DNA of 64,000 nucleotides from Xiphias gladius (Eukaryota; Chordata; Actinopteri; Istiophoriformes; Xiphiidae), in NCBI RefSeq assembly GCF_016859285.1, contig NC_053408.1, positions 4,781,713-4,845,712 on the forward strand, read 5' to 3'. The translations under genes were made by a program, and so were the position numbers. Shown here in pieces: positions 1 to 64,000 of the stretch. The notes under the pieces were generated by a model that was given only the letters and a program-made list of their open reading frames with translations, ran no database searches and was not told the DNA's origin. The stretch's first letter is position 1; every line of letters begins with the position of its first letter.

Positions 1-1415
1 GCAGCTGGCAGACTAGCAGGCCAGAATAAAAGTAAATGGATTGTTTTGGCTTGTGAGGGGGGAGGGGCATGGGGGAGGGGGGAGCTGCCCCCTTTGACAG
101 CCCCATTTGCTGATTCAGCCATGATCAGGGAAAAGGATCACAACTCAGGACTTCAGAGTTTGGATGGAGGCTATCTTAAAATCCAATAAATGTCTATTTC
201 AGATCGTACAAATATTTAAACGTGCAGTAACAGATCTTTTGGCCATTGGGGGCGCCAGAAGTTTTGAAAACAACACTATTGTGTTTTCTCCTTTTTATTT
301 GGTGAATTTATTGCCGATTTACATACCTTACAAATACTCAGCGACATTGTCATTCTGTAAGTACAACATTCACTCTCTATTAGCTCTGTTTTGGGTCTCT
401 ACCAACTCCTGAAGAAAATATCTGGAACTTTAGCTGCTAAATGCTCCGCTATGTCCATCAGCTCGTCACTAACTTTGTCTTTTACAGAGCAAAATCAACA
501 CTAGAGCTGTGAAACTGAACCAAAACAGTAAAGTCGTGGACCAGAAAACCAAAAACATGAGCTTCATATAATTTGGTTAATAACTATATTTGATCAATTT
601 CTTGGGCCCAGGCCTAAACCATAGGATGTTCATTCACTTAGCTCAATTAACTACAATATAGAAAGATAACAATGGATGTTCTGTACAGTGGTTCGATTTA
701 TTAAGTCTTCAGTGTTACAAAAATGTACAATTTGTATGAACACTATTGTTATAGTAAATGAAACTTAACCTCTGTGGCCACGGAGGGAATGCGCTTAGGA
801 TGTCCGTTCCATGGCAAAGAAATTTAATATCATTTGGTCCTCCATCACCAACGAACTCTGTTTCATTTCACATCATTTGCAAAAGACGTCTGTCAGTATA
901 GCACAAACACAAAAATGTGGAATAAATATTCTGGGAAGCATCCATACATCGTGGAACAAAAACAGCTGTTTAGTGGAGTATAATCTGTGCAAGCTTGTGA
1001 AAGAATATAAAGACATTTTAAATTTTGTTTTAGATTTTTCTTCACCAAGTACCTGCCACATGTATGTTAATGTGTTCGTATATTAGTCCTACACTTAACA
1101 GGCAAATGTCTTACTAGAAATCTTCTTTGAAACAAGTGTAGAAAAGCACTTAGAGAAGACTAACTGCTACCAAGGTTTCCTTTAAATCGTTATCCTAAGT
1201 ATTCAAAGGGGAGCTGCACGACTGCAGAACAAAGAACATGTCAATACTGCTTCAGTTATTATGAGCAAATCCATTTCTCCTGACCCCTAAGGCCGAGTGT
1301 AATTGTTGTTTTGTTGGCACCAATCGCTCTCCCATTAAATGGGACCATTAAGCTTGGAAGTGTCTCAATAGGGGATAAATCTCTTGGGGTAATGTCCACA
1401 GTGTGAACCGAGAGT
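1..1415 (-). other. arl4d 3' untranslated region and left flank
   Basis: No convincing coding region lies here. The part next to position 1415 must hold the arl4d 3' UTR. On the minus strand an AATAAA signal is read from positions 702-697, and further AT-rich candidates lie near 290-310, so the 3' end is probably near 680 but is not fixed. The leftmost 130 bases are G-rich and carry a plus-strand AATAAA near 26-31, which could belong to a gene left of the window. This is inference only. Confidence 0.4.
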
Positions 1416-2021
1416 TCATCTCTTTCTGTTCCTGTTGTGCTTCACCATCTTCTTCCTCTTCAGGATCATCTCGTACAGTTTCTCCAGGCCCGGCTGGAGT
1501 CCCTGACCGTTCACGGCACTGCAGCTCTGCACGTGATGCAGCGTGTACATGCTCAGTTCATGGACAGAAAGCAGCTTCTCCACCTCACTGACAGACAAGG
1601 CTGAGTCCAGGTCCTGTTTGTTGGCCAGGATCAGCACAGGGACCCCTTGGTTCTCTGAGGTGCGGGTGATCTTATGGAGCTCCACTTTGGCCTCCTCCAT
1701 CCGCTCCAGCTCAGTGGAGTCCACCACAAACACCATCCCGTCCGTCCGCCGGGTGTAAGACTTCCAAAGCGGGCGCAGCTTCTCCTGCCCGCCCACATCC
1801 CACACCTGGAAGTTTATGGCCCGAGACGCCCCCACTGCCACCTTGATCTTCTCCGTGTTGAAGCCCTTGGTGGGGATCGTCTTCACAAACTCCTTCAGTT
1901 TGAGCCTGTACAGCAGAGAGGTTTTGCCGGCTGAGTCCAGGCCGATAACCACCACGTGCAGCGACTGGAAGTTTGGCAGGAACGGCGTGTTAGGAGCGAT
2001 ATCGGTCAGCTGGTTCCCCAT
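1416..2021 (-). CDS. arl4d: ADP-ribosylation factor-like GTPase 4D
   Basis: This is a complete 201-residue small GTPase of the ARF/ARL family in a single coding exon, as is usual for ARL4 genes; human ARL4D is also 201 residues. I chose the ATG at 2021 because it gives MGNQ, with a myristoylation-type Gly2 and the family's N-terminus. An upstream in-frame ATG would only add residues from a CA repeat. Visible motifs are the P-loop GLDSAGKT (residues 27-34), switch II DVGGQE (75-80), NKQD for guanine recognition, and a very basic C-terminal tail ([14 protein letters not shown]) acting as a nuclear/nucleolar and membrane-binding signal in ARL4 proteins. The family acts at the plasma membrane, recruiting cytohesin Arf exchange factors and affecting actin. 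The human neighbour TMEM106A also lies beside it here. Confidence 0.95.
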
Positions 2022-2163
2022 GATTCCAGCCAGCGATTCACACCTACTTAAGTGAGGTGACGTGACAGACTCCTGATTTAATCCTTTTTCAGGAGATTGG
2101 CATTTGCCTCCCTGTCCTCGGAGGCAGATGGGATCAGATGGTGTGGAGGCCTTATCAAAAAAC

Positions 2164-2196
2164 ACGCAAACACACACACACGCACGCACACGCACG

Positions 2197-2234
<38 letters not shown>

Positions 2235-2238
2235 CATA
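2164..2238. repeat. CA dinucleotide microsatellite
   Basis: An imperfect CA repeat with CG interruptions lies just upstream of the arl4d coding exon, in its 5' UTR or intron. Reading through it creates a spurious Cys/Val-rich N-terminal extension of the arl4d frame. Confidence 0.95.
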
Positions 2239-2984
2239 TGCACACAGTGAGTTAACAGTCAATGAGAAGACAATGGGTGGTTAAGAAACGTGTGTTTGCG
2301 TTTCACAGTGTCCTACAGAAGAGACACTGACAATAGATAGTGGTAATCATCAGTGGAGACACATTGCAAATTACTTGATGCAATTTCATCCTATCAGCAC
2401 GGCAGCTTCTGTTGTGTCCACAGCTGAGATTTAGTGCCTTACTTGTCCCCCCAAACTTGAGTCCGTTCAAATTCTCTTTTAATGATATAAAACAATAAAT
2501 ATCTGCGGGGGGTTTAGTGCCACATTACAGAGCCGAACAACAGTTAATTGGATGTCTGAGGTTATCTAGTTTCTTATTTGCTAAGGATAATCCTCTTAAG
2601 ACCTCTAAACCTGAACGGCTTTTCTTGCGCGGGGCAGACCGATTTCAATGCAGCGGATGGATAATATGCATTCACTGGTTCACTCTGCCAACTGCCTACG
2701 AGGACTGCTGCAGCAGCACTAATCCGGTTGTTGTTGACATCCCGATACCCATCAAACAGCTGCCTTTGGACAGAGTACAGCCCCTGCATGTTCACAGGAA
2801 GATATTACTAACTTATGATCATCCTGCATCCTGTAAAAGCATCATTCTTCATGGAGGCAGAATGTACTGTCACGCTTCTGAATTGTTGATTTCATTACTT
2901 CACTGTATTTGAAATGATTCTATTGGGAATAAGCCCCCTTAGTTTTCCTCCTCTCCTGCACGAAACCTACCCATCTTAGTTTGG

Positions 2985-3141
2985 GTTGGACGGTTTAAAA
3001 AAATAAAAATAAAAATAAAAAAATGTCATTCATACAATTGAACTAAATAACTTTAAGATATTCTAGAGCCTGCAAGATCAACTTTAAGGGATTAACTATG
3101 AGATAAAATAAACGGTTCTAATAAGATGATTTTTAAAAATG
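2985..3141 (+). repeat. 150-bp repeat, copy 1 of a local pair
   Basis: It begins with GGGTTGGACGGTTTAAAA and ends with GATTTTTAAAAATGC. A second copy in the same orientation lies at 4972-5118. They share the whole interior apart from the poly-A length and a few substitutions and small gaps. No terminal inverted repeats are obvious. The family was not recognised. Confidence 0.85.
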
Positions 3142-3289
3142 CGTGCAGTTCACACAGCCCAGAAGAATTGGAAGCATTAAAAGGAGAAAATGTCCGCCTG
3201 CGTGCACATGGAAAACATTCATACCTTCTAAATGCGCGGTGAAAGCATCATCCACACCAAAATGAACGCAGCCATAGCCAACAGACGAC

Positions 3290-3420
3290 GTCTGTCCCGG
3301 CGGTCACATTCGCTCCCGCTCCCGCTCCCGCTCCAGCAGCACTGAGGAGATCCGGAGGGACCCGAGTGCACGGTACCTAAAAGGTCTGGTTGACGTCACG
3401 GCCACCTGGACGGCTAAACC
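3290..3420 (-). promoter_or_regulatory. probable arl4d promoter with CRE and tandem GC boxes
   Basis: A GC-rich stretch lies about 1.3 kb upstream of the arl4d ATG. It holds four tandem CGCTCC units (3310-3333) and a perfect palindromic cAMP response element, TGACGTCA, at 3391-3398. The transcription start and any 5' UTR intron are not fixed. Assignment to arl4d rests on position and orientation only. Confidence 0.5.
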
Positions 3421-4165
3421 ACGCCCCCTGCCGGTCGTCGGCTGCACACGCACCCCCCTCTACACCTGAGCGAGGACGAGCAAGGGCCGCGGCGTCTCAC
3501 CGAGCTACCGCTGCTCCTGCAGGTCGACTGGCTTCATTAAAGCCTGGTGTTTGGACAAAACTGTCTCAGATATAAAGTCCTCAGTGGACACGAATGAATG
3601 CAAGAGCAGGAAGCTTCAGCTTGTGCTTCTTGAAGTGGCTCGTGGTGGATCCTGAGCCCCCCTTTCGCGCTTTCAATTCGCATCCGGAATTTGCCGATAT
3701 TCGGTGGGGTCCATTCTCCCCTCCTGTGCCGCTGGCGGCCACGCAGTCTCAAAGCAGACCGTTTCCATCCCAACGCTTAACAGTTGGTGGGGGGGTTTAC
3801 TAAGTACTGTCTACATTGTCTTCTAACAAAACCCTGTGTCTCTACCCTGTGTCCACCATCAAGAACTCGAAGAACGGGAGCAAAATATGGGCCTTGTAGA
3901 GCCTTCTGTAGATTTTATTTGTTTTTCTACACATTATATTGAGAAAACGTTGGTTGAAGACAAAAAAAAACCCATTTACATCTGTACTGATACTAATAAT
4001 AATAATTATAAGGTCATTTTGAGCGTCTGCAACTCCAGGAATCTAAAGTTTCTCAGAATAAGATGTTTTTTGTTGTTTGTTTTTTTTATCAGAGTTGCAA
4101 ACATGCAGTCTACCCACACAACAAAACTCTTTGATTGGATATCAGTCGTGAATCTGCACATGTCA
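3421..4165. other. intergenic, no gene seen
   Basis: This stretch is moderately GC-rich at the left, then AT-rich. Short open frames show no recognisable protein features. Nothing else was supported. Confidence 0.5.
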
Positions 4166-4169
4166 TACT

Positions 4170-5404
4170 TCCACTTTGCGGAAGAAGTACTCTCATCCTT
4201 TACTTAAGTAAAATACCACAATGTAGAAATACTCAATTGAAAGTAAAAGTCCTGCATTAAAAATGTTTTGTTAAGTACACACGTATCTGCCAAATTAAGG
4301 TATAAAAAGTAAAAGTGCTGCAGAATCACCCATTAATGTGATTATTATTAGTTTTCTTATAATATTGGATTATTATTTCTGATGCATAAACATTTGAGCA
4401 GTATTTTAGTGCTGTAGATTGGACCTTGTATTTGTTGCATAATATCATATTTGCATGGCAACTTAAAGAGATTTGTAGAAAAGCAAGAGGATTAACACCA
4501 TTTACGGACGACAGTTACAGAATTGCCCTGCATAGCTCTAACAGTTTCCTTCCGGTCATGAAATGTTTCAGCAATACTGATAACATGTAACGTGACGCGT
4601 CAGAAATCTGGCGTTCTCTTAACCTTCAAGGAATTTGAATGCAAAAACAAACATGGGGATGTGTTTGTGATGGAATATTCTCAATATACATCATCCTGAA
4701 ATGAAATAAAAGATTATGAAAAATCAACGGTCTCCCCTCTCATATATTCTCTTCTCCTGGATGAAAAGTGTGAAAATGTATTTGGCATCCAACACTGCAG
4801 ACGGCAGGAGACCGGGAGGTCATGTTGTGTTTGCTTGCACTTAAATCGCCAGGCATCCTTTACTGTTATTCTAGCTGCATATATACATGCGGTGACATTA
4901 TTTCTTTGAAAATCTGCAACTTCGGAACACTTCCTTGATCAAAGTGGTGTCACAAAACACATACGTGGGTTGGACGGTTTAAAAAAAAAAAAAAAAATGT
5001 CATTCATACAATTGAACTAAATAACTAAGATATTCCAGAGCCTGCAAAATCAACTTTAAAGGATTAACTATGACAAGATAAAATAAACGGTTCTAATTAA
5101 ATGATTTTTAAAAATGCACTTGGTCGCCAGCAGGCCATTGTAACGACTTTCTAGTTTAACCTATTGCAATGGATCATATCAAATAAACTTATCACACATT
5201 TTATGTGACGATTTTATTCTCAGTCTGCTAAGAAGCAAATAACCACAGCTACAACATGAATGTTGTGGAGTAAAAAGTACAGTATTTCCCTCCGAAATGT
5301 AGCGGACTAGAAGTATGAGGTAGCATAAGATGGAAAGTACAAGTACGTCATAATTATGCTGAAGAGTACCTGAGTAAATGTACTTTGTTACTTTCCGCCA
5401 CTGC
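4170..5404 (+). mobile_element. AGTACTTAAGTA-type MITE-like element, interrupted
   Basis: The left end reads GGAAGAAGTACTC with CTTTACTTAAGTAAA after it. The right end reads CTGAGTAAATGTAC and then TTTCCGCCACTGC. These are the ends of an AT-rich, partly palindromic repeat common in teleosts, copies of which recur through this window (family P in these notes). The middle (about 4440-5200) is foreign and contains copy 2 of the 150-bp repeat, so other DNA has entered this copy. No protein is encoded. Confidence 0.7.
4972..5118 (+). repeat. 150-bp repeat, copy 2 of a local pair
   Basis: Same sequence and orientation as 2985-3141, with a longer poly-A run after GGACGGTTT. It lies inside the interruption of the MITE-like element 4170-5404. 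Confidence 0.85.
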
Positions 5405-6478
5405 TTAGCTGCATAGGCTAGAAAAAGCACTTGCTTTAATTGTTTGTGTGTGAAAGTGTGCAGCAGTATTGCAGCAGCAATAACAGTTTAAAGGGCCTCC
5501 ACTTACCTTGGTATCCAGCTATTGAGAAACTGTTTGAGTCATTTAAAAAAAAAAAAAAAACCTTCCCCAAACACATCGTCGACAATTTTTATAGGGTCCA
5601 GTAGTGCAACAGGAAGTAGCTCTGGTCAGAGTGAGGTCTGAACACACAAAACCAAAATGATACGCATGGCCAGAAACCACCAGGGGTAAGTGAGAAGGTG
5701 CAGAATGTGAAGAAACTGCGAAATATGCTTGATGGTAGTGACTCTCGTGAGGTTATCGTGGATTAGGGTATATACCGGGAGGTGCATTGAGTGCGTGCAC
5801 GCTGTTTTGACTGACCCTCCATCTGGCGGGGAAAGGCTCCTCTGGCACTGAATCCTCGTTGGGAACTAATTCAGTACCACCCAAACTCAATGGGGACCAA
5901 ATCTATCATGCAGGGTCTAAGAAAGCACCAGCGAACAAAATGAAAAAAAGAAAAAGTCTAACATACGGAACTTTAAATGCCACTGTTTAATAAAGTGCAA
6001 ACGACGACAGACAAGATCATCGGAGATCAACATCCTCTTTACACAATGTGTGGAATCCTGCCAAACAATTTAACTGTTTCCAAAAATGCTGTGAAATCTG
6101 CTAAAATTTGAACAAAATGACTTAAAATGAAAATACACAACTTTCACAGCTTGCATTTCAGAATTGTGCTTGTTTCACACAATTTTATGAGACAGCTTTG
6201 CCCATAATATAGATTTACAAGCAGCTCTCAAACGAACTGGAGCTAAAAAAAACAAAAAAACAAAACAACATTCATTCTAATTCATAAGAAGCATCTACAG
6301 TTTTAATTTACGACTTTGTAGTGATTGATTAAAGTCTTAAGGTATGCTAAAACAACATACAGAATAAGATAAGATATCATTCACACATTCACATCCCAAA
6401 CAAAGGAGATAACGGTACGATTGCAGGGAGAATATTCACCATTTCACACCCGACACTTTGGTGTTTTTCATTCTGACG
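5405..6478. other. intergenic and tmem106a 3' UTR
   Basis: The last part is the 3' UTR of tmem106a. On the minus strand an AATAAA can be read near 5985-5990 (plus-strand TTTAATAAAG context), and others are possible. The rest is AT-rich with no gene seen. Confidence 0.4.
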
Positions 6479-8374
6479 TCATCCGCTCACAGGATGTGGG
6501 ATCGTTGAGTTGGTGCCACAGTCGATGTACTCAAAGCTGTTCAGAGACAGCTGCTCCGTGTGGGAGAGGTAGGAAATATTCATTGTCATTCTGGGGGAAA
6601 AAAGAATTTAAAAAAAACAGCGTGAGAGGCAGTTGGAGCCAGGGTCTTATCTGTCGGCTGCACTGATCAATAACTTTTTTTTGATATTAACGATGGATCA
6701 AATCACTGCGTGACACGTGAGAGGGGCGGCTCGTAGTGACGAACCCAAACGGCCTCTGCCGTTCCCCTGGACTCTATAGAGCGCTTCAGCATCTTTTAGC
6801 TCACTGTTCTTTGGATTGCGGGCCCGCAAACTCCACTCTCATTAAAACTGGTTTCCAGCCACTGCAAGCAGCTGTTTACATGGAAAAAAAAAAAAAAAGC
6901 TCTGCTAAACCCGCTGTACGCAACCCGCCCGGCACCAAACGTTGGCATTAAGCCGCTACAGAAGCCGATCTTTCCCTCAGGAGCCGGTGGAGACCAAAAC
7001 CGAGCGGGAAAAGAGAGTGTGAATATGGGTTTTGCATTCACCGGGCGGACGCAAAAACAACTCCACATGAAGGCTCACGTGTCTGCTGGTGTGTTAATAA
7101 CTGTCTGCTAACACGTTCACCACAACAACTTTATGAATTGATAATGCGTCAACATTTTTGTTTTCGGCTCGTTCTGCCGCCCGACAAGATGAATGCAGCT
7201 TTGAGTTTTATCTCAACAACACGGCTTAACTGTTCTTTTATCCCTGTTAACAAGAAATACAATGTTGTCCCAGGTGGCACGGCATATAAATAAATTAGAC
7301 CGTGCAACTAAAAAAGAGGAAATGTCATATTGTGGCCAGTTTGTATGGTCACGTGCGTCGGAAATGACTAATATCTTGTTTTTCTGAGGCTTAACTTCCG
7401 TCGTGGCCTCTGGTGGGTTATGTACCGCCAGTTGGAGCTGAACAGAGGAAACCTCTGCAAATACTGGCAGTTTCGGATGCTATCACCAGTACTTATCACA
7501 AGTGGCTTTGCACAAAGGCCAGATTATTTCATGTACACGTAAATACTATGTCAGCCTCAGGAAAGGTTTGCTGCCATTTCTTTTGCATTTACCTGCATCT
7601 GGAGTTCACATGGGACCCATTCAGATCCTTGTAGGACACCCTTGACCACATTTTTTGGTTTCAGGTCTCCGCCGAAAAAGCGAAATTTTTCGTGTCTCTG
7701 TCATCTTGGCCTTTGTGTTATCTCAAGGGAACGTTTTAGAGTTGAATGATTTGACTTGGAGGGATAAGACCACTTTTTGAAACTATTTTGGGGTTGCGGT
7801 TTATGACCCGGCACTGCACAAAGCGGTGCCTTGAGACATGCTAGAGAGCCAGCCTCTTCCCCCAAGTCTCAGATGGAGATTGACACTTACTGCAACTCCA
7901 GAAATAACGTGTGAATCTTGATCGTGCTGGACTTGCAGTAACTGCTGAAAGAGACAAAACAGCTGATTTGTGGACGTGTGTTGAATTCCTATAAGCAAAC
8001 AACAATGGTGGACGTAGTATTATATCATTCTCATAGAATTTTGTGTCAGAAACTTTTTTATGCGCTGTGGTTTATTTCAAACTTACTTTAAGCCTTTATC
8101 CACAATAGGCAGGTTAACTTGAATGGTGTACTGCAAAAGTTAAAGACGGCGATTTAAGAATGTTTCTGCATGACAAAATATATAAGCGTCATATTCTGAT
8201 GCGAATCCTCCTGAAAAACTCACCGACTGCTGCGATCGGGACTGGATGGCGGTCAGATTGGATATCTTGGTATTACCCACAACTATGTTGGTGACCAGAC
8301 TCTGCACGTTAAAGTCGACGATCTGAACGGGGACAAAGTTCTCGTTGGTGATGTTGATGAGATTCTGGAGGGGA

Positions 8375-8425
<51 letters not shown>

Positions 8426-9874
8426 CTGGTCAGGTGCACTCACCACACCTTCCCATCATTAAAAAGTCTCAGGGAACTTTGCCCGTCACATAACCGCCCC
8501 CGCTATCTGCGGTCTGTCATATGTGATTCAGGCGCCACCCCCCCCGTGGACGGTGTTTCGACACGTACGATAAAAAGACAGCGTAGGTTCAGGTACAGCG
8601 GTAGAAAGCACACAGTGTATCACGCTGTATTCATCTTACCTGTGTGGAATGATATACCCCGTCTGTCCCGTGTTGTACACATACACACTTAAATCTTTAC
8701 ACCGGGTTAGTTATAGAAAAGATTTTAAATTTCTGCTGCAAGTTTATAAACCACCTAAAAGCCTCAGTATGCTCGAAGAATATAAAAAAGGCCAGGGTAA
8801 CTTATTACTCAACTACAACTGCATTGAAACTGTATTTCTTGTGTATTATTTTCTGTCATTCAAGTTCAAGTTCATTTTATTCTATCTCTGTGTGTATTCT
8901 ATTTCGGTATCTATTTCCCTTAAAGCAACAGTCGCACATTTCGGAAAAACAAAATGCTTATTTCGCTTTCTCGCCGAGGATCTAGACGAGACGACCGATG
9001 CCACCCTCCAGTCTGCACGCTAAATGTGAAGGTCAGCCGGGAGCAGGTCAGCTTAGCTCAGCACAAATATTGGAAGCAGGGGGCAAACTAGGAGGCGGCA
9101 CAGGTTTATGTGACACTGGCTGCACTCTCGAGGGGGACCCGTCACTCACCGAGACCTGCATGTCCACCGCATCTGGGCTGAAGTAGACCGTGACTGACAG
9201 CACGGACACCGGCGTCAGCGTGACGCTCCGGGGGAAGAGGAAGAAGAGGATCAGGCAGCAGAGGAGGAGACACACGGCCATGGAGACGAACACGTACATC
9301 TTCCTGAAATGCGATACGGACATGCAAAATTGTTGTAACACGGTGCCACATGTCTGTGTCGCGCGTGCGGGACAAAAACACACTCAGACTAATTCCGTTT
9401 TCAGGTACTTGCAGGGGGGCGAAAAATATATTCGGCTATATTTACACCTATTGCTCACTCACATGTTCGGGACTATAAAAGGCGCACACACACACACAGT
9501 GGTGAAGGGAGCATCCACCATCCTTTACTTAAGCAAAAGTAGCAAAACTGCAATATAAAAATACTCCATTAGAAGTAAATAGCCTGCATTGAATGTTAAT
9601 ACATATATATATATAAATGTCACTATTATTTGTTATATTATTATTATTATTATTAGCTATTTTCTATACAGTTAGGTAGTTTAATCTGTAGCGCTGTATT
9701 AGATCTTATTAAGAAGTCGTAATTTGTAAAGTAACCAGTAACTGAATCCATGTAGTGGAGCAGAAAAGAACAATATTTCCACCTGAAGTGTGGCGGAGTA
9801 GAAGCATAAAGCAGCATGAGATGGAAGTACTCAAGTGAAGTACAAGTACCTCGGATTTGTGCTTGAGCACAGCC

Positions 9875-9934
<60 letters not shown>

Positions 9935-10391
9935 GTTCCTTACGTGCGTCGGGGTTTCAGCCTAACATCGTTGCATGGTATTACAGCCACCAGCTGGTCT
10001 TCCTGGCCTGCCAACGCCGTGAGACAGTAGAAAAGACAGTCAGAAAAACGATGTGAAAGTGGACACGCAAGAGTCAGATGCACACACACACAGGCGAGTC
10101 TTTCAGTTGCGCTCGCTTCCCCTTTGCTGCCTGATGGGAAACGGAATAGCTGTATGAAAATGAGGAGTCAAAATAGCGGAAAAAAAATTTAAAAAATCGA
10201 TCGTCCAGTCATTTTGTCACGGCAGAAAACCAACCTCTGGGAATTCGCCCGGTCCCACGACATGTGGGGCAGGTGTCGCCCGTCGAGTTTCCATTCATGG
10301 AGCCATAGGGAGGAAACTGCTTCAGCGTCTTCGCCTTCTCCGTCTCCTTTGGCAGCTCGGGACTCTCTTTGGCTCTGCTGGCAAGTCCCAT
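6479..10391 (-). CDS. tmem106a: transmembrane protein 106A
   Basis: TMEM106 proteins are type II membrane proteins of late endosomes, lysosomes and the cell surface; TMEM106A is linked to macrophage signalling. I assembled seven coding exons that join in frame: 10391-10235, 10007-9944, 9303-9150, 8364-8224, 8130-8087, 7944-7891 and 6590-6479, giving 241 aa. Visible features are a CPTC zinc-type motif at residues 41-44, followed by GTGRIPRG; a basic stop KPRRTK; one membrane span at about residues 77-98 (MAVCLLLCCLILFFLF); and a luminal domain with NIT, NLT and NIS glycosylation sequons ending with the conserved Cys pair (SYCKSS.., YIDCG). The letter A rests on synteny with ARL4D and NBR1. A non-coding first exon probably ends at 10597 (AAAG|GTGAGC). 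CA/GT repeats sit beside the exon 2 donor and the exon 4 acceptor. Confidence 0.9.
8379..8424. repeat. CA/TG microsatellite in tmem106a intron 3
   Basis: Read on the gene strand it is a TG run ending about 14 bases before the exon 4 acceptor at 8365/8364. It therefore takes up the branch-point and pyrimidine-tract zone. Confidence 0.95.
8925..9095 (+). repeat. family J dispersed repeat copy
   Basis: AAAGCAACAGTCGCACATTT, then a GCTTATTTCGC..TCTCGCCGAG core and a GCTTAGCTCAGCA tail. It matches copies at 35165-35470, 52138-52225 and 56440-56530 (same orientation), with reversed copies at 52735-52860 and 57150-57420. It is an old teleost interspersed repeat of class unknown to me, lying in tmem106a intron 3. 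Confidence 0.65.
9497..9878 (+). mobile_element. family P MITE-like element in tmem106a intron 2
   Basis: It runs from CAGTGGTGAAG, through CTTTACTTAAGCAAA and GTAACCAGTAACTG, to AGCCACTG. It is shorter than the full element, with a TA-rich middle near 9600-9655. Its right end passes directly into a CA repeat. Confidence 0.75.
9879..9932. repeat. CA/TG microsatellite at tmem106a exon 2 donor
   Basis: A pure CA run of about 54 bases. On the gene strand it begins 11 bases inside intron 2, after the donor at 9944/9943, and abuts the end of the MITE-like element. Confidence 0.95.
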
Positions 10392-10900
10392 GACACTCTG
10401 TCGAAATCAAAAGTCCCGTCAAATAAAAATAAATAAAGACAGAGAAGAGAGATCACATTGGCTGGAAACAAAAGCACCTAAAAGTCACGAAGCTTTACAG
10501 CGTGTAAACTCCGGTTTCCCACAGAAGCTCTTCCCCTCTCATCCCCTTTTTGCCCCCCCCGGCGGTCACCTTTGACACCGGCCCGCTCTCGCTCACCTTT
10601 AAAATGACCAATAAAAGCTCCATTCGTGCGCGGCACGTCGGGACGCCAGCAGGTGTGAGCAGGTGGTGCGGCGGCGGGAGAAAACAACGCTGCCCGGTCG
10701 CCCTCATCGGTGTCGGGCGTGTTTGCGCGCGGACGGCCTGGGTTTCCACAGAGGAAGAAGAGCAACGCTTGGTGTGGACTTTTCCCCACGTGATCAACAG
10801 ATGTTGAGCCAGAGTTTCCGGCTTTCGGCTCTCAAGGCAAAGGAGAGCTCGACATCAGCTGTTCCCCGTCACCCATCTTGTCCGGTTGCCCGTTGGATAA
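10392..10900 (-). promoter_or_regulatory. tmem106a 5' region with GC-rich promoter
   Basis: A strong minus-strand donor (AAAG|GTGAGCGAG, 10597/10596) and an acceptor-like CGACAG just before the ATG suggest a non-coding first exon in the GC-rich stretch 10600-10800. The start site itself cannot be read from the sequence. Confidence 0.5.
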
Positions 10901-11534
10901 CACACATATATACACAGGCCTTCCACCAGCCTCTTCCTTGTAACGATGCCATTATTAGAACTGAGTGTGTAACGTGGTTATTTATCGGTTCTTCGGTCGA
11001 CTGCTCCGAACAGTCGCATAAAAACTAAGAAATGTGTGTTTTCTGTTCTTTATCTTCTTTGAAAAACTACTCTTGCACGTAAAAGGTGCGATTTCCAAAG
11101 AAATAGCCTAACGATGAAATGTGCACACTAACGATGAATTTGCACTCCTTCCCTCTTCTCTATGAGGAAGCTACACCGCCGTGTTTTCTTTGTCGCCTGC
11201 ACAAACACACAGACGTGCAAGGCTCCTGGAGAGCTCCACTTCATCCCGGCGCGGAGTGTTTGATCGTTGGAACGCGACTTGATCCCAATTCAGAGTTTTG
11301 TTTTTTCGGCCTGTCTGCAGTTCAACTTCCCCTGATGTCGGGAGGCAGGTGGGTTGTTGTAAAACTTAAAAAAATAAAAATAAAGATAAAACACAGACTG
11401 GAGTTTGGTGCCCAGGCCCGATCAGCGGCACCGTACGAACCCTCAGGTACATTCAGCCACCTGATAGAAAAATCTGGAAGTCGACTGGGTTCACACTTCA
11501 CACACCGGAACCCCGAGTTGGACCCTTGTTATAA

Positions 11535-11690
11535 CTAAGTACGTTTACTCCACCGCTGTGTTTTAGGCCACTTCTACTCCACTGCGACTCGGGGGGGCTA
11601 CAGTACTTTTTCTCATTACATTTATTCTACAGCTTTATTTACTGGATATTCTGCAGATTAAGGTGTAACATACAAAAGACATCACGATTC
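11535..11690 (-). mobile_element. family P fragment, reversed
   Basis: AACTAAGTACGTTTACTCCA, then CACTTCTACTCCACTG, TTACATTTATTCTACAGC and CTGCAGATTAAGG. This is the P element read from its right end, with an internal deletion. Confidence 0.6.
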
Positions 11691-11759
11691 TCTGACGTCT
11701 ATGGATTAAACTAGTGAACAGTGTATACAAACTTTCCAATTAGCTCCACGTAGCTTGTG

Positions 11760-12810
11760 AAGTATACAAACCGTGGCTGTCAAGTCTGACGCCGCCGTCT
11801 CGATGTGGCCTACGGCGCTTTCGGGGTCTCGGCGCGCGGAAGGGGGGCTCTCCTCACCTGCGCACCTACCTCCCGACGCGACGCCACAGGTCCGAGTCTC
11901 GGCCAGTGCGGGGCTCCTTTGTTTGGACTCGGTTGGAGGTCTTTAAAGCGCTACATCGGCACTGGCGACAGGCCGGACCGTCCTCACGAAAGCCCAGAAC
12001 CAGGTGGGAGGATCACTTCCTCCTTCCTGAACTCGGTGAAGGGCTGTCGTCAGTGGCAGGCGGGTCACGTGCGCCGCTTCTGATCGGTCCTGCCCTGCCC
12101 GGTGCAGTGTTGCGACACATGTTCAGGCACAAGACACTAGTTAAAATAAACTCGATTATCCAGATGTGAAGAAGCTTGTTTTTTTTTTTTTTTTATAACT
12201 CTGGAGTCTTATTTCAGCGCACGGCCGGATCAACCCTGTTGTGGGGCCATGGAGGGTTAAAAAAAAAAAAAACACACTGGCTTCTGGGGCCCTTATGACC
12301 GCGGCCCCTCACCTTGTGCCCTCCGTGCGTTGTACCGTATATGTGCCCCGTGATCGGACGACGCACCCGTCGAATACGCGGCACGCGGCAGGCGTTACCC
12401 GCAACTGACGCGCCCGACCGGCGCTGTCCGGCGAAGACGCACGATCGCATTCGTGGCCGTGGGAAAATCACGACTCTCGTCCGGAGCAAAGGAGAAAAAC
12501 ATTTGACGTGAAAGATTCTCCACATTGCGACATCGTTTCTGTTTGTTTGTTTGTTTAACGATGATCATAATCATTCCCCGGCCTCAAGGTAAAAAAGTCA
12601 CCATTTTGGGAAACCTGCGTACTTGCCCCTGGTGGAGGGTCAGACGATGTCAGGTCGTGAATCCGATGGAATTCATTCACCCTGCGAAGAAGAAACTGAG
12701 CTCTGCGGGCCGGGGCGATGGCCGCCCGTCGTGTACCAACACCGGCCTTTCCTGCGGAGGTAACCGTAAAGCGACAGGATCCTGCCGCGGGTCAAAGCGA
12801 TAAGCGTGTT
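11760..12810. other. CpG-rich stretch without a recognisable gene
   Basis: About 1 kb with many CG dinucleotides (for example around 11800-11900 and 12340-12470), in contrast with the AT-rich DNA around it. The open frames in it are short and I recognise no protein or structural RNA. It could be a CpG island of an unseen first exon, a regulatory block, or unmethylated foreign DNA. Confidence 0.45.
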
Positions 12811-13249
12811 TCGCAAAATGTCCAATTTTTGCTTTAATTAACTTTAACTCTAATTTACTTTAATTAAATGACACGCGACATGTCCGCACAATACAAACTA
12901 AATGAATTCAGTTCTTACAACTGGCTTTGGACTCAAGATTCAGTCTCGAGATTATGTTATTTGATATATTTGCACTTTAGCTTTTGCAAATTCTTAAACA
13001 AATGAGCAAATGATACTGTGCACAGCCAGTAATAAACAGAACCTGGGGCTTTTGGGGCCTCTTGGGGATCTGGGGCCTGCTCGGAGGGGGGGTTGTTGCC
13101 TGCTCAGTAATCCAGCCTTGAAGCACACAAAAGGTCATCGAAATACGTTAAAGCTCACTCTGTCAAATCAGTACCGTGTCGTTAACCTAGTACAGAACGG
13201 CGTGGCACGACCCACATCTGGACATTTCTCATTAACAGAGGAGCGGAGA

Positions 13250-14739
13250 GACAAGAGGGATGTGCAAATAGTTTATTGGCGGGTTGACAGTCGAAGGGGG
13301 TTTGATGTGTGCACTCTGTGGCAGAAGAATAATTTGACAAGCAGAGTAGATATATTCAGAATTATTCTCTAGAGCACGATTCTTCAAATCATGGGAAGCC
13401 GTCCACATAAGAAAGTAGGGTTCAAAAATCCTCAACCACACACACACCAGGGGAAACAGAAACATACAGTAACGTAAATCTACACACACACACACACACC
13501 ACAAACAATGTCAAATCATCATATGTGTATTTCAGTAAACTAAGAATCCCCTTTCACGAAGGCAATTGAATGAAATAAAATATACTTCGTTCCACTACGA
13601 GATTATGGAATGTGTTGTTAGAGACACCTACGCTTGGATTAGTACTAAATGAAGGTTTTCCGTTGGTGGTGGAATGACGAGGCGTGAAAACGCAGGCAAG
13701 GGATTTAAACGATGACGCGAAGCGGACTTTTTTTTCCCCCCCACTGAGACTGTGCTAAGACACAAGAACACGACTCGTCTCTAAAGCCTCTACCTGTCAT
13801 GCAGGTGTCTCCTAAAAAGCAGTAGAAAACATCGGGAGTCCGGACAGTGATCCGTTCGGACATTAGTATACATTCCACATGTCAACTTCTAAAATAACAG
13901 TACTCTGATACAGAAAAAGATTGCATTGTTTAGGCAGATTTCACTACGATAAACCGAGAAAAGTCGTAAATATCCGGTTGTTTTTCCTACTGCCGCGCTG
14001 CTGACTGTTAACACCCAGAATATCCGTGTAGCTCCAGTAGCGTCGTCCTCGACGAGAGCCGGCGTCTCCGAACATTTCTACCTTTTCGTGACGTTCAGCG
14101 ACATTCACTTTCACGGCTCTGGTTCTGAGAGGAATCTAGACAAGCCCCGGCGAAAGACAATTACTTTTCAGCGCAGAGGAAGCAGCCACAACAGCCGTAC
14201 AAACACTAAGATGAAGAGCTGAATTACACGGTTTTCGTCCATTCAGAACCACAGCTCCTACACTCCTTTCGACCGACACGATAAAGCTCTATGGCCCAGG
14301 TAAACAAGGCATGGCAAAGGTTAACCACTATCCGTAATAATTCACAAGTGTATATACGGTTAATTTCATCAAAATGTTGAAGCTAAATTAAAGGCAAAGG
14401 CAGGAGAAGCCGTTCATGGATGCTCGTTTCTTTCTAATCAACAGTGTTCAAAAATAAATGCTCCTATTTCTTTTTCTATTTCAACATTTGACATGGTTGT
14501 CTGTTTGGTCCAAATAAACTCTCCACCCTTTGAGAAATCAATCAGTTGCATGAATCATAAATAGGTTCTCTTTGTCTCTCCTTTAAGTAACTCAAAATAA
14601 ATCCAGAGACTGGAAAGGGTGAGCCATTACACGGGTCATAATCTAAATATTCTCTTTATATTATGTTTAAAAGTCAAATAAAGTCCCTCCCACGACACTT
14701 TTACAGCCTTACAGTAGCTTTCTCACAGCTTTCCCTCCC
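13250..14739 (-). other. nbr1 3' untranslated region
   Basis: From the nbr1 stop codon the minus strand runs to an AATAAA read across 13275-13270 (GCCAATAAACTATTTGC). No competing gene is seen between, so a 3' UTR of about 1.45 kb is likely. Short CA repeats lie at 13435-13500. Confidence 0.55.
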
Positions 14740-17700
14740 TCAGTGCTGAGCGTCGACAGCTTCGTTCTGGCTGTCCTCGGCCATCTGCACCAGCTCGTTG
14801 ACGGTGTGCAGCAGACTGTACCCGTGCTTCCTCAGCAGCTGCTGGTTGAGGCACTGGTCTCTGAAGCCCATCTCCAGCAGCATGGCCATCATGGAAGGGT
14901 CCTGTCTGGTGGCTGGGTCGATGCCTCGCTGGATGGCGGGCGAGAAAAACGCGTTAGGAGGAGAGCACTGAGCGGGAGAGTTGAGGTCAGTGGAGGGTAA
15001 ATGGAGACGAGAAGGTGAGCGCTATTGTGGTCGTGTCTGTCCATCCCAGGTGCCTAAACGTGACACTGAATGTTGGTGTGATAGCAAGAATTAATTCAAA
15101 TTCAACCCTGCTGCTGCATTACACTCCTTGTAACTACAGCGTAAAAAGACTTTGTTTACCCAGAACTTGTCTTGTCAGGCGGCATGCGCCCCCAAGGCTA
15201 TGTACCTCTCTAACAAAGCTTCTCCAGCTTAACATTTATTGAACCACTTGTAATCATATACTTAAAAATGAACCACTGTGTTAAGGGAGCTTGTTGGCAA
15301 GCTCTGTACTGCATGGTGGGAAGGACCGTAAAACTAAAACAATGAGCTGAAAGACACCAAAACACTCCATAGAGCTGAGGGGAACTGCAGAGTTGGGTGA
15401 TATTTCTTGTTGTCCCCACAACAAACATCTTTCATATTACGTAGAAAAATCGGATTCATTGTCAATATAAAAATATCGATTATAGCTACTTTAAATAGCT
15501 ATAATCATTATTTTGGGGGAGAATACTTCCGTTATGTTAACTCAAAAAGCCCCCACAGGATCCTGAGATACTGGAAACGTGACATCTCACACACCAGCTC
15601 TACCCAATCAATTTTGGCATGTTTTGCTGTCATGTAATGAAGCTTTGAGTCACAACTCTTCCCCACTCTGGACGTCTTCCTCTGCACGTTGGCTATACTT
15701 TTTTTTTTAAAAGTGTGGACATAATAACGCTGTGTGATGTACCTGTATCGCACAGTTTGGTCCAGTGAAGAGGGCCTTATAAGCGGACGCTGCCACAGAA
15801 AGAGCCCCCTTGACAAGTCCCTCTGTGATGCCTCCTTGGCCCCTGGTACAAAGACAGAGATGTGGTTGCACTGGGTTATGTAACCGTACTACAAGGAACA
15901 ACGTGTTCCAGTTTTCTTCATTGTCACAAAAAGGCACAAACAGTAGATATGACAATTTCCTTCACAAGAGCGAAGCGTCGTCAAGTTTTACTTTTTGATA
16001 TATAGCACCTTGGCTGCAGCGCGTTGCTGGGTCTGGGGTTGTATGTCTCAAAGGCACTGGATGCTGAGCCTGCTGATCTGGACAGACCAGATGACACTGC
16101 AGAACAAATAACACACGCAAACACACATAACATTAGAGCCTTCTGCTGAAGCGACAAATCCTGAGAGCCTGCAGGCTGGCTTGCTTCCTGTCATAAAAAC
16201 CAAGGGGCAAAATGTGTTTCCTTTCTGGCCTCAACCGAGCCAACAACTCTTCAAATGACAAAACCGCAAATTCAGGCCAACAGTGTGAGTCAAACAGTAG
16301 GATCTGAGGCAGCACTGTAGTTACACTATAAACTTTTCAATCCAGGAATATGTCTTATTTATGTTTTGCAATATAGCGGCACTGAGTGGAAGTTAAAATA
16401 AAAAACACTGGTAAAGATGTTATGCTGACGCTGTAGTGGCTTGTGTGCCATGCGTGCCAGTTCGCACTGTGACACTGTGATGTGCTTGTATCCAGCGATT
16501 CAAGTATTAAAACTCACCATTTAGGTGGACCCTTGGTTGGCACGGCTCATATGGTTCACAGGCTGGAGGACTGTGGTCCTCAGCCAGGTACAGTGCCTCA
16601 GACCTGAAAAGACAGTAAACGACCTACAATGAACCCATATAAGGCTGTAGCAGGGGGATAAAAATGACAATGGACAGAGCTCACTTTGGGGCTTTATTTA
16701 AAAACCTGAAACCAGGAATTAATATGCATCCATTTTAAATAGCAAAATTTGATTTTCCTTCTGTTCCCAGAGACATATTCCAAGCTTTTTTGTTCCCCTT
16801 GCAACTGGAGCCTGATCTGACCTTGACAGTTTCTTGCTAAACTTTAATTAACATTAATACTCGGCTTCCATATGGATGCTCGACCAGCTTCTGGCACATT
16901 TCACTATGTGTATTGGTAACTGACAATGTTAGCTGAAGACAGAACACATTTTTTAGCATGAGAACATAAAATTTGGCAGTAACTCAGTTTAAATTGCTCT
17001 ATTTCTTTCATAATCAGATAGTATTTTTTGATGAAAATGCACGTTTTGTGTGTGTTAACAGACTTCTGAACTACAGAGGATCATTTGACTGAGCCCCCAT
17101 CTGACCTGGGTGAGTAGAGGGCCGGTGGGGACAGCAGGAAGTCAGGCAGAATCGGCGGTGGCACCACTTCAGGGGTGAGCGTCACGGCGTCCAGCGTTTG
17201 GGAAGCGCACAGCATCTGGTTCACGCTGCTGTGGATGGGAGGGACGGGTGGAGGCCGGGTGTTCACTGGTGAATCCTCAGCGGCGACCACCTCCGTCCTC
17301 TCCTGCCTCTCTCTCAGCGGTGCCGCCCTGCCCGACTCAGAGTCGGAGTCGTCCTCTTTCTCCTGGTGTACGTCTGGATCGGCTGCGGTCGCGGCAGCAA
17401 CGGCGGCGGTGTCAGGCTGAGACATGGCGGAGCTGTACATGGACTCCCCCAGGGGACGGCTGGTGTCAAAGCAGTCTGGGAGGACGATGATGTAGTCGTC
17501 GCATGAGGAGACTGAGGAGGTCTGGCTGCTGACCTGAGCCACGGGAGGAGAAGATGGTGACATTTACGGACGTCATTACATGAGAAGGACAACGCTAGCA
17601 CCTCTTACAATATGTTTCTGAATATGTTTTTTTACTGGGATGAGAAAATTCTCCTACCACATATTCTAAAATAGAAAAAAAACTTTATTTGACCCATGCT

Positions 17701-20700
17701 TAAACTAGAGACAGGCCTTAATTTATAACGCCCCCTGTTCCCCAGTTAATGCAAACCCAAATCTTCCTCCATGTCTACCTTTGGTCTTAATAAATGCACT
17801 GTGATGCATTTATTATTATTCCATCAGTAGAGCAAGAGTCATGCCAGGCGTTCCATTTTGCCTTTTCCCCTGAACGACGTTGAGCTTGAGCGAATAAAGC
17901 TCAACCCTTCCTCCAGAATTTCCACCTTAAAAAATGTCTTGCAGCCTTCCATTATTTGATTATGATTAATATTTGAATACCGGCCTCGCATTAGAATTCA
18001 CAACCTTTCTTAAGCTGACAAGCAGACAATCTAAAAACCTCTCTCAATGCGTGGTCACAAAGCTAAGAAAAGGGCTGTTTTTTTCCTTAAAACTCATAAA
18101 AAGGGAAAGTTTGGAGACAGAAGGTTTTCACAGAATGTGTTACCAGTGCATTAAAGAATCTCCTGCAAGCTTAAGAATTTCAGGATTTTATTATTAGTTT
18201 TACCGACAGGTGAAGGCAATGAACATGAATGCAGCGAGTATAAAATAAACTTAGTTTTAGGTTTTTGTCTTCTCTAGCAGTCTCCCTCTATAAATCTAAA
18301 TCTTAATAATTTATGATCTGCTTTGTCCATCAAAACAAAATGCAAGTGTTAGTATAAAAAGATTGAATCCTCACCTCATCCCAGTCTTCTCCCTTGGTTC
18401 CACCCTCCTCTTTCTCTTCTTGAGTGTCCTTGATGTTTTGCATTTCTTCCAAAATCACGACTTCTTCATCCTCATAATCATGATGTGAACTGATATGCAG
18501 GTTTTCATTCGCTGGTTCCAGGAGAAGACCTTATAAAGTAAAAAAAAACAAAAAACAAAACACAAGCACCAAAATGAGCATCAAAATGTTGCAGGTGAAG
18601 CGCCATTAATTAATAACTACAAGAGATGTGATATTGAACGGTAATCACAAATGTTTTAAGATCAGTTAAGGCAAAGAAGTTTTTGAAATATCTGTCAAAA
18701 AAAAACAAAAACTGAAAAATATGACGCTAGAATCCTGGAAGCCATTGTCTAACCTGGCCTTGTCTCCTCTTCTTGGGTGGTCTGGTTGAGACCTGTGCTG
18801 GGAGGCAGAGCTGAACTCTCAAGTCTGACGGCACAGATCTCCTCATTTCCTTCGTCTACCCTCTCCTTCGTCTTCTCAGCCTCCACTGCTCTCTCAAAGC
18901 AAAAGCTCGTACCCCGGGAAACAACTGAGATATTTTACAGAAGAACAAACAGTGCTTAGTACCTCATTGTACAGAAACCTTTGAACACAAAACAAATACA
19001 CTATACACGGGTTGGAGAGATGCTCTTGGAATAGAATAAGACGGCGTGATTAAGGACGGCGCAGTGGCTCCTCACCCTGTGGTTTGTGGCTGCTGTGATG
19101 AACTCTGCGCAGGGGTCTGTGGTCGGGGGCTTCCTCCAAGGTGAGGGAGCGGATGACAGTCTCACAGAGGAACTGGGCTCCACTGATCTCCTCCTCCCTC
19201 TCCTCCTCCTGGGTCACGGGCTCTGAAAGCTCCCTCTGCTGTCCCAGTTTCACTCCTGATCAAAATACAACAGACTCTAATTATTACATGCTGCCACATT
19301 TTGCCTGGGCTGACAGGACAACTTTTTACTTTAGTTGCATCCACTTATCCAGCAACCGTCTGCATCACAATTCCTACTATTAAACGCACACATCTCTTGG
19401 GGTTTTCTACTACTCAACTCATCTCACCGAAAAGTTTTTTGACCCCTGTGACCTCTGTGTCTTCTCTTATTTGTGAGGTTATGGCCTTCTCCAATACTGG
19501 TGCATCATGGGGCAGTGGGGATATGCAGGGCGTCAAATCTACAAAATTTAGGTAGAACAAACACAACACAGTTTTTACACCTATGTGTTAATGTTAAAGA
19601 GAGATGTAGCCACAGTTCCTCCTACAAAGGCGAAGGCAATTCTTGAAGGAAGGATGTTACACAGTAAACAGCAGAACTGTCTCACAGCTCACGTTAATCA
19701 TGCCTTTAGAGCATCATATGTTGCTTACCGACGGGAGTGTTATTAGGAACCTTCTCCAACTCTTGCGCTATATTTATATCCAGCAACTCAAATGACAGTA
19801 GATCCTGAAAAAGAGCAGATGTAGATAGAATGTAAAATACTGCGTTTCACACCATTTTCACCCTATTTTCCCAGTTGAAATTTGGCTTGGTTTGATCAAT
19901 TAGCCTATGCGCAACTTGAAGCTCAGGCAGTGCAAAGGGAGTATTGACTGAAACCACTTTAAAACCATGCTTTTTGGTTGATGAATGACAAGAGCTTTGA
20001 GTGTTCACCTGTGCAGTCAGCAGGTTGACCGAGGGGAAGTAATAGTCTTCACAGCTGAGGTCTACAGACCTCATCTCCTTCTCCTTCTCCACTGGCCTCG
20101 CCTCCTCCTTCTGAAGCACAAACAAGAATGGCGTCATTAGTGCCACTTCAGCGTTCATTCAACAATGGCCATTTCTATTATGATTAGGAGCGTTCCCACT
20201 ATAAATTATTATTATTGGTGTTTCAGTGTTTGAAAATCTGTATTATCCAAACGCTCTTGAGATACATTCGTCACAAAAACCACTGTGTTCTTTATATTAC
20301 ATTTTTCCATTGTTACCCTGGAAACTGGACACAAAAGGTCACTAAGTATACTGCCTTATACCACCATGTTCATATTGCCATATTTAGGCCTGAAACTAAC
20401 AATTCTTTTCATGACTGATTAATCTGTCAGTGTTTTCTCTAATCATTTAGTCCATAAAATGCTGGAGAACAGCACAAAAATGCCCATCACAACTTCCTGA
20501 AGCCCAAGTTGACATCTTCAAGCTACAACGAAACAGAAAACCCTCACATTTTGAGACCAGGAGACGGCAAATGTTTTGTCTTTTCCCTTGAAAAAATGAT
20601 GTTGATGTTAATTAATCGATTATATACAAAATTGTTGATGATTAGTTTTCTGTCGATCAGCTAATCACTCATTTAACTGGACCTTACTTATCTCAAATAA

Positions 20701-23700
20701 TAACATAATCTAGATTTACATGTAAACAGGCGTCGCTGTACAGGGTGTCACTGGTTAGCAGACTTGCCAGTCTTTTGCTCTGATGTCCGAGTGTGTTGCG
20801 GCTGTTGCCGGGGTCGACCACGATGCTGCACCACACACGCGGGCCGAACTGACACCCGCAGTGCGCCAGCCGCCAGTGGGAGGTGTACGTCCCCTCCATG
20901 ACGGGAGCGACAAAGGCCACGCTGACCACCCCCACTTGCCCGGGCAGCAGCAAAGGGACCGGCACCTCCCTCCTCTTCTCCGACGCCAGGCCGAGGTTTC
21001 CCCACATGAACACTAGCTGGGTGCACGCACACACATACACAAAACACAAAATAGAAATACGCATGCGAAAAAGGCACAAAGACAAGAGCATGCAACCAAA
21101 GTCACACGACAGAAAAAAAATGCACACAGGCAAGTGAGGGACACGCACACACATACACACACACACACACATATATTCAAACAATGACAGAGACTTAAAA
21201 ACTTAAAACCACACAGATTCAACCTAATTCAAATAATAAACATCTCAGACAAAAAAAGAGCATTAGTTGCTTTAGGCTGGGTAAGAAATCTTAGCTGGTG
21301 TTAGTGGATGAGAAGAAGCAATGAGCTGAGTGGGGGCTCAAAGTGGAAGTGAAGCGGGGGGGCAAAGAGAGAGTGGAACCTGTCCTCTCGGTGGGTGGGA
21401 GGGGTACCTTAGTCTCTGAGGTCCAGCTGATAGTGCCCGAGTTCCTCATCTTCCAGTATTTGATGAACTTGGTACCTGGCTCCAGACGGGTGCCGTCAGG
21501 CAGATTTTCATCCAGAAACAAGGCAGCCATTGTGGGCACCAAGGACGTGTGCGAGACCCCGGGACCCCTAGTTTCAAGTGTACAGAGCATTGTTGAAAAT
21601 AGCCCTGGTTTCTTATAATACCCATCTCTTTTGTTCTCTACGAATCAAAAAAGCAGGACCCCAGATTTTTTTGCAGCTCAAAAGCACTTTTTCTTAGAAA
21701 ATCTATGAAGCAGCAGCAGCAGTTTTCACATTGAGGTAGTTCCAACATTTTCCACCACCCCAGAGCAGCCAGCGATACACTTATACAGACTAGATTACAA
21801 AGATGGCATATTTTGATTTCTTTTCTTGGAAAAAAAAAGACTTTTTTGCATCCATGCTGGGTTCGAGGTACCCAGCACTGTCGGACGCCCTTCCGAAGTG
21901 GCGCTTACTCTGGACTGGAGGCCTGGGGATCAGGGACCGGGGCAGGGATGGGACCTTGGGCTGGGGCTGGACCTGAGGCTGTTTCTGAGGCAGCAGGAGG
22001 GGGCAGGGCTGGGACCTGGGTGGATGCGGAGGCCATGTTTGTCAAATTGGCTCTGCCTGAGGTAGAGGGCCCACTCCACTGCAGCCCCCTCTTCTCCAGT
22101 CTCAGTTTCTTCTTGATTTCCTTCACTTCGGCTCTTAGCTGCCTCCTTTCTGCTTTGAGGCGCTGTCGCTCGGCCTTGCGCACTGTCCTGTCTCCTCGCC
22201 TTGGGAACCTGGTTTGAAATGTCATCAGGAACACCTATTTGTTGACTATCAAATGTTTATTTTCCAAGAACAAAACGCATTCACACTCACAATTCATGAA
22301 TTACAGTAATCTGTCTGATGAAACATTTTGTAATCCTGCTTTGCATCTAATTCTATTAATATTTTCCTCCATTAAAAGGGGCTAGCACTGTTGTAAGTAA
22401 AAATATCTGTTTCAAGAGGTAGGTAGGATTCATCCTCAGTCTTGGGGTTTTACCTTAACTCTCCAGACATTCCATGCTCAGGGATGGAGAGAGGTGTCTT
22501 GGTTCTTACGAGGTTGTGGCTGGGGTCATGGCTATGTCGGCACATCTCACACAGGATGCAGGACGGGCACACACTGGCAGGGAAAAAGCCAAAGAAAACG
22601 TCATTATCGATTCTCATAAGGCCGCTTAAAGAACACAGAACATGCAAAAAACGAAAAACATAAAAAAGCATGTCGTAGACAAAGGATAAACTCATAAAGG
22701 TGAAATGGTCTATAGGATCAACAACAGTAAAAAGTGACATGTTCAAAGTATCACCACTGTCACGTATTGATTCACCAGATGATACATTCTCTGAATTTGG
22801 GAAATGTGTTTTTCTATATGGGAATTGAATGTTCCAAAAGTGTCATAGTTAACCATTTTCTTCTAAATACTGCATATTATACTTTTTATACTCTTCCATG
22901 CCTACCTGCACTTGTAGGCCCCCTCAGAGGTGAGTTTGTTGCAGCTGCTGCAGTTTGGGGTGTAGCCGAGGGACCCACTTGAGGTGGAGGGACCTGGCCT
23001 GGGCCCTATAGGTCCACCACTAGCCCCACTGGCCTCATGGGGCCCATCAGAGGATTTGTGGGTACAGCACTGCCCAGAAAAGTCACTGCACATCCTTTCA
23101 ACTACCTCTTTGACCACCTCGTCCTTAAACTATGAAAAAGACCAAAGTCAAAAACACAAAATAAAACAAAAAACAATCAAGCCTCGTACTTATAAAAAAA
23201 AAAGTTCAATAAAACTTTACCTTCTCCATGTATGATCTAAACCACATGGGAGGGGGCTCATCTTCCGATTTGTTCCCCTTGTTGTCTTTCGCTGTGACCT
23301 ATAATCAAACACATGAAACTTTCATCAGTTAAGTTAGATTATATGAAATATGTAAGCTTGATTTAAATCAAATTCCCCTACATGCGTTCAGCAGTAGTGG
23401 CTCCCACAAACCCTGTAAATTTCCAGCACTGCCAGTTAAATGCATAGGCAATAAAAAAAGCGTTATTTTCCCTTAAGATAAACTGATTTGAGGCAACAAC
23501 TACATTGAAATTATTTCAGAAACTATACACGGCTATTAAACTAACATTAAAACTAATGATGGAAATTTGTTAGAGGTGTGGTTCTAGAACAAAAGTTTAC
23601 TGAAGGTCGTCAAAGCCAAAAACACCGTAAAACACTGCACATGTGAGAATCTATAAGGAGAAGAGAGGGGAGGAAGAGGAGGAGAATCCATTGGCTTCCT

Positions 23701-26005
23701 TACAGCTTCTCGCTCCGGTGTGACCTGTGTGCCCTTGTCCACAGTCTTGACCCTGGAGGGATAAGGAGGAGCAGGCCGGAGGTCTCCTTTCAGCTCCTTC
23801 ACCTCCGTCTTCAGTGGGCCTCCGCAGGCCTGCCCTTTCATCTTGTACACGTTCATGTGTAACTGGTTCCCCTGCTTCTCTGCACTCTGGGCGGAAAATA
23901 AGCCGAAATCACATACCACAGGAGACTGACACAAAAATATGCAAAATGCAAATGCCACGTGTAACATATACAGGAATGTCTTATATTGCTATCACATGAC
24001 TTTTGACAAAATAAGCTGTTTAGGATTCACTATATCAATGCACTGTAGTTGTGTTTGCCACGTTTGTCATTTATATATCCTTGCTATTTGTCTTCCTCTG
24101 TGTATTCTGTACAGCGGTAACTATGTGAATGCTCCTACACTAGAACTACTGCATAATTGTAATGTGTTTATGTCTTAAGCACAGTCATGTCTGTATGATG
24201 CATGAGGTCGTGTCATACTTTTGTCAAGTACATAGAGAGCAACAGTCATGTAAGGAGAAGTATTTTCTTTGACTGAATTTTGACTATTAAAATGTTCTAG
24301 ATTCTGCATGATCTCTGCACTTATTCCTCTGTTAATGGCCAAGGCTTGTGTTATGTGCCGTTAAATTCAATCCTGTCTTCACTTTTCTACAGAAATCCCG
24401 CTCTGCCGCAGTACCTTGATGGCTTCTTCGTATTCATCTGAAATAAAATACAAAATAAATCAGCAGTAAGTTCCTTGTACAATTACCTAGTAACCAATTC
24501 AAGTTTTTATATTTTGTAATTACAGTTAAAGCCTCATATTAAACGTTTATCTCACAAATTTGTGTTTTAGTTTGTATCATATTCCCAGACATAAACAAAA
24601 TTAGGGATGCAAGTAATGATTACTTGAAATTTTTTTCACAATTAATCGATTAATTGTTTGGTCTATAAAATGTCTTAAAACAGTGAAAAATGCCTATCAC
24701 AATCCTCCACAAATCCAAAGTGACATCTTCAAATGTGTTTTTTGCCAAACCAGCAGACCAAAACCCAAAGATATTTAATTGATATAAAACAGAGAAAAGC
24801 AGAAAATCCCCACACATCATAAGCTGGAACGACATCACATTTGGCATCTTCGCTCGAAAAATTACTCAAATGATTATTCGATTATCAAAATTAGGGCTGC
24901 AACTCATTATCGAATAATATGCAGATGATGTCTCTGCTTAACTGATTGTTCAGTCTAGAAAATGGAAAAATAATGGAAAAAAAAAAAAACTTAACAATTT
25001 CCCAGAAACCAAAGTGACATCTTCAAAATTTAGTTTTGACCAACCAACTCTCCAAAGCCCAAAGATATTCAGTTACCTGTCATATAAAGCAAGGAAAAGC
25101 AGCAAATTCTCACATTTGAGAAGCTGGAATCAGCAAATATTTCTCATTTTTGCTCTTAAAATGATGGAAACGATGAATCAATTGTAAAAAAAATAGTTGC
25201 TGATTAATTTTCTTCCAAGCGATTAATTGTTGCAGCTCTAATTTATATGATCCTTCTATTAAATGTCAGAGTTAGTGTTTTGATAACTTCAGCTCTACTT
25301 TATAGGCAGACAGCTTGTGATAAAAAACACAGAAAAACAACCTCACCTTGACTGTTTATACAAATCTGAAAGAATGAATGAGATCAGAATGAGTCCGCGA
25401 ACATACAGCCGGCCAAAACATCATGATAATTCTGCAATAAATGTAAAAAGACAACAGCAGTGCGCATAGTTATGTACACTCTCTTACCTCCTCATTGTCC
25501 TCATCAAAGTATTTCACTTGAAAGTGGTTGATCCCAAAAGACGCTTTGATCTGAGAAGTAAAATGTTATGAGACAGCACGTTATAAAACCAGAACTTTTT
25601 TTTTTCGCCTCACACGTATTATGAAAACATCAATAATGGCCCGTTGGGAAAAGAAATACCTCCACAGCCACCTACTGCACATGGATAAACAAAAGCAGTA
25701 AAGCAAACCGAGCAGATTTCCCTTTCCCTGCGTATTTTCCAGACGCGCTGGCCGGCTTAAAAATTAACTTATGTCCACGTTGTGTCGCAACAGTATCGAC
25801 CGTCCTTCAGGTGGTCTATTGTTTACGTGTCTAGGCCATGTCTGGGCCTGCTTCTCGCCAAACTGCGCCAGCGTTTAGCCGACGCGCTCCGCTAGCAGCT
25901 TACCCAGGCTTCGACCGATTCCCACTCCAGCTTGTCCAAATCCTGAGCCAGAAACCTCTTCACATTCCCCCGGAAATTGACTTTGATAGTAACGGGGAGC
26001 CCCAT
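14740..26005 (-). CDS. nbr1: NBR1 autophagy cargo receptor
   Basis: NBR1 links ubiquitinated cargo and peroxisomes to ATG8/LC3 on forming autophagosomes. Twenty-two exons join without a frame break to 1084 aa (human 966): 26005-25904, 25550-25488, 25365-25347, 24437-24415, 23886-23704, 23298-23221, 23129-22906, 22573-22454, 22208-21909, 21567-21408, 21016-20720, 20110-20009, 19804-19729, 19538-19428, 19255-19076, 18924-18754, 18529-18375, 17533-17106, 16603-16518, 16096-16009, 15842-15743, 14928-14740. In order: PB1 domain (1-85, acidic YFDEDNEE), ZZ zinc finger (about 210-260, CSSCNK..YKCSVCPSC), basic coiled coil (275-310), four-tryptophan FW domain (about 385-490), LC3-interacting YIIV (802-805) in CDDYIIVLPDCFD, amphipathic KGALSVAASAYKALF, and C-terminal UBA (1035-1075). 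Exons 3 and 4 are microexons (19 and 23 nt). Least certain is the exon 11 donor (CAT|GTAAAT). Confidence 0.93.
15478..15506. repeat. short perfect inverted repeat
   Basis: GATTATAGCTA and its exact complement are separated by 7 bases (CTTTAAA). It lies in the last nbr1 intron and may be chance in AT-rich DNA. Confidence 0.5.
20385..20685 (+). repeat. family N dispersed repeat copy
   Basis: It begins GCCTGAAACTAACAATTC, carries TTTAGTCCATAAAATGC and CATCTTCAAG, and ends with ATTAATCGATTA and GATTAG blocks. This is a very common teleost repeat recognised by its ATTAATCGATTA ends and internal TCTATAAAATG..GAAGCTGGAA motifs (family N in these notes). It ends about 35 bases from the nbr1 exon 11 donor. 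Confidence 0.7.
21020..21175. repeat. CA-rich tract before nbr1 exon 11
   Basis: Interrupted ACACAC/ATACAC runs. On the gene strand this is a GT-rich tract directly upstream of the acceptor at 21017/21016. Confidence 0.8.
24605..25245 (+). repeat. two adjacent family N copies in nbr1 intron 3
   Basis: Copy one (24605-24890) and copy two (24890-25245) follow head to tail. Each has the TCTATAAAATG- or TCTAGAAAATG-type motif, a CATCTTCAAA block, a GAAGCTGGAA-type block and ATTAAT ends. They fill most of the intron between the 19-nt and 23-nt exons of nbr1. Confidence 0.7.
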
Positions 26006-26822
26006 GTCAGCCGTTCAGGAGCGGATAGTGGCTATCATTTGCGGTGACACCGGCCCGTGTGATCCCCGTTGCCCTCGACTGTCTTCTCTTGTTTACATCG
26101 TCAGCTGCGTCTAGAAAAATACGGTGACGTTTCCTCTGCTCCCTCGCGTGAGTTTATCGGCGGTCGGTAAACCAGATTAAAGGCGCATTACCGCCACCTA
26201 GCGTCTGATTCGGCGGGCCACAAGTAAAGTTGGGGCGAAGTTGGGTCGCGGCGTAGGACGTTCAGCGAGGTTCCGCCTCTTCTGCACCGCCCGTTGCTGC
26301 GAAACATTCTAGTCAAAGTCATCGTTTGGGATTCATGAAAATAAAAAAAAATAAAAATAAAAATAAAAAAGTCTACAAAAGACCAGGTCAAGCTTGAAAT
26401 CCCTACACGTACACTTACCGATCCTGGACTTGATTAGAAAGTAGTTGACATGTTTAAAACACGGTCTCAGGTTTGTGTAACCTTTATTTCTATTTGTGAA
26501 AACACGCCAAAAAAAAAAAAAGGGTGATTTCACACCTTTTTGTCAAATCGGACAATAACACACCTAGAAACTAGGTCTATTGTAGACCAGGTCTAGCAGG
26601 TGGCGGTTTTCACGGTCCATCCACATCACCCGACGACCCGCATCCTCTACCGTTTGGTCTCAGTTTGCGCGCACGCGCAGTGAGAACAGCGCGTCATGTC
26701 GCGTGTCAACGTCGTCATCTTTAAGCTCCACACAAGTGTGGCTGACAAGTAGCAAGCCACACGTTCACAGGTGAGTTTGATGCTGTTGGGACAATCGCTA
26801 TTCGCCTATCTGATCACATAAG
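26006..26822. promoter_or_regulatory. divergent nbr1-psme3 promoter with NRF1 site
   Basis: Only 817 bases separate the nbr1 ATG (minus) from the psme3 ATG (plus). At 26668-26679 lies CGCGCACGCGCA, a full match to the palindromic NRF1 consensus, in a CpG-rich patch (26630-26720). No TATA box is near. A GGTGACGTTT half-CRE lies near 26122. The 26330-26380 and 26505-26522 stretches are A-rich low complexity. The layout is typical of bidirectional housekeeping promoters. Direction and start sites are inferred. Confidence 0.65.
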
Positions 26823-27217
26823 ATGTCTTCACTCCTCAAGGTGGACAATGAAATTAAAACCAAGGTAAGGCTTGACAGTTTGTACGACGTGTTGTTGTTG
26901 TTGTTGATGTTTCCATTTGCTCACTAGCCTGTTAGCCACAATTTGTAGCATGATCTGAGAGGCTAACGGCAGCTAACGGCTGCTAACCGGCCGGTTTCCC
27001 GCCTGTTACGGTACACCTGTCAACCTTTCTAACAGGTGCTGTGTCACAGTGACGTTAAGCTTCATGGGGAGTGAAAAGTTGAAAGTTAAACGTTACGGCG
27101 CTGTGTGTATAAGTAACAGCTGCTTTTGGTTGACCACATGCACAAAAGAAGGCCTTAGCTACCTAGTTAGCCAACTCTACCGGCATCAAGTCACCTCATT
27201 TTACAGCTTCTACCTTC

Positions 27218-27263
<46 letters not shown>

Positions 27264-30200
27264 TATTATTTTTATGATTATTATTATTATTATTGTTATT
27301 GTTATTATTATTATCGACTAACAGTAAAGATTCAAGTCTTGCAGAAATTACACTTTAACTGTTAACATAAGATACTCACAAACATACAATTTAACCCTGC
27401 AAACACAAACGCATATTAACATATCAAAGCGACCAACATGATTGTAAATGAAAGTTACAAAAAATAGATGCGAGAAAGTAATAGAATAATTACTACAAAT
27501 GAATAATAGATGCTAAAATTATATGTAAAGAGCAAAAATAAAACAACAATAATTAATAAAATGATAAGAGTTAGAGCAATTATTCTGAGAAAACAGTTTC
27601 AGGCTTCTCCAACACGGATAAACAAAGAAAGGGCCCCACACTTTATAAAACTTATTCACTGACTTTTGTGTGGAATAACAAACTTTTCAAAGTATTAAAA
27701 ATAACCTCCCAGTTACCTGTGAGATTTAGAATTGACTATAATATTTTATTTTATTTTTTTCATTATTATTGAGTGGGAATGGGAGGGAGGTGCATACCTT
27801 GTTTGGTTTTAGTCAAAACCAGCTCTTGTCGGGGGGGGGTGCCAAATACAGAAGCCTGAGTGTTAGGCTCAGTTGGACATTGTAAGATTTCAGAGGATGT
27901 TTGGAATACTGATTTCCCCCCAAAAAAAAGGATTAATGAAATAAAAAAAGAAGTTAGGGATGGGCCTTAATATGACCAGAACAAATGAAAGAGTGACGCC
28001 GGGCACGTCTGCCTTTGTGACAGATAGGATCCACCACAGGGATAATTCTAGCACTGACGCACCAGCCACATTTATAGAGCCCATGGAAATAACCTAGACC
28101 ACAATAATCCCACAGCAAGTCTAATGAAACTTGGAAAGCGTGTAAATAGGTTCATCCAGGTCAGTCGGCCAAGGCCCGATTACCAACTGGGCAACTGCCT
28201 AATGGGCCCCCAAAAGTTCAAATTGCTAAAAAGGTTTTAGCAATTTGATTAGTTACAAATGTATTAAGTTATCTGCACCAATAAAATGCAATATAAACTA
28301 CAGTGGGTCATGCTTTATTAGCTATTTATCTAGGAGCCACAGGTTAATCTGGCCATGGTTTCAGTTTATCTGATATTTGGACTCTTGTCTTATGCGTTTG
28401 CAGGTTGATGCATTCAGGGAACGTATCACTGCAGAAGTAAGTATCGATTAACTTGTAAAAAAAAATGTTTTGTGAGCACTTTTACACACACATACACACA
28501 GTTATCAAAACTGTTTGGTCTTCAAACAATTAAATTAAATCAGTTAAATTTGTATTTCTTTCAGGCAGAGGATCTAGTTGCAAATTTTTTCCCAAAGAAG
28601 TTACTGGAACTTGATCATTTCCTTAAGGTCAGTAAAATGTTCATTCAGCTAAACAAACATTGTATAGACTAAGATTTGTGTACATATTGGTTAGGAGTGG
28701 GTGATATGGATTCAGTTCTCTTATCATGGTATGTAGTTTTATACACCGCAAACTTTGTGGGAAATCAGCTGAGAAACTGTTCATGGATAGTTGACAGTGA
28801 AAGTTCATTCTCGCCTGTGTTGGCTGAAAAGTTGTTATGTGGATGAGAAGTGCTCAGTATATCTACACTTTCATGACAACTTGAAAAACTCAATCTGCTG
28901 AGGAAGATCCTGTGATATGGTGCGACTGGTGGGCCAACTGTTAATTGGTAAAATATCTAAAGTGGCAGCGATTAGTTGTGTTTTAATCCATTAGTCAATC
29001 GATAGAAAATTAATCAGCAACTATTTTGATAACTGAATAATGTTGTTTTTTTCTTTTCATTTTTCAATTCCAAATTCCCAGCATTTTCTAGTAAAATAAT
29101 CAAATGTGATGATTTGCTGTTTTTTTTTTTTTTAATCACACCTTATTGTAAACTGAATATTTTTGGATTTTGCAGTGTTAGTCAAATAAAACAAGCAATT
29201 TGCTTAAATCATCTTGGACTTTGTGAAAGTACAGCACGCACCTTTCAATATTTTTTTAAGATAATTAGAGCTACAACTAACTATTGTTTCCATTATCGAT
29301 TAGTCTGCCGATGACTTATCCAGTTAATCGTTTTGTTTATAATCTACAGTAAACAGTGTAAAATGCTGATTATACTTTAATCAAATAACAGACCATGATG
29401 AAAAGCATCCAGTACTTATATTTGGGAAGCTAGAAATAGCAGATATTTGACATTTTTGCTTTGGAAAAAATAACTAAAATGATCATTTAATTATCGCAAT
29501 ACTTGCAGATTAATTTTAGGTCAGTCAAACGCAGTTCTGGTGTCGATGGTTTGGCAAAATATCTGACATTTGATGATTTTGTATAATCACATGGTAGATA
29601 TCGTCATATTACCCAATCCTAATCTTGTCACGTCACAAAGTAATTTCCTTGTTGTTACAGGACCCAATCATAAACATCACTGAACTGAAGGAGATACACT
29701 CGGAGATAAACCTCACGGTGCCAGACCCCATCCTGCTCTCAAACCTGCACGATGGACTAGAAGCGGTGAGGCTCCATTTTTAGAGTTGAATTAAATCCTC
29801 AGTCCTTACAATAAGTGCTGTGTGTAGAGCAGAGATGAGACTGGTGTCTAATCCTGTTCTATATGTTTCGCAGCAAAATGCCAAAAAGAGAAAGCTCGAG
29901 GACGGAGGTGGGGAGGACATGGGTGAGTGTAAGACTATTAAGTGGATTAAATAGATTTAAAGGAATAGAATCTTTGTTGATGGATGATCACAATATTAAC
30001 TAAATCCCAAAGTCAAAAATATTGATTTGAATGAGCCTTTTTCTTACACCTAAGGGAAGATTGTATGCCAGCCTCTATATATAATAAACATTCCCTGCCC
30101 CTTGTGTGTTCGAAAATGCAATCCTTTTACCATTCTTTCTCTGCTTCCCCTGTCTCCCAGTGACTGGCACCAAGGTCTTCGTCATGCCCGGTGGGATGAT

Positions 30201-31800
30201 GAAGAGCAACGCAAACCTTGTTGATCTTATTGAAAAGGTCAAGCCAGAGATCAGGACACTCATAGAGAAATGTAACACAGTAAGTAATGTCTCTGACCAC
30301 GGACCGTACTCCCGTCATGTTGCTTTCAGGACTGAGTGCCAAGTCACAAACTGGTGTTACAGCTGGAAGTGTGTCAAACAAGTGTAGGACTAACGAAGAC
30401 TTTTTGATGAAACGGGGGGCGGGCGGGTTTAAGAGGAGAACAATTCTGATTTCTTTAGACCTGTCAGGTGATTCAAACCTTAATCCATAGAATGTCTTAT
30501 TGGTCGAGACTAATACAGGGAATTTGATCGTAAATAACAGATGTGCTTACCTGTTGTTGAACAAGGTTTTTCTAGCTTCAAGCTTCAAACATGTGAATGC
30601 ATGTAGAGCATTGCTGCTAGAAAAAGAAAAACGTCTCCTCCTTCCCAGACGATTGCTGTACATTTTGACGTGAACGATAGCATTCCAGATGTTGCTTTCT
30701 CCCTTTTCTCAGCAATTTTCTTTTCTTCTACAGGTCAAAATGTGGGTTCAGCTGCTCATTCCAAGGATAGAGGACGGCAACAACTTCGGAGTGTCGATCC
30801 AGGAGGAGACAGTAGCTGAACTCAGAACAGTTGAAGGGGAGGCAGCATCTTACCTCGACCAGATATCAAGGTTTGTAGAAAATGCGATTATATTGTACGT
30901 GATTCATTCTGAAGCATGAAACTGGTGCCAAACAAGGTCCCTTAGCAGCTACAGTTTGTTTGGTTTGTTTACTTTTCTGAGCCATTTAACAAGTTTAAGA
31001 GCCAAAATTTTGTCTGTCTTCTTCTAGATACTACATCACAAGGGCAAAGCTGGTTTCTAAAATAGCAAAATATCCACATGTGGTAAGTTCAGTTCAATTT
31101 TATTTACATAGCATCAAATCATAACAGAGGTTATCTCGGGGCACTTTTCATGTACAGCAGGTCTAGACCGTACTCTTTATAGTTATATTTACAGAGACCA
31201 ACATGAATATTATTTAAAAATAATCAAAGCACAAAGCTGGAAAAGTACAAAACACAGAAAGCAGTAAAGTGTCTATACATCATTTTAATTTATTCTGGTT
31301 GCAATAAAAGTCCAAGAGGCTCATGTTGTTTATTAAATCTATAATACTCTTGCTGCAGTAAATGTGCATATTTATGTGCAATATGCCAGAGTACGATAAA
31401 TAATAAAGACATCATCCATATACATCTGAATGAATATTAACGTAGAATCCACTGCGTTTTTTTAATAGGAGGACTATCGGCGCACAGTAACTGAGATTGA
31501 TGAGAAGGAGTACATCAGTCTGAAGATCATCGTTTCGGAGCTCAGAAATCAATACGTATGTCATGATCTTTACTTCTCATCATTTTTATCCATTCAAGTT
31601 TATTTCATACCAACATACAGACGAAAAGTAATTAGAAATATTTCACTTTTTGCTGTATTTTCCCTCATGATCATACTGTCTTGTGTTTTTTTTTTTTTTT
31701 TTTATTTTCTTGAATGAAGGTAACGTTACACGACATGATCCTGAAGAATATTGAGAAGATCAAGAGGCCTCGAAGCAGTAATGCTGATGCATTGTACTGA
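26823..31800 (+). CDS. psme3: proteasome activator complex subunit 3 (PA28 gamma)
   Basis: PA28 gamma forms a heptameric nuclear cap on the 20S proteasome and promotes ubiquitin-independent breakdown of proteins such as p21 and SRC-3. Ten exons join in frame to 256 aa (human 254): 26823-26864, 28404-28436, 28565-28627, 29661-29765, 29874-29922, 30161-30279, 30734-30870, 31028-31082, 31469-31555, 31720-31800. All borders are GT..AG. The N-terminal helix (MSSLLKVDNEIKTK), the KKRKLEDGG nuclear-type basic stretch in the variable loop, the activation-loop stretch RIEDGNNFGVSIQEE, and the C-terminal IKRPRSSNADALY are all intact. The start ATG opens the family's N-terminus. The gene is divergent from nbr1. 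The exon 10 acceptor follows a run of over 20 T residues. Confidence 0.97.
27218..27315. repeat. ATC/ATT trinucleotide repeat in psme3 intron 1
   Basis: A TCA run passes into an ATT/GTT run. It is a plain microsatellite. Confidence 0.95.
28960..29525 (+). repeat. family N fragments in psme3 intron 3
   Basis: One fragment (28960-29045) shows TTAGTCAATCGATAGAAAATT. A fuller copy (29260-29520) has GAGCTACAACTAACTATTG, TAATCGTTTTGTTTATAA, GAAGCTAGAAATAG and a GATTAAT end. Confidence 0.6.
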
Positions 31801-32490
31801 TGTTCATCCGGCCATCTCAGTCACCCCTACCCCCCCCTCTGCACCCGTTTCCCTGCCATGCCTGTTGAGCTACAGTAGTCAGCCTGGCCCTGGACCTCAG
31901 GCTTACAACTAGACATTCACCTACTTCAATACAATCAACACACAGCCCTGTACAAAAACATAGCTTCCATAGACGGACACAACGCACATGTTTTTGTTTT
32001 AATTGTAAAATATTTTTCTTGTTTTAAACCCTTTGAAAACATAAATATTCTCTCAGAAAAAAGGGGAGATAGATTATAGACAACAAAAAGCGCTATGTAT
32101 TTTTTAATTTTAATTAAACATTTTGTCCTCAGATCTTTGTGAAATCGCTTCATTTATAGCTCTTGAGAAAAATTCAAAGCAGGGTGTTTTTTTTTTTTTC
32201 ACGCCCACTGCTTCAGTGAATGTTGGTTACTTGCTTTTGGTTTTTTGTTTTTTAAATTCAAGTCTTTAATTAGACTGCATTTTCTTTATAGGAGATGCAA
32301 CGAAAAAGCTGGGTTTTTTTTTTCTTTCTTTCTCGAATGTTGTACATTACACATTATAGTCATAACAAATATGATTATTGAGCAGGTTTTAGGTCCACAG
32401 GCTTATTGGTTTTCAGTGAAAATTCATAAGTCACCGAAGCATCGCTTATGTTGAGGCATTGATTCTATTGAATAAAGCATTTTTTGATAA
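31801..32490 (+). terminator. psme3 3' UTR and poly(A) signal
   Basis: AATAAA at 32471-32476 (TTGAATAAAGCATT) lies about 670 bases after the stop codon and is the best candidate 3' end. Confidence 0.65.
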
Positions 32491-33055
32491 AGATTTAGAA
32501 CATCCTGGCATTTCTGTGGTTGCAAAGATTGTTTACTGAATATCAGATAAAAGTAGATGAGGTTCTTTATGCAGGTATCCAGAGGCTCATGCACAGGTTT
32601 GTGTTAAGGCACACAGTAACATACCTTATTAGAACTGAGGGAAACATTGGATAGCTGTGTGTCCTCTTCACCTGCAGGTGTCACCGTGGCACGTACCCAC
32701 CACATCAGGAGACTTAACAGCTGGACAGGAGATGAAATTTAAGAAAGAAAAAAAAAAAAAACTGCAATTGCTACAATTTACAGATATATTTGATTGTGTT
32801 TAAATAGAGTTGTTAGTAATATGTGCAATTAGTTCTGACTTAAAATTTTGCAAATGTTTCAGTCGTTAAAACCCCAGAAAATCGCATTAAAATTGAATCT
32901 GCTGCCTGTCGGTGGCGTCACTGTGGTCATATATCAATATATGTCAAATGCTATCTTTGATGTGTGACCACACACACACAACTGCCCGGCAATTACATTT
33001 ACGCAATTTATCTTATATGTTATGTCACACCAGTAAGAGCCAAGTCACAAAAACA
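32491..33055. other. intergenic, no gene seen
   Basis: AT-rich with a short CA run near 32970. No coding or structural signal was recognised. Confidence 0.4.
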
Positions 33056-33700
33056 AAACAAAACATTCAGTAACGTGAAAATACTCCATGACGAGTAAAG
33101 TAGTACAGAAGTATTATCAACCGAATGTACTAACAATATCCATAAGTACTTGATCCACAGAAAAATGGCCCCTGTGACTGATGTTTGAATAAATGTGATG
33201 TTATTAGATTGTTAATACAGGTGCACCAGTGTGTAGGTAGCATTTTACTGCTGTAGCTGGTTTATCTACTTGAGATACAGTAGTTCCCAACCCAGGGGCT
33301 GTGGCCCTCCCAAGGGTCACGAGGTAATTGTGAAGGGTCGTGAGATGATTAGCGGGAGAGGAAAGAAGTTCAGCTTCACAAATGTATTCATTTTTTCTAA
33401 CTTCTTTCTGATATTCCTCTGTTTTTGTCAAATATTGGAGGGTTTTACCACCTTCAGAGGGGAAATGTGTGGAACTGCTAACAACTCATCTGAAACATGA
33501 CGAGGAAGCCAAACCAGATGCTGTTTTTTTTTAGTTTTTTTTTAAGGGTCACAAGCCTCAAAGATTGGGAACCACTGGTTTAATCTTTAAGAACGTTTTG
33601 TTTTTTATAAGCTTATTGATTTTTTTAATGTAAAATCTGAAACTTGACTAGTAAGCTGTCAAATAAATGTAGCGGAATAAAAAATACAATATTTACAGCA
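33056..33700 (+). mobile_element. family P element split by a hAT-like insertion
   Basis: Flanks at 33056-33270 (CGTGAAAATACTCCATGACG, ACTGCTGTAGCTGG) and 33590-33700 (GCTGTCAAATAAATGTAGCG) are the two sides of a family P copy. Between them lies another element (33282-33576). Confidence 0.6.
33282..33576. mobile_element. hAT-like non-autonomous DNA transposon
   Basis: The left end CAGTAGTTCCCAACCC and the right end GATTGGGAACCACTG are inverted repeats of the CAGTGGTTCCCAACC type, typical of hAT MITEs. The interior repeats the pair AAGGGTCA / TCGTGAG. I saw no convincing 8-bp target duplication, so the copy is old. Confidence 0.65.
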
Positions 33701-35164
33701 TATACGATCTTTTTTTTTGTAGTTACTTTTTGTCTCTTTTGGGGTTTTTTGCTTCTCCTTATGGTCAATTTGCATCTATTTGTAGTCGTTTGACTTACTC
33801 CCCCAACAAGAAATGTTATTTGTCATCTGAAACAGAGCTCAGTAATCTGTCCGTGAATGCAGAATGAATAATGTTACAAATGTATTTTAAGGTCAAACCT
33901 ATCTGGGTGGACCTGAATAAATTCAAGATGGAAACACTGTATTACTAATGTTGACTACATGTGACAAACTTAAAGCGAGGTTGATTTTTGTATGCCGTTG
34001 TTTTTCCCGATGAGACCCCGCAGTGCACATTTCTGGTGCTTATCTCTCTACACGGTCACAGAGGAAAAACAATCAGTTTGAGCTCACTGTTGTCAGTGTG
34101 AGCTGATGTAAACAGTGTAGCGTTGCTCAATGTGGCTGACGGAGTTGTGGTGTGTGTCCGCTCCCGCCGACTCCCCCTGCGTCTGTCTCGCGCACCAACA
34201 AAGCAGCCTGCCCATATAGACCGGCACAATATAGATGTAGCTTCATGAGATAAGCACCGGAAGAAGAGTCAAGGGGCCCCCCCCTCGGAGATAAGACGGT
34301 TAAGAAGGAGACTTGGGATTCGCTGGTGGGAAATGTCGCACGGCCACGGTTATTATGTCATCCAACGGTCTCACCTCGACCCTGTCTCCTGTTCTGTGTC
34401 CACTTCAGATTAACCATGTTTTCATTTGTAAAATAAGGTGAAAAAATGTCAAAGTACGTACAAGTACGACGATGATCGCCAGCCGTTAGCCGTCATATTT
34501 CCTACTTTTCTAATGGCTACCTGAGTGACTTTGGGTGACCTGCAATTAATTAGCTGAGTTGCAGAGGTGTGTCTGTTATAACCCCGCTGACCTCAGCACC
34601 ACACATCCGACGATCCTTCTGATATGTCGCCTGAACAATGTACTACCTTCAAAGCCTCAGGGGACACACGTGGTGACTGCAACGCTTTCTGCCCCTTGAC
34701 CCTCCGTGTCTTTTTGGACGCTCATGGCTGTGGTGACGGGAGCGTGCTCGGGTTAATATTTGATGGTTTTTCCTGCCGGGGAATTAGTCAGTATCAGTCT
34801 GAGACATTCGGGGAAAACTGAAAGGGCAGCACCGCACATCTAAAATAATTACGACTCTTCTCTGGTTATAAAAGCAGATTTTATTTAAATTTATATAAAT
34901 TTCTTTTCCTCAGCACTTTTGCTTGCTGAGGTGACCGTACGTTTGTGTAAGAACATTTTTTCACATGAAGTGCGTGCGAAGTGTGTACTCGTTGTACTCG
35001 TGTGTGTTGACGTGAAAGGAGCCTGCAACGTGTGCGGACCTTTTTTCTGAGAGAAAACACAGTTTGCCGTAGACAAATAGCCAACACTGGAAGACCTTGA
35101 AGGCCAAATACAGAAAAAAGTTAGGTTATAACAGTAAACAAACATTTAAAAATGTATTTGCTTT
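33701..35164. other. intergenic between psme3 and the glucose-6-phosphatase pair
   Basis: It includes TTTGTAGTCGTTTGACT-type low-complexity repeat near 33715-33800, related to that at 47950-48095. No gene was recognised; in human this interval holds amine oxidase genes, and no sign of them is seen. Confidence 0.45.
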
Positions 35165-35470
35165 TTAAAGCAATTGTTCGCAATTTGAGGAAATACACTT
35201 CTCCCTTTTCTTGCTGAGAGTTAGATGAAAAGATTGATGCCACTTTCATGCCTATGCCTAAGCATGGAGCCTGAGCCAGGAGCCGCTTACAGCTTATCTT
35301 AGCATAGCTGGCTGTTTCTCCCGTTTAGTGCATACAGGCCTAAGCTAACTGGCTGCTCGAAGCAGTAGCTTCATATTCGGCACACAGACATCAAAGTGGT
35401 ATCCGTCTTCTCGTCTAACTTTTGGCAAGAAAGTGAATAAGTATATTTAGCAAATTTGTGGAACTACAGT
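35165..35470 (+). repeat. family J dispersed repeat, fullest copy
   Basis: AAAGCAATTGTTCGCAATTT, TTCTTGCTGAGAGTTAGATG, AAAAGATTGATGCCACT and the CTTATCTTAGCATAG tail are all present. Confidence 0.7.
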
Positions 35471-35840
35471 AGATAATCCTTTACATAACTGATGGCCAGG
35501 CCTGCACAATACCTCCAGGGACAGTGCCCAAAAATCTGAATGTCCTAGCGTCTAAAAACAGGATAAACAATCCTAGTAAATATAGAAAACTACTCTAATA
35601 ATTGACTTTAAAGTACAGGTTGAAATCACAAGTTCTTGTCTTCTCTCTTTCCCTTGCAAATCCCATTGAGAGCCCAAGGCACCAGTGTGGTTGGGATTAA
35701 AAGTGCAACTGCACTCTTTCCGAAAGACAGGAAATAGAAAGTCGTATGGTTTTCCGAGGAAAAGGTGCATCCATCCAACAGTTGAAGCAGGAACAAAGAC
35801 ATAATGATACATCCCATCTTGGAAGCGGCACTTGTGTTTG

Positions 35841-36098
35841 TCCTCTTGGTCTCAGTGTAGAGCGGTGAGTGCAGGCCCAGGCCCAGGCCGAACAGGGTGC
35901 CCATGTTACGCAGGAGGTTGGCGAAGGGCGTGGTGTCCAGGTGGACCCACTCGGGCCTGACGCACAGCTTCTGGGCTTTCTCCAGGGTCCACAGCAGGTC
36001 CACGCCCAGAGCTTTGAGCAGGAGGTAGAAGCCGACGGCGAAGGAGGTCAAGAAGAGGGTGGTGTAGAAGTACTGCTTCATGCTGGCGCTGTAGATCC
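35841..36098 (-). other. gene-conversion tract, minus-strand copy
   Basis: 258 bases of exon 5 match 41900-42157 with only 6 differences. Identity stops sharply at both sides. Confidence 0.85.
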
Positions 36099-37109
36099 GT
36101 CTCTCCTTGGAGACCAGCTCAGTGACTAGTACACCTGACTCAAAAACAGAACAGGGTCCATCAGACTCCACGTTTATAAAGCCTGTTGGGCGAGTAGAGG
36201 TGGTGTATATGCTTTTAGGTGAGTGATGGTTTAATTGCATGTATGACTCAGTGAAACCTCATCCCCAAACAAACTCACAGTGATGGAAGAGGTAATCATG
36301 TCCTTTATTTAAGTAAAAACTTTTACCCAAGTAAAAATGTTTTTCCTGAAAGCTATCTGCATGAAAATGGAAGTCAAATTGCCCAAAAAAACCTCACAAA
36401 ATCTGCTTTTTATTGGTATCAAAAGGATTCAGATAACAGTCTTGAATTGTTTAGGTAGACTAACCTGTAATGACTCCAGCAATAACCTGGTGTGGTAAGT
36501 GGGCAGCCATGTAGACCCTAGACATGCAGACCACCAGCTCCACCAGGCCCATTAGCATCCACAGGCCTATCTGCAAGAATCTGACAAGAGAGTGGGTACT
36601 GAACGTGGGCCCCAGAGGATCAGAGGACAGCAGAGTTGAGGGTTTTTATTTGACTCCCAAGAGCCATTTTTCAAATAAATGAATGATTGTATTACCACAG
36701 ACTCACTTGTAGAGTAAAGGGGGGCATCGCTTCTCCGTTGCAGTAGAGAGCAGCGCTGTTACCATCACATACCAGACGCCGGCTGCACCCATGGCATGAC
36801 CTGAAGGACTTCCTGCAAGAGCAGACTCATTCTTACTTAAACAGACTCAAGCAGGCTTATCCTCAGGCTTTATAGGCTCCAGTGTCATCTCCGGAGGTGA
36901 GTTTTCACAGGCAATGAAGTCGTCATCATTTGTTGTAAAGATTCATTGTACTTATAATGTCCAATTGTAGAGTGAACGTTGTTGAAGCGTATTAAGTAAA
37001 ATCTTGACGAGCAGTATAAATTACCTACGTGGCTAACCTGTGCTCATAAATCTTAACCATGCACAGTCATCTGAGTTTATCTGTTTAAAATTAATTAAAA
37101 TAATTACAA

Positions 37110-37472
37110 GGAAACGGACGGAAATTGTTCAGTTTGAGAAACTGTTAACTGGGCCAATAATGGAAGTAGTTGCCGGATAATTTTCCATCAGCTGACAAAT
37201 TGATTAATCAACTAATTGTCTCAGCTTTAATTGTATACACTGTTGGGTAGTTTAATCTATAACAAAGCATCATACTGTATTTTATATGCTCTTCATATGT
37301 TTTATATGTAGAATCTAAATTTGAAAAGTAACTAATAATTATAGCAGTCAAATAAAAAGAGTGGAGTGAAAACTATAATGTTTCCCTCTGAACTGTAGTG
37401 ACGTCGGGGGTATAAAGTGGCAGAAAGTACAAGTACTTGAGTAAATGTACTCAGTTACATTTCGCCACTGCA
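37110..37472 (+). repeat. family N fragment followed by family P right half
   Basis: 37110-37225 has the ATTAATCAACTAATT end of family N. 37226-37472 has ACTGTTGGGTAGTTTAATC, GTAACTAATAATTATAGC and the CACTGC terminus of P. Both lie in intron 2 of the decaying glucose-6-phosphatase copy. A P left-end fragment (36278-36352) lies in its intron 4. Confidence 0.65.
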
Positions 37473-38226
37473 TGTGTGCGCACAGAGAAGGAAAAACCGG
37501 AGCAAATGCAATCACTGAACCACTGACAAAAAAAGGAGCCATTACGCAGTTCAAGCCTAAGTTTCTCTATGCAGATTAAGAGATGAAAAAACGTTATAAA
37601 AGGCCAACGGTACTGGAGTTTATAATTCAAAGGGGAAGCCATGTACACAAACACCTCAGATATTATCGGAGAATTAATTAACCAGGGTAATGGTTCACTG
37701 CACCAGATAATTCTAATCATTCTAACAGACAAACTCAATCAGCTCCTCAAGAAAAGACAGTCATCGCATGTGATCCGCTGCAGGTCTGGTGTGAACTGTA
37801 ACTGGTCCAGTCTCACACGTGATGGGGAACTGCTGCAGAGAAGGGGCCGGAGCTGCTCGGTAAAACTGGGTCTCGTGAACCCACCAGTAGGGTCTCTCCC
37901 CAAAAAGAACCCTGCCGTGGAGAGACCGAGGGACTCAAACTACAACTCTGTCTCTCTCTTCATGTGATTTTTCGACTTGACTTCACCGTCGCATTCGAGC
38001 GGATTACCATTTCAGCACCAAGTTGAGCCAGTCTCCGATGACAGCCACCCAGATGAGCCTGAGCCCCGTGTCCCCCCGCAGGTGGAACCAGACTGGGAAC
38101 AACCAGAAGAACGCGGTGTGCAGATCGGCCACTGTGGACGCCAGGCTAAACAAGCCCTCGTACCTGCTGTATCTGGTCTGCAGATGGATCGCAAGCTCAA
38201 CCCCCCCAGCTGTGGAGAAGATCCAT

Positions 38227-39545
38227 GATATCACAGCCCAGACCTCTGATGATGGTGGATGATGAGGATGATGCACTGAGTCCGGGGTGTTTTGCCTTTT
38301 TTTTTTGTTGGTTAGGTTGCTGCCAGGTTCTTTCAGGCAGTCCTCTCTGCTCTGCCACTGTGTGATCGCCATTGGACTTTACTCAAGGCTAGCAAATTTG
38401 TTTCCCTTTGGGACAGTACAGACAGGTTCCTTAACCTTTACACCCCCCTGAGGCCCCTGAGAGTAAAATCCAACATCACAGACATCAGCTGCAGCCCCTC
38501 CGACGGATCACAGATTTCTAGGAGAACCTTATTTTTCCTTCGATCAATGAAAATAAAGTAGCTTCCGTTTTCACTCCAAACCATTTGCCAGTGAAATCCA
38601 TTGATCTTGGCTGACAATTTATCTTCTGCGTCATGTGAATGGTGTTACAGTTAATCACATTTTTCCTCCTACTTGTGCTTGGGACCCACGACGTGAAAAA
38701 TGATAACATTCTCACCACCGCCATGTCCCTCGAAAGAAGATAAGAATATGAGCTCATCTGCGGGGATGTCCCTGCCACTCACATTTGTCGCAACAGAGCA
38801 GAAACTTGAGCTCGACCTACAACCTGCCAATCTGCTCCTTCTGTTTTATCAGCGACTATCTCCTCAGCTTCTACTTGGTCCAAACCCAGTCATTTAATCA
38901 TTGATCTCCTTATGTAACCTAGAAATGGGTTACTCCATCGTTCTGAGCGTTCTGAGATGTTTTCACCAAATCATCAAAAAAACAATTGCATAACCGAGAG
39001 ATTATTACTCAGCGGCTGCGTGAATGTGGAAGAAATAACATGGAAAAAGTGTCCCTTACTGTCAGTTTTGGTCCAAACCTGAGCACTGTTGAGTACATTC
39101 TAAGAAATAAAGAAGACGTAGCTGATATTCAAAAAATACATTACAGCTCAATTAAAAGCAAATGTCACTCTGCAAACTGTTGGTTTGTATATGATTGGTT
39201 TAATTTAGGTCACAATTGTGAAACACAGCCACTGGTCAACTGACTTCCTCCCTCTACGTTACGTACAGTGGTTCAGTGAGAAAGATACCGATTGACGTTT
39301 TTTTTTTTCTCCTGCTATCTTTTCCACTTGTTTGTGTGACAAGCCTCCAAAACTCTCCTGACTCCCAGCGTTTTATTACACATGTGCAAGGTCCAAAGAT
39401 CAGTGTGAGCATGCGTCTGGGTAGTGGGTCCCGCTGGTATAAAACTAACAAGCCGTGTCACTGACAGCAACAGTGCCTGGTTTTTCTTCGCTCTAACTCG
39501 CTCACTCTTCGCCAAAGTGAGAGTTCTCCCCTGCTCGAGGCCGAG
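38227..39545. promoter_or_regulatory. divergent region between the two glucose-6-phosphatase copies
   Basis: About 1.3 kb between the start codons. For the plus copy a TATA box (TATAAAA, 39438-39444) lies about 100 bases before the ATG, matching the TATA promoters of this hormone-regulated gene. A CRE-like GTTACGTAC lies near 39257-39265. No TATA box was found for the minus copy. Confidence 0.55.
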
Positions 39546-42366
39546 ATGCTCAACGCTGTCATGGACGCCTTGCAGGGTTTCGGGGTGAGCACCACCCACT
39601 ACCTGCAGACCAACTATCAGGATGCCCAGGGCTTGTTTCTCTGGGTGTCCTGGGCGGCTGACCTCAGGAACACCTTCTTTATCTTGTTCCCACTTTGGTT
39701 TCACCTGCGGGCCTCAGTGGGCATCAAGCTCATCTGGGTGGCAGTGATCGGAGACTGGCTCAACTTGGTGTTTAAATGGTGAGTCGAGTGCATCTTTGAA
39801 TTTGCGTTTGTGAGCAAAATCATGTGAAATCAAATGTTCTTGACAATTTTTCCTAAAGATTATGACAAAGTGCATGTTTCTGTTGCGTTCTTCAGGATTC
39901 TGTTTGGGGAGAGACCTTACTGGTGGGTCCATGAGACGGCTCATTATGCCAATACTGTCCCTCCTCACATTGAGCAGTACCCCATGACCTGTGAGACTGG
40001 GCCAGGTGAGAAATGCCACTGTACATGCATGGCTGGAGCAAAAATGAGCTGCTGTGTCTGAGAGCTTTAGAGGAGAAGTGGGGGTATTGTATCTTAATTG
40101 TATCTTGATTTGAAAAGTAACTGCCAGCTATAGCGGCCAGATGATTGTAGTGGAGTAAAAAGTAAAATATTTCCCTGCAAAATGTAACAGAGTAGAAGTA
40201 TAAAGTAGAACAAAATGGAATAGTCTAGTAAAGTACGTCAAAAATTGCCCTTTAGTGCAATACTTGAGTAAATGTATTCAGTTACTCTCACCACCGTCTC
40301 TGATAGGAGTAAGAGAAAAACAAGATAAATGTTTGGTCCTTGTTCATTCATTCACACATTTAAGCAAAATGAATGAATGAAGGATGCAGCTTGCTGTGGT
40401 CCAAGATTAAGTTCTGCCTGCGTGAATCAGCCACTGACACCTATCCTCTGTGCTTGTGGTAACCAGGCAGCCCGTCTGGACACGCCATGGGAGCTGCAGG
40501 TGTCTACTACACCCTGGTGACCTCCATCCTCGCCATCACGACCAGCATGAAGAAACATGGCAGCAAGAAATCCAGCGACAAAGAATGGTGAGTCCGAGAG
40601 AATCTACAAAACCTACAGCTTTGCTCTGTTGTCCCCACTGATGTCAGGGTTGTTTACCATTTTCTTCCACTCAGAGCTTATCATTGTCGACACACTATCT
40701 GTCCTCACGCTGGTGGTTGATCATTGACTTCTGAGAACTATTGGGCGGAAAGCGGGGGTTGTGCATGGGTTGTTTTGACGTCCAGCCAGCTGAAGTTCTC
40801 ATTATGAGCAGAGAATAACTGTGTTGGTTGTTATATTGCTTCAAAACGTTGACTTGCTGGTTGACCGGCAAAGGCCGGACTGATTTAAATCAAACACCCT
40901 CTGCGAATTCAGCCCGTCTTGTTTTGACGTTTGCATTTTCCGTAACAGAATTTGTAATTTGTTTAAATGTGAATTTTGACAGGTATCTGAACGCCATTCT
41001 GTGGACACTGTTTTGGGGAGTCCAGGTGTGTGTCTGTCTGTCCAGGGTCTTCATAGCTGCCCACTTTCCCCACCAGGTCATCGCTGGTGTCATCACAGGT
41101 CAGTATGGTCATGTTTTAATACACAATTTCAGTAGACGATTGAATAACTCATTAGGAATAGATTAAGAATAATCGTCAAGCGTGAAGGTTTGGTTTCAGA
41201 AGGGGGGCGTTTGGAGGGTTTGGGGTGTGTGGAGGTACAGTGAAGTGAAAAAAATTGTGTGTATAAATCGTGCACATCACAAATTATTATAAAAAGCTGG
41301 TGACTGTGATTTCCATAATAATGGTAGTATATCAAAATATAGAAATACTCTGTAAACCTCTGTATTTTAACCGTACTTAAAATAATTTTTTTTTTTTCTT
41401 ATTGATACCTGATACTTTCTGATCTGATGTGAAATTCTAGCATCTTTTTGGGCAATATTAGTTGTCAATAAAAAAAAGATTCAGTGATTTTTTTTTAGTT
41501 GGCAGTGCCTTTTTTCAGCCCTCATTAGTGTTTGCAGGTATTCATAAAGTCCAGGAAGGTTGGGCAGCCTGTATGTAGCATGAGAGACAAACCCCAGGAC
41601 AAAAAAGACCATTTAGTCTTTTAGAAACCATTTAGTGGCATCACTCTTATCAATATTGTTATCAACTGGGCGTTTCTTGCATTTGGACCGTGGTGGCTGG
41701 ACAGTAAGAGAACAATATTCAGTGAGACTTCAGCAAGCAAATCAGCCTGCAACAATAAAAGTGGGGGGTGGGCGTTTCCCAAACCATCCCCAGAAATTAC
41801 GCCCTTGGCTTAATATATAATACATGGTATTGACCTGGGTTTTTCAACGTGTTTTGTTCTTAGGTATGATCGTCGCTGAAGCCTTCAACAGAACTCAGTG
41901 GATCTACAGCGCCAGCATGAAGAAGTACTTCTACACCACCCTCTTCTTGACCTCCTTCGCCGTCGGCTTCTACCTCCTGCTCAAAGCTCTGGGCGTGGAC
42001 CTGCTGTGGACCCTGGAGAAAGCCCAGATGTGGTGCGTCAGGCCCGAGTGGGTCCACCTGGACACCACGCCCTTCGCCAGCCTCCTGCGTAACATGGGCA
42101 CCCTGTTCGGCCTGGGCCTGGGCCTGCACTCACCGCTCTACACCGAGACCAAGAGGAGCGGCAGCACGCTGGCCAGAGCAGGGTGCATCATCAGCTCTCT
42201 GCTCCTGCTGCACCTCTTCGACTCATTCAAGCCTCCCACGCACACCGCCGCTCTGTTCTACCTGCTGTCCTTCTGTAAGAGCGCCACCGTGCCTCTGGTC
42301 ACCGTCAGTATCATCCCCTACTGTGTGAACGGAGCCCTGAGCCTGCAGAACAAAAAGGAACTGTGA
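39546..42366 (+). CDS. g6pc1: glucose-6-phosphatase catalytic subunit 1
   Basis: This ER enzyme hydrolyses glucose-6-phosphate to glucose as the last step of gluconeogenesis and glycogen breakdown. Five exons (the family's usual number) join in frame to 360 aa (human 357): 39546-39778, 39896-40005, 40467-40587, 40983-41098, 41864-42366. Catalytic parts of the PAP2 phosphatase fold are present: Arg in FGERPYWW (residue 84), PSGHAMG with His120, and [12 protein letters not shown] with Arg176 and His182. Nine membrane helices are expected. The C-terminal KKEL is a KKXX-type ER retrieval signal (human KKSL). Exon 3 is 121 nt versus 106 nt in the minus-strand copy, adding five residues in a loop ([13 protein letters not shown]). 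A TATA box lies at 39438. It is head to head with the damaged copy. Which teleost g6pc1 paralogue it is cannot be told from sequence alone. Confidence 0.96.
40110..40300 (+). mobile_element. family P right-end fragment in g6pc1 intron 2
   Basis: GAAAAGTAACTGCCAGCTAT, GTAGTGGAGTAAAAAGTA and AATACTTGAGTAAATGTA, ending TCACCACCG. Confidence 0.7.
41900..42157 (+). other. gene-conversion tract, plus-strand copy
   Basis: Partner of 35841-36098, in inverted orientation. It covers residues from IYSASMK to LYTETKR in exon 5. Confidence 0.85.
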
Positions 42367-42815
42367 GCAATGAACTCAGGTTATAAAGACTGATGAAATG
42401 GAGGTGCAGGGTCTCTTCCAGATCATAAAAAAAACTTTCCTCTGGTGCTTAGTGAATTCATATGTCTAACTGATCCTCAGGAGAAGCGGGAGAGGCCAGT
42501 GGGAAACTGTGACTGGTGGCATTTGGACTCTGAACTCTGTGAGTACTGTGTGGCGCTAAGTGAAAGCACTATCCAGGATGCCCAGCGGCACTTCCCAAGA
42601 CCTATTCGGAATTTAGAAAAATATGATAATTACAATTGTTTCAGAGTCCTGGACAAGGACAAACAATGAAAATGAGTCTAGCAAGAGTCATTTTCAGGAC
42701 CGTAACGGTGACTTACAGCTTTGATATGCTATTTCAAGTGTAATAGTAATGTTTTTTTTAAATGTTATAGAAAGTATTTTTGAAACAGTATTGAATATTT
42801 TTTAATAAAAATCTT
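42367..42815 (+). terminator. g6pc1 3' UTR and poly(A) signal
   Basis: AATAAA at 42804-42809 (TTTAATAAAAATC), about 440 bases after the stop codon. Confidence 0.65.
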
Positions 42816-42919
42816 AAAAACGTATTAAATGACTTGGTTCATATTTTACTGCACCACACAATTACACTGGACTGCATCATGATTATTTGGCCATTAATCA
42901 GCATTTACCTCCCCAATCA

Positions 42920-43400
42920 CTAAACTAAAAACACTTCATCACGAGTAAAAGTCTTGCATTCAATATTTTACTCAGGTCAAATAACAGCTGTATCGTCAGC
43001 AGAATTATACGTCAAGTATCAAAAATAAAAGTTCTCATTAGGCAACATAATGGCCCTAAATTTGCGTTTTCAAATTGTTATAACTGATAAATTAATGTCT
43101 AAGCTGCGTTTTAATGTTGTAACTGGTTGAAGCTGTGCTATTTTTGACTAATATATATAAATATATATATAAATATATATATATAATCTATACATGCACT
43201 GCATATAAAATCTTTATCTTCATAGTAACTAGTAACTTCAGATCATTATACTGTAGCTTACAGGTTTTCCTCTGAAATATAGAAGAGTAGAAGTTTAAAG
43301 TGGCAGATAATGGAAATATTCAAATGAAGTACAAATACCTTAACACTGTACTTAAGAACAGTACTTAAGTAAATGTACTCAGTTATTTCCCACCACTGCC
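42920..43400 (+). mobile_element. family P element
   Basis: AACACTTCATCACGAGTAAA at the left, a TA-rich middle (43150-43195), and GTACTTAAGTAAATGTACTC with CACCACTGC at the right. The most complete copy in the window besides 4170-5404. Confidence 0.7.
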
Positions 43401-43476
43401 GCCCCTGTAATCCATTTAAATTCAATGATAAATTACCATATTTCCAGTTATTACAGAATTTAACATAGCTTTGAGC

Positions 43477-43690
43477 AATGGTGGAAAGTACTTAAGTACA
43501 TTTACTAAAGTACTGCACATAATTATAATTTTGATGTACTCTAGCTTTACCTGGGTATTTCTTTATTCATTTGATTACTTTAGTTGGTTGTCAATTTGCA
43601 GATAACCAACCAATAAACGTGGTGATGAAATGGGCCATTCTGCACAACGAGCACTTTTACTTTTGGTACTTTAAGTTTTCGATGCCAGTA
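43477..43690 (-). mobile_element. family P element, reversed, adjacent to the previous one
   Basis: CAATGGTGGAAAGTACTTAA at the left is the complement of the family's right terminus. It faces 42920-43400, only about 80 bases away. Confidence 0.6.
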
Positions 43691-46600
43691 CTTCTGCACA
43701 TCACGTTGCCATGGAGTCGGTTAGCTAGCTCGCTGTGGGCTACAACTTGAGCCCCCTTTTGTTTTTTCGCGCCTCCGCGCCGGCCGGGGCCGGAGGCATA
43801 ATGTTTCCAGCTTGTTCCCGTCCGCCGGTCCCAGTCTCGCGAACGCGATTTTCTCAGCAGGAGCAACTTGAGGGAGTTTCTTCATATTTGGCGCAAACTT
43901 TCACGTGGACTCAGGGATGAAATGATTAGATTTTGGTGGACAAAGGTCAAAGGTCAAGGTCACTGCGACCTCAGAAAAATCTTTTTTGGCAATAACTCTA
44001 GAATTCCTACAATAACTATCACAAAATACACATCATAACTTTTGTTAAATTCTTTCAAAGTCTTCACTTCATATAGTATATGAGTCCTGACAGACATGGA
44101 TGTAAACTGCAACTGGTTCGCGGAGGTATAAAGCCATGAGGTGGTAATTCTAGTTTTCTGACTCTGACTGTAGTTAAACCCGTGACTACTGTAGTAAACC
44201 ATTTTGTCCTGGACAATAAGTGAAGTAGATTTATTCCCAAATGGGTCATTTAACAGAAATACAAACACACACACACACACTTCCCCCCCTCACAGGCATC
44301 CCATGCTTGATAAAGATAAAATTTTTGCAAAGCCAGAATGAGATGTAAATCATTAACGCAGCACCAAAGCGCTGGCCTTTAGTCTGACCTGCAGCAGTGA
44401 CTTAGACCCACACGTCATACAACTGTCTGTGTGTCAGCCAGTGCACATAAGGCAAACGGTGCAAGCCGAACATTCAATATTTGTCTATTTGCGTTTTTGC
44501 AGAGGGCACACATGACATCCCCTGATGAACCCCGAGTTTTGAGGAACGATTGCGTGTCACTTAGTTTATGGCCCAAAAAGCCTGATGTTTTTGCGAAGCG
44601 GCTTGACCTTTGGCGCTGACAAGGCCTTCCCATGTCAACGCAATTCATGGGAAGTGACACAGAAAAGCTTTCTGATCGATAGATAGAGGCAGGTTTGCAA
44701 AATAGTGTGATAAGGATAAAACAATATGTATAAACAGAGAATGCAGTTATTAACATTTATGAAGATAAGAGCTATCTCAAATATGTAAGTATATGAGCAC
44801 TTTGTGAAGTTTATAGACACTAATGTAAAAGGATTTGCTGATCATCACGGTCTCTATGCTTCATGTAAATGGAAGTAAAGATTTAACAAAATATGCACGC
44901 AGATGTGACCATAGGTAACTACATGTGAGAATTACTGTGATTACTTTGATTATTACTGTAGTTAAAAGTAAACCAACATTAATTATCTACCTGTCTTGTT
45001 AGACACGAATATGAAACCTCGATTTAATCAGGTAATTTCATTGAGAAACATAATAGGGGAAAAAAAACAAAACACATGTGCAAACGAGGAACATAGCCAG
45101 ACATAGCAAAGGCACACACAGCATCAGAGACATGAATTGAATGAATGAGGGATTTTTTAATTTTTTAAATTTTTTAAATTTTTCGTGTCATACCAATAAA
45201 ATGGTCCATCCTAAATGGGTCCACATGTCAGAGAGTAATACCACATACAGTAAACACTTTTAGCAGCGGATTTTCAGACTCATGCTGCACCTGGTTCTTG
45301 AAAGAACAGAAAGTTAAAAAAAAATTCTGCACAGAAACACAATAGATAAGGAACATGGTTTAAAAAAAAAAAAGCTACCTTCACAGAACTTTTTTTTCTT
45401 GATTGACCAGGCACAGTGCAGGTCTTCTGACACAGCAAAAATGTTTTTGTTTCAAAATTTCAGCATCTTCCAACAGAAAGTAACTTTATTTTGTTTTTTT
45501 TTGTTTTATTGAATAATCCCTCTCTAAGAACGTGATATGAAGGATAATATAAAATGAAACGCATTTAATTCTCTATTTCGTTTAGCTCATGTAACTGACA
45601 AAGCAGATCCCATTCTCCGATACCAAGCAGTTGCGTATGAATTTAGACACATTAGGCGTATGAAAAGAGGAAAACAAAAACAAAACATAACTCCTCATTC
45701 ACAGTTTAACTGCTGATCCTGCAGCTTTGTGCACAGATCAGAGTACATGACCACATGAGACCTGTGGGCTCCACCACACGTTAGCATTAATACCCGGCCA
45801 CGATGTCAATACCCCGCTCTCTAAACTGCAAAAGAAGCAAACTACAGATTCTGCCGACAACAAGGGTTGACCCAAATTTATCTAGCAGATTCGAACTGTT
45901 TTGTAGTGCTGGTTAATCTTTTTAGAACTGCAACAATTAGCCAATTAATCAATTAGTCAATAAACAGCAATTTTGATAAGCTGATAAGGATTTTAAAGCA
46001 GAAATGCCAAACATTTGCATATTAATCAATGAATCAATGAAAATAAAACTTTTACTCTCTCTTTCTTGATCTCCTGTTGTTGTTTTGTATCACTGGGTTT
46101 CAAAATTTAGTAAATTAAAAAGTTCAAAATCTTCTGTGTGTAATAAAGTCTAGTATATTATTCTTTTACAAGACTGTGCAACTCTGTATTTTTCACATTG
46201 TAGGAAAGCAATTAATGAGCCAAGGGCAAATGTTATTTACAGGGGAAATTACAATAAGGACAGTAAAGAATACGTAGAAATACTATGCAATAAGTTGCAA
46301 TTTGCAAGCTTTATACCATGCAATACCCAAGGCCGATGTACATAAATGTTTTTTATGTGCATTAATTTAATATTTGCGAAAAAAAACTCCCCAGAAGAGT
46401 GGGATAGTAATAAACACAATAGTAATAAAATAAACAGTAATATAATGCAGTAAAATACACTGTAATAAAATTTATGAAATGTATATGATATTATTATAAA
46501 AAATATAGTATATGCACATATATAATTCATAATATAAAATAATATATATAAATACAACTATATATGAAATAAAATTAAAATCTAAAAATGAAATAAAATA

Positions 46601-46850
46601 AATAATAATAATGCAAATAAAATTAACAAATAAAATAAAATAGAATAAAACTAAATAATTATTAAATGTTTTTGCAAAATAAATTCAAAAAATATATTTA
46701 AATATAAATATCAAAAATTAAATATAATGTATATTTTTGTTTCTGAAAAAACAGAAAAACAATTGAGATAAATATTTGGCCATAAAAACCCAAAACGCCA
46801 TGATAAATGTTTTTTATTCCCTCACAAGGTAAAACACCTGAACTCTGACC
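43691..46850. other. intergenic, AT-rich, no gene seen
   Basis: Holds a family N fragment (45925-46010), a short CA run (44261-44280), and a strongly AT-rich tract (46250-46760) of AATAAA/TATA-like low complexity. None of the open frames look like proteins. Confidence 0.5.
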
Positions 46851-47058
46851 TGCAGTGCGTGTGGGCGAACGGAGGGTGGCGGTGGAGCGCCGTCAGCCGA
46901 GAGACCGACAGGAGAAGAAGGAGGCGGCGGGCCGGCGGAAGCAGTACGACGCCTCCTTACCTGAGCTGTGAGTCCGTCGGCCGGAGTGGATGTGCGGGAG
47001 CAGCCCGGAGCCGCGGAGCGTTCCCAGGCCGGAGGAGAAACACCTTGGTCGGCGCGAC
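46850..47058 (+). promoter_or_regulatory. CpG-rich promoter/5' UTR of the zinc-finger gene
   Basis: An abrupt CpG-rich block follows an AT-rich tract and leads to the ATG at 47059. Confidence 0.55.
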
Positions 47059-50000
47059 ATGTCGAAAATGCCGGTGGTGAGGGCGCTGGTCGCCGAGAGA
47101 CTGGCGGCGGCCGCGGAGGAGATATTGGAGGCGGTCGAGGGGACCACGCTGCACGCAGCAGGTTTGTAAACACAAGAAGGGACTTGTTTTAGTGAGTCAA
47201 CTTCTTACCTCCGAAGGCCATTTGCTTTCCCTATTACAGGGTATCTGATGCTCAAAAAAGTCTTAAAAAGCAACGAATTCATTGCCCTTAAAAAAAGGCC
47301 TGAGAAGGTATTAAAGTCATACATTTTAAGTCTTAAATTTCCTTTACAAGGCTCTTGAATAGGGCTGCAAATAACCATTATTATTATTATTATTATTATT
47401 ATTTTTTTATTATTATTATTATCGATTCATGCCAGTTGTTTTCTCGATGAATCGACCAGTCGTATGTTCAGCACAGTGTCAGGAAACCGTGAGACATGTC
47501 CATCCCAGTTCCCCAAAGCCCAGTGTGGCGCCTTCGAAAGTCAGAAGCAGACTGGGAAAACCAGAGAACACTCACATTGAGAAGCTGACACCAGAGAGAC
47601 AGAGAAAAAAAAGATGATTATAAATCATATATCGATTATTATTATTATTTTTCTGTCAACAGACTAATTTACTAATCCATTAATCCTCCTAATTGCTGCA
47701 GCTCTAGTCTTGAGTCTTTTTCTTTTTCTTTTTTTTTGCTAGTTACATTAGTTATAACTTTTGGCTGTCGGGGGACAGTAGCTGTAAACCTCAGTGTCGA
47801 TTTGGGCTAAAAATGCAAATTAACCATTTATTTATTTAAATTTTTTTTTTTTTAAGTTGGTTAATCCCTCCACCTGTTTCTGTTGGTCCTCTGGGCCCAG
47901 GTATGGACAGTTTAGGAGACAGTGGGCCCCTGGGCATAGACAGGTGTGAGGCCCACAACCACAAACGACGCAGATGTGTTAGCTGTATTTGTTTTTGTTT
48001 TGTGCCTCTTTGTCGTTGTTTTGTGATTCTCTGTGTTCATTCGGCATCTCTTTGTGGTCGTCTTCCATTTCTTTTGGTTGTTTTGTGTCTCCTTTTAGTT
48101 ACGTAGGTGTACCTAATAAACTGGGCAAACTTAGTTCATGTTTCAGCGTTTAGGAGGTTTGACATCACGATCAACTCTCTACATGTCGAGTGAAACTAGT
48201 CCGCTGAAACAGCCGTTTACCGTTAGCCATGTTCCTTGTATGTGCATTAACCCCCCCACTATGGTAGTTAACTGGGAATTTTCGCCTTGAAAATTACCAG
48301 TTAACTACAGTAGCGGGGGCGAACAGCACCAAAAAATGAATTGACTTAACCCACCTAACTGGCCCCAGTGCTGGGCAACTGTAACAGCACTGGGGCTAAT
48401 GTCAAGAAATAATTCAGATTTCTGTCAAGTGTTTTGAGCAAACCATCCACTGGTATTAAAGGGTAAGTTCTTGCACAACAGATTAAATTTAAACAAACAA
48501 AAATCCGTTAAGACACTGGGAAGTAGACTGAGCAAAAACTAATGGGGTCTAATACACCAGTCTGTCAATAGATCCTCCTCCATGAAGGTTATAATGCTCA
48601 GTTTGTGTTGAAACCGTGTTAAAAGAAGTGTTGACGCAAAGAAATGCTCATTTTGGAGGCTGCAGTGTGTGGAGCCGTAGAATTGGTTTATGTTTAGATT
48701 AAGAGGTTGTTCCGTTTTGGTCTGCACTGAATGGGCATGCGTGGGGTGGACAAGTTATTAGGAACACCCGTCAGTATAAAATGAGACTGACCTTTGTTTG
48801 GGTGCATCCATTAGACTTGTCACGGAGTACATTTTCTCTCTTACCCCCACTGATGTCTGGCCATGCAGTTCTGATTTAACATGCACAAGTGTTTGAAACA
48901 ATGTGTTTTTCCAGAAAAAACATGACCTGCAGATTTTATACATATATATAAAATAAATAAATATAAAATTTGCCTATTTGGCCCCCACTGTTTCAGAATC
49001 TCTCGTTAATGTCCCCAAAGAGGGTGACCAATAAAGTGTTGGCTTCAAATTCACAAATTGAATATAGCATATTAAAGCGCCATTCTATCAAACCAACCTG
49101 TATTTTTTTTTTTTTTAGCTTAATCTCCACACAAACCTTAGAAAGGAAGAAATAATAAGTACAGCAATACAAAACAATCTTGGGTGGGTGGGCAACTCAA
49201 CCCAAATATAGACTGTATTTTGGTAAATGTGCTTGCAGCGGAATTATTTAGGCATTTGGGGAAGAGTGGCAGTGTGATTGTGTATTTTTATTTAGATTTT
49301 TTGATTTTTTTTCCTCCCTTCCTCCAGAAATGTCACCTGAGCAGCAGAGGGCAGCTGTGCACAAGCGACTGTCGGTTGTTGCTGACGAGATCTTTAGGAT
49401 CCTGGAGGTAATGATGGGCGAATACGAGGAGGAGGTCTCCTGTTCCCGGGGGGACATCGGCCGGCAACGTCAACTGCTGGACATCACGTTGAAAACTGAG
49501 ACAAATCTACACAGAACAGGTACACTGTACGTCAAATCGTGTTTATACGGCAAGAATTAGTAGCTCTCTTGCAGTTGGAATTGTTTATGTTTCTTGCTGG
49601 TACTATTAGCTTGTAGTTTATCGTTTGTGATAAGTTAATAAATGATTAGACACAGCAGAACAAATGAAAGTGAAATTAATGAAAGTATAGGGCGACACTT
49701 TAATGTAAGGATCCATTGTTTCCTGATCTTTTTTTGAAGGTTTCCTTGAAAGAAACATGTAGTTTGGTACTAATTCCAGGAAAACGCAGAGACGCTAATT
49801 TAGTTCAGTTAGTTGTGCTGTGTTTATTATTGACCTCCACATGAACGTCCGTGACAGAAATCGCTCCACATCGACCCCAGCGAATCGTTATTACTCATTC
49901 ATTTATTGTTGGAAACGTCGCTATCACTGGATTTATGCTGAATTGTGTGTTTGTTTGCGGACACGTTTCACATCTTGCTTCTTTAGCTCACCCTCTGTCT

Positions 50001-52110
50001 TCTCTGAAAGAAAAAAGCCTCGGACTTACCAGGCGTAGTTGTAGATTCATTGCACCGAGGCCCCTGCTACACTGTCATTCTGCTCTTTGTGTGTAAATAA
50101 TGAGTCTTTGACAATTAGCACTATCACTATTTTAGGCAACATGAACAGTGTGATATGAATCTTCAGTTGCTGACAAATGTTCTGCATTGTGTAGAATTGC
50201 ATCTATTTATTCGTTCAGTCGTTTGTCATTTGGCTACAGTTTCTCGCAGGCAGTTGTGAACAGCTTCGCAGCCGCAAGTGTGACTGTGTAATTAGGTTCA
50301 TTTGACTGAGGTAACTGCAGTTGTTGCTCACGCACACACACTTTTACAGGAAATACTATCATGGCCCCGGGTGCTGGTATTTATTGCCGTTTACAGTATT
50401 TGAATTCCAGGCTGAGTTTTCTCTTTGATCTCCCCTTCAGACAGGCCGCCGCTGTCTGGCTGGGACACTTCCTCTGAGCAGCAGAAGCGGGAGCAGAGCC
50501 GGAGCCCCGGCCGAGTCCAGAAAACATCAGGTCCACCACGGTTTAAAGACGCGTCGACGGAGACAGACTCTGAGTTCATCCACGGTGGGCCCCCGCGTCT
50601 TCACCGAGCGCGAAGAGCGGAAAAGGGCGCCCCAACTACGATGGAAACAGAGACTCGAGGAGAGCGCCGCGGGCTGCCACCTAGCGACCGCGAGGTTCTG
50701 TCTTCAAGAAATTCAGGAGCTGGGAGTGAGTGTAATGATAGTGATAAAGAGCCGAATGAGAAAACGCCGTCTTCAAACAGAAGAAGAGCATTTCAGGGAC
50801 TGAGGCAAAGTCAGGGTGCAGACTGCTGCGAAATGTGTGGGAGGCCTTTCCACAAAGGTGCCGGTGGGAAGAAAATGAAAACGCGCGCAAGCAAAATCGC
50901 TGCGACAGACAAGAGCCAAACGACAGGACGGAGCTGTTGCAGGGTATGTGGAAAGTTTTTCCGGTACAAACGCTCTTTTCAGAAACATGTACTTAAGCAC
51001 GGGCAGAGCACAGATCTGTGTGGAGTCTGCGGCAAAAATCTGGACTCTGACGAGAGCTTAAAGGTGCATTTACAAAGACACAACGAGGAAAACAGCTGCA
51101 GGGATCAAACGGAGGACAAAGAGTCAAAGGCCGAGCGCTCGGACGCTGAGAGTAAAGTGGGCGACAGTGACGAGGACTGGAGGGAAAGCGAGGGAACTGC
51201 GAGCGACGATGGAGACAGCGATAAGCATGAGACCAAGGAAGGACCTGGTTTACGAAAGACGGAGTCAAAAGCAAAAATTCAAGCATCAAACAAACCTAAG
51301 AGACCTAAGAGCAAGGACTGTAAGGATTTATCTCATCTGAAATACTGCTGCAAAGTGTGTGGCAGGTCTTTCTGCTACAGAGCCTCTTTCCTGAAACACG
51401 TGCAAGAGGACGAGAGGGATACAGATCTTTGCGGCGTCTGTGGGAGACATTTTGAGACCGAGGAGAGCTTGAGGCTTCACCTGCAAACTTACATCCGAAC
51501 CAATGACTGTGAAGTTTGCGGCAAACATTTCGACGGCCACAAACAACTGGAGATGCACATGAGAACCCACACGGGAGAGAAACCGTACATCTGCAGCGTC
51601 TGCGGCAAAGCCTTCGCTCAAAACGGAAATCTGATGGGGCACATGAGAGTTCACACGGGGGAGAGGCCGTACGTTTGCAGCGTGTGCGGCCAGAGCTTCA
51701 GCTTCAAAGAGTACATGATGGCTCACATGAGAATCCACACCGGGGAGAAACCCTTCCTGTGCAGCGTCTGCGGGAAAGGGTTCAGGCAGAGGGGGACCCT
51801 GAAAACGCACATGATGATCCACACGGGGGAGTCCACGCACCGGTGCAGCATCTGCGACAAAAAGTTCTACAAGAGCGGGGCGCTGAAAATCCACATGCGG
51901 TCCCACACGGGAGAGAAGCCGTACCTGTGCAACGTTTGTGGGAAGAGCTTCACCGCGAGCAGCTCGCTCACCAAACACATGGGCGTCCACGAAGGGGAGC
52001 GGACACACTGCTGCGGCGTCTGCGGCAAAGGATTCTTGAGGAAAGAGGATCTGAGAAGGCACGTTCAGACTCACGGGGACGAATCCGCGCAGCTGACTTT
52101 AAGTCTTTAA
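47059..52110 (+). CDS. teleost C2H2 zinc-finger protein
   Basis: This is a likely sequence-specific DNA-binding nuclear protein; target unknown. Three exons join in frame to 654 aa: 47059-47161, 49328-49519, 50441-52110. Exons 1 and 2 encode a helical N-terminal domain ([39 protein letters not shown] followed by EYEEEV..RQRQLLD) found in many teleost zinc-finger proteins, with no zinc ligands. Exon 3 has two early fingers (CCRVCGKFF.., LCGVCGKNL..), a long acidic Ser/Asp/Glu linker, a second similar pair whose final His ligands are changed, then seven canonical fingers (about residues 458-650) with TGEKP-type linkers. The first half-finger (CCEMCGRPF) is incomplete. No KRAB, BTB or SCAN domain is present. 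The start is the first ATG in the CpG-rich first exon. Exact orthology is not recognised. Confidence 0.88.
47358..47705 (+). repeat. family N copy with an internal ATT microsatellite
   Basis: It begins AGGGCTGCAAATAACCATT, passes through an ATT repeat, GAGAAGCTGACACCAG and a GACTAATTTACTAATCC end with AATTGCTGCAGCTC. It lies in intron 1 of the zinc-finger gene. Confidence 0.7.
47885..48100 (+). repeat. TTTGTGGTCGTTTTG-type repetitive tract
   Basis: It begins with a GGGCCCCTGGGCATAGACAG block and continues as near-tandem units of about 20-25 bases built on TTTGTCGTTGTTTTGTG and TTTGTGGTCG. Traces of the same repeat lie at 33715-33800, with a GGGCCCCC block at 28195-28215. Confidence 0.55.
48104..48769. 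mobile_element. MITE-like element with AGGTGTNCCTAATAA ends
   Basis: The left end TAGGTGTACCTAATAAACTG is matched, inverted, at the right by CAAGTTATTAGGAACACCC. The 666-bp interior has no protein. It is a non-autonomous DNA transposon of uncertain superfamily in intron 1 of the zinc-finger gene. Confidence 0.65.
48253..48319. repeat. strong hairpin inside the MITE
   Basis: A 19-bp stem with one mismatch (48265-48283 against 48289-48307, core TAGTTAACTGG) and a 5-base loop, extended outward by imperfect pairing of CCCCC/GGGGG. Confidence 0.8.
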
Positions 52111-52870
52111 TGCTGGCGTTGGTGCGGCCTGTTTATAAAGGAATAGCTCAACGTTTTAGGACACACGCTTATTTGCTTTCTTTTCCGAGAGCGAGAGGAA
52201 AAGGTCGATATCAGTCTCAGGTGGAGCTGAAACAATTAGACGGAAAATTAATCGGCAACAAATTTGATAGTAGATCAATTTGATTGTTCAAGCAAAAACC
52301 TCACTGAGCTCCAGCTTCACAGTTGTGAGGAGTTGCTGTTTTTCTGTCATATCTGATAGAAAATTGATAATTTGGGGGTTTTGGACTGTTGATCTGACAA
52401 AACAAGACATTTGAAGACAGAAAGTTTTAGGAAATATGCATTTTTAGCTTATTTATGGGTGTATTTAATGCTTTTATTCTGTCAATCTCGCTTTTATGTG
52501 ATCCTTAATTATTCTCTTCACATTTCAACGTAAGTCTGTTACATGTGTTTTGTAACCTCGAGACTTTATCTTCTGCCTGGTGCTGCTATCATGTCCAGGA
52601 CACCACAGTAAAACAGATTTATAATCTCATTAAGGCCCTGTCCTGGTTAAACAATCGACTAGTCGATCAACAGATAATTAGTCAGCAACCGATTAATCCT
52701 TTAAATCCTTTTTCCAGCAGAAATGCTTGAAAAGATTTGACTGGTCCATCTTTTCAATGGGGAAAAAGCTAGTCTGGCTCTGTCCAACGTTCAGAAATAA
52801 ACCTCAAAACCTGTCTTATTTGCACAATTGTCAGAAAGAAAGCAAATAAACAAATATCCCTAAATGTTGA
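52111..52870 (+). repeat. zinc-finger gene 3' UTR made of dispersed repeats
   Basis: Within 30 bases of the stop codon come a family J fragment (52138-52225), family N fragments (52228-52410 and 52650-52735) and a reversed J fragment (52735-52860). An AATAAA lies at 52795-52800 (AGAAATAAACCTC) and another near 52846. Confidence 0.55.
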
Positions 52871-54400
52871 ACTGTTCCTTTTTAAATGACCATGATTAAA
52901 AATTGAAACAGCGAAAGGAAAAGTGTTGAACCAAGGCCGGTTTGACAGGCTTTCCTAATAGTTCTATGCACATGTCCTGCTATATTCAGTAGAAACATGC
53001 ACATGAAGACTGACTTTGCCAAATCACATGTATGTACCACACAAGTCGAACAAGTCTTCGTACCTCGTGCCCCCTCAAGGTTTTTGCTGCACTCGCTGGA
53101 CTCTAGAAGATCAGAACTGTTTGGTGCCTCGGTTGCCAATTGATCCACCTTTGAGTAGAATGCTTAACGATCTATGTATTGTTTATCATACCAGATATAA
53201 CCAGTTATACGTCTTTGATAGATAAAACTAAATATCATACGTATGTGTCTTAGTCTGATCATTTACCAAAATTACTATGTTGAACATTAGTCTGGGGGGA
53301 GATGTTACACGAAAATGCACGTACAAAATATCAAATGTTTGTTTTAAGCCAGTTTTTTTCATCTTTTCCTCTACTCATGAAAGGAAATATAATGTCACAA
53401 TTGAATAATTTCACAGCTTTTATTGTACTTTTCTTTTCCATAAAGTGTTGCTACAGTATATAGTTTAAAATCATAAATAAATACAGAAATCTTTCCTTTT
53501 GTTGTTGACTGTTTAATGTTACATTTTTTTTTTTTTTTTTTTTTAGATGCAACCTGAGATCAATTCCTCTCCTGCTCAGATGTAAATGAACTGCTTTAAA
53601 AAAAAAAAGACAGAAAACAGATACAATATAAGTCATGAGGCATTTACGCCATTTAGTCAATCAACAGAAAATTAATCTCCAATCATTTTGATCATTGATA
53701 ATCATTGATAATTAAGTCATTTTATTAAAGCAAAAAAACCCAAAACATTCACCGGTTGTAGCTTTTCAAATGGGAATATTTGCTTGTTTTCTCAGATCTA
53801 CACTAAACTAAACATCTCACGTTAATTTTGGGCTTAAGGAAATTGTGATGGCCCCAATCCAGTTCAGCCAATTTCCTTTTATTTCACCCCTATTTATATA
53901 ATTCTACATTATAAATATATTAGATTGTTGTTCATTTCCCCTGAGCTATAAAGGATTTCACAAAACTAAAATGAACTTTTTACAAAGTGATAATTATTTA
54001 TGTTCTTGCAGAGTAGCCACTAAAGTAAGGATTAAAAAAAAAGAATATATGTATGTATATGTGTGTATATATTCGTATGTGTGTGTATGTGTGTGTATGT
54101 ATGTATATATATATATATATATACACACACGTGTGAATATACATATATATATATGTATGTATATCTATATGATAGATATGACACACACGTGATCAGTTAC
54201 CTTTACACTTTGCTGTAAGTGGGAGTAAGTCTCTTGATAAATGTGTCTGCATTTTTGAGCGTCATTTGTAGAAGTTTGATAAATACGGACGCTGGTGTGG
54301 CTGTTTGAAAACCCCCCTCAGTTTTAGCTGAGGTTTGTCCCGGTTGAAACCACGAACCCGCAAAAGACAAGACAACAGGGAGAAACCAGCCTGACTCACA
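52871..54400. other. intergenic between converging genes
   Basis: It holds a family N fragment (53655-53790), T-rich and A-rich runs, and a GTAT/TATA microsatellite (54047-54170). No gene was seen. Confidence 0.5.
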
Positions 54401-55950
54401 GACGTTCAGTTTAAACACAATTTATTTTTTTCTGCTTAAATAAGTACTTGGATCATCCAGTGTAGGCTATGTTGGTTCGTCATACATGTTGGTACCAGAT
54501 TTATCATCAACAATGGATGCGTAGGGTGGTTTTGTATGAAAAAAGACAAATGGAAAAAAAAAAAAAAAAAAACAGATTTACACAGGAACAGAAAATCTGA
54601 TTTTTAACGTGTAATCGATACTGTGATTTATTTTTGTGATTTTAGCCATTAATAAAAAGGACCAGATTTGGGCAATGGGGCTAAAAATTAAGTCCTCCGT
54701 TCTGATGAAATTACAACCAATTAAATAAAGATAAAAATCATCAAACTGTCAAATAAAAACAGTCCCCTTTTTTTTTTTAAAACCACAGCAGACCTAAAAG
54801 CCTAAACTTACACTTCTAGTATGCATGATGGTCGTACAGATAGACAGGATTTACTTGATGTAACACACACACATACACACACACACACACACGCACACGC
54901 ACGCGGGGCTGCTAGCAGTTTGGAGATAATGCAATGTGCCAGTCTGCAGGTTACATTCAGGGACACTCAGTTACCACCCTGAAGCGTAAAAAATGAAGCT
55001 TTGTGATGTTGCTTGAGTGTGGAGTGTGTGTGAGTGTGTGTTTTTTGTAAAAAAAAAAAAAAAAGTAAATAAAATAAAAACAGTAATAGATGACAGATGG
55101 TTAGGTTATTATGAGTGCTCACACAGACAGAAGTACCATCAAACCCTCTCTAGGCGTATTACAGTGCTCTGAATTAGGAGAAACAAAAGAAAAGCGTTAA
55201 AATAAAGTGACGTCACATGCAGCAAAATATCGTTTCTCTGAAGACAATGTTCCACAGACAGAGCAGAAGTAGCTGTTGGCTTTAAAGTAACGTCCATTGT
55301 TTAAAATCAAGCGTGTTTTTTTTTTTTTTCTCCTCTCCATTCGTTTCTCATTTACATACAGCTTTATTTTTTATTTTTTTTATTTTATTTTTATTTTTTT
55401 TAAATATTCGTCTGGGAAGAGCATGTCAGGTCACACGCTCAAGGCTGCTCAAACAGTGTCGACCTCTCAATACAAATGCACCGACTCTGCAAAGCTTCAA
55501 CAACTCAAATCAGTGCATAAACAATCTGTGAAGCTACTGATTTTTTTTTTTCAGATTTTTATACAGTGTCATTTATATACAACAAAATCACCCATTTATT
55601 ATTATATTTCATTTTTTTTTTTTTTTTTTTTAAAAAAGAACCACATGGTGCACCCCAATACTGTGGGTCCAGGAGGAAAAAATAGACCATATAAGGCGAG
55701 TGTCTGAGTGAATCACAAGTCTTCCTTTTCTGTCAGCAGGTTTCTTCTTTTTTTTTTTTCTTTTTCTGTTTTTCTTTTTTCCTGTTTGCACCGTCTTTGG
55801 TCTCAGACGCCTTTCATTCATCCAAGATAAAAGAAAGTTCCAGCTCACGTCCATGCGTGTCCTTCGGTGTTGTGAGTTTGGTGACATGCTCATGCGAAAT
55901 CAAAGAAAAAGTAACTTGTTTTGCGTTGTCTTGCTGAAAACCATGCGTTG
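54400..55950 (-). other. ankyrin 3' untranslated region
   Basis: From the proposed last stop (55953-55951) the minus strand runs through A-rich and CA-rich DNA to an AATAAA read near 54426-54420. Alternative AATAAA signals exist near 55360-55395. The end point is inferred. Confidence 0.45.
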
Positions 55951-58900
55951 TTAAGTGAAAGCGTCGGACACGTTTTGGCCGATTGACGAGGCTCCTTCGT
56001 TTTCAGAGGCTCCAGTCCGGTTTTCCCTCCCAGGGTGCGTCTGGTGCCGCAGGTGGACGTCTTGTGGACCTGGAGGGTAGAAAAGATCACAAACTGGTGG
56101 TCAGAATCGGAACCGTGCGACTGGACCGATGCTATAAATATTCAGCTGATACTATCCATAACAGTGCTGAAATGATTAATGATACTGGTTGGTCAACAAT
56201 CATTGCATTAATTTTCCAAGCAAAAATGCGAAAAACATGCTGGTATCTGCTCTTTCTCTGTTTTATATCAGGTAAAAAACATGAAGATAATTGGAGTATC
56301 CTCAAAGTATTTGAGTTTTGGCCTGTTACTTGGACACAACAAACAATCTGAAGACGTCACCTTGAGCTGTGGGAAAACGTAATCGGGAATTTGAACTGTT
56401 TTCTGACACTTATATAAAATGATCGAAAACAATTTACCGATGAACCTACGGTGAACTTTTTTGCCTTCTTGGCGAGAGTTCGATGAGACGACTGATACCA
56501 ATCTCCAAGCTAAAGCCAGCGGGTGATTAGCTCCAGGGTTTCTGCAGAATTCACCAGATTCAACTGAAGACTTTTTAAAGGCCTTTTCAACACCACATAG
56601 AATACAGGTTAAAGCGGGAGTTCGGGACTGTTACATATAAATGAACGTCCGTTACATTCATTCAAGCCCTTGCTGAACAAGTCCACATAGTACTGATTTA
56701 GCCTGTCGGCGCCATGCCCATCTCTCTGCATTTTGCAGTGTCCCAAACTTTTAAATCGGGTGTCTGTGGCCACATCCCCGAGCTGCGCGCCGGTAGCGAT
56801 GCAGGAAATGGGAGGAAATGGTGATGGGTACGTTTTACTGTCTTCCAGTGTTTTATAAACCAGACGATTAACTGGTAATGAAAATAATCGTTAGCTGCAG
56901 CCCCATTAACAATGATGCCTAATAATAACATTGATTAATTATGAAACATGACCTGGACATTGATAAGCAGAAGAAATGCATGGATGGATTAGCAAATTAA
57001 AAAGTATAACTAATTAATAATCAAGGTCGGATTTGTTGAAAAATGCAAAGTTTTTGCTAAAGTCACATACAGGAACATTTTATCGCTAACGTTACTACCT
57101 GCAACGGGCTAGCAAAAATTAATTAACTTGAAACTGAAGACTTTTTAATACCTTCCCAGGCCTGTTTTGAGGAACCTGAAATAAGTGCTTTTAAAGACTT
57201 TTCAAGACCTGCAGATACCCTGGAGCTTAGCTTAGCATAAATCCCTACAAGGTGGGATTTTCCGGTAAAGCCCTAACTGCGCTGTTATTGAGGCTAGCTG
57301 CTAGCTACTCCCAGTCTTTGTGCTGAGCTAGAGGGACACTAATCTTCCCATCAAACTCTCAGCAAGAAAGGTAATAAAACGATTTCCCAGAATGTCAAAC
57401 TATTGCTTAAAGCACTACTAACGAAGTGTGTTTTATTTTATTTTTTTCAAAAAGACCGTTTTTTTGAACAGGTTTAACACTCAGAGAAAAGACAGATTTG
57501 TTGCTTAATTAATCTTAGTGCCAAACTACATTGACATTTTCAGAGCAAAACTGGGAACCATTCCACTATTTGACGCTTTACAGATTAATATCTATTGACC
57601 TCATGAAAATATAACAGTCAGAATGTTATTAACCTCTTACCAGGTTCAGTGTAGAGCTCCACTGTTATGACTGACTCCTCTTCCCTTGTTTCTTGTTGGC
57701 GCCGTCTCCAGGCTTGAGGGGAAGCGGCGAGGTTCATCGGGGGGAGACAGGGAAATAAGAGTTAGTGTTGTGCTCAGGCTACATGTGACCCACGTGTGTT
57801 AATGAAGCAGGGTTCAGCTCAGCCACTCTACGGCGGGAGATCACAGGCATCATGCTGGAAGAGAGACGAGTTTTAAGGAGAGGAAAGAGGGTGTTAAAAT
57901 GACTTCTTTTACACGTTTGCACACAAAACCACACGTGCTTGTATCAATACATGACAAAAAAAAAAAGAACTAATCATTTTTTCTACATTAGTTGAAACAC
58001 TTGTGATATTAGTAGTTCTCAAGCCCAACCAACAACCTAAAAAGGCACAAAGGCTATTGTTTTGTGTTGTGACGCTAAGCGCTACTGATGCACTGCAGCA
58101 CAGAGGAAACACACAAGCACGGTACAACCACCGCAAACGGCAGAACAACCCGACCGGACGCGAAGGGCCTCGGTAATGACCCCGGGTTGCCCATTACACA
58201 GCACCTGAACGAAAACTGCGATCCATTTTTATCCACACTAGCATAACCGCCAACAGCTCAGATTAATGCTGAGATCAGTCTACATAATGCCAGCCAGCGG
58301 GATCCCATGACTATGACTACCGGGAAAGACAGGTTCCCCACGTAGGGTGCCATGGTCTCGGATGCTTCATGAGGCCACGACAGAAAGACTTCCGTCTTGT
58401 CATTTTCTGCCTTTTTTTCTTTTCTCTTTCTGCTCTCGTCTAGTTTCATATTGTCAACGGTCAGCCGACATCCAAATGTGGCACAAATTTTAACCACATT
58501 TCCAGAAAATCTGCAAAGGAAGGAGCTGGTGCATTGAGATAAACAGCAGGTGGCGCTACTTCTCCAGTTGGGTTGGATTAAACTATTGGAGAGGGAGAGG
58601 GTGCGACAAGATGAGACAATTAAAAGAGTGTGAGTCAGACCGCAAACCAATGAAATCGATGTGGAAGACAAGCTGGAAATACGGCATTTCTGTTTGTTTC
58701 GTGCGTTAATTTGAGGAATGTTACAAACTCCTCATCACATCCGATGTCTTCGTCTCTTCAGTGGACGTTTTAGTCACATGCTTCACGTACGTCACGATCT
58801 ATTCGCTAGGTCTGTTTCCATCACTTATTGTTGCGTTCTGCTTTTATCAATACACCAACTTTTCTACCTCAGCCAAGCGTAAAAAGTTATTTCTAATATT

Positions 58901-60282
58901 TCAACTTTTTTTTGGAACTTCCTGGGTTTCCAACCTGCATATTTATGCGCAAATTGAAAATGCGCATTAAAAAACAGGTGGACAGAAACGCATCTCTGGT
59001 CTCGGATGTCTCATGAAGCTAAAACGGCACCATGCTCACCGTGCAAACTATGACTGGTCAGGGATCGAGGTGTAGGCTGACATGTCCTGGCTAAGTGACG
59101 ACAGGAAGTTTAGGCGGCATCTCCTATTTTGACATAGCAACCATCTCTCTCAAAAAAAAAAAAAAAAAAAGAAAGAAAAAGAGTAGCCTGATCTCAGCAG
59201 TACTCCGCTCCAGAGCATGATGAACTAGCCTGTAGCTGCGGCTGTGAAGTCTTTCACTACGGATAACCCAGCATCGAAAGAGCTCTACAGACGAAGATCA
59301 ACTCAGAGAATACTTTAACTAATGAGCCTTGAATCAGAATAAAACGGCCCAATTCTCAGACTGTACAAGAGAAAGTGGGAAATGGGAGAAAAGGAAAATA
59401 TCTGGGTATATCTAGTTTTCACCGTACTCGACTCTCTTCACCAGCCTCTAGTTTCTTTTGGCTCACTGCTGTTTTATGCCAGGCAGGTAGAGTACACTCT
59501 GCTGCTGTACCTGGCACTGACGAGTATTTGTGCTGAATCACACCAAAGCAATGAGCTAGAAGTGGCTAAAAGCTGTGGAGAGCTGCGGAGCTGGGAGGGT
59601 TTGGCTTTGACTGATTCTTTCACATTACTCTAAGTGATTTGATTGAGTGTTTACATATAATCGCAGCTTCATGCAGGTGCAAGTGGGCCAGGATAGCTCA
59701 GGTGACTAAGGTAGAGGGTTGGTTTTAACGCCAACCTCAGTTTTCGCTCTCTGGGCCTCCTCTCCAGACCTCTCAGCCTTGTGGCCCTGTCGGGAGCGCT
59801 TCCCTCTCCTCTTGCCCTTCCCCCCTGTGGCTCCTGCTGCTGCTCCTGCGGAAGAAGCAGCATCTGCTCCACCACCACCACCACCACCACCACCGCCGCC
59901 GCCGCCACCGGCTCCTTCTTCTGTAACAGTTTCGCCTTCACTTTCCCTCGTTTCCTCTGAGTTGACAATGCGGCGCACCACCTTTCTGATCACCTGCGGG
60001 GGGCAGAGGCATGTCAGGGAGAGGACGAGGGGGGGGAACGCAGGAAAGCATTTTGAGAGGAGAAATAATGGGAAGAAGGTTGGGGAAGGGGAAGTGTGTG
60101 TCTATAGGTGTATGAGATACAGTAGCATGTGTTAGAGTCTGTGTGTTACTGTGTCAAAGTGTGTGTTCTTGCGTTGGTGTGTCTGTCAGCATCCTGGTGG
60201 CACCTGTTTGAGATGATAGACTTTAAAACTATTTCAAAAAGCTCTGCCTTTTTCCATTTGAAACACTGGTGTGTGTTCTGCA

Positions 60283-60345
<63 letters not shown>

Positions 60346-63300
60346 TGTGGGATAAGGATGCGACGGGTAATGGTGGAGGGTGAGGATGGTTACTTTTCTG
60401 GTGACCAGATTCCCCTCTTCATCTGTGAACTGCTCCTCCGTCACAGACTCTCCCGGAATGTTTCTGGCCTCCTCTCCCTGGGGGGAAGGTTTAAGTGTGG
60501 ACAGAGGGAGATGAGAAACGCAGGGATGGGAGAGGCGGGTGGGAAGGATGGAGGGGTAAAGGTCCAGGGTGCGAAGAGTTTTGAGAGGTTAAGCGTAGGA
60601 TTGTTATGCAGAAAATACAGCAACATTTCTAAACAGACGTCAGCCTGCCCGCCACAGCCGCTGGGTTTCCCGCGGTTCCAATCGAGAATAAAGATTTGAA
60701 AACCTCACAGCAGTATTCCTCGGACGTGACAGGTGCAAAACCAGCGTTAGCGGTGGTGAAGACTGGGGCAGTCTTTTTTTTTTAAGTGCAGTTTCCTTGT
60801 TAAAAATGCTCAGACAGACAAAAACATATCCTAAAACCAAATGCCCTTTCCTCCACTCTAATCAGTGACAAAACGGGACGTCTTAGGATACTGTGAAGCC
60901 GTTTGTGCTATTTTTTTTTTTTTTTTTTTTTAGCAGTGTAAGAGTTTTCTGAGGGGAGGGGCCCTTTGGAAAACCCAGCTGACGCTAGTGCATTACACAG
61001 GCTGACTCAACATGTTACTTGTGCTTTAGCAACCAAAACTTCAAGAAAAAACAAAAAAAAAAACCACAAGCCTGCAGTAATCAGAGACAGGCATTCATGC
61101 TACAGTAATGCGAAGTTGGATATCCAGATATTTTATCATCGTGGCAAATGCTTTTTCTTGGCAGAATCCAACAATTTCACGAGGATGTGTCCAGAGGGAG
61201 AAAAAAAAATAAAAAAAAAATCTATCACTTCAAACGAAAAAAAAAAAAGCTTCAAACTTTCAACAGCAAACCTGATCCAACTCTGCTATGATTGATGACC
61301 CTGAAACCTGTGTCATGCCCATGAAAGAATCTGGTAGCACCTCAGTCAACAACGCTAAAGGCCACACACATGTAACACACTGTCAGCTCAAAAACGAGGC
61401 TCAATTTACACAGAGACGTTTTAGACTTGCAACAATTCGTCGATCGCTCGATCGACTGAAAATTAATCAGCAACACTTCTGATCATCAATAAATCTTCCA
61501 CGATTTTCTGGTTCCAGTTAGTCAAATGTAAATATTAGTTAGTCGCTAGTTTCTCTAGTTTTTCTACGATTATAAGTCGAATACAAGACATCACTTTGGC
61601 CTCTGTGAAACCAGGGTGGATATCTGTCCACGTTTGCTGACATTTTATAGACCCAGCGATTAATCACTTAATCAAGAAAATAGCTGTCAGATAAATCGAT
61701 AATTTAAAGCAATCGTTTTAATCCGACATAAGTAATATGTTATTTGTTTTGTACGTTTCATATTAAGCTTCTACAAAACAGTAAAACATTTAACAACAAG
61801 GGCCACCTCCAGTATCTCTGCTAATCCATCAGAAGTGGGCTGATCATAGTTGGGCAGATTTTCAGCTCCTGTGGAAATCCAGCCTCAGAATTATGCTCAC
61901 CAGTGGAATTTCATATATGGCAGCACATCCAACACTCCACCTGCCAGGTAGCAATGCCAAATACCAAACAGCATGGCAAGTAAAGTAGTGGCTCACACCA
62001 ACAAGCAGTGAGTAGCACGTCATGATACAGCAAGGCTAAACATCAGCACTCTCTCTCTTAAACTCATACACACACACAAACACACACACACACGCACACA
62101 CACACGGACACTCCCCACTGCAGCTACAGTCAGGTTTCCATCCAAATGCAGAGCAGTTTTTGACCCAATACTCGGAAAACTGGCAAAAGGAAACGCGGAT
62201 TGGTATTTGTTTCCATCCATTAATGCCATCTGTATATTGAGAGCTGGGCTAATCCAGATAAACAGTAGGTTGTGCTCATTCTCCTGTCGGGTGCCATTAA
62301 ACCATCGCAGAAAGAGAAAACCACGTTGGAGAGCATGTGGAATGCTTGATGGAAATATGGCATTTCTTTCTGTTTCATGTACTAAATTGAGGCAGTTACA
62401 GTGTTTCATGTGCACATGATTTATTCGCTAAATCTGTTTCCATTGCTCCTTGTAACATTTTGTTTTTATTAACGAGCAGAGTTTTGCACATCAGCCAATA
62501 ATAAAAAACAATTTAGTGATATTTTGACTTTTTTTTTTAACTTTTCACTGTTTCCACTCAGGTTTTTATTGTGCAAATTGAAAATTCTCATATCAACATT
62601 TGGAGGTAAACCCACTCCATGATACATTCTCTTTCTGTCACACTTTCTTACTCTTAAAAAACACTATAGCTGCAAACATACACACTCATGTTACCAAGTA
62701 TGTACAGAAACATACAAACTCATACTTTCTGTCTATAAAACACACCAATGCTGTCGAACACACCTGCACAGCAGGTAACTTTTGTTCAATCTTTCTATAC
62801 ATCTCTGTGACTCACTCTTCTTCACATACTTGCACAGAGTCATAGAGCTTATACTAGTGCACTGCACACTAACTCCAGCTCTCCACACACCGGGTCTCAC
62901 ACACCTTGAGTATGACCCGTCTGCGGTACACCCTGGTGGTGACAGTGGTCTCCTCGTCAGAGCCGGACTCTTCAGCTCTAACGCCCCCCTGACGAAGGCA
63001 GCCCAGCAGCAGTGTAACATTAATGACCCCAGTGTGTTTGTGAGTGTGTGACAACTCAATACTCTGTGATATCCTTTGAATGGTTAAGATTATTATGTTA
63101 AAAAATTAAACATTGGAGCAATTTTGCCACTGAAATGAATATGATCGAAAGAGACTGGAGTGCTGGTTCGTATTCCTGGTCTCTGCTTAAACGTTTTAAG
63201 CCCACTAATAACTTATTCCTTGAAAGCCTGTATATAAGAGAAAAAAAAAGATGAGGCCTTGAATTAAGGCAAAATAGATCTGAAGACTTTTTCAAGGCCT

Positions 63301-64000
63301 AGAGACACCACAGTGTGTCTTTGTGTTTGTGCATGGATTTAAATAAAAAAAAGAACAAAAAGAACAAGTAAAACAGAATCGGTCTTGAAGAACGACTCTC
63401 ACCTGGACTTTGTGCTGGGACCTGTCACCTCCCTCCTCCTGGCCTCTGCTTGGTCCCGCTGTGCTGCTTTCATCCTGAGATCCTTTCCTCTTGGCCTCCT
63501 TTTCCTTTCCTTCCCTCGCTACGTCAGTTTGACCTCCATTCTGTCTGTCGGTCTGAGCCGAGGGCTGCTCCAGCAAATCAGCTAGATTTTCGGGGCTGGG
63601 GGAATAAAATATAGAGAGGAGATATATTGAGCTGCTACCACAAACCTGCTGGTGTGAGAGTAAACCTTGGTGTCTAAATCTTTGAATAGGAAAATGGTAG
63701 AATAAAACCAAATCCTACCTGCCCTCCTCAGTGCCAGGCAGTGATGAATCTATGATCATGTCGGACGTCGCACTTCTCCAACCTGAAACTGAACACACGA
63801 CTTTTTCTGCTTGCCGTACTTGTTCAAGGATGGCATTCACCCTCTCCTCTGTCATCTCCACATCCTCGAAGCCTCCCTCCAGCTTGATATCCTCCAGCAG
63901 ACTCTGCAGCCTCTCCTGGGTCATCTCCTCTTCTTCTTCTCCCTCTTCTTCCTGCCTTCCATTACCTTGACCAATGTCTGAGGCAGCATCTTCTTTTTGG
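55951..64000 (-). CDS. ankyrin, C-terminal regulatory region (partial)
   Basis: Ankyrins tie membrane proteins to the spectrin skeleton. Only the tail after the death domain is in the window; the 5' part lies beyond the right edge. Exons: 64000(open)-63719, 63595-63403, 62988-62905, 60477-60394, 59993-59909, 57712-57641, 56069-55951, all in phase. The first carries [18 protein letters not shown] and [18 protein letters not shown] then SGWRSATSD. The next four hold the ankyrin signature, in parts: [56 protein letters not shown]. The final two give [16 protein letters not shown] and a tail ending NVSDAFT. Other ends are possible: reading through exon 59993 past a Gly run stops at 59706, and a donor at 59736/59735 would give a tail ending KKQGKRSQS. 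Which paralogue (ANK1, 2 or 3) is not settled. Confidence 0.85.
56150..56530 (+). repeat. family N copy followed by family J fragment
   Basis: N: CTGAAATGATTAATGATACTGG to TCTGAAGACG (56150-56365). J: GCCTTCTTGGCGAGAGTTCG to AAGCTAAAGCC (56440-56530). Both lie in the ankyrin penultimate intron. Confidence 0.55.
57150..57420 (-). repeat. family J copy, reversed
   Basis: GCTTAGCTTAGCATAAATCC, then CTAGCTGCTAGC, AACTCTCAGCAAGAAAGG and CAAACTATTGCTTAAAGC, the complement of the family's start. Confidence 0.6.
58455..58990 (+). repeat. family V element, copy 1
   Basis: ACATCCAAATG start, AGATAAACAGCAGGTGGCGC, GGCATTTCTGTTTG, ATTCGCTAGGTCTGTTTCCA and a CAAATTGAAAATGCGCATT end. It matches 62130-62600 in the same order and orientation. 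It lies in an ankyrin intron. Confidence 0.65.
59860..59910 (-). repeat. GGT/GGC trinucleotide repeat at the ankyrin exon edge
   Basis: On the gene strand, GGC then GGT units follow GGAGCC. Each GGT unit supplies a GT dinucleotide, so the repeat overlaps the proposed exon donor (59909/59908). In the read-through frame it encodes polyglycine. Confidence 0.85.
60285..60340. repeat. GT/AC microsatellite in ankyrin intron
   Basis: A pure GT run (plus strand) about 50 bases inside the intron that follows the 60477-60394 exon. Confidence 0.95.
61425..61690 (+). repeat. family N copy
   Basis: TTAGACTTGCAACAATTCG, GATCGACTGAAAATTAATC, CATCACTTTGGCCTCTG and AGCGATTAATCACTTAATC. It lies in an ankyrin intron. 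Confidence 0.6.
62064..62106. repeat. CA microsatellite
   Basis: An interrupted CA run in an ankyrin intron. Confidence 0.9.
62130..62600 (+). repeat. family V element, copy 2
   Basis: CAGGTTTCCATCCAAATGC start, TTTGTTTCCATCCATTAATG, AGATAAACAGTAGGTTGTGC, TTCGCTAAATCTGTTTCCA and a GCAAATTGAAAATTC end. It lacks a protein. The ends suggest short GTTTCCAT-type inverted termini. Confidence 0.65.

What the first reader, a model, noticed from the sequence alone, without database searches (positions are those of the whole stretch)
35841..42157. Gene-conversion patch shared by two inverted glucose-6-phosphatase genes
258 bases in exon 5 of the minus-strand copy (36098-35841) and the plus-strand copy (41900-42157) differ at 6 positions (about 97.7% identity). 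On either side, the same exon has diverged so far that even the protein differs (for example SGSTLARAG against TNTSAASKM). Sharp edges inside one exon cannot come from uniform drift and point to recent conversion between inverted repeats about 6 kb apart. The patch covers the helices around [10 protein letters not shown].
Basis: seen in the sequence. Interest (0 to 1): 0.75.

Follow-up and report, generated by a model that had tools for sequence, protein, structure and literature searches.

The report
Recurrently copied glucose-6-phosphatase exon segment
In what is almost certainly the swordfish genome, two old, neighbouring, oppositely pointing glucose-6-phosphatase genes share a sharply bounded, recently copied stretch of one exon, and protein comparisons indicate that this same stretch has been copied repeatedly between the two genes in many ray-finned fish while the parts around it kept diverging.

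Summary
The 258-base blocks differ at 6 positions; the preceding 36 exon bases match at 15 of 36 and the following 30 at 7 of 30. Synonymous divergence is 0.024 in the patch, 1.17 upstream, saturated downstream; 1 of 77 same-amino-acid codons differ against 43 of 100 and 20 of 28. An unlinked family member lacks this silent identity (20 of 45 differ). So this is conversion, not purifying selection. The genes are g6pca.1 (minus) and g6pc1/g6pca.2 (plus); the window is almost certainly swordfish.

In 42 fish pairs both flanks group by paralogue in 861 of 861 quartets, the patch by species in 805 of 861; one clade of .1 patches is rejected (p 1e-39). The paralogue split on the flanks reaches back to bichirs. 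A module of about 85 residues around luminal loop 2 has thus been homogenised repeatedly, apparently mostly from .2 to .1 and without swapping gene ends; several lineages seem to have escaped. Outside the window only proteins were available. Library searches (capped lists) showed no report of this.

The parts
35626..36134 (-). exon 5 of g6pca.1 (minus gene), 509 nt including stop
   Evidence: open frame and AG acceptor; protein identical to Xiphias gladius P0121 at all aligned residues
35841..36098 (-). converted patch, minus copy (acceptor by inference), 258 nt, residues about 197-281
   Evidence: 6 mismatches to the plus copy; dS 0.024
36465..36580 (-). exon 4 of g6pca.1
36707..36812 (-). 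exon 3 of g6pca.1
37802..37911 (-). exon 2 of g6pca.1 (donor gttaca)
38008..38226 (-). exon 1 of g6pca.1; the frame is broken at a run of seven G at about 38201-38207
   Evidence: public model P0121 is labelled LOW QUALITY PROTEIN
38227..39545 (.). 1319-bp spacer between the two start codons: presumed shared divergent promoter region
   Evidence: gene coordinates; promoter function inferred, not tested
39546..39778 (+). exon 1 of g6pc1/g6pca.2 (plus gene)
39896..40005 (+). exon 2 of g6pca.2
40467..40587 (+). exon 3 of g6pca.2
40983..41098 (+). exon 4 of g6pca.2
41864..42366 (+). exon 5 of g6pca.2, 503 nt including stop
   Evidence: intact 360-aa protein
41900..42157 (+). converted patch, plus copy (donor by inference)

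Best explanation
The patch is the newest product of recurrent, regionally restricted interlocus gene conversion between two anciently duplicated, adjacent glucose-6-phosphatase catalytic genes. Shown: silent-site homogenisation in the window's fish with sharp edges inside exon 5; in other fish, at the protein level, the same module groups mostly by species while both flanks of the same proteins group by paralogue; N- and C-parts stay in the same combination in the 42 pairs. Inferred: the mechanism is non-crossover repair copying, mostly from g6pca.2 into the faster-evolving g6pca.1. Exon 5 is the longest exon, so its core is probably the last stretch with enough homology to recombine; each copying event renews that homology, so the island sustains itself while flanks and introns fall below the threshold. 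Purifying selection on luminal loop 2 and its helices probably favours the fixation of repaired copies, and selection for the distinct flanks removes longer tracts. When a lineage stops converting, the .1 patch drifts off, apparently for good (inferred).
For: DNA, window: 6 of 258 differ; dS 0.024 vs 1.17 vs saturated; 1 of 77, 43 of 100 and 20 of 28 same-aa codons differ; GC3 0.94/0.93 (plus/minus) in the patch, 0.71/0.68 upstream, 0.82/0.49 downstream. Control: unlinked C3 paralogue against the plus copy over the same patch, 48 of 85 residues alike, 20 of 45 same-aa codons differ. Proteins, 42 pairs: quartets by species/by paralogue/crossed: N-part 0/861/0, patch 805/54/2, C-part 0/861/0; a control stretch of similar cross-paralogue identity (columns 57-120, 0.76): 0/861/0. 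Own-species paralogue identity in the patch 0.876 against 0.788 across species, 0 of 5000 permutations as high. The patch tree needs 29 changes of paralogue label, as many as random labels (28.4), at least 6 forced by starred branches; the flank tree needs 1. The AU test rejects one .1 clade in the patch, p 1.1e-39. Direction: 13 of 40 patch columns invariant in .2 vary in .1 in at least 2 species, 0 of 14 the other way; within-species patch differences are derived in .1 311 times, in .2 67 times, neither 49. Variable columns tell most, e.g. column 239: own-paralogue match 0.90 against 0.49 across species.
Against: DNA was available for one species only; silent-site conversion, inverted orientation and DNA breakpoints are untested elsewhere. 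In 15 of 42 lineages the own .2 is not closer in the patch than the best other .1, and 54 of 861 patch quartets group by paralogue. Outside the patch a small own-species excess also exists: C-part 0.364 against 0.341 (0 of 5000 permutations), N-part 0.575 against 0.571 (22 of 5000), so exchange may not be strictly confined. Quartets share species and are not independent. The patch tree is poorly resolved (85 columns, 88 rows, 6 starred branches, SH-aLRT alone). 11 of 42 pairs combine two species of one genus or family, and the .2 rows came from a full-length search. The bichir .1 row is a long branch, so its place is less sure. Direction could also reflect selection against .1 states entering .2. 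The edges are not fixed: gar, bowfin, Denticeps and Albula extend further.
Confidence: 0.9

Rival explanations
1. Strong purifying selection keeps the segment alike in both paralogues, without conversion.
For: Many patch columns are near invariant and the module holds residues whose replacement abolishes activity in the human enzyme (PMC12264158).
Against: Silent sites are nearly identical too (1 of 77 codons differ); in the unlinked C3 paralogue they are not (20 of 45); variable columns match within species; a control stretch of similar conservation groups by paralogue in 861 of 861 quartets.
Confidence: 0.02
2. One recent conversion in the swordfish lineage only, over a segment otherwise conserved.
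For: The DNA evidence comes from the window alone.
Against: 805 of 861 patch quartets by species; in 25 of 42 lineages the own .2 is strictly the closest of all 42 .2 in the patch, against 2 of 42 in the N-part and 5 of 42 in the C-part; starred pairs in gar, Conger, clupeids, Aplochiton and Tetraodon in the smaller patch tree (SH-aLRT alone).
Confidence: 0.04
3. Assembly or annotation artefact: collapsed repeat or chimaeric gene models.
For: A homopolymer frameshift in the minus copy hints at possible base-level errors; only one assembly of the window was seen.
Against: Both edges lie inside one exon, so exon mis-assignment cannot make it; the copies differ at 6 sites; the same pattern recurs in annotated proteins of many other species.
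Confidence: 0.02
4. Same conversion, but passive: a homology island left in the longest exon, with no selective advantage for sharing the module (as against selected module sharing).
For: Exon 5 is the longest exon; introns and other exons have diverged; GC3 is raised in the patch, as biased conversion alone would do.
Against: Persistence over so many lineages is long for a neutral process (the argument of PMC2720389); in most of the 42 rows the match strings begin and end near the same places.
Confidence: 0.5

Closest known systems
Vasopressin/oxytocin (vasotocin/isotocin) precursor genes: central neurophysin region
   Same: Old duplicates whose central module was repeatedly homogenised by conversion while the flanking, function-defining parts stayed distinct (passages of PMC4432659 seen)
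   Different: There the module is a separate exon (the second); here it is the inside of one exon, in a membrane enzyme
Fugu protocadherin clusters: 3' part of variable exons
   Same: Regional conversion within an exon, raised GC3 in the converted part (passages of PMC1852091 seen)
   Different: Clusters of many genes, not a two-gene head-to-head pair; described there as lineage-specific
Mammalian pairs BMP8A/B, DDX19A/B, TUBG1/2
   Same: Two-copy pairs with concerted evolution of segments for over 100 million years; BMP8A/B are inverted (abstract and passages of PMC2720389 seen)
   Different: About 235 kb and 13 kb apart for the two pairs whose distance I saw, chosen for at least one similar intron; here under 6 kb between patches, inside coding sequence, and a deeper lineage span (dates recalled)
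Interlocus conversion in teleost genome-duplication pairs
   Same: Homogenising conversion in fish duplicates (abstract of PMC10503786 seen)
   Different: Median 7-8% of codon substitutions over 164 duplicated genes; here nearly the whole of one segment of a neighbouring pair

Membership tests
Interlocus gene conversion (concerted evolution) | silent sites homogenised in the tract | tested here: met
   dS 0.024 vs 1.17 and saturated; window's species only
Interlocus gene conversion (concerted evolution) | abrupt tract ends | tested here: met
   15/36 before, 7/30 after; in proteins the quartet majority changes between windows 161-200 and 201-240, and between 241-280 and 281-320
Interlocus gene conversion (concerted evolution) | paralogues more alike within than between species, in the tract only | tested here: met
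   27 of 42 lineages by the strict criterion; a much smaller excess also in the C-part
Interlocus gene conversion (concerted evolution) | duplication older than the speciations | tested here: met
   flank tree: one .1 group including Erpetoichthys_a, 100/100 (that row is a long branch)
Interlocus gene conversion (concerted evolution) | non-crossover products only | tested here: inconclusive
   no swapped ends in 42 pairs, but orientation is known only in the window
Interlocus gene conversion (concerted evolution) | raised GC at silent sites | tested here: met
   GC3 0.94/0.93 in the patch vs 0.49-0.82 elsewhere
[quoted passage not shown]
   solved chain 9jtl, E 3.6e-150, for the plus protein; Pfam PAP2 in P0121 (model of the minus gene) and in the plus-type orthologue P0002
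[quoted passage not shown]
   -
[quoted passage not shown]
   plus intact; minus frameshifted in exon 1 in this assembly

The most novel reading that the evidence does not exclude
A structural module of an enzyme, its substrate-responsive luminal loop with the adjoining helices, has been kept common to two otherwise diverging genes across ray-finned fish by repeated, mainly one-way, non-crossover conversion between inverted neighbours: a standing copy-repair system in which the conserved gene keeps resetting one part of its faster-evolving partner, and from which lineages escape irreversibly.
Probability: 0.35. Interest if true: 0.78.

Novelty: new member of a known kind. Interest (0 to 1): 0.6.

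Why it matters
It offers a clean, widely sampled natural experiment: one pair of genes, one module, several supported and probably many more conversion events, several apparent escapes, and diverging flanks as a built-in control. It lets one ask directly what keeps conversion going for hundreds of millions of years (dates recalled), what sets tract ends, and what makes a lineage escape. It also warns that gene trees of fish g6pc genes built on whole proteins mix two histories, and that functional claims about g6pca.1 versus g6pca.2 should separate the shared module from the divergent flanks.

Tried and rejected
Purifying selection, a single recent event, and artefact were considered and rejected (see rivals). 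Paper searches on g6pc and gene conversion gave nothing on point, within an open-licence library and capped lists: 20 of 548 listed; 25 of 28; 2 of 2; 10 of 35, general; 13 of 13. The one candidate, PMC2566581, mentions conversion only in general (passages seen). PMC5414149 holds neither 'conversion' nor 'tandem' in its main text (abstract and sections 5 and 9 read). The tRNA scan found none and the Rfam scan one marginal hit, unrelated to the patch. Dating the last event from dS 0.024 was dropped: it rests on about 1.5 synonymous differences and a recalled rate. Crossovers between the inverted patches would flip the interior and swap gene ends; none of the 42 pairs shows swapped ends, though the C-part of the gar .1 row is about equally far from the window's minus and plus proteins (43.7 and 44.3%).
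Full report
What is there. The window carries two five-exon glucose-6-phosphatase genes, head to head, their start codons 1.3 kb apart. The plus gene is intact (360 aa). The minus gene has a run of seven G in exon 1 where the frame breaks; read across it, the protein matches the public Xiphias gladius model P0121, labelled LOW QUALITY PROTEIN, at 196 of 196, 85 of 85 and 71 of 71 aligned residues. P0121 has four extra residues at the exon 2/3 junction, apparently a different splice choice. So the window is almost certainly swordfish. The minus type is named 'glucose-6-phosphatase a, catalytic subunit, tandem duplicate 1' in many fish, here g6pca.1; [quoted passage not shown]

The patch. 258 bases, 6 differences: four residues differ (5 of the 6 base differences) and one difference is silent. 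Protein identity is 57% before, 94% in and 36% after the patch (81 of 85 patch residues). Silent sites decide the matter: dS 0.024 in the patch, 1.17 upstream, saturated downstream; of codons that keep the amino acid, 1 of 77, 43 of 100 and 20 of 28 differ; the longest identical run is 72 of 205 and none of 100,000 shuffles exceeded 36 (the residues before the exon-1 frameshift are left out). The same patch in the unlinked family member on contig C3 differs from the plus copy in 20 of 45 such codons, so silent constraint is no explanation. A DNA search of the whole genome with the patch gave three matches: the two copies, and C3 at 70% over 142 bases. Two of the minus-copy changes hit conserved positions: column 240, W in 233 of 239 aligned rows, and column 256, S in 206 of 239. 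With the frameshift this hints, no more, at relaxed constraint on g6pca.1 in swordfish.

Protein searches listed the best 120 hits each (246 different proteins in all). From I paired .1 and .2 in 42 lineages, 31 from one species and 11 from two species of one genus or family. The .1 rows come from a search with the N-part alone, the .2 rows from a full-length search; partners were chosen by species name, not by the patch. Quartets of identity: N-part 861 of 861 by paralogue; C-part 861 of 861 by paralogue; patch 805 by species, 54 by paralogue, 2 crossed. They are not independent, but the contrast is extreme, and a control stretch of similar cross-paralogue identity (columns 57-120) gives 861 of 861 by paralogue. 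In windows of 40 columns the counts by species are 9 at 161-200, 452 at 181-220, 806 at 201-240, 826 at 221-260, 708 at 241-280, 375 at 261-300 and 1 at 281-320. The patch tree needs 29 changes of paralogue label, like random labels (28.4), with at least 6 forced by starred branches; the flank tree needs 1. Holding the .1 patches as one clade costs 321 log units, p-AU 1.1e-39. Columns that vary between species but match within species are the plainest sign, e.g. column 213 (0.93 within, 0.52 across), 239 (0.90, 0.49), 243 (0.81, 0.41). Against a strict confinement: the C-part also has a small own-species excess, 0.364 against 0.341 (0 of 5000 permutations as high), the N-part 0.575 against 0.571 (22 of 5000).

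How deep. On the flanks, the 17 .1 proteins and one protein of the bichir Erpetoichthys form one group (100/100), against .2 plus tetrapod, lungfish, ray, sturgeon and other bichir proteins (57 rows; the bichir row is a long branch). In the patch tree that bichir row lies among the non-teleost sequences, and gar, Conger, clupeid, Aplochiton and Tetraodon pairs are starred (SH-aLRT alone; gar and clupeid pairs join two genera). This spans ray-finned fish, by recalled dates well over 300 million years. Marandel and others (PMC5414149; abstract and sections 5 and 9 read) already place the two lineages before or around the bony/cartilaginous fish split, as a genome-duplication product; a head-to-head pair 1.3 kb apart suggests to me a local inverted duplication instead. 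Adjacency elsewhere is indicated by consecutive locus tags in Umbra, Lucifuga and Albula.

Escapes. In 15 of 42 lineages the own .2 is not closer than the best other .1: Oryzias, Nerophis, Phycodurus, Hippocampus, Synchiropus, Lucifuga, Boleophthalmus, Eucyclogobius, Knipowitschia, Thalassophryne, the icefish row and four cypriniform rows. The icefish row is a near tie (0.93 against 0.94) and no clear escape. The four cypriniform .1 patches form their own group (SH-aLRT 95). So conversion seems to stop in some lineages, whose patch then follows paralogue history.

Direction. At conserved columns the deviations are .1-only/.2-only/both: N 173/57/8, patch 164/12/34, C 58/15/1 (Fisher, patch against N p 1e-6, against C p 0.003). 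Thirteen of 40 patch columns invariant in .2 vary in .1 in at least two species; none of 14 the other way. The excess of 'both' in the patch is what copying would leave. In the window the minus exon falls from GC3 0.93 in the patch to 0.49 after it, the plus from 0.94 to 0.82. All this favours .2 as donor, but selection against the reverse transfer would look alike.

What the module is. By alignment to human G6PC1 the patch covers about residues 201-283. The cryo-EM paper PMC12264158 (section 5 and passages seen) places C245 on luminal loop 2, which links TM6 and TM7 and turns towards the active centre on substrate binding; replacing D254, T255 or K263 almost abolishes activity; TM7 belongs to the core. 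That the patch takes in TM6 and TM7 is my inference from these positions; helix ends were not seen. The PAP2 signature motifs lie outside, and the Pfam PAP2 match ends before the patch. So the catalytic motifs are not what is being copied.

Mechanism. Shown: copying in the window's fish; at the protein level, repeated homogenisation of one module elsewhere, with the gene ends kept together in 42 of 42 pairs. Inferred: non-crossover repair between close inverted arms; a crossover would invert the interior and swap the ends. The longest exon offers the last usable homology and each event renews it. Selection on the loop and against longer tracts probably shapes the edges; gar, bowfin, Denticeps and Albula show wider matches (the bowfin .1 row lacks 21 patch residues), so the ends are not fixed.

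Verdict. The kind is known (neurophysin region, protocadherins, BMP8A/B); I found no report of this member in the library searched (capped lists, open-licence papers only). Main gap: DNA from other fish.

Noticed in passing
window 38201-38207 (-): Run of seven G in exon 1 of g6pca.1 where the frame breaks; real loss or homopolymer error cannot be told apart here. The public swordfish model is also LOW QUALITY PROTEIN.
   Followed up: partly
window patch, minus copy, residues 240 and 256: The minus copy has changed two conserved residues (W in 233 of 239 rows, S in 206 of 239), the first by a two-base change relative to the plus copy.
   Followed up: partly
P0242-P0246, P0083, P0086, P0099, P0115: Squamates and amphibians have second G6PC1-like copies of their own; Discoglossus copy c lies apart from copies a and b in the flank tree but with them in the patch tree, a hint of the same process there.
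   Followed up: no
window 25488-25550 (-): Marginal Rfam hit NBR2 (41.2 against cut-off 40); an ORF at 17084-17563 (-) looks like NBR1 and one at 1419-2258 (-) like ARL4D by eye (recalled, no search), suggesting the BRCA1/NBR1/G6PC1 neighbourhood of human 17q21.
   Followed up: no
window 50416-52107 (+): Open frame of 564 codons with a stretch that looks like a C2H2 zinc finger by eye (no search).
   Followed up: no
G000 C3:3.49 Mb, C16:14.21 Mb, C9:5.55 Mb: Three more G6PC-family loci in the same genome (matches over the exon-5 region 55%, 44% and 38%); only C3 matched the patch as DNA, at 70% over 142 bases.
   Followed up: partly
window 2173-2226 and 60287-60340: 54-base inverted match, 91%, between distant places; looks like a TG/CA simple repeat, not checked.
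   Followed up: no
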